From the NCBI RefSeq assembly GCF_002119405.1, contig NZ_MTBG01000004.1:1-64000 (forward strand): a DNA stretch of 64,000 nucleotides, in the 5' to 3' direction. Positions 1 to 64,000 of this stretch are shown here, piece by piece (within the stretch, counting starts at the first letter, position 1; every line of letters begins with the position of its first letter). Origin of the DNA: Pseudoruegeria sp. SK021 (GTDB lineage Bacteria; Pseudomonadota; Alphaproteobacteria; Rhodobacterales; Rhodobacteraceae). The position numbers were made by a program, and so were the translations under genes. The notes below the pieces were generated by a model. That model worked only from the letters and a program-made list of their open reading frames with translations, searched no databases and had not been told where the DNA came from.

Positions 1-503
1 GTGATCCCAGCGGCCCATTGCGGGTTGGTGATGTTATCGGTGGTGGTGGGCAACTGGATGACGGGGCCAACCCCCCAGATCAGGCCGGCACTGGTGGGTG
101 CTTTGGGCGAGAAGAAAAAGCTTTGAACCGTGTTGCCGAAACCGAATTGATCGCCCTCGCCTGGGACGATGCCGTTTTGGCTGACCACAGGCAGGATGGT
201 CCGCGAGATCACGTTCCAGTCTTCGCTGATCGAAAACGGAATGACGGGCTGGATGTTGACGTAGCTTTGTTCGCCGTCGCCATCGGCGCCGTACCCACTG
301 TTGTAGTTGTACTGGAACGGGACCGAGATCAGGTTGGCAATCGGGTTGGACAGCTTTTTGGCCAACTCGACGCTGTCGTCGCCAGAACTTGCTTGAACTT
401 CGGCGGCGTCGGCCGCTTGGGTCTCCCCCGATGTTGCCTGCGCCAGCGCACCTGAGGCGATCAGGCAGAGACCGGTGGCAAGGCTCAGGACTGGATTTTT
501 CAT
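1..503 (-). CDS. Outer-membrane transporter-like beta-barrel protein (partial)
   Basis: The reading frame starts at 503 with MKNPVLSLATGLCLIASGALAQ, a clear Sec signal peptide, and runs off the left edge, so only about 167 residues are visible. The mature part has the pattern of the large family often labelled transporter or neuromedin U (related to MetA-type barrels): a segment reading NPIANLISVPFQYNYN, then NIQPVIPFSISEDWNVISRT and a later FFFSPK motif. These families form outer-membrane beta-barrels, but the substrate is unknown. It lies last in a minus-strand run with the DUF1254 gene, 180 nt downstream of it and behind a stem-loop at 636-668, so it may be expressed from the same transcript at a different level. 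The family call is from pattern memory only. Confidence 0.75.
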   Translation of the reverse strand, partial: MKNPVLSLATGLCLIASGALAQATSGETQAADAAEVQASSGDDSVELAKKLSNPIANLISVPFQYNYNSGYGADGDGEQSYVNIQPVIPFSISEDWNVISRTILPVVSQNGIVPGEGDQFGFGNTVQSFFFSPKAPTSAGLIWGVGPVIQLPTTTDNITNPQWAAGI

Positions 504-635
504 AGGGGAACTCTTGTGGTTTTGGGATCGGATCAATGGAATGAGTATTGGGCCAAGCCGGAGAGAATCGAAAGTTGTTTTCTGGGATCGTGCCGCATTC
601 GCAACCAACCGTTGCTGAGACACTGCGGTGGAAGG

Positions 636-668
636 AGGCACGCGCGCGCCGAAGCCGCACGCGTGCCT
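636..668 (-). other. Stem-loop between DUF1254 gene and barrel gene
   Basis: AGGCACGCG at 636-644 pairs perfectly with CGCGTGCCT at 660-668, leaving a 15-nt loop. It lies 16 nt past the stop codon of the DUF1254 gene in the direction of transcription. No U-run follows on the minus strand, so a role in RNA processing or partial termination is more likely than a classic terminator. Confidence 0.5.
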
Positions 669-683
669 TAGATGTTGCGACGT

Positions 684-2303
684 TTACTCGACGACGGCGA
701 TTTCGCTAGGCTGCCAGCTTTTGTCGAAGAATGACGGCATCGGGCTGTAGAGGCGCAGGATCGTCCACCAGCCCTTGGCCGGGTCGGTCTGGACCCAGTT
801 GCCGCGCGCGACGCCCTCGGGTTGTTCTGGCGCGAAATAGACCGTGGTCGATCCATCCTCGGCGGCCTCTGCGGCCGGTGATGGGAAGCTTTGCGATCCG
901 GCGCGGGGGTATTTCTGCGGCGTCTTCAACATCGACCGGGTCTGGTTGTCATAGACGGTGAAGGACCAGAACGCCTCGGCAGGGATGTCCTTGGGCAGGG
1001 TCACCTTATAGGTTTTCGCGCCGTCATAGGGGGTGCCGTCCGCGTCGAGGAAGTTCATCAGATACTGCGATCCGACGCCGGGGATGCGCATGATCATGCC
1101 CGGGCTATCCAGCGTATAGCCGTAGTAGAACGCGGTCCGCGAATCCAGCGTGCGGGCGCCGGTCGCCGGATAAGGCTTGAACGCGCCTTTTTCGAATGCG
1201 GGCGGCGGTGTTTCGAAGAACGCGCCGCCCTCGAACAACATGTTGCCCCAGTTGCTGCCCTCGTAATACGCCCATTCGGGGTGCTGTTGGGCAAAGCGCC
1301 AGTTTAGCGACCGTCCGGTGGCTTGACCCACGACTGCGGCATCGGTGAGGGTTTTCTTCATCTTCTCGTCGGGGGCGAACTCTTTGCCTTTGACGATGCC
1401 GATGGCGGCCAGTTGACCGGCCAATTCCACGTCATAGCTGGTGGCGGGCTCGGACTGGACGTTCTCGTTGATCAACTCGAAGAAGCCGTAATCGCTGGGC
1501 GGGATGGTGTTAAAGCTGGCATCGGTGCCTTCGATGAACTTCATCTCAGGGACCTTAGGCTCACCGGCCAGATCGACTTCGCCAGTCAGAGCGTGGGCAA
1601 TGCTGGTCCCATAACTGCCCGGCACATAGGGGTAGATCTTCATGGTGTCTTTGATGTTCTGGACCGCTGGCTTGGGGTCCTTGCCATCGGAGAGATACGC
1701 GCGCGAGGCATAAAGTGCCGCGTTGGTCTTGGAATGCGCCACGAAGTAGCCACCCTCGGGCAGCGGGCCGTCATAGTCCGGGCCAACGATCAGGTACTTG
1801 CCACCCATGCCACGATCCGGGCCGGGTTTGCCGATGTCGATGATCCATGAAAACCACATGTCGTTGATCGTACCCACGGCGTCGGTCGGCTGCTCGATAA
1901 CGATTGGGCCGTTCGACAGGTCGAGGGCCGCCAGATAATAGACGGTGTCGGCATTGCCGGTCAGGAAGACGCCTGCCGAGTCCATCAGCTCGGAAAAGAT
2001 CACCACGTCGCCGGGGGCGGCACCGAGGCTTTCAAAGCCTTTCTTGATCGCAAGCGCCGAGGCCCCGCGGAAGCTGTTGTTATAGACGTTCAGCGCGCGG
2101 GTGAAGTCGAGCGCGTCATAGACGGTCTCGGCTGTCTCGGCGGTTGGAACGCCGTCCTTGAATTCTAGGGTGCCGATGCGGGTCTCGATGCGGTCGGGCG
2201 CGGCCAGCGCGTCCAACGTCGCTTGGGAAACATCGGCCTGCGCGCCGCTGGCCATCGCCATGCATAGGCTCAGAAATGCGGTTTGTTTAAGTGCTTGGCT
2301 CAT
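684..2303 (-). CDS. DUF1254/DUF1214 exported protein
   Basis: This 539-aa protein begins MSQALKQTAFLSLCMAMASGAQA, a Sec signal peptide, so the mature protein should be periplasmic. The N-terminal half (about residues 40-200) has the DUF1254 pattern with an NADTVYYLAALDL segment, and the C-terminal part (about 390-515) has the DUF1214 pattern ending in FWSFTVYDNQTRSM and a final Trp-rich tail. The length is normal for the two-domain family. Its biochemical function is not established. It is third in a minus-strand operon with two barrel-like proteins and a Tat-exported protein, which suggests work on a substrate at the envelope. The start is preceded by GGAGGGCTTCCTT, a good ribosome-binding site. 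Confidence 0.85.
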   Translation of the reverse strand: MSQALKQTAFLSLCMAMASGAQADVSQATLDALAAPDRIETRIGTLEFKDGVPTAETAETVYDALDFTRALNVYNNSFRGASALAIKKGFESLGAAPGDVVIFSELMDSAGVFLTGNADTVYYLAALDLSNGPIVIEQPTDAVGTINDMWFSWIIDIGKPGPDRGMGGKYLIVGPDYDGPLPEGGYFVAHSKTNAALYASRAYLSDGKDPKPAVQNIKDTMKIYPYVPGSYGTSIAHALTGEVDLAGEPKVPEMKFIEGTDASFNTIPPSDYGFFELINENVQSEPATSYDVELAGQLAAIGIVKGKEFAPDEKMKKTLTDAAVVGQATGRSLNWRFAQQHPEWAYYEGSNWGNMLFEGGAFFETPPPAFEKGAFKPYPATGARTLDSRTAFYYGYTLDSPGMIMRIPGVGSQYLMNFLDADGTPYDGAKTYKVTLPKDIPAEAFWSFTVYDNQTRSMLKTPQKYPRAGSQSFPSPAAEAAEDGSTTVYFAPEQPEGVARGNWVQTDPAKGWWTILRLYSPMPSFFDKSWQPSEIAVVE

Positions 2304-2336
2304 AAGGAAGCCCTCCTGGTTTAGACGGGTGGACGG

Positions 2337-2357
2337 CAGGGGCCGCAGGGGCCCCTG
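2337..2357 (-). other. Intercistronic stem-loop
   Basis: CAGGGGCC at 2337-2344 pairs perfectly with GGCCCCTG at 2350-2357 around a 5-nt loop. It sits in the 62-nt gap between the Tat-exported protein and the DUF1254 gene. It is one of three stem-loops in this operon, one in each gap. Confidence 0.5.
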
Positions 2358-2365
2358 TCATCAGC

Positions 2366-2929
2366 TTAGCGATAGACGGCGCGGCGGAATTCGCGACGGC
2401 GGACCCCTGCGATTGAGACCGGGGTCAGGGGCATGCCGATGATGTCGATAAAGATTGACACTTCTTCGCCCATGACCGGCATGTCACCGTCGATGATCTT
2501 GACGGTGTAATGTAGGTCGCCGTTGTCGAGAACGGGATCGGACAGCACCACAACCGTCTGGCGCAAGACGCCATCTTCCATGATTGACAGATCGGCATTT
2601 GGCGGGTCCATCAGGAAGCTGTTCTTGCCTTCGGACCAGAACGGAATGAACTTGGACGTCGACATATTGCCGGCGATGCGTTCCGGGCGATCCGAGAAGA
2701 ACAATGTGACCGGGCTGATGTCATGCAGGGTCAGGCGGTTGGCATCGGCGGCATAGGCCATCGAGTCGGCGGTCTGCACGAACAGGAAATCAGCGGTTTC
2801 GCTGTCTTGCGCCGCAGCAAGGGGCCGGGCAAGGCTGGATGCAGCCGCGAAGGCCAAGGGGGCGGCCAGCAGGCTGCGGCGGCTGGGACGGTGCAGGCCC
2901 GACGGGGCGGAAGATTTTGGCTGGGTCAT
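2366..2929 (-). CDS. Tat-exported protein of unknown function
   Basis: The 187-aa product starts with a twin-arginine leader: SRRSLL at about residues 16-21, a hydrophobic Ala/Leu stretch, and a likely cleavage site near LAAAQ. The mature domain of about 145 residues reads as mostly beta strands (for example VTLFFSDRPERIAG and LHYTVKIIDGDMPV). I do not recognise a named domain. Export by Tat implies that it folds in the cytoplasm or carries a cofactor, but no obvious cofactor motif is seen. It lies between a barrel-like protein and the DUF1254 protein on the same strand. A periplasmic partner of the DUF1254 protein is possible but unproven. Confidence 0.7.
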   Translation of the reverse strand: MTQPKSSAPSGLHRPSRRSLLAAPLAFAAASSLARPLAAAQDSETADFLFVQTADSMAYAADANRLTLHDISPVTLFFSDRPERIAGNMSTSKFIPFWSEGKNSFLMDPPNADLSIMEDGVLRQTVVVLSDPVLDNGDLHYTVKIIDGDMPVMGEEVSIFIDIIGMPLTPVSIAGVRRREFRRAVYR

Positions 2930-2955
2930 GAAGGCTTGGAAATCCTTGTGTGAGA

Positions 2956-2974
2956 GGGCGAAGCGATGTCGCCC
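2956..2974 (-). other. Intercistronic stem-loop
   Basis: GGGCGA at 2956-2961 pairs with TCGCCC at 2969-2974 around a 7-nt loop. It lies in the 54-nt gap between the first barrel-like gene and the Tat-protein gene. The stem is short, so this is the weakest of the three in this operon. Confidence 0.35.
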
Positions 2975-2983
2975 CCGAGAAGT

Positions 2984-3733
2984 TCAGAACCGATAGGCGA
3001 GGCCGATGACGGGACCGTTCAATTCGACGGTGACGTCTTGGCCATCGATGGATTTCTCGATGTCGAGATAGCGCCAGCCGCCGCGTGCGGACCAGTGCTC
3101 GTTGATCTCGTAGCCTAAGGTGGCCAAGGCTTGCCACGTAAAGTTGCTGTCGCGATCGGTGCCACCGACATCAAACCCGGCCTCAACTGACCACCGATCA
3201 TTGAAGGCATAGGCACCGCGCGCGCCAACCAATGGATCGACCCAGTTGTCAGTCAGGCTGGTTTTGCGTCCCGGACGTGTGCCCGGGCTCAGTGACAAGG
3301 TCATATCCAGATCATAGGCCCGGAACCCGCCCAGTAGGTCAATGGACCCTTGCGATGCTTCGAGAACGCGGTAGCCGACATAGCCGCTGAACGCCGACAG
3401 TTGGACTTCGACTTTGGCCTCTTCAAACAGGCGGCCAAACGGGGTGTCCTTGCTGGTCGACAGGTCGGCATAGATCAGGTCGGCCAGCACGCTCCAGCGG
3501 CCGTTCTGGGCGTTGATGGTGCCCATGAAGGCGAAGTCGAGGCTGTCCAGCGTGTCGCGGCTGCTGCTATCGGCGGTGATCTCGCCGACCGCGGTGCCGA
3601 TATTGGTGTTCAACGACGGCACCCAGACATAGGGGGTGACGGTGTAGACCCAGTCAGAATCCTGCGCGCTGGCCGGGCCACAGATCAGGGCGCAGGCGCT
3701 GGCCGCCGCAACACCGACAGATCGACTAATCAT
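2984..3733 (-). CDS. Outer-membrane beta-barrel protein
   Basis: I place the start at 3733 (MISRSVGVAAASACALICGPASA) because an ACGGAG ribosome-binding site lies 10-15 nt upstream and a Sec signal peptide follows. The frame stays open further upstream, but that stretch holds the promoter. The 249-aa product has alternating hydrophobic/polar strands and many aromatic turns (VYTVTPYVWVPSL near the start, RGGWRYLDIE near the end) and finishes in IGLAYRF, with the C-terminal Phe typical of outer-membrane barrels. The size fits an 8-12 strand barrel of the OmpW/OmpA-like kind. It is the first gene of the minus-strand envelope operon, opposite the divergent AraC-type regulator. Confidence 0.75.
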   Translation of the reverse strand: MISRSVGVAAASACALICGPASAQDSDWVYTVTPYVWVPSLNTNIGTAVGEITADSSSRDTLDSLDFAFMGTINAQNGRWSVLADLIYADLSTSKDTPFGRLFEEAKVEVQLSAFSGYVGYRVLEASQGSIDLLGGFRAYDLDMTLSLSPGTRPGRKTSLTDNWVDPLVGARGAYAFNDRWSVEAGFDVGGTDRDSNFTWQALATLGYEINEHWSARGGWRYLDIEKSIDGQDVTVELNGPVIGLAYRF

Positions 3734-3771
3734 TGATGAAATTCTCCGTAACAGGGCGCATCCGCTTGCGG

Positions 3772-3802
3772 AGTATAGTGTCAGAACGGCCATGATTGTA
3801 AA
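3772..3802 (-). promoter_or_regulatory. Candidate sigma-70 promoter of the envelope operon
   Basis: On the minus strand TTTACA (3797-3802) is followed after 19 nt by TATACT (3772-3777), which lies 38 nt before the chosen barrel-gene start. The hexamers are good but the spacer is one or two bases long, which would fit an activator-dependent promoter. The adjacent divergent AraC-type regulator is the natural candidate. Confidence 0.45.
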
Positions 3803-3994
3803 ACGCCCAATTCTCTTTTCGTGCCAAAATCGGCGTGCATCTTGGCCGGCAGCTAAGGGGGCGCGGCCGGGTCTGTGCGGGCGCGTCGGGGCGGTCTCTG
3901 GGAATTTGGCCGCGATCATGCGAAAGAGAGAGATCGGGGGCGCTTTGGTCATGTTGCCAGAGCGGGACGAGGCTGAACCAGAGGTGCGACAGAG

Positions 3995-5008
3995 ATGAGT
4001 TTTGCGTTTCCACTGGTGCGGGCGGCGGATATTTTTCCAGTCGTGAACTGGCTGCAAAGGTCGGGACGGCCGGTGTCAGAGATACTTGGACAGGCGCAGC
4101 TTCATGGTGCGATCTGCGAGACGCCCAACCGGCTGATCGCGCTGCAACATGCCTTGGATTTGCTGCGCATTCTGGGTGACCGGGAAGGTGCGGATATCGG
4201 TTGGCGCATGGTTTCTGGGTCCGGGGCGACTGAACTGGGGCCGGTCAGCGATATTCTGCTGGGCGCGCCGACGCTGCGGGCGGCGTTGACCCGGCTTTCG
4301 GTCGAGATGGCGCGCCACGTCACCCATGAACAATTCGCGCTGGTGCCGCGGCCGGGCGGGGCAGAGTTCACCGAGCAGATGCTGCTCAATATCGACCCCC
4401 GGGCGCGGCACCTGTGCCAGCAATATGTGCTGGCGCTGTTGCGGTCGCTGTGCCGGTTGACCGGCTATGCCGAGGATCCGTTTGGCCGGGTTGAGATTGC
4501 GCCGCACCCGGAATTGGGCGTTGCGCCCTTGGCGGGTTGGCTGGGGCCGGATGTGCGGGCCAGCGCAAGCCGGAAACTTCGGGTGTTTCTGCCCGATCAC
4601 GTGTTGGACCGCAGGGTGCCGCCGCATTTGTCTGGGGCGGATACGTCAGAGCATGACCGGTTTCCCGCGCTGCGCGGTCCGGCCGGCTATGCCGGAACGG
4701 TCGAAACTTATCTTGAGCATTTGCTGGCCCAAGGCCGCGAGGTCCCCAGTGTGCAATGGGTCGCGGCGGCGGGGGGCACAAGTTTGCGCACCATGCAGCG
4801 GCGCTTGGCCGAAGAGGGCACCAACTTTTCCGATGTGCTGGACCGGGTGCGCCGGGATTTGGCCATGCAGGCCCTGGTTTCGGGCCAGCGGCCGATCGGG
4901 GCAATCGGGGCTGGCTTGGGCTATGCTAGGGCCCCGTCGTTTACCCGCGCGGTTCGGCGCTGGTCGGCGCAACCGCCTCGGACCCTGCGCGACAAGGCAG
5001 CCCGCTGA
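3995..5008 (+). CDS. AraC-family transcriptional regulator
   Basis: This 337-aa protein has an N-terminal arabinose-binding-like regulatory domain (about residues 20-200, including GADIGWRMV and SDILLGAPTLRAALTRL) and a C-terminal AraC helix-turn-helix pair (about 230-335). The first HTH reads AAAGGTSLRTMQRRLAEEG and the second ends GYARAPSFTRAVRRW. The architecture matches the OruR-like group of one-ligand AraC activators. It is divergent from the envelope operon across 261 nt holding a candidate promoter, so it probably controls that operon. The inducer cannot be told. The start has GAGG at 3981-3984, 10 nt upstream. Confidence 0.88.
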   Translation: MSFAFPLVRAADIFPVVNWLQRSGRPVSEILGQAQLHGAICETPNRLIALQHALDLLRILGDREGADIGWRMVSGSGATELGPVSDILLGAPTLRAALTRLSVEMARHVTHEQFALVPRPGGAEFTEQMLLNIDPRARHLCQQYVLALLRSLCRLTGYAEDPFGRVEIAPHPELGVAPLAGWLGPDVRASASRKLRVFLPDHVLDRRVPPHLSGADTSEHDRFPALRGPAGYAGTVETYLEHLLAQGREVPSVQWVAAAGGTSLRTMQRRLAEEGTNFSDVLDRVRRDLAMQALVSGQRPIGAIGAGLGYARAPSFTRAVRRWSAQPPRTLRDKAAR

Positions 5009-5106
5009 ACTGACATCAGGATGACGGGTTGCCGCCGCGTCGCCGGTGTTGCTAGGACGGTCTGCACATCCCGTCCACGATGCGGGCGACAACAAGGCCT
5101 CGGATC

Positions 5107-5553
5107 ATGAACCTTTTTCCAGCGTTTCGCCTCTTGTTGATTGCGGCGTTGACCGTTGGACTGCCGCGTCCTGCGGCGGCGCAGGTGTCTGTCACTGCGG
5201 CTTGGGTGCCGGTTGCGCCCCCGGTGGTGCGGGCGCATGCGGCCTATTTGACGTTGCACAATGCGGGCGCAGATGCCGTGGTGTTGACCGGTATCTCCGC
5301 CCCAGACTACGCCAAGGCGCAGGTGCATGACAGCGTCGACGTCGATGGTATTGCCTCGATGGTTGCGATTCCAGCGCTGGACATCCCGGCGGGCGGTACG
5401 GTCGCGCTGCGCCCCGGCGGCACCCATATCATGTTGATGGGCCCGGCAGCTTCCATCGCTGAAGGGGGCCGGGTTCCCCTTGTTCTAACCTTCTCAGATG
5501 GCACCGTGCTGGCGGTCGAGGCAGAGGTCGCCCGCCGTGGCCGTGGCAACTGA
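5107..5553 (+). CDS. Periplasmic copper chaperone PCu(A)C
   Basis: The 148-aa product carries a signal peptide (MNLFPAFRLLLIAALTVG, ending PAAAQ) and a single PCu(A)C domain. The copper site is complete: His-X10-Met-X21-His-X-Met, reading from H in QVHDS to M in THIM. Family members deliver Cu(I) to the CuA or CuB centre of cytochrome oxidases from the periplasm. No oxidase or SenC/Sco gene is adjacent, so it is an orphan chaperone here. An in-frame ATG at 5080 would add MRATTRPRI in front of the leader. I prefer 5107 because it gives a normal signal peptide. It follows the AraC-type gene by about 100 nt on the same strand. Confidence 0.88.
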   Translation: MNLFPAFRLLLIAALTVGLPRPAAAQVSVTAAWVPVAPPVVRAHAAYLTLHNAGADAVVLTGISAPDYAKAQVHDSVDVDGIASMVAIPALDIPAGGTVALRPGGTHIMLMGPAASIAEGGRVPLVLTFSDGTVLAVEAEVARRGRGN

Positions 5554-5959
5554 TCGCCGGTTCCGGCGCTCCGCCCGGGCTTGCGGGGTGGGCGTCAGCG
5601 TTGGCGTGCCCCGCAGGTCACTCGGCGTGCAGTCGGCGGTTTTCTTGAATCCGCGGGTCCTATGAGCGCGCATCGCTTACCTCGAACACCTGTTGGGAAT
5701 GCTAACTTGACCATATGTTCCTGTTGCTGCCGGCAACGGAACAAGTCGTCGATTTTCGCGTCACATTCGACGAATTCCCGCGCGCCAGACAACCGGCAGC
5801 TTCACCCTCGGTGATGCAGAGGACATGATCCCGCAAGGGGAATGTCGTGTCCGTGCGTTAAGCGACCACCTTAAAAACTGTCGCTCTCCGGCTTCGCACC
5901 AGAGAGCTGTTTGGTAGTGTGTGGGGGGGGCGGTGACTGCCCCCAGATGGGGCAGGGTC
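5554..5959. other. Gene-free gap between convergent genes
   Basis: No convincing gene lies in these 406 nt. A small imperfect hairpin is at 5718-5741 (GTTGC 5723-5727 with GCAAC 5733-5737, extended by TTCC/GGAA with a bulge). A G-run (about eight G) at 5923-5930 precedes the end of the GntR gene. Transcription from both sides probably stops here, but no standard terminator is visible. Confidence 0.4.
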
Positions 5960-6718
5960 TCAGCGCAGGTCCGGCACATTTCCCATGCCTTTGAACATGC
6001 GGTTCTGCGCGGCCCGGATATGAGCATCCATCAACTTGAAGGCCGAATGATCGTCGCGGTTCCGGATCGCCCGAACGACGGCCACATGTTCGTCCTGCAC
6101 CAGTTGCAACCACATCAGACTGTGCTCCAGCGTCAGCGCGCGGGTAATGTTCATCCCGGTCGACACGTGCGGCCGCATTTGGGCCTGAACACCGATGTGA
6201 TAGGGGTTGTGCGTTGCGCGGGCGATAGCATCGTGCAGATCGGCGTCTTCGGTTGTCCCCAGCTTGCCTGCGAGGATCGACATTTCCAGTGTGGCAAGCG
6301 CGGTGTCGATCCGGTCGATATCCGCCGGGGTCCATTGGCGCGCTGCCAGCGCTGCGGCTGCGGGTTCGATCCCGATGCGGAATTCGAAGCAGCGTTGAAC
6401 ATCGGCAATGGACGACACCGGCGCAAGGGTGCTGACACCCGTCACGGGCGGTTGGGTGACATACGAGCCCGATCCCTTGCGGGACACGATCATGCCGTCG
6501 TTGCGCAATTGCGCCAAGGCTTGCCGCACCACCGGGCGCGACGCGCCGCAAAGCTCGGCCAGTCGGGCTTCCGAGGGTAGGCGCCGATTCACCACCAGAT
6601 TGCTGTCCGTGATGATCTCACGAAGTTGGTCATAGACGGTGCTCGCAAGGCGGGGTGCCGACCCGTCGGCTAAGGTTGCCGATGGGTTGGCCTCTGGTCG
6701 GCCGATCTTCGAACTCAT
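5960..6718 (-). CDS. GntR-family (FadR-like) transcriptional regulator
   Basis: The 252-aa protein has an N-terminal winged helix (about residues 25-95) with the GntR pattern: VNRRLPSEARLAELCGASR, then VVRQALAQLRNDGMIVSRKG. An all-helical FCD effector domain follows (about 105-235) with ADLHDAIARATHNP. This is the FadR subfamily, which usually senses sugar acids or other carboxylates and represses nearby catabolic genes. Neighbours on the same strand are an SMP-30 lactonase and the glycerol importer, with a 458-nt AT-rich gap in between. It is therefore a possible regulator of the lactonase or of itself, but no target is shown by the sequence. Confidence 0.9.
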   Translation of the reverse strand: MSSKIGRPEANPSATLADGSAPRLASTVYDQLREIITDSNLVVNRRLPSEARLAELCGASRPVVRQALAQLRNDGMIVSRKGSGSYVTQPPVTGVSTLAPVSSIADVQRCFEFRIGIEPAAAALAARQWTPADIDRIDTALATLEMSILAGKLGTTEDADLHDAIARATHNPYHIGVQAQMRPHVSTGMNITRALTLEHSLMWLQLVQDEHVAVVRAIRNRDDHSAFKLMDAHIRAAQNRMFKGMGNVPDLR

Positions 6719-7176
6719 CTCGTGCCCATATTTTTGGCACGGGCAGGGGGTGTCATCTCTAGGCGGGGGGGGGACTGTGTTTCGTAACGACTAATACCAG
6801 AATCAAAATACATGTTATCCTGCCAGCAATGGTTGGGTCAGATTGAGTTGGTTATATTTAAATTTTGAAACAATTAGACAAGGGCGACCGCAATTAAATT
6901 CAAAAAAAGAAAAGTATTCGCATAAAATCTGTAAATAGCTGTATTTTAATTTGTCATATTCCTTCATTTGATTGGATTGAATTAAAAGGAATCTGGTCCT
7001 GCCTTATTATCAGGCAGACTGGTCCAGCGTAATTCGCGCGGCGCGCGCTGTTTTTGGGCGGGGTCCAATCGCCCTGTGGCCCTAATCTGGCCAGCCCCCA
7101 CATCCCGTCTAGACTCGGTGTGGCGGGGGCGCGGGCGTTGCGAAAAGTCCGACGAACGTCCGATAGATGTCCGATG
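6719..7176. other. AT-rich intergenic region upstream of the GntR gene
   Basis: These 458 nt hold no credible gene. About 6790-6990 is strikingly AT-rich compared with the GC-rich surroundings and contains runs such as TATATTTAAATTTTGAAA. A small hairpin at 6999-7017 (CTGCCT, 7-nt loop, AGGCAG) is flanked by direct repeats CTGGTC at 6993-6998 and 7019-7024. The right end holds most of a tandem 11-nt repeat. It must include the GntR-gene promoter and probably the end of the lactonase transcript. Confidence 0.6.
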
Positions 7177-7190
7177 TTAGTCCGACGAGG
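7147..7190. repeat. Four tandem 11-nt repeats over the lactonase stop codon
   Basis: GTCCGACGAAC, GTCCGATAGAT, GTCCGATGTTA and GTCCGACGAGG follow one another without gaps. All four begin GTCCGA. The array spans the end of the lactonase reading frame: the stop codon (7177-7179) is in the third unit and the fourth encodes the last residues. The 11-nt period is close to one DNA turn, so a protein could line up on one face. Confidence 0.6.
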
Positions 7191-8070
7191 GTTTTGCGCC
7201 AAACCGGTGGACCGGCACGCCTGCCACGCCGACACCGCCCTCAAGCCGGTAAAGCCCTCCCGGGACCACGACGCCGTCTTGCTCTGTGCGAAGGGATGTC
7301 AGGTAAAGCGTGCGCAGATCGTCGCCGGCAAAGCAGGGCATGGTCGGCGCAGGAATGCCCAGATCGACCCGGCGTAGAAGCGTGCCATTGGCTGCGATCC
7401 GGTTCAGGCGGCTGCCGAACACACCAGCGGACCAATAGCCGCCCTCAACATCGACAGCGCCGCCATCTGGCCGCCCGGACTCGCCGGAAAATTGCTTGAT
7501 GGCCCGTCTGTTGGTTGCCGATCCGGTACTGATGTCGAAATCATAGGCCCACAGGATCGCGGCGCGGCTGTCGGAATGGTACATGGTTGTTCCGTCCGGA
7601 GACCACGCCAGCCCATTTGAGATGATCAAGCCATCGGTGATTTGGGTGACGGTTCCGTCCATCGTCACCCGGTACAGTGCCGCCGTTGCGGTCTTGTCCG
7701 CAGTATCATTCATGCTGCCGATCCAGAACGCGCCATCCGGACCAATTTTGCCATCATTCAGGCGGTTTTCTGGGCGGTCCGGTTCGGGCTGGGCCAGCAA
7801 CTCCAAGACCTCGGTCTCTAGATCGAACAGGTAGACCCCGCTGCGCAAGGCCGCCACGATACGGCCATCGTCGCACAGCCCGAAACTGCCGATCGTTTCC
7901 GGCATATCCCAGCGCTGCACGTCTCCGCTGTCCGGATGGTATCGGTATAACGCAGGTGCCAGAATATCGACGAAAAACAGTGTGTTGGTTCGATCATCCC
8001 AGACCGGGGATTCCCCAAGGCCAAGGTCAAGATCGAGACAACGCTGCAGAGATGCTAAATTAGATGTCAC
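7177..8070 (-). CDS. SMP-30/gluconolactonase-family lactonase
   Basis: I choose the GTG at 8070 (297 aa, normal for the family), because GGAAGGGAA lies just upstream. An ATG at 8205 would add a leader, but its ribosome-binding region would be buried in a perfect 12-bp hairpin. The beta-propeller metal-site motifs are present: GLGESPVWD near residue 20, RLNDGKIGPDG, ISNGLAWSPDG and SGRPDGGAVD. Such enzymes open aldonolactones (glucono-, arabino- or xylonolactone) using a divalent metal in the cytoplasm. It follows the glycerol operon by about 170 nt on the same strand. A lactonase is also the one step missing between a sugar dehydrogenase and the arabonate-type dehydratase at 16802. The exact substrate is not determinable. 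Confidence 0.85.
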   Translation of the reverse strand: MTSNLASLQRCLDLDLGLGESPVWDDRTNTLFFVDILAPALYRYHPDSGDVQRWDMPETIGSFGLCDDGRIVAALRSGVYLFDLETEVLELLAQPEPDRPENRLNDGKIGPDGAFWIGSMNDTADKTATAALYRVTMDGTVTQITDGLIISNGLAWSPDGTTMYHSDSRAAILWAYDFDISTGSATNRRAIKQFSGESGRPDGGAVDVEGGYWSAGVFGSRLNRIAANGTLLRRVDLGIPAPTMPCFAGDDLRTLYLTSLRTEQDGVVVPGGLYRLEGGVGVAGVPVHRFGAKPSSD

Positions 8071-8204
8071 GCGTAGGTTCCCTTCCCGTTCCGCGGAAAC
8101 GGCTGTTTGAACCGTCGCTAATGCCAAGGATATCAGCCAAACTCGCGTCTGCCAATGCAGGGAAGGCAACGCCAAAAGGGGCGGTGCCAGCGGGACAAAC
8201 GACA

Positions 8205-8231
8205 TCGGCCGAGGCAGGGTGCCTCGGCCGA
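8205..8231 (-). terminator. Perfect 12-bp hairpin after glpV
   Basis: TCGGCCGAGGCA (8205-8216) pairs perfectly with TGCCTCGGCCGA (8220-8231) around GGG. It begins 10 nt after the glpV stop codon. There is no U-tract, so it may end the operon partially or protect the abundant binding-protein mRNA from 3' decay. Confidence 0.65.
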
Positions 8232-8241
8232 GATCAGTGGC

Positions 8242-9963
8242 TTACTGCCAGGATTTGATCAGCTCGTCATAGCTGATCGTGATCGGGTCTTCGTCTTCGT
8301 TCTCAAGCTTGGGCTTGGGGGCGCCGGGCTGGCTGAGCCAGTATTCCGGGTCTTCTTTTTCGTTCAGTTTCGGACCAATGTCCCCCTGAATCCCGGCCCG
8401 TTCCAGACGTTCCATCACCTTTTCCATGTCCGAGCACAGCGAATCCAGCGAGGCTTGCGTGGTTTTCGCACCGGACATGGCATCGCCAATGTTCTGCCAC
8501 CAAAGCTGTGCCAGCTTCGGATAGTCAGGCACGTTGGTGCCGGTCGGCGACCATTGGACCCGGGCAGGCGAGCGATAGAATTCGACCAGTCCACCCAGTT
8601 TGGGGGCGCGGTCGGTGAAGTGCTGGCTGTCGATGGTCGATTGACGGATGAACGTCAGGCCGACATCAGCTTTCTTCACATCCACAGTCTTGGACGTGAC
8701 GAACTGGGCATACAGCCACGCCGCATTGGCACGGTCGACGGGGGTGGATTTCATCAGCGTCCAAGACCCCACGTCCTGATAGCCAACTTTCATGCCCTCT
8801 TCCCAATAGGCGCCGTGCGGGCTGGGGGCCATCCGCCATTTTGGCGTGCCGTCTTCGTTCATCACCGGCAGGTCGGGCAACACAGAGGCGGCCGTGAATG
8901 CGGTGTACCAGAACATCTGCTGTGCGATATTGCCCTGTGCCGGGATGGGACCCGCCTCAGAGAACGTCATGCCCATTGCGGCAGGCGGCGTATAGTTTTG
9001 CAGCCAGTCGATGGATTTGTTGACAGCATAGACTGCCGCCGGTGCGTTGGTCGCGCCGCCCCGGTCCACACAAGCGCCGACAGGTTGGCTGGCGTCGTTG
9101 ACGCGGATGCCCCATTCGTCAACCGGCAGGCCGTTCGGTTCGCCCTTGTCGCCCATTCCAGCCATGGACATCCACGCGTCGGTGTACCGCCAACCCAGAG
9201 AGGGGTCTTTCTTGCCGTAATCCATGTTGCCGAAGACTTCGCCTTCGACGCCGAGACGCGACAGGTCGCGACCAGTGAAGAATTCCGCGATGTCCTCATA
9301 GGCCGACCAATTGACCGGAACGCCAAGGTCATAGCCGTATTTGGCTTTGAAATCGGCTTGGTTCTGTTCGTCGTTGAACCAATCGTACCGGAACCAGTAC
9401 AAGTTCGCGAATTGCTGGTCTGGCAATTGGTAGAGCTTGCCATCCGGCGCTGTGGTGAACGACGTGCCGATGAAATCGTCCAGATCGAGACCCGGGTTGG
9501 TGGCGTCCGCGCCTTCGCCGGCCATCCAGTCCGTCAGATTGCGCACCTGCTGATACCGCCAGTGGGTGCCGATCAGGTCGGAATCGTTGATATAGGCGTC
9601 ATAGATGTTCTCGCCGGTCTGCATCTGGGTTTGCAGCTTTTCGACCACGTCCCCTTCACCGATCAGGTCATGGGTGACCTTGATGCCGGTAATGGCGCTG
9701 AACGCCGGCGCCAAGACTTGCGACTCGTAAATATGGGTGTCGATGGTTTCGGACACGACGTTGATGCTCATGCCTTCAAACGGCTTGGCGGCGTCGATGA
9801 ACCATTGCAGTTCGGCTTCTTGGCCGGCGCGGTCCAGCACCGACAGATCGCCGATCTCGGTGTCGAGGAACGTCTTGGCCTCGTCCATCCCGGCCAGAAC
9901 CGGCCCGGATGTCAGGCCGAGCGCAAGCGCCAGTGCCGTGGTTGATCTAAGTGACAAATTCAT
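8242..9963 (-). CDS. glpV: Glycerol ABC transporter substrate-binding protein GlpV
   Basis: The 573-aa protein starts at 9963 behind a strong GGGAGGAA site, with a Sec leader (MNLSLRSTTALALALGLTSG, ending VLAG). Its length, its segment WFRYDWFNDEQ and its C-terminal acidic tail ending in LIKSWQ fit the unusually long binding proteins of the GlpSTPQV importer described in Rhizobium. Two ATPases, two permeases and a DUF2160 protein lie upstream in the same order as that operon, and a DeoR-type regulator diverges from it. It should bind glycerol in the periplasm and deliver it to GlpPQ. A 3' perfect hairpin follows. Specificity is inferred from operon layout rather than from binding residues. 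Confidence 0.87.
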   Translation of the reverse strand: MNLSLRSTTALALALGLTSGPVLAGMDEAKTFLDTEIGDLSVLDRAGQEAELQWFIDAAKPFEGMSINVVSETIDTHIYESQVLAPAFSAITGIKVTHDLIGEGDVVEKLQTQMQTGENIYDAYINDSDLIGTHWRYQQVRNLTDWMAGEGADATNPGLDLDDFIGTSFTTAPDGKLYQLPDQQFANLYWFRYDWFNDEQNQADFKAKYGYDLGVPVNWSAYEDIAEFFTGRDLSRLGVEGEVFGNMDYGKKDPSLGWRYTDAWMSMAGMGDKGEPNGLPVDEWGIRVNDASQPVGACVDRGGATNAPAAVYAVNKSIDWLQNYTPPAAMGMTFSEAGPIPAQGNIAQQMFWYTAFTAASVLPDLPVMNEDGTPKWRMAPSPHGAYWEEGMKVGYQDVGSWTLMKSTPVDRANAAWLYAQFVTSKTVDVKKADVGLTFIRQSTIDSQHFTDRAPKLGGLVEFYRSPARVQWSPTGTNVPDYPKLAQLWWQNIGDAMSGAKTTQASLDSLCSDMEKVMERLERAGIQGDIGPKLNEKEDPEYWLSQPGAPKPKLENEDEDPITISYDELIKSWQ

Positions 9964-10047
9964 GGTTTCCTCCCAATAGTCGTCAGTTGGTCGTATCGTC
10001 GTCGGCTCGGAACTTAGCATGCGGGCCGGTGTAAAACTTGCTTTCGC

Positions 10048-10320
10048 TTAGACCCACCGGAACACCGCAGCGGCGTAAATCAGGCACACGATCAGGGCAT
10101 AGGGTTGGTTTTGCCCGATCACGCCAAGCCAAGCCAGATTGATAAAGGCTGATCCCAGCAAGGAAATGAACAGCCGGTCGCCGCGCGTCGTTTCGATCTG
10201 AAGAACCCCCACCCGGGGCGTTTCGGGAAATTTGATCGCAAGGATCGTGAAGGTGACCAGCAACCCCGCGATCACTGCAAAGAAGGCGGCTGTGGGCCAA
10301 GTCCATGCCATCCAGGCCAT
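10048..10320 (-). CDS. DUF2160 small membrane protein of the glycerol importer
   Basis: This 90-aa protein has three hydrophobic segments: about residues 5-28 (TAAFFAVIAGLLVTFTIL), 50-68 and 72-88. In between lies a short soluble stretch with PETPRVGVLQIETTRGDR. Proteins of this size and pattern are found between the permease and binding-protein genes of glycerol ABC operons in alphaproteobacteria. Its role is unknown; it may assist permease assembly. It is 24 nt downstream of the second permease gene and 84 nt upstream of glpV. Confidence 0.85.
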   Translation of the reverse strand: MAWMAWTWPTAAFFAVIAGLLVTFTILAIKFPETPRVGVLQIETTRGDRLFISLLGSAFINLAWLGVIGQNQPYALIVCLIYAAAVFRWV

Positions 10321-10344
10321 AATGCGTCCTTTCCAGTCTGATGC

Positions 10345-11196
<852 letters not shown>

Positions 11197-12069
11197 TTAC
11201 GCGCCCTCCCGCTTTTCTAGGTTGGTCATAATCGTATAGAAGACCCATGAAATCAGCATGATGACCAGGAAATACATTAGCGAAAATGCCGCCGCTGGTC
11301 CAAGGTCGAACTGTCCCAGTGCCATCTTCACCAAGTCGATCGACAAGAAGGTGGTGGAATTTCCGGGCCCGCCGCCTGTCACCACAAATGGTTCAGTGTA
11401 GATCATGAAGCTGTCCATAAAGCGCAGTAGGATCGCGATCATCATCACGCCCATGATCTTGGGCAGCTCAATGAAGCGGAACACTTTCCAGCGCGAGGCC
11501 TGATCGATCTTGGCGGCCTGATAATAGGCATCCGGGATCGATTGCAGCCCGGCATAGGCCAGCAACGCCACCAACGAGGTCCAGTGCCAGACATCCATGA
11601 CAATCACGGTGGCCCAAGCGGCATAGAATTCTTGGGTGTAGTTATAGGGGATGCCAAGCTTGTCCAGCGTATAGCCCAGCAGGCCGATATCCACCCGTCC
11701 AAAGATCTGCCAGATCGTGCCGACGACATTCCAAGGGATCAGCAGGGGCAGCGACATGGTCACCAGACAAAACGACGCCCAGAAGCCTTTCTTGGGCATG
11801 TTCAGGGCGACAAAAATCCCCAAAGGCACCTCAATGGCCAGAATGATGATCGAAAAGACCATCTGACGGCCCAACGCGCTCCACATTCTGTCGCTGTGCA
11901 GAAGATCCGAGAACCAGCTGAGCCCGGCCCAAAAGAACTGGTTGTTGCCGAACGTGTCCTGAAACGCATAGTTGACCACTGTCATCAACGGCAGGACGGC
12001 GGAAAAGGCGACAAGGAACAGCACTGGCAGGACGAGAAACCATGCCTTTTGATTGACGGTCTTTTCCAT
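11197..12069 (-). CDS. glpP: Glycerol ABC transporter permease GlpP
   Basis: I place the start at 12069 (MEKTVNQKAWFLVLPVL), where the ATG shares its A with the TAA of the upstream ATPase gene (TAATG). The 290-aa product is a MalF-type permease with six spans. Its EAA loop, IPDAYYQAAKIDQASRW, includes the conserved Ala and is followed by FRFIELPKI. The tight coupling to the ATPase gene and to glpQ fits balanced production of the complex. The open frame continues 27 nt upstream inside the ATPase gene, but that start is unlikely. Confidence 0.88.
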   Translation of the reverse strand: MEKTVNQKAWFLVLPVLFLVAFSAVLPLMTVVNYAFQDTFGNNQFFWAGLSWFSDLLHSDRMWSALGRQMVFSIIILAIEVPLGIFVALNMPKKGFWASFCLVTMSLPLLIPWNVVGTIWQIFGRVDIGLLGYTLDKLGIPYNYTQEFYAAWATVIVMDVWHWTSLVALLAYAGLQSIPDAYYQAAKIDQASRWKVFRFIELPKIMGVMMIAILLRFMDSFMIYTEPFVVTGGGPGNSTTFLSIDLVKMALGQFDLGPAAAFSLMYFLVIMLISWVFYTIMTNLEKREGA

Positions 12070-13145
12070 TAGGCGGCCTCCCCCTGGACGCGCCAATCAT
12101 TGGCGTACACGTTGATCTGCGCGGCGTCGAACGTCACCTTGGTCATATCGGCGCCGATGCTGGCGCCTTCTTCGGCGATGATGTTGATTTCGGTGCCTTG
12201 AAAGTCGGCGCGGACGATCTTGTGACGCCCGACATCCTCGATCCGGCGGATCCGGACCGGTAGGCCCTCGGTTGCCGATAACCGGGTGAATTCTGGTCGG
12301 ACGCCGATTTCGAGTTTGCCAGACAGGGGGCCATAGCCGGATGCCATCGGGATATTGACGCCGTCGATCCGGGCCGTGGTGCCCGCGATCTCGGCGGGCA
12401 GCAGGTTCATCCCGGGCGAGCCAATGAAATAGCCGACAAAGGTATGGGCGGGCCGTTCGAACAATTCTTCCGGTGTGCCGATTTGCACCACCCGGCCATC
12501 ATACATCACCACCACTTTGTCAGCGAAGGTCAGGGCTTCGGTCTGGTCATGGGTGACGTAGATCATCGTATGGCCAAAGCTGTGGTGTAGCGATTTCAAC
12601 TGGGTGCGCAGTTCCCATTTCATATGCGGGTCGATCACGGTCAGCGGTTCGTCAAACAGCAGCGCGTTCACGTCTTCGCGCACCATGCCGCGACCCAGAC
12701 TGATCTTTTGCTTCGCGTCGGCGGTCAGGCCCCTTGCCTTGCGGTCCAAGGTGGCTTCCATTCCGATCATTCCGGCAATTTCCTGAACGCGGGCGGCAAC
12801 ATAGGCGGCATCCGCGCCGCGGTTTTTCAGCGGAAAGGCCAGATTTTCGCGGACCGTCATGGTGTCGTAGACCACCGGGAACTGGAACACCTGCGCGATG
12901 TTGCGTTCGGTGGTGGGCGCATTGGTGACATCTTTGCCGTCAAACAAAATCCGGCCCTGCGAGGGATGCAGAAGTCCGGAAATGATGTTCAACAAGGTGG
13001 ACTTGCCGCAACCGGATGATCCCAAAAGGGCATAGGCTTCGCCATCGGCCCAGTCGTGGTTCAGTTCCTTAAGCGCGAAGTCGTCTTCGCTTTTCGGATT
13101 GCGCAGATAGGAATGTGCGAGGTTATCAAGTGTGATCTTTGCCAT
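12069..13145 (-). CDS. glpT: Glycerol ABC transporter ATP-binding protein GlpT
   Basis: The 358-aa protein is a MalK-like ATPase with an N-terminal nucleotide-binding domain and a C-terminal TOBE-like domain (about 240-355). Walker A is GSSGCGKST (residues 42-50). The ABC signature position is atypical: LTADAKQKISLGRGM replaces LSGGQQQR. This leaves no LSGG, a divergence I associate with this family. Walker B is ALLFDEPLTV. The D-loop normally reads SALD, but here it is LTVIDP. The partner ATPase GlpS is encoded 12 nt upstream and has a canonical signature, so the two probably form a heterodimer with one degenerate site. Confidence 0.87.
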   Translation of the reverse strand: MAKITLDNLAHSYLRNPKSEDDFALKELNHDWADGEAYALLGSSGCGKSTLLNIISGLLHPSQGRILFDGKDVTNAPTTERNIAQVFQFPVVYDTMTVRENLAFPLKNRGADAAYVAARVQEIAGMIGMEATLDRKARGLTADAKQKISLGRGMVREDVNALLFDEPLTVIDPHMKWELRTQLKSLHHSFGHTMIYVTHDQTEALTFADKVVVMYDGRVVQIGTPEELFERPAHTFVGYFIGSPGMNLLPAEIAGTTARIDGVNIPMASGYGPLSGKLEIGVRPEFTRLSATEGLPVRIRRIEDVGRHKIVRADFQGTEINIIAEEGASIGADMTKVTFDAAQINVYANDWRVQGEAA

Positions 13146-13157
13146 GGTCCCTCCTCC

Positions 13158-14246
13158 TCAAGCCGCAAGCGCATAGGCGGCAGGGGCCAGCAATTTGCCG
13201 TCTTGAGCAAAGATGTAGATATGCGCCGGATCAAGCCAGACGGTCATTTCCCCCCCCAGATCAAGCTTATGAATGCCGTGGATCAATCCGACCCAGCGAT
13301 CGCCCTGATGGGTCAGGTGGATAAATGTTTCTGATCCGGTCAACTCGGTGACGTTCAACTCGGCGGTGAAAGGCAGCGCATTCGCGGTGTGCTGTTTGAT
13401 CTCCAGATGGTTGGGGCGGAAACCCGCGAGGTATTGGCCGTCGGCCAGATCGGCCAGCGGGCCGGTTGCCGGCGCGGTTTGGCCTTTGCCGAAGGTCAGG
13501 GTTGGCCCGGATTTGGTCACCGACAGGAAATTCATCGGTGGATCGCTGAAGACACGCGCCGTAGTGGCATCGACCGGTTGGCGATAGACCGACGGGGTTG
13601 GCCCGAACTGGGTGACGCGGCCTTCCCACAAGGTCGCGGTGTTGCCGCCGAGCAAAAGCGCTTCTTCGGGTTCGGTGGTAGCGTACACGAAAATGCTGCC
13701 CGCCTCTTCAAAGATTTTGGGGATCTCGACCCGCATTTCTTCGCGCAGCTTGTAATCCAGATTGGCCAAGGGCTCGTCCAGCAAGACAAGACCGGCATCC
13801 TTCACCAAGGCCCGGGCCAAGGCACAGCGTTGTTGCTGCCCGCCTGACAATTCCAAGGGTTTGCGCTGAAGCATCGGGGTCAACTTCATCAGATCGGCGG
13901 TTTTCTGAACCGCCGCATCGATCTCGTCCGCCGATTTGCCCAGCAGGCGCATGGGCGAGGCGATGTTGTCGTAGACGGTCATCGAGGGGTAGTTGATGAA
14001 CTGCTGATAGACCATGGCGATCTTGCGATCCTGAACCCGAACGCCGGTGACGTCGGTGCCGTGCCACAAGACGCGGCCCGTGTTTGGCACATCAAGCCCA
14101 GCCATCAGCCGCATCAATGAGGTTTTGCCGGATTGCGTCGGGCCGAGCAGCACGTTCATCGTGCCATTGCGCAGCTCTAAACTGGTGGGATGAATGTGGG
14201 TGTCCGCGCCGACAACCTTGGAAACGCCGTCCAGGACCAACGTCAT
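13158..14246 (-). CDS. glpS: Glycerol ABC transporter ATP-binding protein GlpS
   Basis: I choose the start at 14246 (MTLVLDGVSKVVGADTHI), which has GAAGGA upstream; the frame is open further up but without homology-like sequence. The 362-aa protein has Walker A GPTQSGKTS, a Q-loop in AMVYQQFINYPS, a canonical signature [15 protein letters not shown], and Walker B LVLLDEPLANLD. The switch His is replaced in VYATTEPEEALLLG (TTEPEEA rather than THDQxEA). Together with the odd signature of the next gene, this points to an asymmetric ATPase pair. It is the first gene of the glycerol operon, divergent from glpR. Confidence 0.87.
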   Translation of the reverse strand: MTLVLDGVSKVVGADTHIHPTSLELRNGTMNVLLGPTQSGKTSLMRLMAGLDVPNTGRVLWHGTDVTGVRVQDRKIAMVYQQFINYPSMTVYDNIASPMRLLGKSADEIDAAVQKTADLMKLTPMLQRKPLELSGGQQQRCALARALVKDAGLVLLDEPLANLDYKLREEMRVEIPKIFEEAGSIFVYATTEPEEALLLGGNTATLWEGRVTQFGPTPSVYRQPVDATTARVFSDPPMNFLSVTKSGPTLTFGKGQTAPATGPLADLADGQYLAGFRPNHLEIKQHTANALPFTAELNVTELTGSETFIHLTHQGDRWVGLIHGIHKLDLGGEMTVWLDPAHIYIFAQDGKLLAPAAYALAA

Positions 14247-14689
14247 TGCGAACCGTCCTTCGCCGCGACGCGCGTCTGGCGTGCCGCTGGGACGGATGGG
14301 TCGGTGCATCTGCCCGCACGGCGCAAGCTGGTTGCGAGGCGCAGGAGCCCGGCTGTTCCGAGTGGTGTCACGCAATTCCTCCCCAAGTTTGCGGTCTCAC
14401 AGGTGTTGTACTGATCTGCGGCGTAAAAGAAAACGAAATATATTCGCTTTTGTTCGTTTTAGTGCAGGGGTCCAAAATATCACAATAAAAACTGGTTCAA
14501 AAAATGTGTTTCCTCCAGCTTGAGGTGGAGACCGTCGTAAAATCACGCCGCTGCGGCGAATCGAGGCACCTCCGTTCCAACTTAGTGTGCCTGAAATTTG
14601 CGCCTGTGGAAAAATTTGAGTCGTGCGTTGCGTTTATGTTCGGATTCTTGCTATTTTTTGCGGATGTTCCCAACAGGCGGTTCGTTCCG
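14247..14689. other. Divergent glpS/glpR control region
   Basis: This 443-nt gap has no credible gene. It holds the candidate GlpR operator at 14425-14460. A candidate glpR promoter has TTGCGT about 60 nt before the glpR start, then an AT-rich -10 zone (CTATTTTTT) about 17 nt later. Expression of both directions is probably decided here. Confidence 0.5.
14425..14460. promoter_or_regulatory. Candidate GlpR (DeoR-type) operator repeats
   Basis: AAAACGAA (14429-14436) forms an inverted repeat with TTCGTTTT (14453-14460), and the stretch from 14443 reads as two direct repeats, TTCGCTTTTG then TTCGTTTTAG. Repeated TTCGNTTT units are the kind of site DeoR/GlpR regulators bind. The position between glpS and glpR supports repression of both genes until glycerol 3-phosphate accumulates. 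Confidence 0.55.
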
Positions 14690-15454
14690 ATGTCGCAAGT
14701 GTTTCGCCATCCAGAGATCCTTGAGATCGCGCGCCGCGATGGCAAGGTCACCGTTGAAGGTCTGGCCGAACATTTTGGCGTGACCTTGCAGACCATCCGC
14801 CGGGATTTGACCGATCTGGCGGATTCGGGGCGTTTAGAGCGGGTGCATGGCGGCGCGGTCCTGCCGTCCGGTACAATCAATATCGGTTACGAAGAACGGC
14901 GCAGCCTGCACCAGCAAGCCAAGCTGCGGATCGCCAAAGCCTGTGCAGCAGAAATCCCCGAAGACGCATCGCTGTTTCTGAACATTGGCACCACGACGGA
15001 AGCGGTGGCGCATGAGCTGTTGGCGCATCGCAATTTGATGGTGGTCACCAACAACATGAATGTGGCGAACATTCTGGTGGTGAACCGGGATTGCGACATC
15101 ATCGTGTCGGGCGGCACGTTGCGCCGGTCGGATGGCGGGCTGGTGGGCAATCTGACGGTGGAAACCATCAATCGCTTTAAGTTCGATCTGGCGGTGATCG
15201 GATGTTCTGCGCTGGATCTGGACGGGGATCTGTTGGATTTCGACATTCAAGAGGTCGGCGTCAGTCAGACAATCATCCGACAATCGCGCCAAACTTTTTT
15301 GGTGGCCGATCATTCCAAGTTCAGCCGCAGCGCACCGGCGCGCATTGCGTCGTTGGCCGATCTCGACGCCATCTTTACCGACCGGCCGCTGCCGGGGGAT
15401 TTGGCCGAACGGTGCCGCGAATGGGGCGTCGCTGTCCGGGTCGTCAGCGAGTGA
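14690..15454 (+). CDS. glpR: DeoR-family glycerol regulator GlpR
   Basis: The start at 14690 (MSQVFRHPEILEIARRDGKV) gives 254 aa, the normal DeoR length. The open frame extends to 14504 but with unrelated sequence. The HTH is at about residues 20-55, with VTLQTIRRDLTDLADSGRL followed by the DeoR-typical RVHGGA. The effector domain contains LNIGTTTEAVAHEL (sugar-phosphate contact) and a later IVSGGTLRRSDGGLVG. GlpR proteins bind glycerol 3-phosphate and repress glycerol uptake and use. Divergence from the glycerol importer and the TTCGNTTT repeats between them support the assignment. It ends 12 nt from the convergent LacI-type gene. Confidence 0.9.
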   Translation: MSQVFRHPEILEIARRDGKVTVEGLAEHFGVTLQTIRRDLTDLADSGRLERVHGGAVLPSGTINIGYEERRSLHQQAKLRIAKACAAEIPEDASLFLNIGTTTEAVAHELLAHRNLMVVTNNMNVANILVVNRDCDIIVSGGTLRRSDGGLVGNLTVETINRFKFDLAVIGCSALDLDGDLLDFDIQEVGVSQTIIRQSRQTFLVADHSKFSRSAPARIASLADLDAIFTDRPLPGDLAERCREWGVAVRVVSE

Positions 15455-15466
15455 GCGCAGGCGGGG

Positions 15467-16489
15467 CTATGTGGTCCCGCGCGGTATGATCCGAAATCCA
15501 ACGTCGAACGCATGGGTGTCGGGCGTGATCCCGGCAATTCGCGCCAGCAGCGCGTCAGCGGCTTTCCGGCCAAGGACGGACCGGTCGACCCGAACGCTGG
15601 TTAATGGCGGGACCAAATCGGCGGCATAGTCCTGATCGCCAAAGCCGATCACCCCAAAATCGCCGGGCACTGACAGGCCGCGAGACTGGGTTTCGATCAG
15701 CACGCCGTGTGCCAGCAGGTCGGAGCTGCAAAAGATTACCCCGTTCTGCATGCCTTGGTCCAGTAAGGCACGCAACGCGCGGCGTCCGCCGCCGATGCTG
15801 GCGGCGCCATCGACACAAACCTCGCGCGGGGAGTCGAAGCCAAGGTCTTGATAGGTCTTACAAAACGCGGCTTTTCGGCGGCGTGCGCGTTCATCATCTG
15901 CGGCGATCACTGCCGCGTTTGTATAGCGTAGGCTGCTGGCGAACCGGGCCACGTCTGATCCGGCATCGGCATGGGAAAACCCGACGCAAATATCGATCGG
16001 GCTTTGCGTCAGGTCCCAAATCTCAACCACGGGCAATCCCGCGCTGAGCAATAGGCTGCGGCATTGCGCGGTGTGATGAACGCCGGTCAGCAGGATCCCA
16101 TCCGGGCGACGGGAAATCAGGGCGGTGACCAGCGCCTCTTCCTCGCTGGCGGAAAATCCGCTTTCCACAAGAATGGTCTGGTATCCGGCGTCGCGGACAA
16201 GGTCGATGAAATGGTGGATGAGGGCGGAATAGACGATATTGGTGATCGATGGGACGACGACGGCAACCATCCGGCTTTTCGATGAGGCCAGAGCGCCTGC
16301 CACCAAATTCGGTACATAGCCAGTGACCTGAATGGCCGCGCGGATCCGGTCCAGTGTGGCTGGCGACACCACTTCTGGGTGGTTCAAAGCGCGCGAAACC
16401 GTCGCTTGGGTGACGCCCGCCATAGTGGCGATGGTGGACATGGTCACACCGCCGGATTTTCGTGTCCGTGTATCGCCCTTGCGCGTCAT
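15467..16489 (-). CDS. LacI-family transcriptional repressor
   Basis: The 340-aa protein has a LacI HTH at about residues 16-40 (MSTIATMAGVTQATVSRALN), a hinge ending GALASSKSRMVAVVVPSI, and a periplasmic-binding-protein-like effector domain. The closest named subgroup by pattern is GntR (gluconate repressor). It is divergent from the acid-sugar operon at 16802. A CG-centred palindrome typical for this family overlaps that operon's promoter, and a weaker copy lies near its own promoter. It is therefore very likely the repressor of the dehydratase/aldehyde dehydrogenase genes. The effector is probably a sugar acid or a pathway intermediate. Confidence 0.9.
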   Translation of the reverse strand: MTRKGDTRTRKSGGVTMSTIATMAGVTQATVSRALNHPEVVSPATLDRIRAAIQVTGYVPNLVAGALASSKSRMVAVVVPSITNIVYSALIHHFIDLVRDAGYQTILVESGFSASEEEALVTALISRRPDGILLTGVHHTAQCRSLLLSAGLPVVEIWDLTQSPIDICVGFSHADAGSDVARFASSLRYTNAAVIAADDERARRRKAAFCKTYQDLGFDSPREVCVDGAASIGGGRRALRALLDQGMQNGVIFCSSDLLAHGVLIETQSRGLSVPGDFGVIGFGDQDYAADLVPPLTSVRVDRSVLGRKAADALLARIAGITPDTHAFDVGFRIIPRGTT

Positions 16490-16593
16490 GCGGTGCTCCA
16501 GCAGCTTCCAGAGTTAGGACCCGCATTCTACCTGCGCGACGGGCGGAAACCAAGGCGCGATGGGTCCGTGCGGCGATGCGCCAGCGCAGTGGG

Positions 16594-16609
16594 TTGTATG
16601 CGTATTCAC
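16594..16609. promoter_or_regulatory. Second, weaker LacI-type operator
   Basis: TTGTATGCGTATTCAC shares TGTATGCG with the stronger operator at 16720-16737 and is centred on CG, but only five of eight half-site positions are symmetric. It lies 105 nt upstream of the LacI-type gene start, where it could serve autoregulation or DNA looping with the main site 126 nt away. Confidence 0.4.
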
Positions 16610-16707
16610 CGGGATATTTTTCTGACCATGGCTTGGCCAAATCCGGACCATGTTCAACAGATTTTGGTAGTCAACACGGGCGTCTCACCGAAACTGGGGG
16701 AACAAGA

Positions 16708-16737
16708 TTGACCTCTCAAAATGTATGCGAATACATT
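16708..16737 (+). promoter_or_regulatory. Promoter with overlapping LacI-type operator
   Basis: TTGACC (16708-16713) and TACATT (16732-16737) are separated by 18 nt. The spacer and -10 box coincide with AATGTATGCGAATACATT (16720-16737), a CG-centred palindrome with one mismatch per half, the classic shape of LacI-family operators. A bound repressor would block RNA polymerase directly. Confidence 0.7.
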
Positions 16738-16801
16738 CAGGCAGATCCCCGCGCAGAACGCTTGGCGACTCGCGGCACTCAAACCCATGAAAGAGGGCGC
16801 T

Positions 16802-18541
16802 ATGGCGAGCGAGAGAAAATCACCGGAAAGCTTGCGAAGTGCGCGGTGGTTCGCGCCCGACGATCTGCGCAGTTTTGGCCATCGGTCTCGGATGATGCAG
16901 ATGGGCTATGCCCCCGAGGACTTCATGGGCAAGCCGATCATCGGCATCTTGAACACGTGGTCCGATCTCAGCCCATGTCACGCGCATTTCAAAACGCGGG
17001 TCGATGATGTGAAGCGCGGCGTCCTGCAGGCGGGTGGCTTTCCGGTCGAATTGCCGGCGCTGGCTGTGGATGAATCCTTCACTAAGCCGACCTCGATGCT
17101 CTATCGCAACATGCTGGCCATGGAGACGGAAGAGCATATCCGCTCGCATCCGATTGACGGGGTGGTGTTGATGGGCGGCTGTGACAAGACCACCCCGGGA
17201 CTGGTGATGGGGGCGTTGACCGCAGGGGTGCCGATGATCTTCTTGCCCGCGGGGCCGATGCTGCGGGGCAATTATGCGGGCAAGATCCTTGGGTCCGGGT
17301 CGGATGCGTGGAAATTCTGGGACGAGCGCCGGGCCGGCAATATCTCCGATGAGCAATGGCTGGGGATTGAGGGCGGCATCGCGCGCTCGTACGGCACTTG
17401 TATGACAATGGGCACTGCCAGCACTATGACGTCGATCGTGGATGCCATGGGGCTGACCCTGCCCGGTGCGTCGTCGATTCCGGCCCCCGATGCGGGACAT
17501 ATCCGGATGTCGTCAGAATGTGGACGGCGCATCGTTGACATGGTTTGGGAAGACCTGACTCCGGACAAGATCGTCACCACTATGGCCATGCGCAATGCTG
17601 CCACTGTGGCCATGGCGACGGGATGTTCCACCAACGCCGTGGTGCATCTGTTGGCCATCGCAGGCCGCGCCGGGGTCGATCTGACCCTCGATGATCTGGA
17701 CGCACTTGGCCGGACCAGCCCGTTGATCGCCAATGTGCGCCCCTCGGGCAAAGACTACCTGATGGAGGATTTCTTCTACGCGGGCGGCCTGCGTGCTTTG
17801 ATGGTGCAACTGGGCGATAAGCTGGACCTGACGGCGCTGACCGTGTCTGGAAAATCTCTTGGGGAAACCTTGGCCGGGGCCGAGGTGTTCAACGACGATG
17901 TGATCCGCCCGCTGACCAATCCGGTCTATAAAGAGGGGTCTTTGGCGGTCCTGCGCGGCAATTTGTGCCCGGATGGGGCGGTGATCAAGCCTGCGGCGTG
18001 CGATCCGAAATTTTACAACCATGAGGGGCCCGCGCTGGTGTTTGACAGCTATCCCGAGTTGAAGGCCGCCATTGACGACGAGGATCTCGACGTCACGCCC
18101 GATACCGTGCTTGTGCTGCGCAATGCCGGGCCGAAGGGGGGGCCGGGGATGCCGGAATGGGGCATGTTGCCGATCCCGAAGGCCCTGATCAAACAGGGCC
18201 ATCGCGATATGCTGCGACTGTCGGATTCGCGCATGTCCGGCACGTCCTATGGCGCTTGTGTCCTGCATGTGGCGCCGGAAAGCTATGTTGGCGGACCGCT
18301 TGCCTTGCTGAGGACCGGTGACATCATCCGCTTGGATTTGGCAAATCGCCGTCTGGATATGCTGGTGCCGGACGACGAACTTGCCCAACGCCGTGCCGAC
18401 TGGGTCGCGCCCGCGCCGCGCTTTGGTCGGGGCTGGGGGTGGATGTTTTCCCAACATGTCAGTCAGGCTGATAAGGGCTGCGATTTCGACTATCTTGGGC
18501 ATGACTTCGGGCCGGTCGCAGGTGAACCTGATATCTTTTAG
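16802..18541 (+). CDS. araC: IlvD/Edd-family sugar-acid dehydratase (L-arabonate dehydratase-like)
   Basis: Starting at 16802 (AAGAGGG upstream) gives 579 aa. Three cysteines expected to hold a [2Fe-2S] cluster fall at residues 59 (SDLSPCHAHF), 127 (LMGGCDKTTPG) and 200 (RSYGTCMTMGTAST). These are the positions I recall for the Rhizobium L-arabinonate dehydratase, which also supports the start. The catalytic serine lies in DSRMSGTSYG near residue 479. The enzyme would dehydrate a pentonate or hexonate to its 2-keto-3-deoxy acid using Mg2+. The following DapA-type and aldehyde dehydrogenase genes complete a non-phosphorylating route to 2-oxoglutarate, favouring L-arabonate; other sugar acids are possible. 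The symbol follows Azospirillum usage and should not be confused with the E. coli regulator. Confidence 0.82.
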   Translation: MASERKSPESLRSARWFAPDDLRSFGHRSRMMQMGYAPEDFMGKPIIGILNTWSDLSPCHAHFKTRVDDVKRGVLQAGGFPVELPALAVDESFTKPTSMLYRNMLAMETEEHIRSHPIDGVVLMGGCDKTTPGLVMGALTAGVPMIFLPAGPMLRGNYAGKILGSGSDAWKFWDERRAGNISDEQWLGIEGGIARSYGTCMTMGTASTMTSIVDAMGLTLPGASSIPAPDAGHIRMSSECGRRIVDMVWEDLTPDKIVTTMAMRNAATVAMATGCSTNAVVHLLAIAGRAGVDLTLDDLDALGRTSPLIANVRPSGKDYLMEDFFYAGGLRALMVQLGDKLDLTALTVSGKSLGETLAGAEVFNDDVIRPLTNPVYKEGSLAVLRGNLCPDGAVIKPAACDPKFYNHEGPALVFDSYPELKAAIDDEDLDVTPDTVLVLRNAGPKGGPGMPEWGMLPIPKALIKQGHRDMLRLSDSRMSGTSYGACVLHVAPESYVGGPLALLRTGDIIRLDLANRRLDMLVPDDELAQRRADWVAPAPRFGRGWGWMFSQHVSQADKGCDFDYLGHDFGPVAGEPDIF

Positions 18542-18565
18542 ACACATTCCACGGAGGCCACGTGC

Positions 18566-19465
18566 ATGCCATTGACCCTTGATCAGGCGCTGACAGGAAT
18601 TTCCGGAATTCTGGTGACGCCCTATGACGATGCGGGCGATATCGCGCCGGAAAAGCTGAATCCGATCCTTGATCGGGCGCTTGGGGCCGGGCTGCACATG
18701 CCGGTGGTGAACGGCAATACCGGTGAGTTCTACGCCCTGACCACGGCCGAAGCTTGCAGCATGGTCCGCGCGGTGGTGAGCCAAGTGGCCGGGCGCGCGC
18801 CGGTTCTTGCCGGGGTCGGGCGGGGCGTTCGGGATGCTTGTGTGCTGGCCAAGGCCTCGGCTGCGGCGGGGGCGACGGCGTTGATGGTGCACCAGCCGCC
18901 CGATCCGTTTGTCGCGCCCCGCGGTGTGGTGGCCTATCTCAGCGCGATCGCTGATGCCTCGGGCGGGCTGCCGATGATGCTGTACCTGCGCAATGATCAG
19001 GTCGGCACTGGGGCCATTGTGGATTTCTGCGCAGTACCGGGGGTCAAGGGCGTGAAGTGGGCGACGCCGAACCCAATGAAGCTGGCCGAGGCCAAGGCGG
19101 CGTGCGATCCGTCGATCATCTGGGTGGGCGGTTTGGCCGAGGTGTGGGCGCCGTCCTTTTATGCAGTGGGTGCCCGGGGCTTCACGTCGGGTTTGATCAA
19201 TGTCTGGCCCGAGCGGTCCATCGCGATCCATGCTGCGCTTGAGGCCGGCAGCTATATGGCAGCGAACGCCCTGATCTCCGGGATGAAGGCGTTTGAGGAT
19301 ATCCGCGCGGAAGAAATGAACGGCACCAACGTGACCGGGGTCAAGGCGGCGCTTCAGGCGCTTGGCCGGGATTGTGGACCAACCCGGCCACCGTCGGCGT
19401 GGCCGCTTACGTCGGCGCAAAAAGCGCTGTTGGATGACTTCATCGCCGCGAACGGCCTCGTCTGA
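18566..19465 (+). CDS. DapA-family 2-keto-3-deoxy-sugar-acid dehydratase
   Basis: This 299-aa protein belongs to the dihydrodipicolinate synthase family. GNTGEF (residues 50-55) replaces the GTTGE substrate motif, a Tyr lies in MLYLRND (residue 140), and the Schiff-base lysine is most likely K164 in GVKGVKWA. Between an arabonate-type dehydratase and a semialdehyde dehydrogenase, the expected reaction is L-2-keto-3-deoxyarabonate to 2-oxoglutarate semialdehyde. The related 5-keto-4-deoxyglucarate dehydratase does a similar reaction and is the main alternative. It begins 24 nt after the upstream stop behind a GGAGG site, so the two are co-transcribed. Confidence 0.82.
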   Translation: MPLTLDQALTGISGILVTPYDDAGDIAPEKLNPILDRALGAGLHMPVVNGNTGEFYALTTAEACSMVRAVVSQVAGRAPVLAGVGRGVRDACVLAKASAAAGATALMVHQPPDPFVAPRGVVAYLSAIADASGGLPMMLYLRNDQVGTGAIVDFCAVPGVKGVKWATPNPMKLAEAKAACDPSIIWVGGLAEVWAPSFYAVGARGFTSGLINVWPERSIAIHAALEAGSYMAANALISGMKAFEDIRAEEMNGTNVTGVKAALQALGRDCGPTRPPSAWPLTSAQKALLDDFIAANGLV

Positions 19466-19652
19466 CGCGCGGCGCGGGCCATTTTTTGCCCCGCGTCCCT
19501 GCCATTTGATTATCTTGGTTTTTATGCCGCTCTTGCGTTGGACAGTTCCAGTCATACATGGCAAGTCATGCGCCAGAGGACAGATCAATTCGCTGCGGCG
19601 ATGACGTGCTCACGCCACCAATCCGGCTGGTGTACGGAAACAGGAGAAACAG

Positions 19653-21179
19653 ATGCTCGATAACGTAAAATTCACCCCCCATGGGAAACATTTGATTGCA
19701 GGGGAATGGGTTGCATCCGACAAGACCTTTCCGTCCGAACCGGCAACCGGCCCGGTCCATCAATTTTCCGTCGGAACCGTCGATCTGGTAAACGCCGCCT
19801 GTGAAGCCGCCGAAGAGGCCTTTTGGACCTACGGTTACACGACCCGTGAAGAGCGCGCGGTGTTCCTTGATACCATTGCAGATGAAATCGACGCCCGCGC
19901 CGAAGCCATCACCGAAATCGGCTCGCAGGAAACCGGTCTGCCCGAGGGGCGTTTGCAGGGCGAACGTGGCCGGACCACCGGTCAGTTGCGTCTGTTCGCG
20001 TCCCATATCCGGGCCGGTGATTATCTGGATAAGCGCCATGATGCGGCCTTGCCCGACCGTGCGCCGCTGCCGCGCCCTGATCTGCGGATGATCCAACGGC
20101 CGATTGGCCCGATTGCTGTCTTCGGCGCGTCGAACTTCCCGCTGGCCTTCTCAACCGCGGGCGGCGACACCGCAGCGGCGCTGGCGGCTGGCTGTCCCGT
20201 CGTGGTCAAGGGCCACTCGGCGCATCCCGGAACGGGCGAGATCGTGGCCGAAGCGGTCCATGCTGCCATTGAGAAATGCGGTATGCCCAAGGGCGTGTTC
20301 AGCCTGATCCAAGGTGGCAACCGCCAAGTGGGTTCCTCGTTGGTGCAGCATCCGCTGATCAAAGCGGTGGGCTTTACCGGCTCGCTGGGCGGCGGACGCG
20401 CTTTGTTCGACCTCTGTGCACAACGCCCCGAGCCGATCCCGTTCTTCGGCGAACTTGGCTCTGTGAACCCGATGTTCGTACTGCCCGAAGCGACCGCAGC
20501 ACGCGGCGAAGCCATCGGCAAGGGCTGGGCTGGGTCTCTGACCATGGGTGCGGGCCAGTTCTGTACCAACCCCGGAATTGCTGTTATTGAAACCGGCGCT
20601 GCCGGGGACGCGTTCGTTGCTGCCGCCAAAGCCGCTCTGGCCGAGGCCGGTGAGCAGGTCATGCTGACCAATGGCATCGCCAAGGCGTATCGCGATGGTC
20701 AGGAACGATTTGACAGCCGCAATTCGGTGACGCCGCTGCTGGCCAGCCAGAACGAGGGCCGCACGGCAAAGCCTGCGCTGTATGAAACCGACGCGGCAGC
20801 CTACCTGCAAGACCACGCGCTTGGGGAAGAAGTGTTCGGACCGCTGGGCTTGGTGGTCCGTGTCGACAGCGCCGAGGACATGGTCGCACTGGCTAAAGGG
20901 TTCGAAGGGCAGCTGACCGCGACGATTCACATGGATGACGGTGACGCCGCCTTGGCGCGCAAGTTGCTGCCAGTGCTGGAACGCAAAGCGGGTCGGGTGA
21001 TGGCCAATGGCTTCCCGACCGGCGTTGAGGTGTCCGATAGCATGGTTCACGGCGGACCCTACCCGGCTTCGACCAACTTTGGCGCGACCTCGGTCGGGAC
21101 CATGTCGATCCGCCGCTTCCTGCGTCCGGTTTGCTACCAAGGCATTCCCGAGGCGGTATTGCCTGAAGACCTGAAATAA
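19653..21179 (+). CDS. 2-Oxoglutarate semialdehyde dehydrogenase
   Basis: The 508-aa enzyme has the aldehyde dehydrogenase catalytic set: N161 in GASNFPLAF, K186 in VVVKGHSAHP, E267 in FFGELGSVNP and C304 in GQFCTNPG. The FGELGSVNP and GHSAHP motifs fit the NADP+-dependent ketoglutarate semialdehyde dehydrogenase group rather than succinate semialdehyde enzymes. It would oxidise 2-oxoglutarate semialdehyde to 2-oxoglutarate, feeding the TCA cycle. It starts behind ACAGGAGAAACAG, 187 nt after the DapA-type gene, and a strong terminator follows, so it closes the LacI-controlled operon. Confidence 0.85.
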   Translation: MLDNVKFTPHGKHLIAGEWVASDKTFPSEPATGPVHQFSVGTVDLVNAACEAAEEAFWTYGYTTREERAVFLDTIADEIDARAEAITEIGSQETGLPEGRLQGERGRTTGQLRLFASHIRAGDYLDKRHDAALPDRAPLPRPDLRMIQRPIGPIAVFGASNFPLAFSTAGGDTAAALAAGCPVVVKGHSAHPGTGEIVAEAVHAAIEKCGMPKGVFSLIQGGNRQVGSSLVQHPLIKAVGFTGSLGGGRALFDLCAQRPEPIPFFGELGSVNPMFVLPEATAARGEAIGKGWAGSLTMGAGQFCTNPGIAVIETGAAGDAFVAAAKAALAEAGEQVMLTNGIAKAYRDGQERFDSRNSVTPLLASQNEGRTAKPALYETDAAAYLQDHALGEEVFGPLGLVVRVDSAEDMVALAKGFEGQLTATIHMDDGDAALARKLLPVLERKAGRVMANGFPTGVEVSDSMVHGGPYPASTNFGATSVGTMSIRRFLRPVCYQGIPEAVLPEDLK

Positions 21180-21201
21180 GGTCGACACGGCAGATCGTTT
21201 G

Positions 21202-21232
21202 AACCCGTCCGCTGTTGCGGGCGGGTTTTTTT
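21202..21232 (+). terminator. Rho-independent terminator
   Basis: AACCCGTCCGC pairs with GCGGGCGGGTT across a TGTT loop, with one T:G wobble, and runs straight into a T-tract (seven or more T). It lies 22 nt after the semialdehyde dehydrogenase stop and ends the acid-sugar operon. Confidence 0.9.
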
Positions 21233-21366
21233 CTGGCGATGGCGGCTGGCTGAGAGCCGCCGTCGCAAACGTCCGGCATGCATCCGATCCTGCGGACCGC
21301 TTGCGCGCCCTGTGTTTTGCAACTGCCGCCGGATCGCCCCCCGGCTGACCCCGGAGGATCCGACCG

Positions 21367-22341
21367 ATGACCAAGCCTGATGTAATGCTGCTGGCCAGCC
21401 AACGCCCCAATGCCATGGCGCAATTGGAGGCCAACTTTACCCTGCATCGCTGGGATTTGGCGGAAGACAAAGCTGCGATCCTTGCCGAGCATGGCGCGAC
21501 ATGCACCGCGATCGCCACGCATGGCCACGCGCCGGTGGATCGCGCAATGGTCGCGGCAATGCCAAATTTAAAATTGGTGTCCTGCTCGTCAGCGGGTTTT
21601 GACACATTTGATGTGACGGCGTTGGCCGAGCGCGGCGTGGCGTTGACGAATACCTCGTCGGCCCTTTGCGATGATGTGGCCGACACCGCGATCATGCTGC
21701 TATTGGGCGCGCGGCGCGGGTTGGTGCCGGGCGATGCCTATGTCCGCTCGGGAAGTTGGGGCCGGGAAGGTATGTTTCCGCTTCAGCGCAGCCTGAAGGG
21801 GCGCACGTTGGGCATTGTCGGCATGGGCACGATCGGACAGGCGATTGCGCATCGGGGCGCGGCCATGGGTCAGACGGTGCGCTACTGGAACCGACGCCCG
21901 AAAGACCTGCCATGGGCGTTTGAACCCGACCTGATCACCTTGGCCCGGGACAGCGATAACCTTGTGGTGATCGTCGCCGGGGGCGAGGGCACCCGGAACC
22001 TGATCGACGCTTCGGTCATGGACGCGCTTGGACCCGACGGATTGCTGATCAATGTAGCGCGGGGATCGGTGATTGATGAGCCCGCGATGATCGCGGCGTT
22101 AAGTGAAGGACGGCTTGGCGCGGCGGCGTTGGATGTGTTCGAGAACGAACCCAATCCCGACCCGCGCCTGACCGCTTTGCCCAATGTCACGTTGTACCCG
22201 CATCATGCCTCCGGCACCGTCGAGACCCGGGATGCGATGGCGCAATTGCTGGTCGACAACCTTGGCGCGTTCTTTGCTGGCCAGCCGTTGCTGTCCCCGG
22301 TGGATCTGTCGGCCTATGCTGTCCGGCCCAACGCCACATAA
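21367..22341 (+). CDS. D-isomer-specific 2-hydroxyacid dehydrogenase
   Basis: The 324-aa protein has the NAD(P)-binding fold of the family: GIVGMGTIGQAIA at about residues 149-161, then a basic residue pattern WNRRPK after the second strand that suggests NADP preference. The catalytic residues appear as NVARGSVID (Arg), DVFENEPNPD (Glu) and PHHASGT (His). It resembles hydroxypyruvate/glyoxylate reductases. It lies after the operon terminator behind its own GGAGGA site, so it is probably a separate transcript. The substrate could be glyoxylate, hydroxypyruvate or a sugar-derived 2-keto acid. Confidence 0.87.
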   Translation: MTKPDVMLLASQRPNAMAQLEANFTLHRWDLAEDKAAILAEHGATCTAIATHGHAPVDRAMVAAMPNLKLVSCSSAGFDTFDVTALAERGVALTNTSSALCDDVADTAIMLLLGARRGLVPGDAYVRSGSWGREGMFPLQRSLKGRTLGIVGMGTIGQAIAHRGAAMGQTVRYWNRRPKDLPWAFEPDLITLARDSDNLVVIVAGGEGTRNLIDASVMDALGPDGLLINVARGSVIDEPAMIAALSEGRLGAAALDVFENEPNPDPRLTALPNVTLYPHHASGTVETRDAMAQLLVDNLGAFFAGQPLLSPVDLSAYAVRPNAT

Positions 22342-22357
22342 TTCTTAGCGCTCACGT

Positions 22358-22385
22358 CTGACCGGTCCCCGCTGGAGCCGGTCAG
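22358..22385. terminator. Bidirectional stem-loop between convergent genes
   Basis: CTGACCGG (22358-22365) pairs perfectly with CCGGTCAG (22378-22385) around a 12-nt loop. It lies between the convergent hydroxyacid dehydrogenase and DUF1513 genes and overlaps the DUF1513 stop codon. No T-run is present. Confidence 0.45.
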
Positions 22386-23458
22386 GTGGTCAGGCTGACA
22401 AGATGATTGTCCCACGCCACATTGGCCCGGGACAGCAGGGTCGGAGTGCCGCCTTGAATGGCCAGCAGCCCGCCAAGACCATCGCTGGCCAAAACGCCGG
22501 TCCGGGTCGGAGCCAACCCGCAAATATCGCTGCGCGAGACCGGGCCGATAAAGGCCCCGTCATCGGCAAAGCGGTGAACCCGCCCGCCCTTGGGCGAGGT
22601 GATCGCCACCTCGGTGCCATCGCCGGCGAAGGCGACGCTTCCGGCATAGCCCTGCATCACCAGTTCATCGGCCAGCGGCGCGGCCGCCAACACGGGGGGG
22701 GCGCCGCGCCGGTGCAGGCCAAGCAGCGGTGTCGCGGCGTTCTCTGCACCTTCCCATTGCATCGCGAAGGCGACCAGCCCGTCGCGCCGAATGGCCAAAT
22801 GCCGGATCGAGTTTTGCCACAAATCCGGTGACAGCTCGATCTGCTCTAGCAAAGTGCCGGTGGCATCCAGATAGCTGAGGTTCGACCGCATGGTCGGAAC
22901 ATTCAGCTTGGTCCGATCCGAGGGGTCGGTGGCGATGCCGCCATTCGCCACCACCAAGGTCTTGGCGTCCGGCATCAGGCGCAGATCGTGCGGGCCAATG
23001 CCGTGGGTCGAAACCTCGCCGATCCGGCGATAGCCCGACGCGACATCCCAGATTCCGATCACGCCGGCGCTGGTATCGCTGCGCTGCTCAGAGGTGAACA
23101 GCACCGCGCCGCCCTCGGCAAAGATGCCATGGCCGTTGAACTGGCGACCGTCGGGCGGGGTCAGGTGATGCAGCACCGATCCGGCGGCACAATCAATGAC
23201 CAGCGCGAACGGACCGGGACGGCGCGCAAAAGCCACCGCTTCGGCCCGGCTTGGATGTGCCGCCCCGGCATGACCCCGCGCCGGAAGCGGCACCCGAAAG
23301 GTTTGCGCCCCGCCTTGATCCAGACCGAACAGGGCAAAGCGGCCATCCGGTTCACGGGCGGCGGCAATATAAGACGGGCTGCCCGCCGCGGCCCAGCCAA
23401 GACGCGGTGCGGCACTGGCCGCCAGCAGGGCCGCGAGAAACCTGCGACGCGAGGTCAT
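22382..23458 (-). CDS. DUF1513 periplasmic beta-propeller-like protein
   Basis: The 358-aa protein has a Tat leader (TSRRRFLAALLAASAAPRLG, cleavage near WAAA). Its body shows repeated blade-like strands, such as VLFTSEQRSDT, HDLRLMPDAKTLVVANGG and VAFAGDGTEVAITSPKGG. This is the DUF1513 pattern, normally found as the last gene of operons with imelysins and a di-haem oxidoreductase. A role in periplasmic iron handling is presumed from that linkage. It follows the downstream imelysin by only 3 nt and is the final gene of the iron operon. Confidence 0.87.
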   Translation of the reverse strand: MTSRRRFLAALLAASAAPRLGWAAAGSPSYIAAAREPDGRFALFGLDQGGAQTFRVPLPARGHAGAAHPSRAEAVAFARRPGPFALVIDCAAGSVLHHLTPPDGRQFNGHGIFAEGGAVLFTSEQRSDTSAGVIGIWDVASGYRRIGEVSTHGIGPHDLRLMPDAKTLVVANGGIATDPSDRTKLNVPTMRSNLSYLDATGTLLEQIELSPDLWQNSIRHLAIRRDGLVAFAMQWEGAENAATPLLGLHRRGAPPVLAAAPLADELVMQGYAGSVAFAGDGTEVAITSPKGGRVHRFADDGAFIGPVSRSDICGLAPTRTGVLASDGLGGLLAIQGGTPTLLSRANVAWDNHLVSLTT

Positions 23459-23461
23459 GGC

Positions 23462-24448
23462 TCAGTCTCCGTCCTGCGAGTTGAAGCCCGGCGTGATGCC
23501 CAAAGGTGCCCCGATCTCGATCTCGATGGCGCCATAAAGGGCGCGTACGCGCTGCTGCAACACCTCGACCCGCAGCCGCGCCTGAGGATCGTCGAGATCC
23601 TGAAATGACGGGTCGGACACCCGGTCGGCTGCAAGCATGACCTGAGAGAACGCGGCATCGGTCTGCGGCAATTCCGGCCCGGCAAGCGCATGGGCCAGCC
23701 CTTGGGCAGCTTGCGCCGAAATCAGGACATTGCCCAGACTGCGGTCGCTGCGCCATGCTTCGGCCAGCTTTGGCCGTGGCCGCTCAAACGTGCCCATGGG
23801 ACGGCCAAGGCGGGTGTCGGCAGTAAACTCAAGCCCGGACAGCAACTGGGTATAGAGCGCGCGAAACGCCTCGTCCGAACTGAGGTAGATGGTGTTGTCC
23901 GGCGCCCCGGCCCCGATCAGCACCTCGGCGTAATCCTCGGCCCAGCTTGTGCTTAGCGCATCTGCTTGCCGGTCCAGATCCGCAGTGATGGTTTGCACCA
24001 ACCCGCAGGTATAGTCCCCGGCACCATAGGTGTTGAAGGCCGGATCGTAGAGCAGCATGTCCAGCGCAAAAAGGCCCCGGGCGGCAATCGACATCTCATG
24101 GTATTCGCTTGGGTCCAGACCGGTCGGGTCTTCCGTGTCGATCAGCCGTGCCAAGGTCCGTTGGGTAAAGCCCCGGTCGTCTGGCCAAAACGCGATGGAC
24201 AGCGCCCCGGTTTCCGATGGCCCGATGCGCAGCCCGCTGACGCCCATCCACGTGTCGAACGCGGCCTGATAGGCGGGGGCGACGGCGTCACTGCGACAAT
24301 CGGCAAGCGCGGTTTGGTGCAAGACCTGCGCCCCTTGCGCGAAATTTTCAAAGCTGGGCAGGATCAGGTCGTTGACTGCCCGCGCGGTATCGGCCGAGGC
24401 AGGCAGCGACAGCGGCGCAAGCGCGATCAGGACGGCAAGGTGTTTCAT
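23462..24448 (-). CDS. Imelysin-family periplasmic protein with degenerate motif
   Basis: The start at 24448 (MKHLAVLIALAPLSLPASA) gives a 328-aa secreted protein, its ATG overlapping the TGA of the oxidoreductase gene (ATGA). The helical imelysin fold is suggested by its composition and by RGLFALDMLLYDP at about residue 125, where the family usually has GxHxxEFLL. The His and Glu of that metal-linked motif are absent here, unlike in the other imelysin of the operon. Imelysin-like proteins are periplasmic or lipid-anchored and iron-regulated. The exact function is unknown; former peptidase claims are weak. Confidence 0.85.
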   Translation of the reverse strand: MKHLAVLIALAPLSLPASADTARAVNDLILPSFENFAQGAQVLHQTALADCRSDAVAPAYQAAFDTWMGVSGLRIGPSETGALSIAFWPDDRGFTQRTLARLIDTEDPTGLDPSEYHEMSIAARGLFALDMLLYDPAFNTYGAGDYTCGLVQTITADLDRQADALSTSWAEDYAEVLIGAGAPDNTIYLSSDEAFRALYTQLLSGLEFTADTRLGRPMGTFERPRPKLAEAWRSDRSLGNVLISAQAAQGLAHALAGPELPQTDAAFSQVMLAADRVSDPSFQDLDDPQARLRVEVLQQRVRALYGAIEIEIGAPLGITPGFNSQDGD

Positions 24449-26022
24449 AGGCTCTCCAGATATCGGATCAGGGCATCCCGGTCGGTTTTGGGCATCTGTG
24501 CGACCGCATCCCGGGCGGGCTGCGCTTCGCCACCATGCCACAGGATCGCCTCCAGAAGACTGCGGGCGCGACCGTCGTGCAAGAAAGTGCTATGACCGCT
24601 GACTTGCTCCGTCAACCCGATGCCCCAAAGCGGGGCGGTCCGCCATTCGGTGCCGGTGGCGCGGGCTTCGGGCCGGTGATCGGCCAAGCCTTCGCCCATG
24701 TCATGCAGCAGCAGATCACTATAGGGCCAGATCAACTGAAAGCTTTGCTCCGGCTGGTCTTGCAGGCGGTTGGTGACAAATTTCGGGGTATGGCAGGCGG
24801 CGCAGCCGGCGGTGTAGAACACCTCTTTGCCGCGCAAAACCTGTGGGTCATCGGCATCGCGCCGGGCCGGCACCGCGAGGTTGCGGCTATAGAAGGTCAC
24901 CAGATCAAGGGCATTGTCATCAACCTCGAAGCCGTTTTGGGCGCTGTCATCGCCATGGCGGGCCGACCGGCACGCGGCCTCTTGCGGGGTGCATTCGCCC
25001 CACGGGTCCGGAAAAAGCGGCGTCGAAATGCCGATATCGCCGGAAAAGGCGGCGGCGGATTGCTGCCTGACCGTCGGCGCACCGGCTTTCAGGCCGAACC
25101 GCCCCAGCATGGGCCGGTCGAATTCCACCGACCACACCCAATTTGCGCGCCCTGAAATGCCATCGCCATCGGCATCGTCGGGATCGGCAAGGGCCAGAAT
25201 ATCGGCTTCCGGGATCGCCTCCAGCAGGCCGAGGCCGATCATCTGCGGCGCGACACGCGGCGACAGCATGGCCTCGGGGTGCAGCGGGCCATAGCCGAGA
25301 TCGGCGGCGCGATAGGTCGGGCTGCGCAGCACCACGGTCTCACCCTCTGACAGGGGAACCTCGATGTCCTCATAGGTGATGTCGAGGCGATATTCGGCCA
25401 GATGCCCGGGCGTTCCGAAATCTTGCAATTGCCCGCCATAGGTCGGGTCTGGAACGGTCGCGATGAAATCGGTGATCTCGGACATATTGGCCACGTCATG
25501 CGGGCTGCCCGGAATGGAAATCCGCAGAAACATCGACACAGCCGGGTCTGTCGGTCCCTCGGGCGGGTGGCCGCGTCCGTCCTTGATGTGGCAATTCTGG
25601 CAGCCGCGCGCATTATAGAGCGGGCCAAGCCCATCCGAGGCCAAGGTCGAGGACGGTGCCGCCACCCAGATTTTCCGGAACAAGCCGTTGCCGACTTTAA
25701 AATCCAGTTCCCGTTCAAAACTGATATTGGCTGACGGTTGCGAGAACGCGTCGGCATTGGTCCGCACCCGAACTGTGGCGGCCCCGCCGGGTAAGGTTTC
25801 AAACGCCTCGGGGGCCGAAAAGTCGGTGGTGGGTGCCGTCACTGCCGCGATCCGCGCGGTTTCTGCCGCTGTCCGTGGGACGACCGCCAGATGGGCGTCT
25901 GGTCCTGCCTGTGCGAGGGCTGTGCCGCAGGTCAGGCCAAGCAGGCCGACAAGGCACGTGATCCGGGGCCACAGGGCGGGCCGCGCAGCGGGTCTTGGGG
26001 GAAGCGTTCGAAGGGGGGGCAT
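24445..26022 (-). CDS. Di-haem oxidoreductase family protein (thiol oxidoreductase-like)
   Basis: The 525-aa protein has a signal peptide and two c-type haem sites, CQNCH at about residue 145 and CAACH at about 405. A conserved region between them includes SGRANWVWS and FGLKAGAPTVRQQSA. This matches the DHOR/DUF1111 family related to MauG-type di-haem proteins. I choose the second ATG (26022), which has AGAAG nine nt upstream; the first (26031) would have no spacing. It sits between two imelysin genes. In such operons it is thought to act in periplasmic iron redox chemistry, an inference from linkage. Confidence 0.85.
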   Translation of the reverse strand: MPPLRTLPPRPAARPALWPRITCLVGLLGLTCGTALAQAGPDAHLAVVPRTAAETARIAAVTAPTTDFSAPEAFETLPGGAATVRVRTNADAFSQPSANISFERELDFKVGNGLFRKIWVAAPSSTLASDGLGPLYNARGCQNCHIKDGRGHPPEGPTDPAVSMFLRISIPGSPHDVANMSEITDFIATVPDPTYGGQLQDFGTPGHLAEYRLDITYEDIEVPLSEGETVVLRSPTYRAADLGYGPLHPEAMLSPRVAPQMIGLGLLEAIPEADILALADPDDADGDGISGRANWVWSVEFDRPMLGRFGLKAGAPTVRQQSAAAFSGDIGISTPLFPDPWGECTPQEAACRSARHGDDSAQNGFEVDDNALDLVTFYSRNLAVPARRDADDPQVLRGKEVFYTAGCAACHTPKFVTNRLQDQPEQSFQLIWPYSDLLLHDMGEGLADHRPEARATGTEWRTAPLWGIGLTEQVSGHSTFLHDGRARSLLEAILWHGGEAQPARDAVAQMPKTDRDALIRYLESL

Positions 26023-26110
26023 GGCGGGCATCTTCTAAGTTGGCATGGTCGCATGGCATCGACCGGCTAAAAATAGCGCAGCCATTCCCGACCAGAGTCA
26101 AGAATGACTG

Positions 26111-26161
26111 CATCCGCAGGAGGGGCTGCGGATGCATCTAGGCGATTGCCGCCTAGATGCT
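26111..26161 (-). other. Two back-to-back perfect hairpins between imelysin and oxidoreductase
   Basis: GCATCCGCAG (26111-26120) pairs with CTGCGGATGC (26127-26136), and GCATCTAGGCG (26135-26145) pairs with CGCCTAGATGC (26151-26161). Both stems are perfect, with loops of 6 and 5 nt. They fill the gap after the imelysin stop. Without a U-run they probably stabilise the upstream mRNA or reduce read-through into the oxidoreductase gene. Confidence 0.6.
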
Positions 26162-26211
26162 GTGGTCGGCGTGCGTCACGCGGTGGTGGGGAGGCCGCGT
26201 GCGCACACCGC

Positions 26212-27483
26212 TCACTCGAAGACAGCTTCGGGTTGGTCGAGGCTGTCCGAGCCTTCAAACGCGATTTGGTCCAGTCCCAGCGCGACGACGATCCGCTCAA
26301 TTGTGCGGGTCTGGTCGATCAGACCATTCACTCCGCCCATGACCAACGCTTCGCCTTCGGCATTGCCCTGCTCAAGCATCATGTCATAGGAAAACCCGCC
26401 ATCGGCAGCCGCTTTCAGATCGGACATGGCCGACATCGTGGCTTCCAGCTTGGACTGCATTTCAGCGTCCAATGCTGGGTCAACCTCGGCAGTCAGATCC
26501 GCCAGAGACGGGCCTTCGATCACAGAACCGTCCGGGCGCACATAGCGGCCAAGATAGGCGCTCTGAATGCCCAACGCATCGTAATAGTGGCTGTTGTGGG
26601 TGTTGTCGGAAAAGCAATCATGCTCTTCTTCGGGATCGTTCAGCATCAATCCCAGACGCATCCGCTCGCCGGCCTGCTCGCCATAGGACAGGCTGCCCAT
26701 GCCGGTCAGGATGGCAACCAATCCGGCCCCTTCAGAGGTCAGGACGGTGTCGCGGGCTGCGCCATTCGGCGCCCATTGTGCGGCCATATATTCCAGATCG
26801 CTAACCAGAAGATCGGTGGCCGCGCGCAGGTAATCGGCGCGGCGGTCGCAATTGCCGTTGGTACAGTCATCGCCGGTTGCGAAGTCAGTATAAGGCCGCT
26901 CGCCCGCCCCGGGTCCGGTGCCGTTCAGATCCTGACCCCAAAGCAGGAATTCGATGGCGTGATAGCCGCGCGCCACGTTGGTTTCGATGCCGTCAGCTTC
27001 GTTCAGCGTGTCCGAGATCAACTCCGGTGTGATGCTGGTGGCGTCGATGCTTTTGCCCGCGATGCTGAGCGACGGGTTGGCGATGACGTTCAGCGCCGCC
27101 AGTTCATTGGCATCTGTAGGGCCACCATAGCTTGCGTCCACATAGTCGATCAGGCCTTCGTCCAGCGGCCACGCATTCACCATGCCTTCCCAGTCATCAA
27201 CGATCGGGTTGCCGAAACGATAGACCTCGCTCTGCTGATACGGGACGCGGGCGTCCAGCCATGCACTTCGCGCGGCTGACAGCGTCTCTTCAGAGGGGGC
27301 ATCGATCAGATTGTTGACGGCGGCCTGAAGGGTTTTGGCTGTGGTCAAGCTGTCGTCGTATTTCGCCGCGGCAATGTCGACATATGTGGTCAACACCTCT
27401 GTCTTGCTGACATCGGCTCCGGCTGCCGTTGCAAGGCCGAATGAAAGGGCCAGTGCGCTGGTGGCAAGGATGTGGTGGGTCAT
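26212..27483 (-). CDS. Imelysin-family periplasmic protein (IrpA-like)
   Basis: The 423-aa protein has a Sec leader (MTHHILATSALALSFGLA, cleavage near AAGA) and a complete imelysin motif GYHAIEFLLWG at about residue 150 (GxHxxE). Other conserved parts are RVPYQQSEVYRFGNP and TGMGSLSYGEQAGERM. Its length and pattern match IrpA-type proteins, which are induced by iron shortage and lie near haem or iron uptake genes. It is third in the operon after hemP and a Cys-rich protein, with AAGGA upstream. It probably binds iron or an iron complex in the periplasm. Confidence 0.88.
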   Translation of the reverse strand: MTHHILATSALALSFGLATAAGADVSKTEVLTTYVDIAAAKYDDSLTTAKTLQAAVNNLIDAPSEETLSAARSAWLDARVPYQQSEVYRFGNPIVDDWEGMVNAWPLDEGLIDYVDASYGGPTDANELAALNVIANPSLSIAGKSIDATSITPELISDTLNEADGIETNVARGYHAIEFLLWGQDLNGTGPGAGERPYTDFATGDDCTNGNCDRRADYLRAATDLLVSDLEYMAAQWAPNGAARDTVLTSEGAGLVAILTGMGSLSYGEQAGERMRLGLMLNDPEEEHDCFSDNTHNSHYYDALGIQSAYLGRYVRPDGSVIEGPSLADLTAEVDPALDAEMQSKLEATMSAMSDLKAAADGGFSYDMMLEQGNAEGEALVMGGVNGLIDQTRTIERIVVALGLDQIAFEGSDSLDQPEAVFE

Positions 27484-27500
27484 CAGAATATCGTCCTTTG

Positions 27501-27968
27501 TCAGTGATAGAGTGGTGAGGCCATGGGCCGGTCATAGGATCGCCCCGACAGGCGTTTGATCGATAGGCCCCAAAATTCGGCTAACGAGGCAAGGCTTGGG
27601 GCCATGTCGGCCCGAACCAGAAGGGTGGCAATCAGCACCGCATCTTCGCGGTCACCGTCGCTGGCGGCGGCGATGAACTGGGCGAAACAGGCCTCGTCCG
27701 CGCCCAGACATTTGCAGCAAAGATGGTGCCGCATCAGCGGGCGACGCCCAAGGCGGGCGCACAGCTCGCAGATCTGGTCCAGCGCTTGGGTGGCTTCGCG
27801 TCCGGCGTGGGGTCCCAGTGCCATCGTGAAGTCAGCGATCACCTGGGCCTGCGCCGCAGGACCGTCGTGCCACAGCCGAAAATACAGGACAGCCGCGGCT
27901 TCCACCGGGGGCAATTCGGCCAAATGGCCAACGGCGGCGACCCCACGCAAAGTGCGCTCTTGTGTCAT
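27501..27968 (-). CDS. Cys-rich cytoplasmic protein of the hemP operon
   Basis: This 155-aa protein has no signal peptide or membrane segment, and I do not recognise its family. It contains six cysteines in a short region: CELC at residues 67-70, then HHLCCKC at 81-87 and C94. That arrangement could bind a metal or an Fe-S cluster. The rest is rich in Ala and helix-forming residues. It starts 10 nt after the hemP stop and ends 17 nt before the imelysin gene, so it belongs to the same transcript. A cytoplasmic partner of periplasmic iron proteins could be a regulator or metal carrier. It deserves a homology search before any name is given. Confidence 0.7.
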   Translation of the reverse strand: MTQERTLRGVAAVGHLAELPPVEAAAVLYFRLWHDGPAAQAQVIADFTMALGPHAGREATQALDQICELCARLGRRPLMRHHLCCKCLGADEACFAQFIAAASDGDREDAVLIATLLVRADMAPSLASLAEFWGLSIKRLSGRSYDRPMASPLYH

Positions 27969-27978
27969 GCTGCACCGG

Positions 27979-28146
27979 TCATTTGGTTAAGATCAACTTG
28001 CCCGCACGGGTGATGCGCAGGGTATAGGTGCTGGGACCGAGAATGATTTGTGCCAAAGTCCCGCCCGAGGTCAGGTCCTCTGCATGGTGGGTTGGCAGGG
28101 TATTTGCGTCGGCCGATCCGGAATGATTGCTGGCAGGAGCGGTCAT
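27979..28146 (-). CDS. hemP: Haemin uptake protein HemP
   Basis: The 55-aa product, starting at 28146 (MTAPASNHSGS), ends in TYTLRITRAGKLILTK, the signature of the HemP family. HemP is a small cytoplasmic protein linked to iron-starvation gene control. In several bacteria it activates haem receptor expression. Here it leads the minus-strand iron operon, and no haem receptor gene is next to it. An alternative upstream start at 28254 would add 36 residues over the promoter region and is unlikely. The upstream gap holds two palindromes that may be the iron-responsive sites. Confidence 0.88.
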   Translation of the reverse strand: MTAPASNHSGSADANTLPTHHAEDLTSGGTLAQIILGPSTYTLRITRAGKLILTK

Positions 28147-28256
28147 GGGCGGCGCCCCACGCGACAGGGCTGTGGACCAAAAGCATTGAATGGGTTGAGC
28201 TGTTGTCGCGGTCTTTGCATGTCCCGTCTCCGTCCTGTGGCCATCCATACGCAATA

Positions 28257-28286
28257 ACTGAGTTAATCAGTCGGGATTGTCAATCC
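28257..28286. promoter_or_regulatory. Paired palindromes upstream of hemP
   Basis: ACTGAGTTAATCAGT (28257-28271) is an interrupted palindrome with 5-bp arms, and GGATTGTCAATCC (28274-28286) is a palindrome with 6-bp arms. They lie two nt apart and 111 nt before the hemP start. Iron regulators of alphaproteobacteria (Irr, RirA, IscR or Fur types) bind palindromes in such positions, but I cannot match these to one of them. Confidence 0.45.
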
Positions 28287-28352
28287 GATACTTTTAGTCA
28301 GGTATGGCGAGGGCGATTGCGCGCTGTTCCCCGTCGCGTCGCGCGCCGGGAT

Positions 28353-28395
28353 CGGTACGTCCTTCGGTACGTCCTATAGGCGTCGTTACGTCCGT
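28353..28395. repeat. Three copies of a CGKTACGTCC repeat
   Basis: CGGTACGTCCTT (28353-28364) and CGGTACGTCCTA (28365-28376) are adjacent 12-nt copies, and CGTTACGTCCGT (28384-28395) is a third copy after 7 nt. They stand midway between hemP and phnC. Their function is unknown; a multi-site regulator binding region is possible. Confidence 0.5.
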
Positions 28396-28537
28396 GCGAC
28401 GCGCAGAACACTGTCAACGTCCGCGCAGCATCGAAAGGTCCGGCAATCAGGCGCATTGTTACAATAACTTCGCCGTATCGATGCATAAATGACGAAAACC
28501 GCTGTCAGTGACCATCTCGACAAAGGACACGACAGAC

Positions 28538-29359
28538 ATGCTTCACATCACCCAACTGACCAAAACCTTCGGCGGCAAGACAGCCGTGGACAATGTGACG
28601 CTCGAGATCGATCGTCCGATGATGATCGGCATTATTGGTCGGTCTGGCGCGGGGAAATCGACCCTGCTGCGGATGCTGAATCGGCTGACGGATAGCACCT
28701 CGGGCGACATTCGCGTCGACGGCCAGGACGTGACCCATTTGCGCGGCAAAGCCAAGCGCCACTGGCAATCGCAATGCGCCATGATCTTTCAGCAGTTCAA
28801 TCTGGTGCCGCGGATGGACGTGGTGTCGAACGTCTTGCATGGCACATTGAACCGGCACTCGACGCTGACGACGATGTTCAATCTCTATCCGAATTCGGAC
28901 ATCAAGCGCGCCATCGACATCTTGGATCGTCTGGGGATTGCCGAGCACGCCCCGAAGCGCGCTGAGGCCTTGTCCGGCGGTCAGCAACAGCGGGTGGCCA
29001 TCGCCCGAGCCTTGATGCAGGATCCAAAGATTATTCTGGCCGATGAACCGATTGCCTCGCTCGATCCGATGAACGCGCAAGTGGTCATGGATAGCCTGCG
29101 GCGCATCCATGACGAAGACGGTCGGATGGTCATTGCCAATCTGCACACGTTGGACACCGCGCGGCGCTATTGCGACCGGGTCATCGGCATGTTGGCCGGG
29201 CGGGTGGTGTTTGACGGCCGGCCCGATCAACTGACCACTGGCGTTGCCCGCGATATTTATGGCGCGGATGCCTCGTTCTCAGAAGCGACGACATCCACCC
29301 AGATCGAAACCATCACCCGGGCCGAGGACCTGATCCGTCAGGCCGAAGCCACCCTGTAA
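28538..29359 (+). CDS. phnC: Phosphonate ABC transporter ATP-binding protein PhnC
   Basis: The 273-aa ATPase starts at 28538 ([20 protein letters not shown]) behind AAAGGA. Walker A is GRSGAGKST (residues 34-42), the signature is [15 protein letters not shown], Walker B is [12 protein letters not shown], and the switch region reads [16 protein letters not shown]. The LHTLD form of the switch is characteristic of PhnC. It powers the PhnDE1E2 importer for phosphonates. It is followed by phnD after a small hairpin, and it diverges from the iron operon. Confidence 0.93.
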
Positions 29360-29379
29360 CCCCTCACCATTACCGTCTG

Positions 29380-29397
29380 TGTCCCGGTTGCGGGACA
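29380..29397 (+). other. Stem-loop between phnC and phnD
   Basis: TGTCCCG pairs perfectly with CGGGACA around GTTG. It lies 20 nt after the phnC stop and 26 nt before the phnD start, outside the AGGAG site. Together with the stem-loop after phnD it brackets the binding-protein gene. Confidence 0.55.
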
Positions 29398-29423
29398 TGG
29401 TTTGTTCAACAGGAGTAGATCCC

Positions 29424-30323
29424 TTGAAAACGCTTATTGCTGCCCTCGTCGCATCGACCGCTTTGGCCGGAACGGCCGTCGCTCAGGATACCATTTCCGA
29501 ATTCCGGATCGGCCTGATGGGCGGAGAAAACGCGCAAGACCGTCTGGCCTCGAACGAGTGCTTGCGTGCCTATGCGGAAGACACATTGGGCGTGCCGACC
29601 AAGCTGTTTGCACCGGCCGACTATAACGGCGTGATCCAAGGCTTGATCGGCGGGACGCTGGACATGGCATGGCTGGGCGCGTCGGGTTATGCCGCCGTTT
29701 ACCTGCAAGAGCCCGAGGCGGTCGACGTCGTTTTGGTTAAGACCAATCTGGACGGCACCTATAACTATCATTCGATCGGCTTTGCCCGCAAAGACAGCGG
29801 CGCGACCTCTCTTGAAGATGAAAAGGGCAAGGTCTTTGGCTTCGGCGATCCGAACTCCACCTCCGGCTACTTGATCCCGTCGGTCGAGATCCCGACCCTT
29901 CTGGGCATGCCGATGGAAGAGTATTTCGGTGAGGTCGTCTTTACCGGTGGCCATGAGCAGACCATCGTGGCGGTTGCCAATGGCGACATCGACGCTGGTG
30001 TCACTTGGGCCGATGGCCAAGGCGCATGGGAAGACGGGTATAACTCGGGCGCGCTGCGCAAGGCCGTGGATGCGGGCCTCGTCAACATGAATGACATGGT
30101 CGAGATCTGGAAGTCGAAGCCGATCCCGGAAGGCCCGATCGTTCTGCGTCAGGACCTGCCGGAAGACGTTAAGACGAAAATGGTTGAGCTGATGCAGGGC
30201 TTGCATTCGTCCGATGCCGAATGTGCCTACGGTGTTGCCGCTGGCGAGACCGCAGGTTTCGTGCCGATCAGCCATGACGCCTACGACTCGATCATCGCGG
30301 TGCGCAAAGCGTCGGCCAACTGA
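29424..30323 (+). CDS. phnD: Phosphonate-binding protein PhnD
   Basis: The 299-aa protein starts with TTG at 29424, where CAGGAG lies upstream and a signal peptide follows directly (LKTLIAALVASTALAGTAVAQ). No ATG gives a comparable start. The mature protein has the PhnD pattern: FRIGLMGGENAQDRLASNEC at the start, DMAWLGASGYAAVYL, FGFGDPNSTSGYLIP and VANGDIDAGVTWADG. It binds phosphonates in the periplasm for import. The weak start codon may be offset by the flanking stem-loops that could protect its mRNA. Confidence 0.93.
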   Translation: MKTLIAALVASTALAGTAVAQDTISEFRIGLMGGENAQDRLASNECLRAYAEDTLGVPTKLFAPADYNGVIQGLIGGTLDMAWLGASGYAAVYLQEPEAVDVVLVKTNLDGTYNYHSIGFARKDSGATSLEDEKGKVFGFGDPNSTSGYLIPSVEIPTLLGMPMEEYFGEVVFTGGHEQTIVAVANGDIDAGVTWADGQGAWEDGYNSGALRKAVDAGLVNMNDMVEIWKSKPIPEGPIVLRQDLPEDVKTKMVELMQGLHSSDAECAYGVAAGETAGFVPISHDAYDSIIAVRKASAN

Positions 30324-30349
30324 TCGTACTCTTTTCGACCTGACTCATC

Positions 30350-30373
30350 GGGCCCCGGCAGTTGTCGGGGTCC
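30350..30373 (+). other. Stem-loop between phnD and phnE
   Basis: GGGCCCCG (30350-30357) pairs with CGGGGTCC (30366-30373) with one G:T wobble, leaving an 8-nt loop. It follows phnD by 27 nt. No U-run is present, so it is more likely a 3' stabiliser of phnD mRNA than a terminator. Confidence 0.55.
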
Positions 30374-30397
30374 GGTTCATTCAAGGATTCCGGTATA

Positions 30398-31270
30398 ATG
30401 GCCGACGCAGTTTTTTCGGGGGTTCCCCCGATTCCCGCCTATGACAGTTATCTCAGCTTGATCCGCCGACGCAGGCTTTACAGCGGATTGCTGCTGATCC
30501 TGTTCGTCGCTGTGATGTCGGCGGGATTCTGGGTGGCGGATGATCGGAATGCCGGAGGGTTCATCAATGGATTCACCAGTATCCTGAACTTCCCCATGGA
30601 TGTGGTGGAAGAGGCGTGGCGCAAGCGGGCGCTGATCCCCGGATTGTTGGTTGAGTATTTTCCGGCGCTGGTCGAGACCCTCAATATTGCTGCGGCGGGC
30701 ACCATCATTGGTGCCGTGTCGGGCTTTGTGTTGTCGCTGCTGGCCAGCAGTGGCTTGGCACCGTGGCCGCGCATGATCGGGGTGTTCCGGCGCTTCATGG
30801 ATATCTTGCGGGCGTTTCCCGATATCGTCATCGCACTGGTCCTGATCTATCTTCTGGGCGGTGGGCCGGTGCCCGCGCTGATTGCAATCGCGCTACATAC
30901 CGCGGGCGCGCTTGGTAAGCTCTTCTCGGAAGTGAACGAAAACGTCGATCTGAAGCCGGTCGAAGGCTTGGCCTCGGTCGGGGCCAGCTGGGCTCAGCGG
31001 ATGCTGTTCGGTGTGGTGCCGCAGGTCGCGCCGAACTACCTCAGCTACGCATTGCTGCGCTTCGAGGTCAACGTTCGGGCTTCGGCCATCTTGGGGTTCG
31101 TCGGCGCGGGCGGCATCGGCTATGAACTGAAAAATGCCATTACGTGGGGGCCGGGCAAATTTGATGCCGCCGCTGCGATCTTCCTGCTGCTGTTCCTGAG
31201 CATCGTCTTCTTCGATCAGATCTCCAGCTATTTCCGTGAACGTTTGACCCATGGCGGAGCCGCGCGATGA
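30398..31270 (+). CDS. phnE1: Phosphonate ABC transporter permease PhnE1
   Basis: Starting at 30398 (MADAVFSGVPPIP, AAGGA upstream) gives a 290-aa inner-membrane permease. It has about six spans, an EAA-like loop at ALGKLFSEVNENVDLKPVEG, and the PhnE ending with GFVGAGGIGYELKNAI. It forms the importer channel with PhnE2. The stop overlaps the start of the second permease gene (ATGA), so the two are made together. Confidence 0.92.
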   Translation: MADAVFSGVPPIPAYDSYLSLIRRRRLYSGLLLILFVAVMSAGFWVADDRNAGGFINGFTSILNFPMDVVEEAWRKRALIPGLLVEYFPALVETLNIAAAGTIIGAVSGFVLSLLASSGLAPWPRMIGVFRRFMDILRAFPDIVIALVLIYLLGGGPVPALIAIALHTAGALGKLFSEVNENVDLKPVEGLASVGASWAQRMLFGVVPQVAPNYLSYALLRFEVNVRASAILGFVGAGGIGYELKNAITWGPGKFDAAAAIFLLLFLSIVFFDQISSYFRERLTHGGAAR

Positions 31271-32577
31271 CCGTTGCTGATATCTACACCCAGACCACCG
31301 GTCGTTTTTCGCGCCAGCGTCTGATGACCGCCGCGATCCCCCTCGGGGTTCTGGCGTATTTGGCCTATATCTTCGTGGCCTTCGACATTGGCGGGCTGAT
31401 GGGCCGCCTTCGGGTCGATAATGTCATGACCCTGCTGTCAGACACCTACAGCTACAAAACCCACGTCACCCGCGACACCCGGACCGGGGACGTGACCGTC
31501 GCCATTGAAGGCGAGCGTCGTGGCACCTATGCGCCGGGGACCGAGCCAAGTTGGGTTTCAACCCTCGACGGTGTCACCACCGTCGGGCTGGACGCCGACA
31601 ACATCGTCACCTTCGATGCCGACACGACCTCTTGGGACATCCCGGGCTATGGCTTGCTGACCGCCACACGGTCTGGTCGCGAGATCACCCTCAACCGCAA
31701 TCCCGACACCTTGCCCGACTGGATCAGCTATTCCTCGGCCCGGGTGGATGTGAAAACCTCGGCCGGCCGCCTGTCCGTGACCCGAAACCGCACCGAGGTC
31801 TTTCGTTATGCCTTTGGCTGGGAATTATTCTGGTTCACATTGGATAGCCCCTATTACGGCCATAGCCTGTTTGCCTTGCTGTTCGGGCCGCAACTGGACC
31901 CGGCGCAGAGCAATCTGGTTGGAATGTGGGACGGGTTCTGGGGCAACGCCATGTGGCATCACGGCGAAGTGGCGTGGGCTTTGGGTGAAACCATTCTGAT
32001 GGCCTTTCTCGGCACGTTCGGGGCCGCCATCATCGCGTTTCCGTTAGGGTTCTTGGCGGCGCGGAATTTTACGCCGCTGGCTGCCCTGCGCTTTTCGGTG
32101 CGCCGCGTCTTTGACTTCGTGCGCGGGGTCGACGGGCTGATTTGGACAATTCTGCTGTCGCGGGCCTTTGGTCCGGGGCCGTTGACCGGGACTTTGGCAA
32201 TTCTGCTGACCGACACCGGGACCTTCGGCAAAATCTTCTCTGAGGCGCTAGAAAACGTCGACAACCGGCAGATCGAAGGGGTTCAGTCCACCGGGGCCAA
32301 CGTGGTGCAGCGGTATTGCTTCGGGGTCATCCCGCAGGTGGTGCCGGTGTTGCTGAGCCAAGTGTTGTACTTGCTGGAAAGCAACACCCGCTCGGCCACG
32401 ATTATCGGTGCGATCACCGGCGGCGGCATCGGTCTGCTGCTGACACAGGCCATCATCACCCATAAGGATTGGGAAGAGGTCAGCTATTACATCGTGTTGA
32501 TCATCTTGATGGTGATGGCGATGGATTGGCTGTCTGGCGTCTTGCGGCGTCGGGTGATCTCGGGCCGGGCAGTTTGA
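31267..32577 (+). CDS. phnE2: Phosphonate ABC transporter permease PhnE2 with periplasmic insert
   Basis: The 436-aa permease is about 150 residues longer than PhnE1. After the first span (about 20-42) there is a hydrophilic, beta-rich insert (about 50-175) with SYKTHVTRDTRTGDVTVAI and later TATRSGREITLNRNPD, presumably in the periplasm. The normal permease core follows, with an EAA loop at GKIFSEALENVDNRQIEG and TGGGIGLLLTQAI near the end. Long second permeases of this kind are familiar in alphaproteobacterial phn operons. The insert may contact PhnD. It ends the phnCDE1E2 transcript, facing the convergent phnM paralogue. Confidence 0.92.
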   Translation: MTVADIYTQTTGRFSRQRLMTAAIPLGVLAYLAYIFVAFDIGGLMGRLRVDNVMTLLSDTYSYKTHVTRDTRTGDVTVAIEGERRGTYAPGTEPSWVSTLDGVTTVGLDADNIVTFDADTTSWDIPGYGLLTATRSGREITLNRNPDTLPDWISYSSARVDVKTSAGRLSVTRNRTEVFRYAFGWELFWFTLDSPYYGHSLFALLFGPQLDPAQSNLVGMWDGFWGNAMWHHGEVAWALGETILMAFLGTFGAAIIAFPLGFLAARNFTPLAALRFSVRRVFDFVRGVDGLIWTILLSRAFGPGPLTGTLAILLTDTGTFGKIFSEALENVDNRQIEGVQSTGANVVQRYCFGVIPQVVPVLLSQVLYLLESNTRSATIIGAITGGGIGLLLTQAIITHKDWEEVSYYIVLIILMVMAMDWLSGVLRRRVISGRAV

Positions 32578-32596
32578 CCCGGCTTGGGGCCGATGG

Positions 32597-32618
32597 GGCG
32601 CAAGCGCGGCTACGCGCC
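32597..32618. terminator. Weak stem-loop between convergent phnE2 and phnM paralogue
   Basis: GGCGC (32597-32601) pairs with GCGCC (32614-32618). The stem is only 5 bp with a 12-nt loop, so it is at best a weak terminator in the 96-nt convergent gap. Confidence 0.25.
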
Positions 32619-32673
32619 TCTTGAAGATTTCCGGGGGCTTTCGGGGGCGGCGTTTCTGGAGATACACGCCTGA

Positions 32674-33867
32674 TTACTCGGCTGCCAAGGTCGCGGCGGC
32701 GCTGCCGCCGGTCAGCCGGTCCGCCATGCTGCCGGACAGATAGGACCAGCGACCGCCCGCCATCGTGGCCTCGATCTCGCGGGTTTCACCGTTGATCACG
32801 ACCAGATCGGCCCGTTTGCCGGGCTGCAACGTGCCCCGATCGGACAGGCCCATAATTGCAGCGGGCACGCGCGAGATCATCGCCCACGCCTGTTCCAACG
32901 GCATGAGCCCGTCATCCCGCAAGGCAAAGGCGGCGCGGGCCATTGCCGGATAGTGGCCATCCGATGCCAGTGCGTCGCACAGCCCTTCCATGATCAGCAG
33001 GCTGGCCGCCACATTGCCAGAGTGCGATCCGCCGCGCAGGACGTTCGGTGCGCCCATCAGCACGGGATGGCCAGAGGCCTTGGCTACCCGTGCCGCGGCG
33101 AAGGCGGTCGGGAATTCGCAGATGGCGGCCCCGATCATGGCAAAATATTCCCGGGTTTCGCCATCGCCGTCGTCATGGCTGCCATAGCGGACCCCCATGG
33201 CGTCGAACGCGGTGGCGAGGTCGCACAGATAGCGGGGAACCTCACAGGCGCGGTCTTTTGTGGCGCGTAGCATGGCCAGTTGCGCGTCGCCGCTTCGGCC
33301 TGCCCGGGCGGCCCATGCCTGAAACTGCTCCGGCGTCGTGCGGGCCATGGCCAGCGCCGCGTCCAGATGGTTGTTGAAGATCACGTAATCCACGCCATAG
33401 CGGCGGATGGCGGCCAAAAGTCTCGCCTTGGTGTCGACAGTGTAGGTTTCACAGCGCAACTGCACCCGCAGGTCGGTCAGGGCGCGGGGCTGATAGGCGT
33501 GATGTTCGGCCAGAACCGCTTCGGCAAACTCTGGCCCTCGGGGGCCGCCCTCCCAAGACCAGCTTTGCGCCAGCCACGCGGTAGTGATCCCGTGACGGGC
33601 CGCGTCCCGGTCGACAGCGGCCAGTCCTAGGGCGGCGGGCCGCGCGCCGTTTGGCCGGGCCGCAAGTTGATGTTCGAACGCATCGCCATGCAGGTCGATG
33701 ATCCCGGGAAATACCCAATAGTCGGGTAAGTCGAGGACCGGTCCATAGAGCGAGGCGTTCAACGACGCCACGCGCCCGTTCTGGATACTGAGCATGCCGG
33801 GGCGAATGCGGCGATCCTGAAGAACCTGCGCGCCGGTCACGGTCAATGAAGTGATGGGCCGTTGCAT
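32674..33867 (-). CDS. Divergent PhnM-type amidohydrolase
   Basis: Starting at 33867 (MQRPITSLTVTG) gives 397 aa. It has the PhnM/amidohydrolase layout: PGIIDLHGDAFEHQL (metal motif), a conserved GVRYGSHDDGDGETREYF, then MGAPNVLRGGSHSGNVAAS, and a C-terminal GTLQPGKRADLVVI. Compared with the canonical PhnM at 39795, it has HGD instead of HTD, lacks the SLMDHTPGQRQF segment and contains VIFNNHLDAAL in its place. It is therefore a paralogue that may act on a related nucleotide-like substrate in C-P lyase metabolism. It is encoded after phnF on the minus strand, separated by 55 nt. Confidence 0.83.
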   Translation of the reverse strand: MQRPITSLTVTGAQVLQDRRIRPGMLSIQNGRVASLNASLYGPVLDLPDYWVFPGIIDLHGDAFEHQLAARPNGARPAALGLAAVDRDAARHGITTAWLAQSWSWEGGPRGPEFAEAVLAEHHAYQPRALTDLRVQLRCETYTVDTKARLLAAIRRYGVDYVIFNNHLDAALAMARTTPEQFQAWAARAGRSGDAQLAMLRATKDRACEVPRYLCDLATAFDAMGVRYGSHDDGDGETREYFAMIGAAICEFPTAFAAARVAKASGHPVLMGAPNVLRGGSHSGNVAASLLIMEGLCDALASDGHYPAMARAAFALRDDGLMPLEQAWAMISRVPAAIMGLSDRGTLQPGKRADLVVINGETREIEATMAGGRWSYLSGSMADRLTGGSAAATLAAE

Positions 33868-33922
33868 ACCTTGTGTCTCTGTCCTGGGTGTGCGGACAGG
33901 ATGCCGGATCGTCGTGTCAGTC

Positions 33923-34657
33923 TTATGACGCCATGTCCTGTGGGGTGACAATCAAGGTCACGCGGTCGCCAGAAAACCACGAATGGCCGTATTCAATCGG
34001 TCGCCCCTCGGGATCGACATTGATGGCGACCGAGCGCAGGATCGGGGCCTGTTCTGGAATACGCAAGTGAAGGGCCTGCGTGGCGCTGGCGGCTTTTGCG
34101 GTGAGGCGGGTTTCGGCCCGAGTATAATCCGCGATGCCGTGGCGGGACAGGGCGGCGGTGACCGATTGGGTGTCGCGCAGCGAGTCCAGAAATCCGGGGA
34201 ACCGTGCGGCGGGAAACACACTTCGAAACAGTGCGATGGGCTGGTTGTCGGCCAATGACAGGCCTTCATAGACATGTACGTCGGCCGGTTCTTCTGGCGC
34301 GGGGTTCAGGCCAAGGACCGTCCTTTCGCGGGCATCTGCAGACCGGGTTTCCAAGGTAAGAACGGTGATCGCCGGCACCCGCCCCGCAGCCGTCAGGTTC
34401 TGCGTGAACCGGGTCCTGCGGCCGATGGGATAATCGGTGGGGGTGGCGGCGACGAACACGCCGGACCCGCGGCGAGCGTGGACCAGCCCTTCGTCAGCCA
34501 TGGCGCTGAGGGCTTGCCGGACCGTGTGGCGATTGACCCCAAAGCGCGCCGCCAAAGCCGCCTCGGTCGGAAGTTTGTCGCCCGAGCCATAGCGCCCGGC
34601 CGCAATGTCTTGTGTCAGGCTGATGCGGATGGCGGACCAGATCGGGGTGCGGGCCAT
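33923..34657 (-). CDS. phnF: Phosphonate operon regulator PhnF (GntR/HutC family)
   Basis: The 244-aa protein has an N-terminal GntR winged helix (about 10-75) with GDKLPTEAALAARFGVNRHT then VRQALSAMADEGLVHARRG. A UTRA effector domain follows (about 95-235) with RSVFPAARFPGF and a final HSWFSGDRVTLIV. This is the HutC subfamily form found next to C-P lyase genes. It is divergent from phnG across 96 nt holding a candidate operator, and is followed by the phnM paralogue, so it probably represses the phnG-M operon and itself. Confidence 0.9.
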   Translation of the reverse strand: MARTPIWSAIRISLTQDIAAGRYGSGDKLPTEAALAARFGVNRHTVRQALSAMADEGLVHARRGSGVFVAATPTDYPIGRRTRFTQNLTAAGRVPAITVLTLETRSADARERTVLGLNPAPEEPADVHVYEGLSLADNQPIALFRSVFPAARFPGFLDSLRDTQSVTAALSRHGIADYTRAETRLTAKAASATQALHLRIPEQAPILRSVAINVDPEGRPIEYGHSWFSGDRVTLIVTPQDMAS

Positions 34658-34716
34658 GGGTTTATAAAACTTTCACATGAAGCGGGATTGCCAGAGGCGG
34701 GGCGTCTGCGTATGAT

Positions 34717-34732
34717 TTGTCTAGTTGTATAG
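34717..34732. promoter_or_regulatory. Candidate PhnF operator before phnG
   Basis: TTGTCTAG and TTGTATAG stand as adjacent direct repeats, and the second overlaps TATAGT, a likely -10 box for phnG. HutC-type regulators bind GT-TA-AC-like sites, so this is a reasonable target, 21 nt before the phnG start. Confidence 0.5.
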
Positions 34733-34753
34733 TTAAGATCACAAGGTGTCTAG

Positions 34754-35209
34754 ATGAACCCTGCATCCGATCCAACTTCCGCCAGACAGGCCTGGATGAG
34801 CCTGCTGGCCAAGGCCCCCGAGGACGGGCTCGCCAGGCTTTGGTCGGCGGCCGGGCCGGAGCCGGCGCACCGGGTCTTGCGCGCCCCGGAAACCGGCGCC
34901 GTCATGGTGCGGGGGCGGGCCGGGGCCGTCGGGGCCGCGTTCAATCTGGGCGAGATGACGGTGACCCGTTGTTCGGTCCGGCTGGAGGATGGGACGGTCG
35001 GGCATGGCTATGTGCAGGGGCGCAGCAAGGCCAAAGCAATGACGGCTGCACTGGTCGATGCGCTGATGCAAACCGCTGCGGCGCCGGTGCTTGAGCAACA
35101 ACTGTTGCAACCGCTCCGTGCGGCTTTGGCCGAGGCCGCGGCGGCCCGGTCTGCCCGTGCAGCGGCCACCAAGGTTGATTTCTTTACGATGGTGCGGGGC
35201 GAGGACTGA
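34754..35209 (+). CDS. phnG: C-P lyase subunit PhnG
   Basis: The 151-aa protein matches PhnG by MSLLAKAPEDGLARLW near the start, FNLGEMTVTRCSVRLEDG in the middle, and GHGYVQGRSKAKAMTAALVDALMQ. PhnG, H, I and J form the C-P lyase core complex; PhnG with PhnI helps couple the phosphonate to ribose triphosphate. Its stop overlaps the phnH start by one base. A run of Ala-rich helix near the C-terminus precedes the final TKVDFFTMVRGED. Confidence 0.93.
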   Translation: MNPASDPTSARQAWMSLLAKAPEDGLARLWSAAGPEPAHRVLRAPETGAVMVRGRAGAVGAAFNLGEMTVTRCSVRLEDGTVGHGYVQGRSKAKAMTAALVDALMQTAAAPVLEQQLLQPLRAALAEAAAARSARAAATKVDFFTMVRGED

Positions 35210-35769
35210 TGCAAACCCAATCGCTGGATGGCGGCTTTCACAATGCTCCGATCGAGGCAGCATATGCCTTTCGCGCCGTGATGCGGGCCATGGCCTGCCC
35301 GGGAACAATCGTCACGCTGGCCGGCGCCGAGCCGCCCGCGCCGCTTTCCCGAGCGGCAGGGGTCGTGGTGCTGACCTTATGTGACCCAGAAACGCCGGTC
35401 TATCTGGCCCCAAGCCGGAACACGGCTGCGATCCGCGACTGGATTACCTTTCACACTGGTGCGCCCTTGGTTGCGGCGGATCGCGCCGCCTTTGGGCTCG
35501 GGCTGTGGTCTGAACTGGGGCAGGGCGGGTTCCCTCTTGGTACGGCTGAGTATCCTGACCGCTCGGCGACACTGATTGTCGAACTGCCCCAACTTGCTGC
35601 CGCAGGGGCGACCTTGCAGGGACCGGGAATCGAAACCAGCGCCGAATTATCGCTTCCCGAAATTGCCGCCTTTCAGGCCAATGCCCGGTTGTTTCCCCGC
35701 GGGCTCGACTATCTCTTTACATGCGGCGACCGCCTTGCTGGTCTGCCGCGAACCACAAAGGTGCGCTGA
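35209..35769 (+). CDS. phnH: C-P lyase subunit PhnH
   Basis: The 186-aa product has PhnH features: AYAFRAVMRAMACPGTIVTL near the start and FPLGTAEYPDRSATLIVELP further on, ending with LFPRGLDYLFTCGDRLAGLP. PhnH is a structural subunit of the GHIJ core complex. Its ATG overlaps the phnG stop and its TGA overlaps the phnI ATG, in keeping with translational coupling for a fixed complex. Confidence 0.93.
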   Translation: MQTQSLDGGFHNAPIEAAYAFRAVMRAMACPGTIVTLAGAEPPAPLSRAAGVVVLTLCDPETPVYLAPSRNTAAIRDWITFHTGAPLVAADRAAFGLGLWSELGQGGFPLGTAEYPDRSATLIVELPQLAAAGATLQGPGIETSAELSLPEIAAFQANARLFPRGLDYLFTCGDRLAGLPRTTKVR

Positions 35770-36884
35770 TGTATGTCGCGGTTAAAGGCGGTGAACGCGC
35801 CATCGATAATGCCCATGCATGGTTGGCGGAAGACCGGCGCGGCGACCCGGAGGTTCCGGAATTGTCCGTGGCGCAGATCCGCGAACAGATGCGCCTTGCG
35901 GTCAACCGGGTCATGGCGGAAGGGTCGCTGTATGATCCAGACCTCGCAGCGCTGGCGATCAAGCAGTCCCGAGGCGATCTGATCGAGGCGATTTTCCTAA
36001 TCCGGGCCTATCGCACCACGTTGCCGCGCTTTGGCGGGTCACGCCCGGTCGATACCGGCACCATGGCGTGCGACCGGCGAATTTCGGCGACGTTCAAGGA
36101 TGCGCCGGGGGGGCAGGTTCTCGGGCCGACATTCGATTACACGCACCGGTTGCTGGATTTTAAATTGGCCGCCGAGGGCACGGTGCCGCCGGCGCCGACC
36201 GCCGATCCACTGCCGGAAACCGCCCCACATATCATGGGGTTTCTGGACCGAGAGGGGTTGATCCAATCCGAGCCAGAGGGGCCCGACACCCCGCCCGATC
36301 TGACCCGAAGCCCGCTGGAATTGCCGGCCGAACGGGCGTTGCGGTTGCAGGCATTGGCCCGCGGTGACGAAGGCTTCCTTCTGGGGCTCGCCTATTCGAC
36401 GCAGCGCGGCTACGCCCGAAACCACGCTTTTGTCGCCGAATTGCGGATCGGCACGGTCGCGGTTGAGATGGATATCCCGGAACTGGGCTTCGCCATCGAG
36501 ATCGGCGAGATGACCCTGACCGAATGCGAAACCGTCAACCAGTTCACCGGGTCGAAGACCGAACCGGCGCAGTTCACCCGTGGCTATGGCTTGGTGTTTG
36601 GAATGTCGGAACGCAAGGCGCTGTCCATGGCGCTGGTTGACCGGGCTTTGCGGTGGAAGGAACTGGGCGAGGATGACAGCGGCGCACCGGCGCAAAATGC
36701 CGAATTCGTGCTGTACCATTCGGACAACATCCAAGCGACGGGATTTCTAGAGCATATCAAACTGCCCCATTACGTCGATTTCCAGTCCGAACTGGAATTG
36801 GTGCGGAAATTGCGCGCGCAGACAGCCGCGGGGGGCGTCACAGCCACCGCGACAGCAGCGCAGGACTGTGAGACAGGATCATGA
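35769..36884 (+). CDS. phnI: C-P lyase subunit PhnI
   Basis: Starting at 35769 (MYVAVKGGERAIDNAHAWLA, as TGATG with phnH) gives 371 aa, the normal size. Conserved parts include REQMRLAVNRVMAEGSLYDP, EAIFLIRAYRTTLPRFG and LAYSTQRGYARNHAFVAELR, then SDNIQATGFLEHIKLPHYVD. PhnI transfers the phosphonate onto ATP, releasing adenine, with PhnG, H and L. It overlaps phnJ by ATGA. The C-terminal 25 residues are Ala/Thr-rich and probably disordered. Confidence 0.94.
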   Translation: MYVAVKGGERAIDNAHAWLAEDRRGDPEVPELSVAQIREQMRLAVNRVMAEGSLYDPDLAALAIKQSRGDLIEAIFLIRAYRTTLPRFGGSRPVDTGTMACDRRISATFKDAPGGQVLGPTFDYTHRLLDFKLAAEGTVPPAPTADPLPETAPHIMGFLDREGLIQSEPEGPDTPPDLTRSPLELPAERALRLQALARGDEGFLLGLAYSTQRGYARNHAFVAELRIGTVAVEMDIPELGFAIEIGEMTLTECETVNQFTGSKTEPAQFTRGYGLVFGMSERKALSMALVDRALRWKELGEDDSGAPAQNAEFVLYHSDNIQATGFLEHIKLPHYVDFQSELELVRKLRAQTAAGGVTATATAAQDCETGS

Positions 36885-37750
36885 GCGATTACAATTTTGC
36901 CTATCTGGACGAGCAGACCAAACGCATGGTGCGGCGGGCCATTCTGAAAGGCTTGGCCATTCCGGGGTATCAGGTGCCCTTTGCCAGTCGGGAAATGCCG
37001 ATGCCCTATGGTTGGGGGACGGGCGGGGTGCAGGTCACAGCCGGAATTCTGACACCTGACGATTGCTTGAAGGTCATTGATCAAGGTGCCGATGACACCA
37101 CGAACGCGGTCTCGATCCGGCGGTTCTTTGAGAAGACCGCCCAAGTCGCCGTCACCGAAAAAACCAGCTTGGCCAGCGTGATCCAGACCCGACACCGCAT
37201 TCCCGAAGAGCCGCTGCATGACGGGCAAATCCTTGTCTATCAGGTGCCAATCCCGGAGCCGCTGCGCTTTTTGGAACCCTCAGAGGTGGAAACCCGAAAG
37301 ATGCATGCATTAGAGGAATACGGGCTGATGCAGGTTAAACTTTACGAAGATATCGCCCGGCACGGCGCCATCGCCACCGCCTATGCGTATCCGGTCAAGG
37401 TTGAAGGGCGCTATGTCATGGACCCGTCTCCGATCCCGAAATTCGACAATCCCAAGCTGTCCATGGCTGCGATCCAATTGTTCGGTGCCGGACGCGAGCA
37501 GCGCATCTATGCGATCCCGCCGTTCACCAACGTGGTCAGCCTCGATTTTGAAGACTTCCCGTTTGACCCCAGCAAGGCCGACCACGCCTGTGATTTGTGC
37601 GGTGCGAGCGACAGCTATCTGGATGAACTGATCATCGATGACGCGGGAGGGCGCATGTTCCTATGTTCTGACACCGATTATTGCGCCACCCGCTGCGCCG
37701 CCGGAGAGGTCGGGGCGCAACGCATGACTTTGACGGAGGGCGCGGCATGA
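36881..37750 (+). CDS. phnJ: C-P lyase PhnJ, radical SAM enzyme
   Basis: The 289-aa enzyme carries the PhnJ cysteines: C237 and C240 (CDLC), C262 (FLCSD) and C268 (DYCATRC). The spacing is C-X2-C-X21-C-X5-C, equal to the E. coli order in which three hold the [4Fe-4S] cluster and the fourth is the thiyl residue. The glycyl-radical site is in GLAIPGYQVPF. PhnJ breaks the carbon-phosphorus bond to give the hydrocarbon and ribose cyclic phosphate. It overlaps phnI and phnK by ATGA. Confidence 0.95.
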   Translation: MSDYNFAYLDEQTKRMVRRAILKGLAIPGYQVPFASREMPMPYGWGTGGVQVTAGILTPDDCLKVIDQGADDTTNAVSIRRFFEKTAQVAVTEKTSLASVIQTRHRIPEEPLHDGQILVYQVPIPEPLRFLEPSEVETRKMHALEEYGLMQVKLYEDIARHGAIATAYAYPVKVEGRYVMDPSPIPKFDNPKLSMAAIQLFGAGREQRIYAIPPFTNVVSLDFEDFPFDPSKADHACDLCGASDSYLDELIIDDAGGRMFLCSDTDYCATRCAAGEVGAQRMTLTEGAA

Positions 37751-38517
37751 CCCCGTTGCTGCAAGTGGACGGGCTGGCAAAATCTTATGGCCCGCGCATT
37801 GGGTGTGCGAACGTGTCGTTTGATTTGTTCCCGGGTGAAGTGATGGGCATTGTCGGCGAAAGCGGGTCGGGAAAATCAACCTTGCTGTCCTGTCTGGCCG
37901 GGCATCTGACCCCGGATCGGGGGGCCATTCGGTTCGATACCCGCGAACACGGCCTGCGCGATACCGGCGCCATGTCCGAAGCCGAACGGCGGATGCTGGG
38001 CCGCACCGATTGGGCCTTCGTGCATCAACATGCGCGCGACGGCTTGCGGATGTCCGTCAGCGCGGGCGGCAATGTCGGTGAGCGGCTGATGGCCGTGGGT
38101 GCGCGGCATTACGGCGACATTCGCGCGGCGGCGACCGATTGGTTGGGCCGCGTCGAAATTGGCGCGGACCGGATTGACGATCGCCCAACGACGTTTTCAG
38201 GCGGGATGCAGCAGCGGTTGCAGATCGCGCGCAATCTGGTCACCGGCCCGCGGTTGGTCTTTATGGACGAACCCACTGGCGGCCTTGATGTCAGTGTGCA
38301 GGCCCGGCTTCTGGACTTGTTGCGGGGATTGGTCCGCGAAATGGGCCTCAGCGCCATCATCGTCACCCATGATCTGGCGGTGGTGCGGCTGTTGGCGGAT
38401 CGTTTGATGGTGATGAAAGACGGTCACGTGGTGGAAGCCGGTCTGACCGATCAGGTGTTGGACGATCCCCAACACGCCTATACCCAGCTTTTGGTGTCCT
38501 CGGTCCTTCAGGTTTAA
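37747..38517 (+). CDS. phnK: C-P lyase ABC-type protein PhnK
   Basis: Starting at 37747 (MTPLLQVDGLAKSYGPRIGC), with an ATGA overlap with phnJ, it has 256 aa. It is an ABC ATPase with Walker A GESGSGKSTLL, signature FSGGMQQRLQIARNL and Walker B LVFMDEPTGGLD. PhnK binds the C-P lyase core on PhnJ and is needed for activity, rather than being a transport ATPase. The upstream importer has its own ATPase, PhnC, so this one fits the lyase. Confidence 0.93.
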   Translation: MTPLLQVDGLAKSYGPRIGCANVSFDLFPGEVMGIVGESGSGKSTLLSCLAGHLTPDRGAIRFDTREHGLRDTGAMSEAERRMLGRTDWAFVHQHARDGLRMSVSAGGNVGERLMAVGARHYGDIRAAATDWLGRVEIGADRIDDRPTTFSGGMQQRLQIARNLVTGPRLVFMDEPTGGLDVSVQARLLDLLRGLVREMGLSAIIVTHDLAVVRLLADRLMVMKDGHVVEAGLTDQVLDDPQHAYTQLLVSSVLQV

Positions 38518-38521
38518 GCGC

Positions 38522-39205
38522 ATGATTTCTGTTGAAAATGTCTCAAAGTCCTTCACGCTGCACAATCAGGGCAGTGCGGTTATTCCGGTGATGCGGGGCG
38601 CCAACTTGCAGGTGGCGTCGGGCGAATGCGTGGCCCTTGTCGGTGCCTCTGGTGCAGGAAAATCCACCCTGATGCGGATGATCTATGGCAATTACCTGAC
38701 GGCGTCTGGCCGCATCCGGGTCGGCGATCTGGATGTGGCAAGCGCCGCCCCGCGCCAGATCATTGACCTGCGCCGGACCACCTTGGGCTATGTCAGCCAA
38801 TTCTTGCGGGTCTTGCCCCGCGTGGCGACCCGCGACGTGGTGGCCGACCCGCTGCTTGCAACGGGGGTGCCCCGCGCCGAGGCCGTAGCACGGGCCGAAG
38901 ACTTGCTGACATTGCTTAATATTCCCAGCCGGTTATGGGGGCTCAGCCCGACGACGTTCTCGGGTGGTGAACAGCAGCGCGTGAACATCGCCCGGGGCTT
39001 TGCCCATGCCTATCCGGCGTTGCTGCTGGATGAGCCGACGGCCAGTCTGGACCCGGCCAATCGGGAAATTGTGCTGGACCTGATCGCTGGTGCCAAGGCG
39101 CAGGGGGCGGCGATCATCGGCATTTTCCACGATCAGGACGCCCGCACCCGTCTGTGTGATCGTAGCGTCGATGTCCGGGCCTTCACGCCCGAGGTGGCGG
39201 CGTGA
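38522..39205 (+). CDS. phnL: C-P lyase ABC-type protein PhnL
   Basis: The 227-aa ATPase has Walker [19 protein letters not shown], signature FSGGEQQRVNIARGF and Walker B ALLLDEPTASLD. The GNYL segment after Walker A and RRTTLGYVSQFLRVLPRV fit PhnL rather than a transporter. PhnL works with PhnGHI in the first nucleotide-phosphonate step and pairs with PhnK. It begins 4 nt after the phnK stop and overlaps phnN by GTGA. Confidence 0.93.
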   Translation: MISVENVSKSFTLHNQGSAVIPVMRGANLQVASGECVALVGASGAGKSTLMRMIYGNYLTASGRIRVGDLDVASAAPRQIIDLRRTTLGYVSQFLRVLPRVATRDVVADPLLATGVPRAEAVARAEDLLTLLNIPSRLWGLSPTTFSGGEQQRVNIARGFAHAYPALLLDEPTASLDPANREIVLDLIAGAKAQGAAIIGIFHDQDARTRLCDRSVDVRAFTPEVAA

Positions 39206-39744
39206 CGGGGCGGTTCATCGCCATTGTTGGCCCGTCTGGCGTTGGCAAGGACAGTGTCATGGCCGGATTGGCGGCGCGCTGTGACCGATTGGTTCTGGCA
39301 CGCCGGACCATCACGCGCCCGACCGACGCCGGGGGCGAGGCCTTCGACGGTGTGACCGACGCGGCCTTTGATGCGCAGCTAGCCGCGGGCGGGTTCGCGC
39401 TGCATTGGTCTGCGCACGGCCTGCGCTATGGCATTCCCGTTACGGTTGATGCCGATCTGGCCGCGGGCCGAGATGTCGTGGCCAATCTGTCCCGGTCGGT
39501 TTTGGTGCAAGCGCAGGCCCGGTTCGATGCCTGCGTGGTGATCGCGCTGACCGCCTCGCATGCGGCGCTGGATGCGCGCCTGCGCGCGCGGGGCCGGGAA
39601 ACTGCGCCGGATATTGACCGCCGCCTTGCCCGGTCTGAATTTTCGCTTCCCGCCAGCGTGCACGCCCACGCTATTGCCAATGATGGTCCTTTGGACCGGA
39701 CGATCGATGCAGTTGTCGATCTGCTTTACCCCGCCGGGCGCTGA
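39202..39744 (+). CDS. phnN: Ribose 1,5-bisphosphate phosphokinase PhnN
   Basis: The start is GTG at 39202, overlapping the phnL TGA, giving 180 aa. The P-loop is GPSGVGKDSVM at about residues 8-18, and the guanylate-kinase-like fold continues with ARRTITRPTDAGGEAFDGVT and FALHWSAHGLRYGIP. PhnN phosphorylates ribose 1,5-bisphosphate to PRPP, the last step of the C-P lyase pathway. The phnP gene for the cyclic phosphate step is not in this cluster. Confidence 0.92.
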   Translation: MTGRFIAIVGPSGVGKDSVMAGLAARCDRLVLARRTITRPTDAGGEAFDGVTDAAFDAQLAAGGFALHWSAHGLRYGIPVTVDADLAAGRDVVANLSRSVLVQAQARFDACVVIALTASHAALDARLRARGRETAPDIDRRLARSEFSLPASVHAHAIANDGPLDRTIDAVVDLLYPAGR

Positions 39745-39794
39745 CCGATGCCGCCGGCCCTAGTTGTTTCCAGTTTATTCGTGCGAGCCCGTCC

Positions 39795-40940
39795 ATGACC
39801 CAAGATACCATCCTGACCAATGCAAGGCTGATCCTGACCGATGGCGACCGCGCGGGCACCGTCTGTGTCCGAGACGGACAGATCGCAGAGATTGACGACG
39901 GCATCTCACGGGCGGCTGGGGCGCTGGACTGCGAGGGGGATTTCCTGTGCCCCGGCCTGATCGAAGTGCATACTGACAATCTGGAACGGCATTTGTCGCC
40001 GCGCCCCAAGGTCAACTGGCCGCACCGGGCCGCCATTCTGGCCCATGACCGGGAACTGGCGGGAACCGGGATCACCACCGTGTTCGACGCGATCCGGGTC
40101 GGCTTCGTGGTCGACGAAGCGTCCAGCGGTGTTGGAAAATATGCCCGCACCGTTGCCGATGAGATCGCGGCATTGCGCAAGGTGCAGGCGCTGAAGATCA
40201 GCCATCACCTGCATCTGCGGGCCGAGGTCTGTTCGACCTCTCTGTTAGAGGAACTGGCCGAATTTGGCCCGCAGGACCGGGTCGGAATCGTGTCCTTGAT
40301 GGACCACACACCCGGACAACGGCAGTTCACCGATCTGTCGAAATACGAGGACTACTCCCGGGGGAAAAGCGGCATGTCCAAGGATAGCTTTCGCCGCCAT
40401 GTGGACCGGCTCCATGCCTTGCGGGCGCGGGTGGGGACCCATCATGAAGCCGGGGTGGTCGCCGCCGCAGCACGGTATGGCGCGACACTTGCCAGTCATG
40501 ACGACACCACCGAGGAACAGGTGCATGTCAGTAAGGCCCATGGCGTAACCTTGGCAGAATTTCCCACCACGGTTGCCGCCGCGAACACGTGTCACGACCT
40601 GGGCATCGCCACGATCATGGGGGCGCCGAACCTTGTGCGGGGCGGGTCACATTCCGGCAATGTCGCGGCGCGTGATCTGGCCGCGTTGGACCGGCTCGAC
40701 ATTCTGTCGTCGGATTACGTGCCAGCATCGTTGCTGATCGGCGCGATCCAGCTGGGCCAGCTTTGGGGCAATCTGGCAAAGGGGATCGCCACGGTGACAG
40801 CGACGCCGGCGCAATCGGTTCGGTTGGCCGACCGGGGCAAGATCGCCGTGGGACACCGCGCCGATCTTGTGCAGTTCCGGGTGGTGGATGACGCAGTGAT
40901 GATCCGGGCGGTGTGGTCCGGCGGTCGGCGGGTCGCCTGA
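39795..40940 (+). CDS. phnM: Ribose methylphosphonate triphosphate diphosphatase PhnM (canonical)
   Basis: The 381-aa enzyme matches PhnM of E. coli closely in its motifs: PGLIEVHTDNLERHLSPRPK, then IVSLMDHTPGQRQF, ARYGATLASHDDTTEEQV and GAPNLVRGGSHSGNVAA, with LADRGKIAVGHRADLV near the end. It removes diphosphate from the alkylphosphonate ribose triphosphate before PhnJ acts. It is last in the phnG-to-M operon, 50 nt after phnN. The window also has a divergent paralogue behind phnF. Confidence 0.93.
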   Translation: MTQDTILTNARLILTDGDRAGTVCVRDGQIAEIDDGISRAAGALDCEGDFLCPGLIEVHTDNLERHLSPRPKVNWPHRAAILAHDRELAGTGITTVFDAIRVGFVVDEASSGVGKYARTVADEIAALRKVQALKISHHLHLRAEVCSTSLLEELAEFGPQDRVGIVSLMDHTPGQRQFTDLSKYEDYSRGKSGMSKDSFRRHVDRLHALRARVGTHHEAGVVAAAARYGATLASHDDTTEEQVHVSKAHGVTLAEFPTTVAAANTCHDLGIATIMGAPNLVRGGSHSGNVAARDLAALDRLDILSSDYVPASLLIGAIQLGQLWGNLAKGIATVTATPAQSVRLADRGKIAVGHRADLVQFRVVDDAVMIRAVWSGGRRVA

Positions 40941-40950
40941 AACGCGCCCC

Positions 40951-40977
40951 CCGCCCATCGACGTCACGATGGGTGGG
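40951..40977. terminator. Bidirectional stem-loop after phnM
   Basis: CCGCCCATCG (40951-40960) pairs with CGATGGGTGG (40967-40976) with one mismatch or wobble, around ACGTCA. It fills the 52-nt gap between phnM and the convergent GH13 gene. C-runs on the left and G-runs on the right lengthen the stem. Confidence 0.6.
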
Positions 40978-40992
40978 GAGCAGCCGTTTGCG

Positions 40993-43362
40993 TCAGACGG
41001 TCCGGGTATAGACCAGCCCCATGGAATCCCGAAGGACGATGGGGCCGCCAGTATAATCCTCACCAATTTCCGGGGTCTGAAGCGCCAAGCTCCAGCCCGG
41101 ACCCGCCAGACCCGGAATATCCAGCGCGAAGGGGTCAAATTCCTCGGTGGCTTTGCCTTCCATGTGCAAGACGGAAAAGACCTGCTCGCCGTCCGGTCCA
41201 TGGCGCAGCGATGCAAAGACCGTCCGCCCGTCAATTGGCCGCAAATAATCGAAGTGATCTTTCGGGCCATAGTTTTCGGACAGCCATGGCCGGGCGCGCC
41301 GGAAATTGCGCAAAGCCAAGGCATAGGCCGTGCGTTTTGGATCAAGCGAGGACAGCGACCATGCGACGTTGCAATAATCGTGCATGTCACACATCCAAGC
41401 CCGGGCAATTTCCTTAAGGTTCTCGACCGTGAATACCGCGGGACCGGCCAAATCGGGTTCGGCTTGATTTAGCAATCGGACGATCTCGTTCAGGTCGTAT
41501 TCTGTCACTTCGACCAGCGCGGGCAGAAAGTCGAAAAACCGGGCCAGATCCTCGCGGGTTTCAAACCCCAAGGCCTTGAGGCGATGAAAGTTCGAAGCCA
41601 CAGAATAGCTATAGCCATCGACCTGCCACTTCAGGCTGATCGCCTCTTCCGCCACCACTTTGACCCCATAAAGATCATCCTGATTGCGCATAAAGCCCCA
41701 ACTGGTGCGTGATGTGGCGTTCAGGAAATCCATCGGCACGCCCGGCAGGGCAATATAGGTCAAGGTGTGGACCACCGGATTGTCATAAGCCTTGTCGAGG
41801 ATCTCCATCTTCGACTGGCCCAGCCGGGTGTTGATGTTCATTTTCGGGCTGACTTGGGTGCCGCGCCGTAAGGTGTCATGGTTCGAGGTGCCAGAGATCC
41901 AGTGCGATCCGACCTCAAGAATTTCTTGAATGCGCCAGAATTTTGACAGCCAGAAGGTATAGAGAAAGGGTGTATTATGGGCGAAAGTCAGCGGTCCCCA
42001 CTGGAACACATCGTCGTCGCGCTGATTTTCGATGACCGCCCGATAGGTCGAACTTAGCTCCCAATCCTCGTCTGGCCAGGGCCGACCATCCTCGAAGATG
42101 AACCATGGCCGATAGGCGGTGCCGGCCACGTCTTGCACAAGATCGGCCATGGATTGCAGAAATTCGTCGTCGTGCTTTAATTCTTGCTCGGCCGCATCCC
42201 ACCATTTGAAATCCTGCGCGCCGTCGACCCGGACGCCATCGGCCCCGAAGTTGACCTTGCGGCGCTGCATTTCCAGCAGGATCGACCGCACCGTCGGGTT
42301 TTGATAATCGAGGTTCTGGCCGTACATGTTCGGCCCGGCAAAAAAGTGCCGATTCAGCGCCCTGATCCCCTGATTGTCGGCATGGCCAAACACCATATCC
42401 AGCACCAGCTTCTTCGGGCCCGTCGGGAAATTGTGCAATACCGCAGCGAAATCGACTAACTCGTCCGGGCGGCCCGTCTCTAGCAGAACGGGATTGACGG
42501 CAGCAGTGCCGGAAATCACGATGTCATAGCCCCAGTTCAGCGTATCGGGCCGCGACAAATGCACGGTCGCGGTGGTGTCGGACAGGGTGCCGTCCTGCCA
42601 GAAATCAGGGCCACTTTCATAGACTGTCGTGGGTTCGACCGGTAACAACTGCACCGCGTCGTAGCCTAGAAAGATCTGGTCTGCTGGCTCCAAGGCCAGA
42701 TTATTGGCAACCCGGTCGCTTAAACGTTCGTAATAGCGGGTCAGGCTGGCCAACGTGCCACCCGCAGTGGCAGTGGGAATGTGAATTTGCAAGATGTTGC
42801 TGGGCGGGCCAAATTTGTGCGGTGCCTCGGCCTTGAGCTGTTGGAAATAGGCCGCATCGCCGCGCACCGCCTGCATCTGCGCGATGTCATACAGTTCAGC
42901 CGGAGCAAGCGCCCCGAACGGCAGTGACGCGGCCAGCGGATCCAAAATGCGATGCCAGACGTCATCTGCGTCCCGCCAAGTGAGGGCATAGAAGTCGCCA
43001 ACTTGGGCGCGGGTGCCGGCGCGCATTCCGCGCACAACCGCGAAGCAATAGGCCTCATAGCGTTCGACGGGCACCAGTACCCGGTCGAAGGTGATCTCTT
43101 GATGAGTGCGGGTCAGGTCCAGCCCCCCATCTGCGGACAGAATTTCAAGGAAAACATCGCCGTCCGGCACATGGTAGTCGAGCAGTTCTGGCGTCCAGAA
43201 GCCAAAGATGGCGGCATCGTCTTTGACCTGACCTCCAAGATGGCGGGCAATTAGTTGCTCGGCGTCCAGCGCCGTACGGGCGGTGTGATGATGCCTGCGG
43301 CACTCTTCTGTCAACGTTAGCGCTGCGTCCAGATCGATGTTAATTCGCTCGCTCAGGGTCAT
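40993..43362 (-). CDS. GH13-family enzyme, glucosylglycerol hydrolase-like
   Basis: Starting at 43362 (MTLSERINIDLDAALTLTEE, AGAAGGA upstream) gives 789 aa without a signal peptide. The GH13 catalytic regions are all present: VLDMVFGHAD (region I), GADGVRVDGA with the nucleophile Asp, WFIFEDGRPW with the acid/base Glu, and SGTSNHDTLRR (region IV). A long N-terminal part (about 1-200) is not typical of amylases and, with ILQIHIPTATAGGTLASLT, resembles proteins labelled glucosylglycerol hydrolase. It lies 208 nt after opgH on the same strand, where Rhodobacter sphaeroides has opgC. It may turn over a compatible solute or act on the glucan; substrate not proven. Confidence 0.72.
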   Translation of the reverse strand: MTLSERINIDLDAALTLTEECRRHHHTARTALDAEQLIARHLGGQVKDDAAIFGFWTPELLDYHVPDGDVFLEILSADGGLDLTRTHQEITFDRVLVPVERYEAYCFAVVRGMRAGTRAQVGDFYALTWRDADDVWHRILDPLAASLPFGALAPAELYDIAQMQAVRGDAAYFQQLKAEAPHKFGPPSNILQIHIPTATAGGTLASLTRYYERLSDRVANNLALEPADQIFLGYDAVQLLPVEPTTVYESGPDFWQDGTLSDTTATVHLSRPDTLNWGYDIVISGTAAVNPVLLETGRPDELVDFAAVLHNFPTGPKKLVLDMVFGHADNQGIRALNRHFFAGPNMYGQNLDYQNPTVRSILLEMQRRKVNFGADGVRVDGAQDFKWWDAAEQELKHDDEFLQSMADLVQDVAGTAYRPWFIFEDGRPWPDEDWELSSTYRAVIENQRDDDVFQWGPLTFAHNTPFLYTFWLSKFWRIQEILEVGSHWISGTSNHDTLRRGTQVSPKMNINTRLGQSKMEILDKAYDNPVVHTLTYIALPGVPMDFLNATSRTSWGFMRNQDDLYGVKVVAEEAISLKWQVDGYSYSVASNFHRLKALGFETREDLARFFDFLPALVEVTEYDLNEIVRLLNQAEPDLAGPAVFTVENLKEIARAWMCDMHDYCNVAWSLSSLDPKRTAYALALRNFRRARPWLSENYGPKDHFDYLRPIDGRTVFASLRHGPDGEQVFSVLHMEGKATEEFDPFALDIPGLAGPGWSLALQTPEIGEDYTGGPIVLRDSMGLVYTRTV

Positions 43363-43410
43363 GATGGTCCTTCTCACCGACGCAACTCGGGATCTGCGCC
43401 ATTGCGATTT

Positions 43411-43478
43411 GCCGGTCAGGCCGTAGCCAGACCATGCTCAGTCTGCGCCGACGCCGGAACAGCGCTGGCCTGATCGGC
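43411..43478 (-). repeat. Long-armed inverted repeat between opgH and GH13 gene
   Basis: GCCGGTCAGGCC (43411-43422) and GGCCTGATCGGC (43467-43478) are complementary at 11 of 12 positions with 44 nt between. On the minus-strand transcript this would fold into a large stem-loop just before the GH13 gene, either ending the opg message or forming its leader. Confidence 0.45.
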
Positions 43479-43570
43479 AGTCTGCCACGATCCTAACGTG
43501 ATTGTCCCAAGCGGTGCCACCCCGTGTGGTCAGGTTTTGCCGCTTAATCGCGACGCGGGGCCGTTGCGGA

Positions 43571-45379
43571 TCAGGCGGGATTTCGGTTGGCCGCCAGCGG
43601 CAGCTCGTCAGTCCCCAGCAGGCTGGACAGTGAGTCTTCCGTCTGGCGCCATGCCTCCAGAATATCGGTTTGGGTTTTCAGGATCGGGCTCGGCGATTTT
43701 TCTGCCGGTGTCAGGAATAGCGAGGTCGCCAGTGGCCGTGAGGACCATACGATCAGGACGGGCGCAAGAATCATCGGCAGCGTCACCGGCAAAAGCCATG
43801 GCACAAGCGATGGGGCCATGAAATAGGCGGCGCCGAGTCCGGCAAGGCCGAAGCTGACGATCCAATAACTGGCGGCCCATCCGGTCGCATAGGTCAGGCT
43901 GCCATCGCCGCGGTTGTTGGTCGGCCAGCCGCCGTCGCTGCCCCGCAGCACTTGCAGGACCGACCGGGTCTGAAACACCAACAGAACCGGTGCGGTGACA
44001 CTGGACAGCAACAGCTCGGCCAATGTCGATCTCAGTGTCTGGCGCCAGCAGCCAAAGCCGTCGGCCCGTCCACGCAGGATCGCATCGACGGCCACCAGCA
44101 GTTTTGGCAGGATCAGCAAACCAATAATGCCCACTAGCAAGGCGATCGCTGTCGAAGTTTCATAACTGGGGAAGATTGGAAACCGCCAGTCTTCAACCGG
44201 AAAGTAATCCGGGGGCGGGGTGAAGGCCGGGGCCGTGATGCTGGCGGCCAGAAAGCCAAGCCAAAACAGCGGCGCGATATAGGCGAAGATGCCCTGCACA
44301 AAGACGAACCTGCTCCAAGGTTTCAGTCCGGGCGCCAGCAGCAGTCGGGTGTGTTGCAAATTGCCTTGGCACCAACGGCGGTCCCGTTTGGCGTGATCGA
44401 GGATATTTTCCGGGCCTTCCTCATAAGAGCCTTCCAAATCCACATCGAGGCGCACCTGCCACCCTGCGCGGGCCAACAGTGCGGCTTCGACGTAATCATG
44501 GCTCATAATGTGACCGCCGAAAGGCGGGCGTCCGGACAGTTCAGGCAAACCGCAGCTTTCGACAAAGGCCCGAACCCGCACCATGGCGTTATGGCCCCAG
44601 AATGGCCCGGTGCGACCCTGCATCAGGCCTAGGCCGCGGGCGAACACCGGTGAGTTGAAGCTGGCGGCGAATTGCATGGCGCGTCCGAAAATGGTGCGGG
44701 CACGGATCACCTTTGGCAGCGACTGGAGCAATCCAAGTGTCGGATCGGCGTCCATTCTGCGAACCATCTCAAGGATGGTCTCACCTTCCATCAAGCTGTC
44801 GGCATCCAAGATCAAAGCGTAATCATAGGCGCCGCCAGAGCGCTTGAAGAAATCTTCGATATTGCCCGCCTTACGACCACTATTGTCGCTGCGGCGTCGG
44901 TAGAAGATTTTGCCTTCCCCATCACATTCCCGCAGCAGGCGCAGGAACCAGACCCGCTCTAGTTTGGCGATGTCTTCGTTCCGCGTGTCCGACAGGATTG
45001 CGAAATGCACCGCCTTGCCGTCAGGCCCGCATGCAGACAGCGATTTCTCCATCGCTGCGATGCGCGAAAAGGTGGTGACCGGTTCTTCATTATAGACCGG
45101 AACCAGCACGACCGTGCGGCCCTGAGTCCGCGCATCGCTATGCTGCGGCTCCACCGGGCCACCGACCAGTCCCAAAAGGGCCAGTGAGGCCCCCCAAGCC
45201 AGCCACCACGTCGAGACGAGGATCAACAGGCTGCGGACGATGTCAAAGGCATCAATGCCGTTGGCGGCATCGATCTGAACAAAAATCAGGCAGGCAGTGA
45301 CGGCCGCACTGAAGCTGACCGCCAAAGCGACTTGCCGAGCGAGCGTTGCCACCCGCTCCTGCCTGTTTTGTGTCGCCAT
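43571..45379 (-). CDS. opgH: Glucan biosynthesis glucosyltransferase OpgH
   Basis: The 602-aa integral membrane protein has a GT2 glycosyltransferase domain between transmembrane segments. The start region has spans at about 18-38 and 45-70, the catalytic domain at about 85-310 includes TVVLVPVYNEEP, LILDADSLMEG and MSHDYVEAALL, and the QxxRW-type motif reads RDRRWCQGNLQH. Further spans follow to about 535. OpgH polymerises UDP-glucose into beta-1,2-glucan and passes it across the inner membrane. An in-frame TTG at 45382 directly precedes the ATG. The gene starts 3 nt after the small ORF, so it is coupled to it. Confidence 0.92.
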   Translation of the reverse strand: MATQNRQERVATLARQVALAVSFSAAVTACLIFVQIDAANGIDAFDIVRSLLILVSTWWLAWGASLALLGLVGGPVEPQHSDARTQGRTVVLVPVYNEEPVTTFSRIAAMEKSLSACGPDGKAVHFAILSDTRNEDIAKLERVWFLRLLRECDGEGKIFYRRRSDNSGRKAGNIEDFFKRSGGAYDYALILDADSLMEGETILEMVRRMDADPTLGLLQSLPKVIRARTIFGRAMQFAASFNSPVFARGLGLMQGRTGPFWGHNAMVRVRAFVESCGLPELSGRPPFGGHIMSHDYVEAALLARAGWQVRLDVDLEGSYEEGPENILDHAKRDRRWCQGNLQHTRLLLAPGLKPWSRFVFVQGIFAYIAPLFWLGFLAASITAPAFTPPPDYFPVEDWRFPIFPSYETSTAIALLVGIIGLLILPKLLVAVDAILRGRADGFGCWRQTLRSTLAELLLSSVTAPVLLVFQTRSVLQVLRGSDGGWPTNNRGDGSLTYATGWAASYWIVSFGLAGLGAAYFMAPSLVPWLLPVTLPMILAPVLIVWSSRPLATSLFLTPAEKSPSPILKTQTDILEAWRQTEDSLSSLLGTDELPLAANRNPA

Positions 45380-45382
45380 CAA

Positions 45383-45565
45383 TCAGTGGCCGGCGGAGAC
45401 TTGTTTCGGTCCAAAAAGATGGGCAATCCGCCGAAAGACGGTGCCGCGAAGGTCCGATTCAATCACTTGCTTGGGCATTGGAAGCGGCGCATCAGGCAGC
45501 GTTCCCATGCTGACAATCGTCAGGTCAATTGCGTCGTCGGAGGATAGATACAGTTCATGCTTCAT
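45383..45565 (-). CDS. opgI: Small protein in the opgI position between opgG and opgH
   Basis: The 60-aa product (MKHELYLSSDDAIDLTIV...) starts with an ATG overlapping the opgG TGA (ATGA) and ends 3 nt before the opgH start, so it is translationally coupled to both and is very likely real. It is soluble, with no signal peptide or clear membrane segment, an acidic first part and a basic second part (ESDLRGTVFRRIAHLFGPKQ). A short gene between opgG and opgH was described as opgI in Rhodobacter sphaeroides; I name it by position and cannot confirm sequence identity. A small cytoplasmic regulator or chaperone of OpgH would fit. Confidence 0.75.
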   Translation of the reverse strand: MKHELYLSSDDAIDLTIVSMGTLPDAPLPMPKQVIESDLRGTVFRRIAHLFGPKQVSAGH

Positions 45566-47154
45566 TCGTTGACCCATTGGTATAGCCACGTTTCACTCAA
45601 TTTCCTGCCATAACCTGCGAGATGGGCGCTTAGTTCCACAGTCGTGCCCGCCGGTGCTGCAATGTCCAGCACGAGGCGCCAAAGATCCGTTCCCGCAATC
45701 GGATCAAGTGTGGTTGTAACAACTTCGCCATTTGCGGCCGTGACGACCGCTTGGATTTCATCAGAGGCTGGCATCTCGCTCAGAATTCCGCCTTTGAAAT
45801 CAATGACAAACTTTTGGTGGCCGGTGGTGTTGGCGACGCCAGATACCCCGCCCAGCCCCGACCGCGTCTCATCGACATAGGCCAAGGTGCCGTTCGCATC
45901 TGGGGACAGATCGCCCCAGATTAGCCGATAAGAAAATTCGCGCTCGTCCCCGGCTTTGACGGTGCCCTCGACCTGCCAAAAGGCGACAATGTTGTCGTTC
46001 ACTTCCAGATCGGTCGGGATTTCGACCAGTCGGACCGAACCGGCACCCCAATCCCCGAGCGGTTCCACCGCAAGCGACGGACGCCGTTCAAAATTCGATT
46101 CCAGATCTTGGTATTTGTCGAATGTGCGATCACGCTGCATCAGACCGAATTCGCGCGGCGTTTGTTCCGTGAAGAAGGAATTGGCCAGATGGGTCGGATT
46201 GTTCAGCGGCCGCCACAATTCATCACCATTCGCGCGGACGATGCGCAAGCCTTCGCTGTCATGAACGCTAGGCCGATAATCGTCAAAGCGGTGGTGAACC
46301 CCGTCGGAAAACAAGAACATCGAGGTCAGCGGCGCAACCCCCAGCTGTTCCACATCCTTGCGGAAGAACAGGCGCGCCGTCACGTCCATGATGGTATTGG
46401 TCCCGGGAGTGATCACAAACCGATACGCGCCGGTCAACGAGGGGCTTTCCAGCGCGGCATAGACCAGCACGGTTTGGCTCCCGTCGGCGGGGCGTTCCAG
46501 ATAGAACTCGGTGAACAGCGGGAATTCTTCGCCTGCGGGGCTGGCCGTGTTGATCGACAGGCCACGCGCACTCATGCCGTAGGCGCTGTCGCGACCCAAG
46601 GCGCGGAAATAGCTGGCGCCAACAAACGCGACCACTTCGTCAAAAATATCAGGACGGTTCAACGGCGTGTTCAGGCGGAAACCGGCCACACCGGGCAGGG
46701 CAAAATGCTCGGGCACCCGGTCGGCCAGCGTGTTGCGATATTCAAAATCGTCGGTCGAAAACAGCATTTCCTGCGCGGTGCCGTCGGTCACTTCGAAGAG
46801 GCGAACAGGGGCGCCAAAGAGCCAGCCCATGTGAAAGGCCTGCACGGTGAAAAATCCAGTGTCCCGCCACGGCGCGCTGTCTTCGCGGAACCGGATTTGG
46901 CGGTAATCGTCATAGTTCAATTCCGCCAAGAACCCGTCCGGCGGGGTCGCTTCTGTCCAAGGCGTGTCCCGGCGCAGGCGCATTTGGTCGGTCAGGGTGT
47001 CGAACGAGAAGGGGGCCACTTCGGGGGCGATGTCAGACGCATCTTGGGCCCCAAGGACAGAGGGGAAAGCTGCGGCGAACACCGCAGCAGACACGGCTGA
47101 GCCAAGCAATTGGCGGCGATGAATTAAGGAAGTGGCGGCGCGAGTAGTCGACAT
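45562..47154 (-). CDS. opgG: Glucan biosynthesis protein OpgG
   Basis: Starting at 47154 (MSTTRAATSLIHRRQLLGSA) gives 530 aa with a Tat-like leader (HRRQLL) and cleavage near LGAQ. The body has OpgG/D features: LRRDTPWTEATPP, YDDYRQIRFREDSAPW, HMGWLFGAPVRLFEV and FFTEQTPREFGLMQRDRTFD, with RPSLAVEPLGDWGAGSVRL. OpgG/OpgD proteins make up glycoside hydrolase family GH186 and shape or release beta-1,2-glucan in the periplasm. It is the first gene of the opg operon. The Asp residues I would expect to be catalytic cannot be assigned without an alignment. Confidence 0.92.
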   Translation of the reverse strand: MSTTRAATSLIHRRQLLGSAVSAAVFAAAFPSVLGAQDASDIAPEVAPFSFDTLTDQMRLRRDTPWTEATPPDGFLAELNYDDYRQIRFREDSAPWRDTGFFTVQAFHMGWLFGAPVRLFEVTDGTAQEMLFSTDDFEYRNTLADRVPEHFALPGVAGFRLNTPLNRPDIFDEVVAFVGASYFRALGRDSAYGMSARGLSINTASPAGEEFPLFTEFYLERPADGSQTVLVYAALESPSLTGAYRFVITPGTNTIMDVTARLFFRKDVEQLGVAPLTSMFLFSDGVHHRFDDYRPSVHDSEGLRIVRANGDELWRPLNNPTHLANSFFTEQTPREFGLMQRDRTFDKYQDLESNFERRPSLAVEPLGDWGAGSVRLVEIPTDLEVNDNIVAFWQVEGTVKAGDEREFSYRLIWGDLSPDANGTLAYVDETRSGLGGVSGVANTTGHQKFVIDFKGGILSEMPASDEIQAVVTAANGEVVTTTLDPIAGTDLWRLVLDIAAPAGTTVELSAHLAGYGRKLSETWLYQWVNE

Positions 47155-47666
47155 CAGGCAAGGCTCCAATCGAGGTCCGGGACAGTACCGGGCGGCGGGC
47201 AGGGATGAGATATGTGTGCAATGCGGGCATATGCAAGATCCTCATCATCTCTCGTCATGATATGAGCAAGATGTCGCTGTTTTGTAACGCTTTGCGTCTG
47301 TTATTCGTGCAGTTTTCGGTCGGGGTCGATGGTTTCGATCCGTTGGTTGCACCCCTTTGAGATCCGGCATGGGGTCCGGCGATTCGGCACTGCAGCATTT
47401 TGGCGAAAATGGAATCGAAACGCGCCGGGCGGCGTAGGGTCCGGGTCTTCGAATAACCGTCCCCAAATCCAGTCTCTTGATGCGGCGCGACGTCCACTCT
47501 AAAAGCTGCCAATGTCAGTCGCATTCCGCACAACGCCCCGACCATGGTCGCCAAACCTGCGTGCATGCGCTGGTCGCGCCGCCGTGGAAACCGGGACGCG
47601 CCGTTCCCCTAAGCCGAAGCAGCATCGCGCCACCGTGGGCGGCGTCATGTCCTGCGGGGGCAGATC
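47155..47666. other. Divergent control region of opg operon and flippase-like gene
   Basis: This 512-nt gap has no credible gene. It contains a GCATATGC palindrome at about 47227 and an AT-richer zone near 47260-47310 that is the likely place of the opgG promoter. I see no osmoregulatory site that I can name. Confidence 0.45.
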
Positions 47667-48710
47667 ATGACCCAGCGCGACACCCCGATGTCGGCGCTTT
47701 CCGCGGCTGACGCGGCCAGTATGGACGCCCCCAGTATGACTGTGGCGGCTCCGTCCTCACCATCATCCCCAACCCAGCCCGCGCCGAAGCGATGGGCGCG
47801 TCTTGGCTGGGTCTTGCGGGTGGCAGTTCCGGTGGTGATGTTGCTGCTGTTTTGGTATTTCCTTGATGGGCCGGGCGTGGTGGCGCGCCTGGCCAGAGCA
47901 AACCCCTATTGGCTGTTGGCCGCGGCTGTGGCGACCAATGTCCAGATTGTCTTGCTGGCGAAGCGGTGGCAGTTGACCGCGGCGCAATTGGGCCAGAGCC
48001 TGACCACCGGCGCCGCCATTGCCGAGTACTATCTGGCACAGCTTTTGAACCAAGTTTTGCCGGGCGGCATGATCGGAGATGCCGGGCGCGCAATCCGAGC
48101 GCGGCACAGTGCGGATCTGTTGCGCGCCAGTCAGGCCGTGGTGGCCGAACGGATGGCGGGCCAAGCTGCACTGTTCACGGTGATGTTTTCGGCGTTCGGC
48201 ATTGCCTTTGTGCTGCCGGGCGGGGTGGCTTGGCCTTGGGTCATTGAAAAAAGCGCCCTCCTGCTGGCCGGGGGGTTGATCCTGATGGCTGGGATCTGGA
48301 TTTGGTGCCGCGCGATGATCCGTACCCGGCTTCCATGGCTGTCGAATTTTGCCGAAGCGATCCGACTGGGCCTGCTGTCACCCCGGGTCTGGCCACGCCA
48401 AGTCGTTCTAGGTGTGGTCATCGTTGCCTGTAATCTGGCCTCATTTGCGTTTTGCGCATTGGCGACGGGGACTGACTTGTCTCTGGAAGCCATTCTGACA
48501 TTGGGGCCGCTGATCATGACGGCAATGATCTTGCCTTTGTCCATTGGCGGCTGGGGTGTGCGCGAAGGGGCTGCTGCATTGGTGTTTCCGCTGGTTGGGG
48601 CATTGCCCGAGGCTGGCGTCGCGGCCAGTGTCGCCTTTGGTGTGGTCCTGCTGGTGTCCAGCCTTCCGGGAGTCTTGTGGCTGACCAAATCTGCCCATCC
48701 CGCCGCGTGA
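47667..48710 (+). CDS. Lysylphosphatidylglycerol-synthase-like flippase domain protein
   Basis: The 347-aa inner-membrane protein has a Ser/Pro-rich, probably disordered N-terminus of about 40 residues, then about eight membrane spans. Motifs of the UPF0104/TIGR00374 family are present: YYLAQLLNQVLPGGMIGDAGRA near 120-145 and MILPLSIGGWGVREGAAALV near 285. Such domains move lipid-linked or phospholipid substrates across the membrane. It is divergent from opgG, and a link to envelope glucan or lipid transport is possible but only by position. Confidence 0.82.
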   Translation: MTQRDTPMSALSAADAASMDAPSMTVAAPSSPSSPTQPAPKRWARLGWVLRVAVPVVMLLLFWYFLDGPGVVARLARANPYWLLAAAVATNVQIVLLAKRWQLTAAQLGQSLTTGAAIAEYYLAQLLNQVLPGGMIGDAGRAIRARHSADLLRASQAVVAERMAGQAALFTVMFSAFGIAFVLPGGVAWPWVIEKSALLLAGGLILMAGIWIWCRAMIRTRLPWLSNFAEAIRLGLLSPRVWPRQVVLGVVIVACNLASFAFCALATGTDLSLEAILTLGPLIMTAMILPLSIGGWGVREGAAALVFPLVGALPEAGVAASVAFGVVLLVSSLPGVLWLTKSAHPAA

Positions 48711-48820
48711 CAGGACCGACCTTTGCGCCCTGCCGTTGCCGGATGGCTTGACAGTGGCGTCGCGGGCCGCTGTGGTGGCGCAAGACTGTTCTGTTCCTGA
48801 CATTTGCGAGGCACTGCCCG

Positions 48821-49459
48821 ATGATCGATCTTTACACGTGGACGACGCCCAATGGCCGTAAGGTCTCTATCCTGCTGGAAGAACTTGGCGTCGATTATAC
48901 CGTGCATCCGATCGATATTGGCAAAGACGCGCAATTCGACCCGGCCTTCTTGAACATTTCTCCAAACAACAAGATCCCCGCCATCGTCGACCACGAGACC
49001 GGTGTCCAGATGATGGAATCCGGCGCGATCATGCTGTATCTCGCGAACAAATATGATCGGTTTCAATGCGCCGGATCGGAATATTGGCGCATGGTGGAAT
49101 GGGTGATGTGGCAGATGGGCGGGCTTGGGCCGATGTTGGGGCAGGTCCATCATTTCGTAAAATACAATGCCGGCAAGTCAGAATACGCCGAAACACGGTA
49201 CAGCAACGAGGCCAAGCGGCTGTATAAGGTGTTGGACACCCATCTGGCGACGCGGGATTTCATCGCTGGCGCGGATCGCGGCGAGTATAGCATTGCCGAT
49301 ATGGCGGCTTGGCCTTGGATTTCGCGGTTTGAGTGGCAGCAAATTGACCTGAATGCGTATCCCGCCGTCCGGGATTGGTATGTGCGCATCGCCGAACGCC
49401 CAGCGGTACAAGCGGGCTATCATGTGCCAAAATTCGTCTCGGATGTGCCAATGCCCTGA
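48821..49459 (+). CDS. Glutathione S-transferase family protein (YfcG-like)
   Basis: The 212-aa protein has an N-terminal thioredoxin-like domain with YTWTTPNGRKVSILLEELG (residues 5-23), where Thr-Pro-Asn-Gly marks the nu-class/YfcG group that uses Asn/Thr to contact glutathione. It has the SPNNKIPAIVD segment and a following MMESGAIMLYLA. The helical C-terminal domain contains the Asp N-cap in GEYSIADMAAWPW. The activity is probably disulfide-bond reductase or peroxidase in the cytoplasm. It stands alone between the flippase-like and DUF3302 genes. Confidence 0.9.
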   Translation: MIDLYTWTTPNGRKVSILLEELGVDYTVHPIDIGKDAQFDPAFLNISPNNKIPAIVDHETGVQMMESGAIMLYLANKYDRFQCAGSEYWRMVEWVMWQMGGLGPMLGQVHHFVKYNAGKSEYAETRYSNEAKRLYKVLDTHLATRDFIAGADRGEYSIADMAAWPWISRFEWQQIDLNAYPAVRDWYVRIAERPAVQAGYHVPKFVSDVPMP

Positions 49460-49462
49460 CGA

Positions 49463-49481
49463 ACCGGGCCAACCACCCGGT
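49463..49481 (+). terminator. Short stem-loop after the GST gene
   Basis: ACCGGG (49463-49468) pairs perfectly with CCCGGT (49476-49481) right after the stop codon. No T-run follows, so termination here would be weak. Confidence 0.35.
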
Positions 49482-49664
49482 CGGCACCAAGAGGCCATCA
49501 TCGCATTGAGGCGGCAAATCCTGCAAAATTGTTGCACAGAGGACCCATATTTCAGGCCGCCTTGCGCTTTATTGCACGCGCGGGGCGCTCAGGGTTGAGC
49601 GAGGCATTCCATCGGGTAACCTAAGGTCAAGTTGCATGCCTCCTTTAGCGAAAGGTTTTCGATT

Positions 49665-50048
49665 ATGACTGACCCGCAAAACATGTCGCTGCTCGGTCGG
49701 TCGTTTGACCACTACGATTTTCTGACATTTGGCGCTCTGATCTTGATGCTGGCCGCGGGTATGGCGGTGATCATGTTCCTCATGGGGCTTCCCGGTCGGA
49801 TCGCAAAAAAGCGCAACCATCCGCATGCGGAAGCTGTGAATATCATGGGCTGGATGGGGTTTCTGGCGGTGGTGCCGTGGGTCCACTCATTTATGTGGGC
49901 CTTCCATGACTCAATGACCGTTGATGTTCGCCGGTTTCCAAAGGAAGAGCGCGCCGCGATCCGCCGCGAAATGATCCGTCTCGGCAAGTCTCCGGCTGAA
50001 CTTGAAGCCTTTGATCAGGAAGCTACGACCGCAACGAAACCGGTCTGA
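49665..50048 (+). CDS. DUF3302 membrane protein (YiaW-like)
   Basis: Starting at 49665 (MTDPQNMSLLGRSFDHYDFL, AAAGG upstream) gives 127 aa. There are two membrane spans, about 20-42 and 60-80, joined by GLPGRIAKKRNHPHAEAVNIMGWMG, a DUF3302 hallmark. The tail ends in RREMIRLGKSPAELEAFDQE. In E. coli the related yiaW is paired with yiaV, an HlyD-type protein, and here an HlyD-type gene follows after 59 nt. The two are likely a functional pair in the inner membrane. Confidence 0.87.
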   Translation: MTDPQNMSLLGRSFDHYDFLTFGALILMLAAGMAVIMFLMGLPGRIAKKRNHPHAEAVNIMGWMGFLAVVPWVHSFMWAFHDSMTVDVRRFPKEERAAIRREMIRLGKSPAELEAFDQEATTATKPV

Positions 50049-50107
50049 TGCAGGTATCCATGTCCGCCCACGCTGCGATCGTCGAATAACGTCAGGAACC
50101 ATTCGTC

Positions 50108-51253
50108 ATGCTTTTCGCCCTCGGCATCACCCTCTTTTACCTCATCTTCGTCTGGGCGATTTTCTTTAAGTTCAAGCTGCTGAAATTCAGCATCGTCTGG
50201 GGGGTGGTGTCCTTCTGGGTTGGGGCCCATCTGCTGCTGATCTTTCTGGTGACTCTGCGGTTTTATCAGCCGTATTCCATCGACAGCCATGTTGTTCGCA
50301 ATACCATCCAAATTCTGCCGAAACTGACGCAGCCGACCATCCTGACCGAAGTTCTGGTGACGCCGAATACTCCGGTCAAGAAAGGCGATCCGCTGTATCG
50401 CTTTGATGCGACGGTGTATCAAAATCAGGTGGATTCGGCCCAAGCCCAGCTGGTTGCGGCGCAGCAGAACGCCAAGATCCTTGATGAAAACGTCAAGGCG
50501 ATGCAAGAGGCGGTGATCCGGGCCGAAGCCCAACTGGCCTATGCCCAGACCGAGCAAGTCCGCTATGCCACGCTGGTTCCGCAGGGCGGCGCGCCTCAGG
50601 ATGACCTTGACCGCTGGAACGAGCAAGTGACCGAAGATCAGTCCTTGGTTCTTGAAAAGCAGGCAGAGTTGCAAAAAGCGCTGCTGGCGCAGCAGTCGAC
50701 CATTGATGGCGTCAATACCGCGGTCGCGCAGGCGACATCCCAATTGGCCGAAGCCCAGTATTTTCTGGATAATACCACGCTATACGCGCCCGAAGACGGC
50801 ATGATCGTCTCGCAACAGGCGCGTCCGGGCTTGGTGGTCGGCGATGTGCGTCTCGGGGCCATCGCGGCCTTTGTGACCGAGGATAACCCCTATATTCTGG
50901 CGACGTTCCGGCAGCAGAACCTGAAATTCGTCAAGCCGGGTCAAGAGGTCGAAGTGGCGCTGGATCTGTATCCGGGTGATATTCTGACCGGCACGGTGGA
51001 AACGGTGTGGTGGGGCACCGGGCAAGGGCAATATTTGCCCTCAGGGATGACCCCGTCCTTCATTCTGCCAAAGCCGCCCGGCAAGATCGCGGTGCAGATC
51101 AAGGTGAACGTGCCGGACGGCTATCTCTTCCCGGCCGGTGGCCATGCGACCGTCGCAATTTACACCGGCGGGGCGACAAGCTTTGATTTCCTCCGTCGGA
51201 TTAACATTCGCCTCTATTCCTTCGGCAACTTCATCCGTCCGCTGGACATCTAA
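50108..51253 (+). CDS. HlyD-family membrane fusion protein (YiaV-like)
   Basis: The 381-aa protein has two N-terminal membrane spans (about 3-22 and 32-55), unusual for simple HlyD adaptors but seen in YiaV. A biotinyl-lipoyl-like half (TEVLVTPNTPVKKGDPLYRF) follows, then an alpha-helical hairpin of about 100 residues with heptad character (VDSAQAQLVAAQQNAKILDE), the second half (YAPEDGMIVSQQARPGLVVG) and a beta-barrel part. It should bridge an inner-membrane component and the TolC-like protein encoded 27 nt downstream. Confidence 0.88.
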   Translation: MLFALGITLFYLIFVWAIFFKFKLLKFSIVWGVVSFWVGAHLLLIFLVTLRFYQPYSIDSHVVRNTIQILPKLTQPTILTEVLVTPNTPVKKGDPLYRFDATVYQNQVDSAQAQLVAAQQNAKILDENVKAMQEAVIRAEAQLAYAQTEQVRYATLVPQGGAPQDDLDRWNEQVTEDQSLVLEKQAELQKALLAQQSTIDGVNTAVAQATSQLAEAQYFLDNTTLYAPEDGMIVSQQARPGLVVGDVRLGAIAAFVTEDNPYILATFRQQNLKFVKPGQEVEVALDLYPGDILTGTVETVWWGTGQGQYLPSGMTPSFILPKPPGKIAVQIKVNVPDGYLFPAGGHATVAIYTGGATSFDFLRRINIRLYSFGNFIRPLDI

Positions 51254-51280
51254 TCCGCAACCCAAAAGGCGCGAACACCC

Positions 51281-52858
51281 ATGAGGTACACGCAGACAGG
51301 TCCGGCACGCAGAGGATTGGGTCTGATGGCCCTGACATTGGCGGGTGCTTTGGCCGCCTGCACCCCGGTGGGGCCGAATTTCGCGCGGCCAAATTCGCCC
51401 GTTGTGCAGCAATGGATGGAATTAAACGCACCACAGCCCAGCGGCAGCGGCGGCTTGACCGCGCGAAGCGCGCCATCGGTTGCTTGGTGGCAGACGTTCA
51501 AGGATCCGACCCTGAACAAACTGGTGGCACAGGCCTATGCCCAGAACCTATCCTTGCAGGTCGCTGGGGCCCGGGTATTGCAGGCGCGGGCCCAACTCGG
51601 CATCGCCTATGGTGATATGTTCCCGCAATCACAGGCCGCGGGGGCGTCGTACAGCCGCCGCAAGATCAGCGATAACATTGGCAATCTGCCCGAACTTGAA
51701 AATTACGTGGATGTCGATACGACCTTCACCTCGGCGCAGGTGGGCTTTGACGCGCAGTGGGAATTGGACGTCTGGGGCGGCCAGCGGCGCGGGGTCGAGT
51801 CGGCCAGCGCCAATCTGGCCGCAAAAGTGGCAAGCTATGATGATGCGCTGGTCACTCTCACTGGCGACGTCGCCTCGGTCTATATCAACATCCGCGCGCT
51901 TCAGGAAACGCTGGCAGTGGCACGACAGAATATTGCGCTGCAACAAAAAGGGCTCGACCTGACGGACCTGCGGTTCAAAAACGGGGTGACGACCGAGTTG
52001 GATGTGCAGGAATCCACCGCGCTTTTGAACAACACCAAGGCGCTGATCCCGGCGCTTGAGAGCGATTTGCAACAGGCGAAAAATGCGCTGTCGGTGCTGC
52101 TGGGCCAACCGCCTTCGGCCATGTCAGACCTGCTGAAAGGGTCTGGACGCATTCCTTCGGCCAGTTCGCGCGTCGCAGTCGGCGTGCCTGCGGAATTGCT
52201 GCGCCGCCGTCCCGATATCCGGGCTGCAGAATTGACTGCAGCCGCCCAATCGGCCCAGATCGGGGTCGCGGTCAGTTATCTCTATCCGCAATTCATTCTG
52301 TCCGGGTCGATCGGGGTGCAGGCCAGCCCGGGAAATCCATTGTTCAGCACCGACAGTGTCACCGGATTGGCCAGCCCCGGCGTCGTCTGGAACATCTTCA
52401 ATTATGGCCGGATCAAGGACAATGTCCGAGTTCAGGATGCGGCTTTTCAGGAACTTGTCGCGAACTATCAGAACACGGTCTTGTCGGCTTATGCCGAGGT
52501 CGAAAATGCCATGGTCGGATACCAAAAGGCCAACCAAGAGGTTGGCTTCTTACAGACCAGCGTTGGCGCCTCGCAACGGGCGGCCGAGATCGCGCTTGAC
52601 CAGTATGGCGATGGGGTGGTGGATTACACCCGGGTCCTGAACACCCAGCAAGGGCTGTTGCGTGCGCAAGCCAACCTGATCACTGCCCGGGCTGCGGCAT
52701 CGACCAACCTTGTCGCCCTGTACAAAGGTCTGGGCGGCGGCTGGCAAGTGCGGAAGAATCAGGAATTCTTGCCTGAAGCTGTGTTGGCGGAAATGGCTTA
52801 TCGGACCGATTGGGGGGATCTTCTTCAGGCAACTCCGACGGGCATGAGTCTAAACTGA
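51281..52858 (+). CDS. TolC-like outer-membrane efflux lipoprotein (NodT family)
   Basis: The 525-aa protein has a lipoprotein signal peptide with lipobox LAAC (residues 23-26) and two OEP repeats. Recognisable parts are NPVVQQWMELNAPQPSG-like early sequence, SVAWWQTFKDPTLNKLVAQAY, then a first repeat with LGIAYGDMFPQSQ and a second with VSYLYPQFILSGSIG and NIFNYGRIKDNVR. Each repeat contributes helices and strands to the trimeric channel. With the DUF3302 and HlyD-type genes it forms a three-gene export operon, but no pump gene is adjacent. Confidence 0.9.
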   Translation: MRYTQTGPARRGLGLMALTLAGALAACTPVGPNFARPNSPVVQQWMELNAPQPSGSGGLTARSAPSVAWWQTFKDPTLNKLVAQAYAQNLSLQVAGARVLQARAQLGIAYGDMFPQSQAAGASYSRRKISDNIGNLPELENYVDVDTTFTSAQVGFDAQWELDVWGGQRRGVESASANLAAKVASYDDALVTLTGDVASVYINIRALQETLAVARQNIALQQKGLDLTDLRFKNGVTTELDVQESTALLNNTKALIPALESDLQQAKNALSVLLGQPPSAMSDLLKGSGRIPSASSRVAVGVPAELLRRRPDIRAAELTAAAQSAQIGVAVSYLYPQFILSGSIGVQASPGNPLFSTDSVTGLASPGVVWNIFNYGRIKDNVRVQDAAFQELVANYQNTVLSAYAEVENAMVGYQKANQEVGFLQTSVGASQRAAEIALDQYGDGVVDYTRVLNTQQGLLRAQANLITARAAASTNLVALYKGLGGGWQVRKNQEFLPEAVLAEMAYRTDWGDLLQATPTGMSLN

Positions 52859-53289
52859 CTCTGTTTGCGACGCAATTTTTGGCAAAAATCCCCTTCCGGC
52901 GCGCAAGAAAGAAATAATTTTCGTGTCAGCCGAGTTGAGATTATGCAACAGCCTCGATTGTCAGGGCTGATGAAGGCCGGCTGGAAAATTTTACCGCATT
53001 TCAGCATTTTGGCCGAAAGTTCCGCGCCCGAATCGGCCAGATTCCAAGGCTGACCCAGCGGAAGATTGCAATATCAATTAACGGCGTCAGGCGGAAATCC
53101 AGAGTTTTGGGATAATTTGGGTGGACTTTGAGCGGAGAACCGCCGATCAATGTGGGGCGCAGGGTCGAGACCCGCAATCGCCCGTCTCGGGACCTGCGCC
53201 GAAAACCATAAAAATGCGACGCCCCCGTCGTGGCGCACGGACCCCGTGCGCCCGATCAGAATGGTTGTCGCTTCTTGAGGAAGACGCGG
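52859..53289. other. Gene-free gap before the ABC-GH3-GH144 operon
   Basis: This 431-nt gap contains a small AT-rich palindrome ATTTTTGGCAAAAAT (52875-52889), 17 nt after the efflux gene. The rest shows no clear promoter or gene. The region before 53290 is open in the ABC frame from 53230 but lacks homology-like sequence. Confidence 0.4.
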
Positions 53290-55206
53290 GTGAACCGTTA
53301 CCGGAGTTTCTGGGGCCTGTTATCGGCCTACTGGGTATCCGAACGCTGGCGCGAAGCCTGGTTCCTGACGGTTCTGGTGTTCGCGATTACCACCTTGTTG
53401 AGCAAGGCAAGCGTTTGGGCAGCCCTTGCCAGCGCCGATTTTATCGCGGCTCTTGCCGGGTTTCACGACGACGCGGTCGTCAACCCGTCGCGCCTGCTGC
53501 TGACCGCGGCGTTGATCTTGGTCGGGGTGCATGTTTGTCGCGCCGGGATCGTCGCCATTCGACATTTTCTGTCCACCACTTTACATCGGCGCGCGCGCGG
53601 ATGGCTGGCGCAGCAGTTCAACCGTGAAATCCTGTCGGACCCTCGGATCGCTCTTGACCTGATGAGCGACCGGGCGACTGACGGCAGCCAGTCGCGCCTG
53701 CCAGACGCCATTGATCAGCGGATCGACGAATGTTCGGTTGGGCTTTACGGCGGGGTGATTGGGCTGGCGATGGGGCTGTGGGGGGCTGTGGCGTCAATCT
53801 GGTTCATCACGCAAGCCCTGTTGGAGCGCACGCAAACGGTGGCCTTCCTCGAGACATGGGCCGCGTCCCTGCAAACGGGACTTGCCTCCGTGGTCGGCCC
53901 CGACCTGGCGGCACGAATTGACCTTGCGCCGGGTCAGTACGGGACCCTCGTTTTGACGGTTGCTTTGGTCATTACCTATGTGCCGCTTGTTACCTATCTG
54001 GCGTGGATGATTGGCCGGGTGCTGGAGCGGCTCACCGTCGAGCGCCAGAAAAATAACGGCTCATGGCGCGGTGAACTGGCCGGGATGTTGACCCGGGTCT
54101 CGCAAATGGCCGCGTCGCGTGGCGAGCGGACCCAACGCCGGATCAATGGCCAGCTTTATGCGGATCTCGACAAGACCTGGGGTCGTCAGAATGTCTGGGA
54201 TGCGGGCATGATGATGTTCACCGACGTCTATAATTTTCTGTCGCGGAGAATGCTGGCCTATCTTCCGGCCCTGCCGGCCTTCATGGCCGGACGGCTGAGC
54301 TTTCGTGATTTCGCGGCGTCGTCTGAACTGACGGCAGAACTGATCAACGATGTGTCTTGGTTCATCAATGTGATGCCCGCCATCGCCACCCTGCGCGCGA
54401 ATGCCGACCGGTTGACGGAATTGGCCGCCGCGATTGAACGGGTCCGCGACCGGGATCGCTTTTATCAGGAAACCGGGGTCAGCCAATTTGATCGCGTCGC
54501 GGACGCGGGCGACTTCACGCTTCACGTTCAGGATCTGGCGCTGCACCACCGCGGCAAGCACACCGATCCGTTCGTGTCGGTGCCGCATCTAAGCGTTGTG
54601 CCCGGAGAATGGGTCTATTTGCGCGGCGATAATGGCTGCGGCAAAAGCTCTATTCTCAAGGCGGTTGCCGGGCTTTGGCCCTATGGCAGCGGCCGGGTGG
54701 GGCAAGCGGCGGGGACTCGGCTGTTTTTCGCGGGTCAGGACCCCGATGTGCCAGACCGGCTTACGCTGAAAGCGCTGGTCTGTTATCCAGAACCCGAGAC
54801 GGCCTATCACGATCTGGAGGTGGCAGATGTGCTGGCACGGGTCGGCTTGGCGGCGTTTATCAGGGTGCTGAACGATGACCTTTATCAAGGCCAGAATTGG
54901 CGTAGCGTTCTGTCTGGCGGACAGAAACAGCGCCTCGTATTGGCCCGAATTCTGGTCCAGCAGCCCGATGTGGTGTTGCTGGACGAAGCCACCTCGGCGA
55001 TGGACCCGCAAGGCGCCACCGACTTTCATCTGGCGTTGCGTGAGCGGGTGCCGAATGCGGCTGTCTTGGCGGTTCTGCATGGCAACAGCGTTCCTGCCGA
55101 TCCCGGTGGCAACCCGTTCTACGATACGATCCTCGATATCCGGCATCAGGTCGGGCGCACGCGGCCGGTGGCCTTGCCCCGGATTGCGCGCTTCGCGGCG
55201 GAATGA
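53290..55206 (+). CDS. SbmA/BacA-like ABC transporter (fused permease-ATPase)
   Basis: A GTG start at 53290 (VNRYRSFWGLLSAYWVSERW) follows GAGGAAG and gives 638 aa. The N-terminal membrane domain (about 1-330) has the ABC_membrane_2 pattern, with HFLSTTLHRRARGWLAQQFN and IDQRIDECSVG. The ATPase (about 430-620) has Walker A RGDNGCGKSSILKA, signature LSGGQKQRLVLARIL and Walker B VVLLDEATSAMD. The family includes YddA and SbmA/BacA-type proteins for peptides, lipids or vitamins. It is 32 nt upstream of the GH3 gene, so it may carry an oligosaccharide or modified glucan, which would be unusual for this family. Substrate unknown. Confidence 0.82.
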   Translation: MNRYRSFWGLLSAYWVSERWREAWFLTVLVFAITTLLSKASVWAALASADFIAALAGFHDDAVVNPSRLLLTAALILVGVHVCRAGIVAIRHFLSTTLHRRARGWLAQQFNREILSDPRIALDLMSDRATDGSQSRLPDAIDQRIDECSVGLYGGVIGLAMGLWGAVASIWFITQALLERTQTVAFLETWAASLQTGLASVVGPDLAARIDLAPGQYGTLVLTVALVITYVPLVTYLAWMIGRVLERLTVERQKNNGSWRGELAGMLTRVSQMAASRGERTQRRINGQLYADLDKTWGRQNVWDAGMMMFTDVYNFLSRRMLAYLPALPAFMAGRLSFRDFAASSELTAELINDVSWFINVMPAIATLRANADRLTELAAAIERVRDRDRFYQETGVSQFDRVADAGDFTLHVQDLALHHRGKHTDPFVSVPHLSVVPGEWVYLRGDNGCGKSSILKAVAGLWPYGSGRVGQAAGTRLFFAGQDPDVPDRLTLKALVCYPEPETAYHDLEVADVLARVGLAAFIRVLNDDLYQGQNWRSVLSGGQKQRLVLARILVQQPDVVLLDEATSAMDPQGATDFHLALRERVPNAAVLAVLHGNSVPADPGGNPFYDTILDIRHQVGRTRPVALPRIARFAAE

Positions 55207-55238
55207 CCTGAGCAACTTCAACAGGCAGAGTTCTTTTT

Positions 55239-57482
55239 ATGGTTGATCCCAAGGCGCTGTTGGCGCGCATGACGCTGTCCGAGAAAATCGGGCAGCTCAA
55301 TCTTTTGGCGGCAGGTGAAGGCCTTGCGACCGGGGCAGGTGGCCCCACCACCCTCGGCACCCGGCTTGATACCGGGATGATTGGGGCCATCTTCGGGACC
55401 AAATCGCTGGCCTCGGCCCGGGCGATGCAGGAGCGGGCGCTGGACGGGTCGCGCCTGGCCATTCCGCTGTTTTTTGCCGAGGACGTGATTCATGGTCACC
55501 GCACGGTGTTTCCGCTGCCGGTGGCGTTGGCCTCTAGCTGGAACATGGGGCTGATCGAGGACACCGCAGCCTTTGCCGCTGCCGAAGCTGCCGCCGAAGG
55601 GTTGCACCAAGTGTATGCGCCGATGATTGACGTGACGCGGGATCCGCGCTGGGGCCGGGTTGCCGAAAGCCCGGGCGAGGATCCGTATCTGGCTGCGCGG
55701 GTGGCGGTGGCCATGACTGCGGGGTTGCAGGGCGACGATCCCGCCGGTCCCGGGCGGGTTGCGGCGTGCCTCAAGCATTTCGTGGCCTATGGCGCGCCGC
55801 TGAGCGGACGGGATTATGACAACGCGTCGCTGGCTTGGGAGGATCTGCTGGGTCTGTATTTGCCCCCGTTCGAGGCCGGTTTGGCGGCCGGTGCGGCGTC
55901 GGTCATGGCCGCCTTCAACGCAGTCAACAAAGTGCCGATGCATGCCAATGGTGATTTGATCGAGGGATGGCTGCGCGGGAAACAGGGTTTCGACGGGCTG
56001 GTCGTCTCGGATTATACTGGTGTGGCGGAACTGACCGCCCACGGCCTTGGCAGTGGCCCGGCCATCGTGGCGCGGGCGCTGCATGCCGGGATCGATATGG
56101 ATATGGTGGGCGAAAGCTATCTGGCCGAACTGCCGGAACTGGCGGCTTCGGGGCTGGATGCGCCGGATTGCGGCCTTTGCCTATCTGCCGAATCCATCGT
56201 CACCTTGATTGATCGCGCCTGCCTGCGGGTGCTGACATTCAAGGCGCGCCTTGGGTTGCTCGACAATCCTTATCGCGGGCTGGATGGGGCAGTGCCCGCG
56301 CCGGACCGGATTAAAGGCCGGGCGTTGGCCCGTCGTGCGGCGGCGCAAAGCGCGGTTCTGCTGAAAAATGATGGGGTCCTGCCCTTGCCCGCCGAGGGTC
56401 GAATAGCTCTGATCGGGCCATTCTCGGACGATCGCACCAACATGCTGGGCACTTGGGCGGTTTCTGCTGATGCGCGCGAGGTGACGACCCTGCACGAGGC
56501 GATTGCCAGCCGGACTGGGGTGCAGGTCACGACGGCACGCGGTGCGAATGTTGTCGATGTCCCGTGGTTGGCCGACCGCTTGAACGTGCATGGACCCACC
56601 GTGGAGATTGATCCGCGTGATCCTGCCCAGATGATTGCCGAAGCAGTGACGGCCGCCCGTGCCGCCGATGTGGTGATCTTGGCAATTGGCGAGGCCAAGG
56701 AACATGCGGGCGAATCGTCGTCCCGGCTGATGCCCGACATTCCCGCGCCGCAGCGCCGGTTGTTGGCGGCGCTGGCCGAGACCGGCACGCCGTTGGTGGT
56801 GGTGGTCTTCGCCGGGCGTCCGCTGGCGCTTGGCAGTGCGACCGCCGCTGCCGACGCGTTGCTTTATGCGTGGCACGGGGGCACCGCCGGACCCGAAGGG
56901 GTGGCAGATGTGCTGTTTGGCGATGAGGCCCCCTCGGCGCGGTTGTCGGTCAGCCTGCCAGCTCATCCCGGTGAAGGCCCGCTGAGCTATGCCGCCGAAA
57001 CCACCGGGCGACCCAATCGAGGCCGGTTTGAAAAGTTCCGCACCGGTTGGCTTGATCTTGATGACGCCGATGCCGCCGCCGCGTTTCCGTTCGGCTTTGG
57101 CTTGGGCTACGGTTCGGTCCGCTACGGTGCGCCGGTTCTGTCGGCCCCGACCGCCACCGGGCAGGAGGGTGAGGTTACCTTGACGGTCGCGGTCACCAAT
57201 GACGGCGACCGGGCCACTGTCGAAACGGTCCAGCTCTATCTGTCCGATCCGGTGGCGCGGATCACCCGCCCGGCCCGGATGTTGATCGATTTCCGGCAGG
57301 TCGCGCTGGCGCCGGGCGAGACGGCCTCGGTTCCGTTCACGGTCACCTGCGATCAGATCAGCTATCCCTTGGCGCCATCAATGGATTTGGCGCAGCAGGT
57401 CTGGGACCCTGGGGTGATCCAGCTTCATGTGGGGCCCAATAGCCGCGACACCCAAATGGCAGAGCTGACATGGCTGGCGTGA
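55239..57482 (+). CDS. GH3-family beta-glucosidase (BglX-like, cytoplasmic)
   Basis: The 747-aa enzyme begins MVDPKALLARMTLSEKIGQL with no signal peptide, unlike periplasmic BglX. The first domain has PLFFAEDVIHGHRTVFP and APMIDVTRDPRWGRVAESPGE-like sequence, and the nucleophile Asp lies in LVVSDYTG. The second domain has AIGEAKEHAGESSSR, holding the likely acid/base Glu. A fibronectin III-like domain closes the protein (about 635-745). It releases glucose from beta-linked oligosaccharides. It overlaps the GH144-like gene, which suggests that the two attack the same substrate, beta-1,2-glucan pieces, in the cytoplasm. Confidence 0.88.
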   Translation: MVDPKALLARMTLSEKIGQLNLLAAGEGLATGAGGPTTLGTRLDTGMIGAIFGTKSLASARAMQERALDGSRLAIPLFFAEDVIHGHRTVFPLPVALASSWNMGLIEDTAAFAAAEAAAEGLHQVYAPMIDVTRDPRWGRVAESPGEDPYLAARVAVAMTAGLQGDDPAGPGRVAACLKHFVAYGAPLSGRDYDNASLAWEDLLGLYLPPFEAGLAAGAASVMAAFNAVNKVPMHANGDLIEGWLRGKQGFDGLVVSDYTGVAELTAHGLGSGPAIVARALHAGIDMDMVGESYLAELPELAASGLDAPDCGLCLSAESIVTLIDRACLRVLTFKARLGLLDNPYRGLDGAVPAPDRIKGRALARRAAAQSAVLLKNDGVLPLPAEGRIALIGPFSDDRTNMLGTWAVSADAREVTTLHEAIASRTGVQVTTARGANVVDVPWLADRLNVHGPTVEIDPRDPAQMIAEAVTAARAADVVILAIGEAKEHAGESSSRLMPDIPAPQRRLLAALAETGTPLVVVVFAGRPLALGSATAAADALLYAWHGGTAGPEGVADVLFGDEAPSARLSVSLPAHPGEGPLSYAAETTGRPNRGRFEKFRTGWLDLDDADAAAAFPFGFGLGYGSVRYGAPVLSAPTATGQEGEVTLTVAVTNDGDRATVETVQLYLSDPVARITRPARMLIDFRQVALAPGETASVPFTVTCDQISYPLAPSMDLAQQVWDPGVIQLHVGPNSRDTQMAELTWLA

Positions 57483-58732
57483 TCCGGGGCTTGGACGATG
57501 CGGCGCTGCGCGATCGGGTGGCCCAAGCCACGGCCAGCTACTTCACCGATTGGAGCCATCCCACCAGCGGCATGGCCCGCGAGCGGAGTGCCGGGGATTT
57601 CGGCTATGACATTGACGACACCGTCACCACCGGCGGCACCGGCTTTGGCCTGATGGCGCAGATCGTCGTCGCCGAGCGGGGTTGGCGGCCGCGTCGCGAT
57701 TTGGCCGACCGGCTGTATCGCTTGGTGGACTATCTGGAAACCGCCGACCGCTTTCACGGGGTTTTTCCGCATTTTCTGTCCGGCAAGACCGGGCGCGTCA
57801 TTGCGTTTTCTCCCGGTGATGTTGGCGGTGATCTGGTCGAAACCGCCTTTTTAATGACCGGCCTGCTGGCGGCCGCCCAGTACTTTTCGGAACTGTCCGA
57901 TCTGGGCGTTCGGATCGAGGCGCTGTTCAACGCGGTGGAATGGACCGCCCATCTGCGCCAAGCCGATTGCGCGGTGATGTGGCATCGCCATCCGACCACC
58001 CCTTGGGCCGAGCACGCTCTGCCGATCCGCGGCTGGAACGAGGCGCTGCCGGTCTTTATCCTTGGCGCGGGATCGCCGACGCATCCGCTGCCGTCCCGGG
58101 CCTATCACGACAGTTGGGCCCGCGCGCCTGAATTTCTGAATGGCCAAAGCTATGACGGGATCGTCTTGCCGCTTGGACCGGACCGGGGCGGGCCGCTGTT
58201 TCTGTCGCAGTATCCGTTTCTCGGGATCGATCCACGCGGGCTGCGCGATGCCTATGCGGATTATGGTCAGCAGGCGCGGGCGCATGCGTTGGTCAATCGG
58301 GCGCATTGTTTGGCTAACCCGCATCACTGGACCGGCTATGGCCCGGACTGTTGGGGCCTGACCGCCAGTGATGACCCGGCCGGATATGCCGCCCATGCGC
58401 CGCATCATGACACCGGCACAATCACCCCGACCGCCGCGCTTGGCTCGTTCGCCTTTACTCCGGTCGAATCCATGCAGGCTTTGCGCCATTTCCATGACTG
58501 CCTTGGCGATCGGATCTGGGGCGAGGCGGGATTTGTCGATGCCTTCAATCTGGATCAGGACTGGATCGCCGAAAGCCGCCTTGCCATCGATCAGGCGCCG
58601 ATTGTGATCGGCTTAGAAAATTACCGCTCGGGCCTGATCTGGCGCTTGGTCATGGCGCGGCCCGAAATTCGCAATGGTTTGGCGGCGCTGGGGTTTCAGG
58701 GCGATGGCCTGTCCAGTGCGGAGCTGTCCTGA
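57470..58732 (+). CDS. Glycoamylase-fold enzyme, GH144 endo-beta-1,2-glucanase-like
   Basis: The 420-aa protein has the glycoamylase (PF10091/COG5368) pattern: TGGTGFGLMAQIVVAERGW, then HGVFPHFLSGKTGRV, VETAFLMTGLLAAAQYF, YDGIVLPLGPDRGGPLF and GLTASDDPAGY, followed by TPTAALGSFAFTPVESM. This is the alpha/alpha6-barrel family containing GH144 endo-beta-1,2-glucanases, though not all members have that activity. There is no signal peptide. Its ATG overlaps the GH3 end by 13 nt, and a GTG at 57479 would give a 4-nt overlap instead. Together they would break beta-1,2-glucan to glucose. Confidence 0.82.
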   Translation: MAGVIRGLDDAALRDRVAQATASYFTDWSHPTSGMARERSAGDFGYDIDDTVTTGGTGFGLMAQIVVAERGWRPRRDLADRLYRLVDYLETADRFHGVFPHFLSGKTGRVIAFSPGDVGGDLVETAFLMTGLLAAAQYFSELSDLGVRIEALFNAVEWTAHLRQADCAVMWHRHPTTPWAEHALPIRGWNEALPVFILGAGSPTHPLPSRAYHDSWARAPEFLNGQSYDGIVLPLGPDRGGPLFLSQYPFLGIDPRGLRDAYADYGQQARAHALVNRAHCLANPHHWTGYGPDCWGLTASDDPAGYAAHAPHHDTGTITPTAALGSFAFTPVESMQALRHFHDCLGDRIWGEAGFVDAFNLDQDWIAESRLAIDQAPIVIGLENYRSGLIWRLVMARPEIRNGLAALGFQGDGLSSAELS

Positions 58733-60030
58733 CATCGGGCGCAGGCCGCATCCCGCGCGGCGGCGGCGGCGATAAACGCGGCCGCGCTCCAGCTTAACTC
58801 AAGGCTTGAGGTCGGCGCGCCGCTTGACCGGTCGAATTGTTCGGGCAGGGCATCGCCGCTTGGTGCGACCTCGCGGATCAGGTCCATCCAGCCCTCGGCC
58901 TTGGCGAAGGCTGCGGTGTCCCCGGTTTGGGCCGCGATCCGGTAGTACAACTCGGCAAAGCCCAAGGTCACCGGATACCACGGATTGCCGCCGAAAAAGG
59001 CATCCTCGGCCCAACGCCCTATGGCAGGGACTGCCCGCCCCCGGTTGATCGGATAAAGCGACGCGCATTGCTGGGCCAGCGCCGCCGCTGTTCCCCTCGT
59101 GCGCGGCGCGGTTAGGGCAAAGGGCCCGTCGCCACGTCCGGCTTGCAAGATTGCCAGCACCGTGGCCGCATCCACCTGACCCGGCGCACCCTCAAGGCTT
59201 TCGATCCATGCGTCTTGGAGGGGGTCCGCCGCGCCCTCCATAAGGGTGATCAAACGCTTGGCAGCCGCAGTGCAGCGTGCGGCCAGTGCCGCGTCACCGT
59301 GTGCTGCCGACCACATCGCCCCACGGTCCAGCGCATCCCATTGCGCGATCAGGGTATAGCTGTGCCGCCGTGCGGGGGGCTCTTCCCATGGGCCAATGCA
59401 GGGTTGACCGGCATGGGCCAGAACATGCGCCAGATCGCGGGCAATCAGGCGGTCCGCATTCGGGCTGGATAGCGCGGGCAGGGCTGCTGTCACCGCCATG
59501 ATCGCCGAGGCCCGCAAGGCCGGGCCGTCGAATTGCGGCGCGCTCCAGCGTTCGGAGTCGGGGCTGCCATCGGGGGCAAAGCGGGTCTCGTTCAGCCATG
59601 CCGCACCGGACAACAGACGCAATTCGGCCTCAGGGCGCAAAAATTGGCGGTGATCCGCGCGAGTGGTGGCAGCCAGAGGATTGGTTTTTGGCGCTGGCCG
59701 GGCCGGATCGGAAATGGCCAGAGAAAAGGTGACATGGTCGTGAAACGCTTGCACCCACCAGTCGTGCTCGGCCTCGGGGAGGTCCGCCAGAATGTCAGGC
59801 CAGACCCGGATGACGATTGCCGCATCGCGGATCCAGTGATGGAAATAATCCGGCTCGGGATCCCATGCGCTCATTCGCGGCGAGGCGAGGATTGACCCCG
59901 GAACCGGCCGGACCGTCCAGCCAAAACCTTGGCGGTGGCGTTCCAGATGTGTCGCGGAGACGGCGCCGCGCAGGGACCGGATCGCGCCGTCCCGCCGCGC
60001 CGTGATCCAAGGGGCCAGTCCTGCCGCCAT
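58696..60030 (-). CDS. GH15-family glucoamylase-like enzyme
   Basis: Starting at 60030 (MAAGLAPWITARRDGAIRSL, GGAG upstream) gives 444 aa with no signal peptide. GH15 motifs are seen in GSILASPRMSA, DYFHHWIRDAAIVI (catalytic-site Arg-Asp), GPWEEPPARRHSYTL (general acid Glu in WEE) and GGNPWYPVTLGFAELYY, with a C-terminal LPEQFDRSSGAPTSSLELSWS (likely base Glu). It should release glucose from alpha-1,4-glucan ends such as glycogen. Its 3' end overlaps the convergent GH144-like gene by 37 nt. Confidence 0.88.
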   Translation of the reverse strand: MAAGLAPWITARRDGAIRSLRGAVSATHLERHRQGFGWTVRPVPGSILASPRMSAWDPEPDYFHHWIRDAAIVIRVWPDILADLPEAEHDWWVQAFHDHVTFSLAISDPARPAPKTNPLAATTRADHRQFLRPEAELRLLSGAAWLNETRFAPDGSPDSERWSAPQFDGPALRASAIMAVTAALPALSSPNADRLIARDLAHVLAHAGQPCIGPWEEPPARRHSYTLIAQWDALDRGAMWSAAHGDAALAARCTAAAKRLITLMEGAADPLQDAWIESLEGAPGQVDAATVLAILQAGRGDGPFALTAPRTRGTAAALAQQCASLYPINRGRAVPAIGRWAEDAFFGGNPWYPVTLGFAELYYRIAAQTGDTAAFAKAEGWMDLIREVAPSGDALPEQFDRSSGAPTSSLELSWSAAAFIAAAAARDAACARCQDSSALDRPSP

Positions 60031-60289
60031 ATCTAACGCTCCGTTTCTATGTGGTCTGCGGGCTGTCCGCCCGCCGATCATGTCCTGTGATGATCGCGGC
60101 TGCAATCGCTGTGACCCGGCATCGGACGGCGGCGGGACCGCTGTGAATTTGGCGGGGCGAACACGATGGATGCCTTATTTTTGGACAAAAAAACCGCTTT
60201 CGGGCAGTTTTCTCTATTAATTTGCCAGCATTACGTCACAGTTCTGTTACCCAAAGTAATATTGGGGCCACAACAAGGGAATTGAATTT

Positions 60290-60724
60290 ATGCCAAATAC
60301 GATTGTCGCGGCCTATGATGGCAGCGCAGCAGCCGGGCGCGCTGTGGAGGTCGCCATCACCCGTGCCAGCGCGGCGGATGCCAAGTTGGTGATCGTCCAC
60401 GTGTTGGAATGGTCGCCCTACAGCTTTCTCACACCCGAAGAAATTGAAGAGCGGCATGGCCGCCGGAAAGAAGAAATTAGCCGCGCCGAGGACACGATCC
60501 TGAAACCTCTGATTGCGGATCTGGCCAGAAAAGGCGTCACGGTCGAGGCCATGACCCGGTTCGGACATGTCGTGGAGACCTTGGTCAAAGTTGCCAGAGA
60601 CGTCGGGGCGTCAGAAATCATTGTCGGCCGCACCGGGCAAACCGGATTTGCGGCCCGGATTTTCGGGTCCGTCGCAGGCTCGCTGGCGCAGATCGCACCG
60701 GTGCCATGCACCATTGTGCCCTGA
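60290..60724 (+). CDS. Universal stress protein UspA family
   Basis: The 144-aa protein starts behind AAGGGA and has the Usp fold: NTIVAAYDGSAAAGRAVEVA at the N-terminus and a C-terminal ATP-binding motif VGRTGQTGFAARIFGSVAG (GxGxnGxxG-like, then S-V-A). It is probably an ATP-binding subgroup member. It precedes the amino-acid symporter by 22 nt and is likely on the same transcript. It may modulate stress response or symporter activity, as Usp proteins often lie near transporters. Confidence 0.92.
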   Translation: MPNTIVAAYDGSAAAGRAVEVAITRASAADAKLVIVHVLEWSPYSFLTPEEIEERHGRRKEEISRAEDTILKPLIADLARKGVTVEAMTRFGHVVETLVKVARDVGASEIIVGRTGQTGFAARIFGSVAGSLAQIAPVPCTIVP

Positions 60725-60746
60725 ACTCAACAGACAGGTAGATAGA

Positions 60747-62291
60747 ATGATTCAACGTATGGACGCGCGCGCCCTGTCGATTGCAGCACTCTTGACGCTG
60801 CTTGCCGGCAGCGCCAGTGCGCAAACGATGGACGAAACCATCAATGGCATTTTTGCGGCCTCCACCGGGTGGTTCGTCAGTTTCATCTTCGCGCCGATTC
60901 CCGGCACAAATTTTGCTTGGATTGTGGCGTGGCTGGTGATCGCCGCCAGCATTTTCACCCTTTATTTCGGCTTCATTCAGTTCCGTGTGATCCGGCATTC
61001 GCTGCAACTGGTGCGGGGCGATTACTCCGATCCCGATGACGCCGGCGAAGTCAGCCATTTCCAAGCCTTGACCACGGCCCTGTCTGGCACTGTCGGCCTT
61101 GGGAATATCGCGGGCGTTGCGGTTGCGATCGGCATCGGCGGACCCGGAGCCACCTTCTGGATGATCCTTGCCGGTCTTCTGGGGATGGCGTCGAAATTTA
61201 CCGAATGTACCCTCGGCGTTAAGTATCGCAACGAGTATCCCAATGGCATGGTGTCGGGTGGTCCGATGTATTACATGACCAAGGGTTTCGCGGAAAAGGG
61301 TGTCCCCGGCGGGCGGTTCTTGGCGATCTTGTTCTCGATCTTCTGTATCTTGGGCGCACTTGGCGGCGGCAATATGTTCCAAGCCAATCAGGCCCACCAG
61401 CAGTTGACCGGCGTCTTTGGTGACTATCCCGGCTGGATCACGGGCATCATCTTTGCGGCCATTGTCTTCATCGTAATCATCGGCGGGGTGAAATCCATCG
61501 CGCAGGTCACCGAGAAGATCGTGCCGTTTATGGGCATCCTCTATGTCGGCACGGCGTTGGTCATCATCTTGATGAACATCGGCAGCATCGGCTGGGCCTT
61601 CACCCAGATCTTTGAAGGCGCGTTCACCGATATGGGCATCACGGGCGGTGCGATAGGCGCATTGATCCAAGGCTTCCGCCGGGCGGCGTTCTCGAACGAA
61701 GCCGGGGTTGGCTCTGCAGCGATTGCCCACTCGGCCGTCCGCACCAAAGAGCCGATCACCGAAGGCTTTGTGTCGCTGCTGGAGCCGTTCATCGACACGG
61801 TCGTGATTTGTACCATGACGGCGCTGGTGATCATCTTTACCCAGCAGTTGATGATCGATCCTGAAACTGGTCTCTACATCATGAACGAGTCCGGAACCAT
61901 TGCCACCATCGGCGATACCTCGGGCGTTGGTCTGACGTCGGCGGCATTTGGATCGGCGCTCAGCTGGTTCCCGTTCGTTCTGGTCATCGCGGTGGTGCTG
62001 TTCGCCTTTTCGACCATGATCTCGTGGTCTTATTACGGCATAAAAGCGTGGACCTATCTCTTCGGTGAAGGGGCGACGCAGGAACTGATCTTCAAGTTGA
62101 TCTTTTGCTTCTTCGTGATTGTCGGTGCGTCGGCCAGTCTTGGTCCGGTTATCGACTTCTCGGATGCCGCGATCTTCGCTATGGCAGTGGTCAACATCGT
62201 TGCCCTTTATGTGCTGATGCCGGTGGTCAAGCGTGAGGTCAATTCCTACTTGAGACGCCTGAAATCCGGCGAAATCAAGAAGTACAGATAA
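60747..62291 (+). CDS. AGCS alanine/glycine:cation symporter
   Basis: Starting at 60747 (MIQRMDARALSIAALLTLLA) gives 514 aa; an ATG at 60759 is an alternative. The first segment looks like a cleavable signal (SASAQ), then about eleven membrane spans. Family motifs include FQALTTALSGTVGLGNIAGVA (the AGCS signature), GGPMYYMTKG, and GFRRAAFSNEAGVGSAAIAH, the substrate/cation site. It imports alanine or glycine with Na+ (or H+). It follows the Usp gene closely, and a strong terminator comes after. Confidence 0.92.
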   Translation: MIQRMDARALSIAALLTLLAGSASAQTMDETINGIFAASTGWFVSFIFAPIPGTNFAWIVAWLVIAASIFTLYFGFIQFRVIRHSLQLVRGDYSDPDDAGEVSHFQALTTALSGTVGLGNIAGVAVAIGIGGPGATFWMILAGLLGMASKFTECTLGVKYRNEYPNGMVSGGPMYYMTKGFAEKGVPGGRFLAILFSIFCILGALGGGNMFQANQAHQQLTGVFGDYPGWITGIIFAAIVFIVIIGGVKSIAQVTEKIVPFMGILYVGTALVIILMNIGSIGWAFTQIFEGAFTDMGITGGAIGALIQGFRRAAFSNEAGVGSAAIAHSAVRTKEPITEGFVSLLEPFIDTVVICTMTALVIIFTQQLMIDPETGLYIMNESGTIATIGDTSGVGLTSAAFGSALSWFPFVLVIAVVLFAFSTMISWSYYGIKAWTYLFGEGATQELIFKLIFCFFVIVGASASLGPVIDFSDAAIFAMAVVNIVALYVLMPVVKREVNSYLRRLKSGEIKKYR

Positions 62292-62314
62292 ATCCGGCCT
62301 TCGGGTCTCACCAT

Positions 62315-62345
62315 AACCGGGCGGTCATCCGCCCGGTTTTTTTTA
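62315..62345 (+). terminator. Rho-independent terminator
   Basis: AACCGGGCGG pairs perfectly with CCGCCCGGTT around TCAT and is followed directly by T residues. It ends the Usp-symporter transcript. Confidence 0.93.
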
Positions 62346-62385
62346 TGCGCGACCGGTGCGGTAGGCGCCGCATCAACAGACAGAA

Positions 62386-62410
62386 ATTTGCATCCCCACG
62401 CGATGCAAAT
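62386..62410. repeat. Inverted repeat ATTTGCATC/GATGCAAAT
   Basis: ATTTGCATC (62386-62394) is perfectly complementary to GATGCAAAT (62402-62410) with 7 nt between. Flanking CAGA and CTG extend it imperfectly. The AT-rich palindromic arms resemble a regulator-binding site more than a terminator. Confidence 0.55.
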
Positions 62411-62548
62411 CTGTGGCGCAATTTGGTCTCATCCGCTTAAAAGCGCTCAGAACACATGGATATGGCATTGAAACTGTCCCATAATCTTGCATGATGACGT
62501 AAGAACGGCCGCTGGTTTACAGATCGGATAGATGTTGTCCGTCGTAAG

Positions 62549-62574
62549 AGCGATATCTCAAGACGGATATCGCT
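62549..62574. repeat. Inverted repeat AGCGATATC/GATATCGCT
   Basis: AGCGATATC (62549-62557) is perfectly complementary to GATATCGCT (62566-62574) with 8 nt between. It lies 52 nt upstream of the amidase start and may be an operator for it. Confidence 0.55.
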
Positions 62575-62626
62575 TGGTCTACATAACGGTCGAAGAAGCT
62601 TTATGATCGCCCCGGAGTGACGCGGA

Positions 62627-64000
62627 ATGAAACTTTCCCAATTCGATGCTACAGGCCTAGCGGCGCTGTTTTCTCAAGGCACCGCGACCCCGACCGAAGC
62701 GTTGGAGCAAGTTGAACAAGACATTGCGCGTCTGGACCCCAAGCTTGGCTGCTATAGTGCGAGAAATCCCATGGCGAAGGCCGAGGCGGCTGCGGCGACC
62801 GAACGCTGGCGCAACGGCGTAACACGCGGCCCGCTGGACGGGGTGCCGATTATTTTAAAGGATAATCTGGTGGCTGCGGGGATGCCTGCCGCGTGGGGAA
62901 ATCGGACATTAGCGTCGCGCCGGTGTCACGTGGATGAAGGTCCTGTGGGCCGGCTGCGCGCAGCAGGTCTGGTGGTATTGGGCAAAGGAAATACGCCGGA
63001 ATTTGCGGTCGAAGGCTATACGGACAATCTGACATTCGGGCCTACCCGGAACCCATTTGATGCTCGTTTGACACCGGGCGGGTCGTCGGGCGGAGTGGTG
63101 GCTGCGGTCGCCTCGGGGCTGGCTTGGGCCGGTCTGGGGACCGACGGCGGCGGGTCGATTCGGCGCCCTGCGGGCTATTGCGGACTGGTGGGGTTGAAGC
63201 CGGGCAAGGGGCGTGTGCCGCGCAGTGGCGGCTTGGCGCAAGTTCTGCTGGATTTTGAAGATGTCGGACCGATTGCCCGGTCTATGCGGGATGTGGCTTC
63301 GCTGGACAGCATCCTTTCTGGGCACCCCGTCCGGTCTGGGGCAGGTGGGCCGTTGCGGGTTCTGCTGGTGCCGCGGATGGGCGATGCGCCGTGCGATCCA
63401 GAGATCCTGACAGCGCTCAAGGCGGCAGCAGATGCGTTGGTCGATCTGGGTCATGACGTGACCGAAGCGGCATTTCCGCTGAACCTGACAGAGCTGAACC
63501 GTGCATGGCCGCGGATCGCCGAGATCGGCCTCGCCCGGTATTTCGCCGACGAGCCTGACGTGGCCGCCACAGCCGCCCCGAAATATCAAGAGATGGCCGC
63601 GCGTGGGGCGTCGGCACCGGCGACCGAGCTTTATCGCATTCTTGACCAGATCGCAGAACTGAGGGCCGCGGCCCCGCATCTGTTTGCAACTTGTGACGTC
63701 ATCATGACCCCCACCGCCGCAGCCATGCCTTGGAATGCGACTGAAAGCTATCCCAGACAGATCAATGGTCTGGCTGTCGGTCCCCGCGGCTCGGCGGTTT
63801 ATACCGGTTGGGTGAATGCGGCCGGGCTGCCGGCGCTGGCCATCCCTGCGCCCAGTGACGGCCTGCCGATCGGCGTGCAATTGGTGGGTCCGATGGACAG
63901 TGAAGCGCGGCTGATGACCTTGGGGGCCTCGCTGGAACGGCGCTTTGGCGGCTTTCGCTGGCCGGACCTGACCGGTGCCGACGCGCCGTTGGCATTGTCA
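62627..64000 (+). CDS. Amidase-signature family enzyme (3' end cut)
   Basis: The frame runs from ATG at 62627 through 458 codons to the window edge with no stop. The Ser-cisSer-Lys triad is visible: Lys in GVPIILKDNLVA (about residue 83), the cis-Ser in LGTDGGGSIRRPAGY and the nucleophile region PGGSSGGVVAAVASG. Normal family members are about 450-500 aa, so little is missing. These enzymes hydrolyse amides such as indoleacetamide, allophanate-like or biuret-like compounds; the substrate cannot be told. GTDGGGSIR replaces the common GTDTGGSIR. Confidence 0.87.
   Translation, partial: MKLSQFDATGLAALFSQGTATPTEALEQVEQDIARLDPKLGCYSARNPMAKAEAAAATERWRNGVTRGPLDGVPIILKDNLVAAGMPAAWGNRTLASRRCHVDEGPVGRLRAAGLVVLGKGNTPEFAVEGYTDNLTFGPTRNPFDARLTPGGSSGGVVAAVASGLAWAGLGTDGGGSIRRPAGYCGLVGLKPGKGRVPRSGGLAQVLLDFEDVGPIARSMRDVASLDSILSGHPVRSGAGGPLRVLLVPRMGDAPCDPEILTALKAAADALVDLGHDVTEAAFPLNLTELNRAWPRIAEIGLARYFADEPDVAATAAPKYQEMAARGASAPATELYRILDQIAELRAAAPHLFATCDVIMTPTAAAMPWNATESYPRQINGLAVGPRGSAVYTGWVNAAGLPALAIPAPSDGLPIGVQLVGPMDSEARLMTLGASLERRFGGFRWPDLTGADAPLALS

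Follow-up and report, generated by a model that had tools for sequence, protein, structure and literature searches.

Enzymes for the breakdown of beta-1,2-glucans that are encoded together with an uptake system have been described for the gene clusters lin1839-1841 of Listeria innocua and SGR_2422-2427 of Streptomyces griseus (PMC12369401, PMC4757417). In both, a leaderless beta-glucosidase of family GH3 (or GH1) is combined with uptake by an ABC transporter, as in the locus presented here, and the Streptomyces cluster additionally encodes a GH193 protein and a product annotated as an esterase. The two systems differ from our locus in that they occur in Gram-positive bacteria, depend on an ABC importer with binding protein and, in Listeria, include a phosphorylase; moreover, the consulted passages of these papers make no connection to the synthesis of osmoregulated periplasmic glucans (OPGs). 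OPGs are described as important in osmotic adaptation and host interaction, and OpgH of Escherichia coli is described as releasing the glucan chain into the periplasm (PMC11842490). A periplasmic beta-glucosidase of the same organism was proposed to degrade unbranched OPG (PMC10514313). Searches of an open-licence library gave no paper on a route for the re-uptake of OPGs.

The sequence analyzed here, referred to as the window, comprises 64,000 nucleotides of Pseudoruegeria sp. SK021. It contains a block of four genes, encoding an ABC half-transporter and three glycoside hydrolases, which is probably a salvage pathway for OPG.

Organization of the Gene Cluster

The genes relevant for this work are the following:

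43571..45382, minus strand: opgH (MdoH), glucan glucosyltransferase, synthesis partner outside the block (NF003959, 951.7 bits, cut-off 550)
45562..47151, minus strand: opgG/opgD-family gene (GH186) with twin-Arg leader, outside the block (PF04349, E 1e-179)
53290..55206, plus strand: ABC half-transporter (TMD and NBD, 638 aa), proposed glucan importer (PF00005, marginal PF06472)
55239..57482, plus strand: GH3 beta-glucosidase without visible leader (PF00933, PF01915, PF14310)
57470..58732, plus strand: predicted GH144 beta-1,2-glucanase without visible leader (PF10091)
58696..60030, minus strand: predicted GH15 alpha-glucosidase without visible leader (PF00723)

The ABC, GH3 and GH144 genes are arranged head-to-tail on the plus strand, in the order and at the coordinates given in an initial annotation of this DNA. 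The overlap of the two hydrolase genes described there is real and measures 13 nt (57470-57482); an overlap of the same length is present in the annotated coordinates of Paracoccus aminovorans, P. alcaliphilus and plasmid pLA6_008. The ABC gene starts with GTG at position 53290, from which the orthologues align, and not with the longer ORF at 53230. Two cluster members had been overlooked, the GH15 gene (58696-60030) and, in relatives, a gene encoding an alpha/beta hydrolase. The GH15 gene, for which 60105 is an alternative start, is convergent with the GH144 gene and their 3' ends overlap. The presence of beta-1,2-glucan synthesis genes in the same window was likewise borne out: opgH and the opgG-family gene are located 6.1 kb from the cluster on the opposite strand.

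Distribution of the Block and Linkage to opg Genes

Within a sample of 390 genomes of the order, the whole block with its convergent GH15 gene was present in 12 of the 13 genomes with a GH15 of this type; the thirteenth (G252) has retained only the alpha/beta hydrolase and a GH15 piece of 82 aa. All 29 four-gene loci collected, after removal of duplicate genomes and with P. aminovorans kept as two strains, showed one pattern of order and strand, which is partly a matter of choice because these loci were picked for holding all four genes, so that 12 of 13 is the independent figure. Among 121 relatives, the ABC (E<=1e-60) and the GH15 (E<=0.001) were each found in two genomes, which were the same two, and GH144 was found in four, with strong matches only in these two genomes. 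Loci with weak or partial ABC matches only (L131, L138-L145, L147) or with no match at the threshold (L146, L148) were left out.

Co-occurrence with opg genes, which the initial annotation had suggested looking for, was found on two levels. For 14 of the 29 blocks the flanks retrieved include an opg gene, a lower bound given the varying flank lengths, and in 13 of these it lies at 352-1180 bp as measured from the ends of tblastn matches. The arrangement opgG-opgG-opgH-ABC-GH3-GH144 on one strand was seen in G004; the flanks of the fetched Paracoccus blocks contained no opg gene. Furthermore, wherever the ABC gene was linked to hydrolase genes, the genome also encoded MdoG (OpgG; 28 of 28 checked), vs none of six genomes with a related but unlinked ABC; for comparison, the order sample as a whole has MdoG in 258 of 390 genomes. 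Among the 28 genomes, L127 has just ABC-GH3, L082 and L084 carry a divergent GH3 on the opposite strand, and G403 has the second ABC type alone; the six were hand-picked for spread of genera from 43 unlinked Hyphomicrobiales loci. A contrast between opg and ndvB genomes is not clean, since a long GH94 frame of the size of a cyclic glucan synthase was detected in two of the 17 GH15-bearing genomes examined. A link of the cluster to beta-1,2-glucan synthesis is supported by this genome comparison.

The block might also serve for scavenging, i.e., the uptake of beta-1,2-glucans or sophoro-oligosaccharides of other bacteria as food. The Listeria and Streptomyces clusters are described as catabolic (PMC12369401), and the block resembles a niche trait in its scattered occurrence within the family (12 of 390 genomes) and its location on plasmids in three Paracoccaceae. 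However, 13 blocks adjoin opg genes within 1.2 kb, MdoG accompanies the hydrolase-linked ABC in each of the 28 genomes, and the three annotated blocks (P. aminovorans, P. alcaliphilus and pLA6_008) contain no binding protein, no TonB receptor or other outer-membrane receptor and, except for a BglX label, no protein annotated as secreted. We consider scavenging unlikely.

Residues and Localization of the GH144 and GH3 Enzymes

The GH144 protein is a clear member of PF10091 (229.7 bits vs a cut-off of 27; E 3.9e-68) and a homolog of the endo-beta-1,2-glucanase CpSGL (5gzh, E 1.5e-114). Its residues D117, D121, E124, E191 and D374 correspond in a hand-counted alignment to D135, D139, E142, E211 and D400 of CpSGL and are invariant across the 29 blocks. 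Thus all catalytic candidates are present; according to the description of the residue roles in CpSGL, D400 differs from the other four in that its mutant retains activity (PMC12102758). The window enzyme differs from CpSGL in having no visible leader and in being paired with an ABC transporter and a GH15.

The best PDB matches of the GH3 protein are JMB19063 and 5xxl. Y259, R591 and F600 are equivalent to Tyr262, Arg587 and Phe598 of JMB19063 in subsite +1 (alignment, hand-counted), and together with D258 they are conserved throughout the 29 blocks. The roles of the Tyr, Arg and Phe of the sophorose subsite were described for the GH3 clade of Lin1840 and JMB19063, and Lin1840 also cuts laminaribiose (PMC4757417). 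The best NCBIfam model for the window GH3 is BglX (611.6 bits, under the cut-off of 666), but the BglX-type enzyme of E. coli is periplasmic, whereas no leader is visible here. The residues of both enzymes fit beta-1,2-glucan as a substrate.

The initial annotation had reported that both hydrolases are devoid of signal peptides, and our results agree. N-terminal leaders were looked for by eye and with a simple hydrophobicity window, rather than SignalP, and none was detected in GH3 and GH144 of the window or in 12 other GH3 and 12 other cluster GH144 proteins. The test set, drawn from part of the 29 blocks and with L004 disregarded, consisted of 13 GH3, 13 cluster and four rhizobial orphan GH144, 11 GH15 and nine OpgG proteins. 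The OpgG controls displayed a twin-Arg or hydrophobic leader at one examined start in nine of nine cases, in L061 and L136 only upstream of the nearest start. Some internal starts of the hydrolases score 1.6-1.75, within the control range of 1.6-2.3, and do not look leader-like by eye.

The ABC Half-Transporter

The designation of the ABC protein as "SbmA/BacA-like" was only partly upheld. PF05992, the SbmA/BacA family of Pfam, has no match in the window protein, for which membership was therefore rejected, and matches five of 28 relatives at E<=0.01. PF06472 is matched marginally (26.5 bits vs a cut-off of 24.4), and the best NCBIfam match, a fatty-acyl transporter model, remains far under its cut-off (100 vs 918.9 bits). 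The best PDB sequence match, on the other hand, is BacA of Mycobacterium tuberculosis, Rv1819c (6tqe, E 2e-28). The fold does not single out this relative: in a comparison of the AF2 model (mean pLDDT 84), type IV ABC transporters tie, and among the best 50 rows Rv1819c (Z 21.6; top Z 24.1) stands amid many of them, with the longest alignment (565 residues, 23 percent identity). Walker A K452, the signature S542-G543-G544, Walker B D565-E566 and H597 are conserved in 29 of 29 cluster orthologues. With its nucleotide-binding domain intact the protein is not an SLiPT (SbmA proper), a type described as being without this domain (PMC13316013). A binding-protein-dependent sugar importer was also rejected, because no substrate-binding protein is encoded in the operon, neither in the window nor in the three annotated blocks. 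Like Rv1819c, the window ABC combines TMD and NBD in a single polypeptide and is encoded without a binding protein. Rv1819c possesses a polar cavity of 7700 A3 and imports hydrophilic cargo (PMC10960864); the known cargo there, cobalamin and other hydrophilic compounds, is different from the one proposed here.

Transport of the BacA type is described as possible in both directions, and mycobacterial BacA also exports (PMC10960864). The window ABC might accordingly export the glucan or another envelope compound, with the hydrolases clearing trapped or mis-made glucan from the cytoplasm as a quality control. Exporters have this type IV fold too, the cyclic-glucan exporter CGT among them (7znu, Z 21.8 to the model). 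Nevertheless, we regard this as quite improbable, given the release of the chain into the periplasm described for E. coli OpgH. In addition, of the 390 genomes of the order sample 258 bear MdoG, yet a GH144 match was obtained in only 17 of these; in the majority of them the block is hence not needed for export.

Finally, the ABC may transport an unrelated compound, a long-chain acyl substance or a peptide, while the hydrolases alone act on glucan. For ExsE-type relatives a role in fatty-acid transport has been described (PMC12003926), and among the matches listed, ABCs of ~37-44 percent identity have no adjoining GH3, GH144 or GH15 match at 43 Hyphomicrobiales loci. However, the 12 of these 43 that were taken into a tree calculated with a quick method form one clade (SH-aLRT 99) separate from the linked ABCs. 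In other Rhodobacterales a second, distinct ABC, of the PF05992 type in the one copy tested, is also encoded beside GH3-GH144; the view on ABCs without hydrolases in Rhodobacterales comprises the 121 relatives and at least 79 genome-scan loci. Since place and strand of the ABC gene are moreover constant in 29 of 29 blocks, an unrelated cargo seems very unlikely to us.

GH15, the Alpha/Beta Hydrolase and the Nature of the Glucan

The GH15 protein (PF00723, E 4e-33) is most similar to fungal-type glucoamylases by sequence and fold. Its AF2 model (pLDDT 93) aligns to glucoamylase 1ayx with a Z of 38.8 in VIA-align and nearly as well, with 37.3, to the alpha-1,6-specific isomaltose glucohydrolase 5z3a, so that the linkage is not settled by the fold. 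It shares with both enzymes a pair of catalytic Glu and, at Z 37-39, the fold, and it differs from them in its linkage to beta-glucan genes. E216, E217 and E397 are invariant in the 29 blocks; the GH15 model alignment was made without L081, whose chosen coordinates contain a stop codon. Five clusters (L078, L119, L064, L087 and L088) lack GH15, and their genomes have MdoG. The type of OpgG as the reason for the presence of GH15 was not supported, as the diagnostic OpgG residues gave no separation of genomes with and without GH15. An alpha/beta hydrolase gene is located beside GH15 in 25 of the 29 blocks; a search of the window genome with the G004 protein, performed without positive control, gave no match.

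The closest PDB match of the window OpgG is the alpha-1,6-cyclising synthase XccOpgD (8x18, 393.8 bits). At hand-counted positions, the equivalents of the general acid D379 and the base D291 are kept, whereas W76 is replaced by Tyr, D343 by Leu and R477 by Asp. Tyr occupies the W76 position in 42 of 43 aligned OpgG rows, among which are the window protein and two rows each for some genomes, and does so in clusters with and without GH15. Clade 4 proteins with this Tyr are described as not making the ring of 16 and as possibly retaining transglycosylation (PMC11228985). The window OpgG-family protein is a possible glucan-cyclising enzyme.

The initial annotation had suggested beta-1,2-glucan as the substrate. 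This agrees with the residues of GH144 and GH3. GH15 and the alpha/beta hydrolase, however, suggest that the glucan is not plain beta-1,2-glucan but is cyclised through an alpha-1,6 bond and often carries esters.

Proposed Pathway

In the proposed OPG salvage, OpgH and the OpgG-family enzyme would make beta-1,2-glucan in the periplasm, probably in the form known from Cereibacter sphaeroides, a ring with one alpha-1,6 bond as its closure. When no longer needed, the glucan would be brought into the cytoplasm by an ABC homodimer without binding protein. GH144 would then open the ring, and GH3 would shorten the chains at their non-reducing ends by releasing beta-1,2-linked glucose. GH15 may remove the glucose on the alpha-1,6 bond, which GH3 presumably cannot cut, so that the chain could be finished. 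The alpha/beta hydrolase of 25 of 29 clusters, without a counterpart found in the window genome, might strip succinyl or acetyl esters. Substrate, homodimer, transport direction, the alpha-1,6 specificity of GH15, the role of the esterase and the order of the steps are what we infer from the genes and their neighborhood. The most specific version is more tentative than the salvage function as such: it is conceivable, at somewhat less than even chances, that the BacA-type ABC imports whole rings of ~3 kDa without a binding protein, that GH144, GH3 and GH15, joined in most relatives by the esterase, degrade them to glucose, and that GH15 acts solely on the one alpha-1,6 bond by which the ring is closed.

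If the proposal is true, OPG synthesis would gain a catabolic partner and a major periplasmic polymer a turnover route. BacA-like ABC transporters would acquire a sugar polymer as cargo, and the occurrence of a GH15 alpha-glucosidase beside beta-1,2-glucan enzymes would be explained.

The gene block and its surroundings

The block in the window of Pseudoruegeria sp. SK021 consists of four genes, of which the initial annotation had recognized the first three at these positions:

53290-55206, + strand, ABC protein
55239-57482, + strand, GH3 enzyme
57470-58732, + strand, GH144 enzyme
58696-60030, - strand, GH15 enzyme

Profile searches gave matches above cut-off for GH3 and for GH144 (PF10091), in agreement with the families assigned before, and for the ABC protein, in which an NBD is joined to a membrane part that matches PF06472 marginally. 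The same type of search revealed the GH15 gene, which had been overlooked and lies tail to tail with the GH144 gene; it is a member of the block. The overlap reported for the two hydrolase genes amounts to 13 nt and is also present in three named plasmid copies of the block. The hydrolases had been described as lacking signal peptides, and a hydrophobicity window combined with reading by eye detected none; the same test revealed no leader in any of the 13 GH3, 13 cluster GH144 and 11 GH15 enzymes examined, and a leader at one of the starts examined in nine of nine OpgG controls. The glucan-synthesis genes said to share the window are opgH (43571-45382, - strand) and an opgG-family gene (45562-47151, - strand), 6.1 kb away on the opposite strand. 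Between them and the block, an HlyD-family adaptor and a NodT-type outer-membrane efflux gene are encoded (50108-52858). This pair had no match at E<=1e-12 in the loci L007 and L027-L037; at L057 a weak HlyD match (27 percent) lies directly upstream of the block.

Distribution of the block

Among 121 relatives, GH15 (E<=0.001) and the ABC protein (E<=1e-60) were each found in two and GH144 in four, two of them strong; the strong matches to all three fall in just two genomes, G000 and the congener G004. The three genes are missing from five other congeners, one of which is 74 percent complete. Across the order, sampled evenly with 390 genomes, this GH15 occurred in 13, and in 12 of these ABC-GH3-GH144 was convergent to it, while the thirteenth (G252) keeps only a relic. 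GH144 was present in 18 genomes, 17 of which also encode MdoG (OpgG; background 258/390), and the single exception, G374, has a weak GH144 match. A wider scan with the ABC alignment as query (one genome per species, loci mapped by tblastn) located the block in Paracoccaceae and Roseobacteraceae and, without GH15, ABC-GH3-GH144 plus an alpha/beta hydrolase in Pleomorphomonas, among the matches listed. Rhizobial and Agrobacterium vitis plasmids, including one Ti plasmid, carry GH144 without an annotated ABC or GH3 neighbor (L059, L060, L062, L063).

In 29 loci picked for carrying all four genes, gene order and strands are identical, and in 25 of them the alpha/beta hydrolase adjoins GH15. It is distantly similar to cinnamoyl esterases and a possible glucan deacylase; searching the window genome gave no match.

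Alpha/beta hydrolase genes
L007 3261-4010 and equivalents, beside GH15
L038 8923-9886, relic in G252, alpha/beta hydrolase adjoining an 82-aa GH15 piece
L087 15453-16241, Pleomorphomonas, colinear with the cluster

The ABC transporter

The ABC protein had been called SbmA/BacA-like. Membership of PF05992 is ruled out, as this profile was not matched; the likeness holds insofar as Rv1819c, the BacA of Mycobacterium tuberculosis, is the best PDB sequence match. Rv1819c also gave the longest structural alignment among the matches listed (565 residues, 23 percent identity), with a fold Z level with many type IV ABCs. BacA of this type is described as having a polar cavity of 7700 A3 and transporting in both directions (PMC10960864). 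By our own arithmetic, the dry volume of an 18-residue glucan ring is near 3000 A3, therefore such a ring could fit inside. Import is the direction proposed, because the leaderless enzymes would then meet the periplasmic polymer.

At least 43 related ABCs of Hyphomicrobiales (Mesorhizobium, Sinorhizobium and others), about 37-44 percent identical to that of the window, had no glucan-hydrolase matches nearby in tblastn mapping and are possibly ExsE-like. A quick tree grouped the 12 unlinked ABCs sampled in a single clade (SH-aLRT 99) and 14 of the linked ones in a second (98), and gave no supported placement for Pleomorphomonas or for two further linked ABCs that are divergent. A second, distinct ABC adjoins GH3-GH144 in four other Rhodobacterales loci; in two more loci the distance between it and the block is about 2.4 kb. 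The one copy profiled (L058, CZR27) is a PF05992 SbmA/BacA member with a degenerate signature, LSESEKQ.

Further ABC genes
Unlinked, Hyphomicrobiales (43): L089-L118, L120-L123, L125, L126, L128-L130, L132-L134, L137
Second ABC, beside GH3-GH144: L058 13171-14955; L065 8528-10303; L066 11159-12844; L067 960-2564
Second ABC, about 2.4 kb from the block: L030 18654-19901; L032 18474-19901

Linkage to OPG synthesis

The co-occurrence with opg genes, proposed earlier as a check, is supported: opgG or opgH lies in the fetched flanks of 14 of the 29 loci, at 352-1180 bp in 13 of them and at 6139 bp in the window, and MdoG was found in 28/28 genomes with a hydrolase-linked ABC of either type versus 0/6 hand-picked genomes with an unlinked one (whole-genome check). 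In G004, opgG, opgG, opgH, ABC, GH3 and GH144 form a single-strand run, and on plasmid pLA6_008 mdoG follows just beyond the alpha/beta hydrolase. The fetched flanks of 13 other loci contained no opg genes (12 without GH15, one relic; the flank of L082 is almost nil). Since the genomes are related, these counts are less independent than they appear. Long GH94 frames of cyclic-glucan-synthase size occur in 6/6 unlinked-ABC genomes but also in 2/17 GH15-bearing ones (G493, G500), so that the contrast between the groups is not clean. Each of two Pleomorphomonas genomes (G506, G507) has two GH94 matches; at about 835-868 aa, their frames correspond in length to oligoglucan phosphorylases and not to cyclic glucan synthases.

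Predicted activities and proposed role

GH144 residues D117, D121, E124, E191 and D374 align to D135, D139, E142, E211 and D400 of the endo-beta-1,2-glucanase CpSGL, the roles of which are described in PMC12102758. All five are kept in 29/29 blocks. The nearest PDB entries of GH3 are JMB19063 and 5xxl, which we take to be BT_3567. Its Y259, R591 and F600 equal the subsite +1 residues Tyr262, Arg587 and Phe598 of JMB19063 (PMC4757417) and are, like D258, kept in 29/29 blocks. Because Lin1840 of the same clade also accepts laminaribiose (PMC4757417), specificity for beta-1,2 linkages is favored, not proved.

The predicted GH15 model (pLDDT 93) is closest to fungal glucoamylases and nearly as close to isomaltose glucohydrolase 5z3a, and both catalytic Glu are kept in 29/29 blocks. 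Alpha-1,6-specific enzymes exist within GH15 (PMC12446779), and the OPG of Cereibacter sphaeroides is an 18-residue beta-1,2 ring with one alpha-1,6 closing bond (PMC11842490). The window's OpgG-family protein matches best the PDB entry 8x18 (XccOpgD, maker of the alpha-1,6 bond; 393.8 bits), followed by the OpgG entry 1txk (378.7) and the next OpgD entry 9e01 (322.7). Relative to XccOpgD, it retains the acid and base equivalents, has Tyr at W76 and does not retain D343 and R477; this is the clade 4 pattern of PMC11228985, in which this clade is suggested to retain transglycosylation with another product. Digestion by GH144 and GH3 would leave a glucose residue on the alpha-1,6 bond, which GH15 as an exo-alpha-glucosidase would clear; we infer that GH15 may be present to remove this residue of the OPG ring. 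Five clusters lack GH15 (L078, L119, L064, L087, L088), yet MdoG is found in those genomes.

Described beta-1,2-glucan clusters employ binding-protein ABCs (PMC12369401), and searches of open-licence literature yielded no OPG recycling system. We rate the block as a catabolic glycan cluster; the recycling reading in its full form, in which the ABC would import intact OPG rings and GH144, GH3 and GH15 would convert them to glucose, with GH15 dedicated to the alpha-1,6 closing bond, is put forward tentatively, at somewhat less than even odds.
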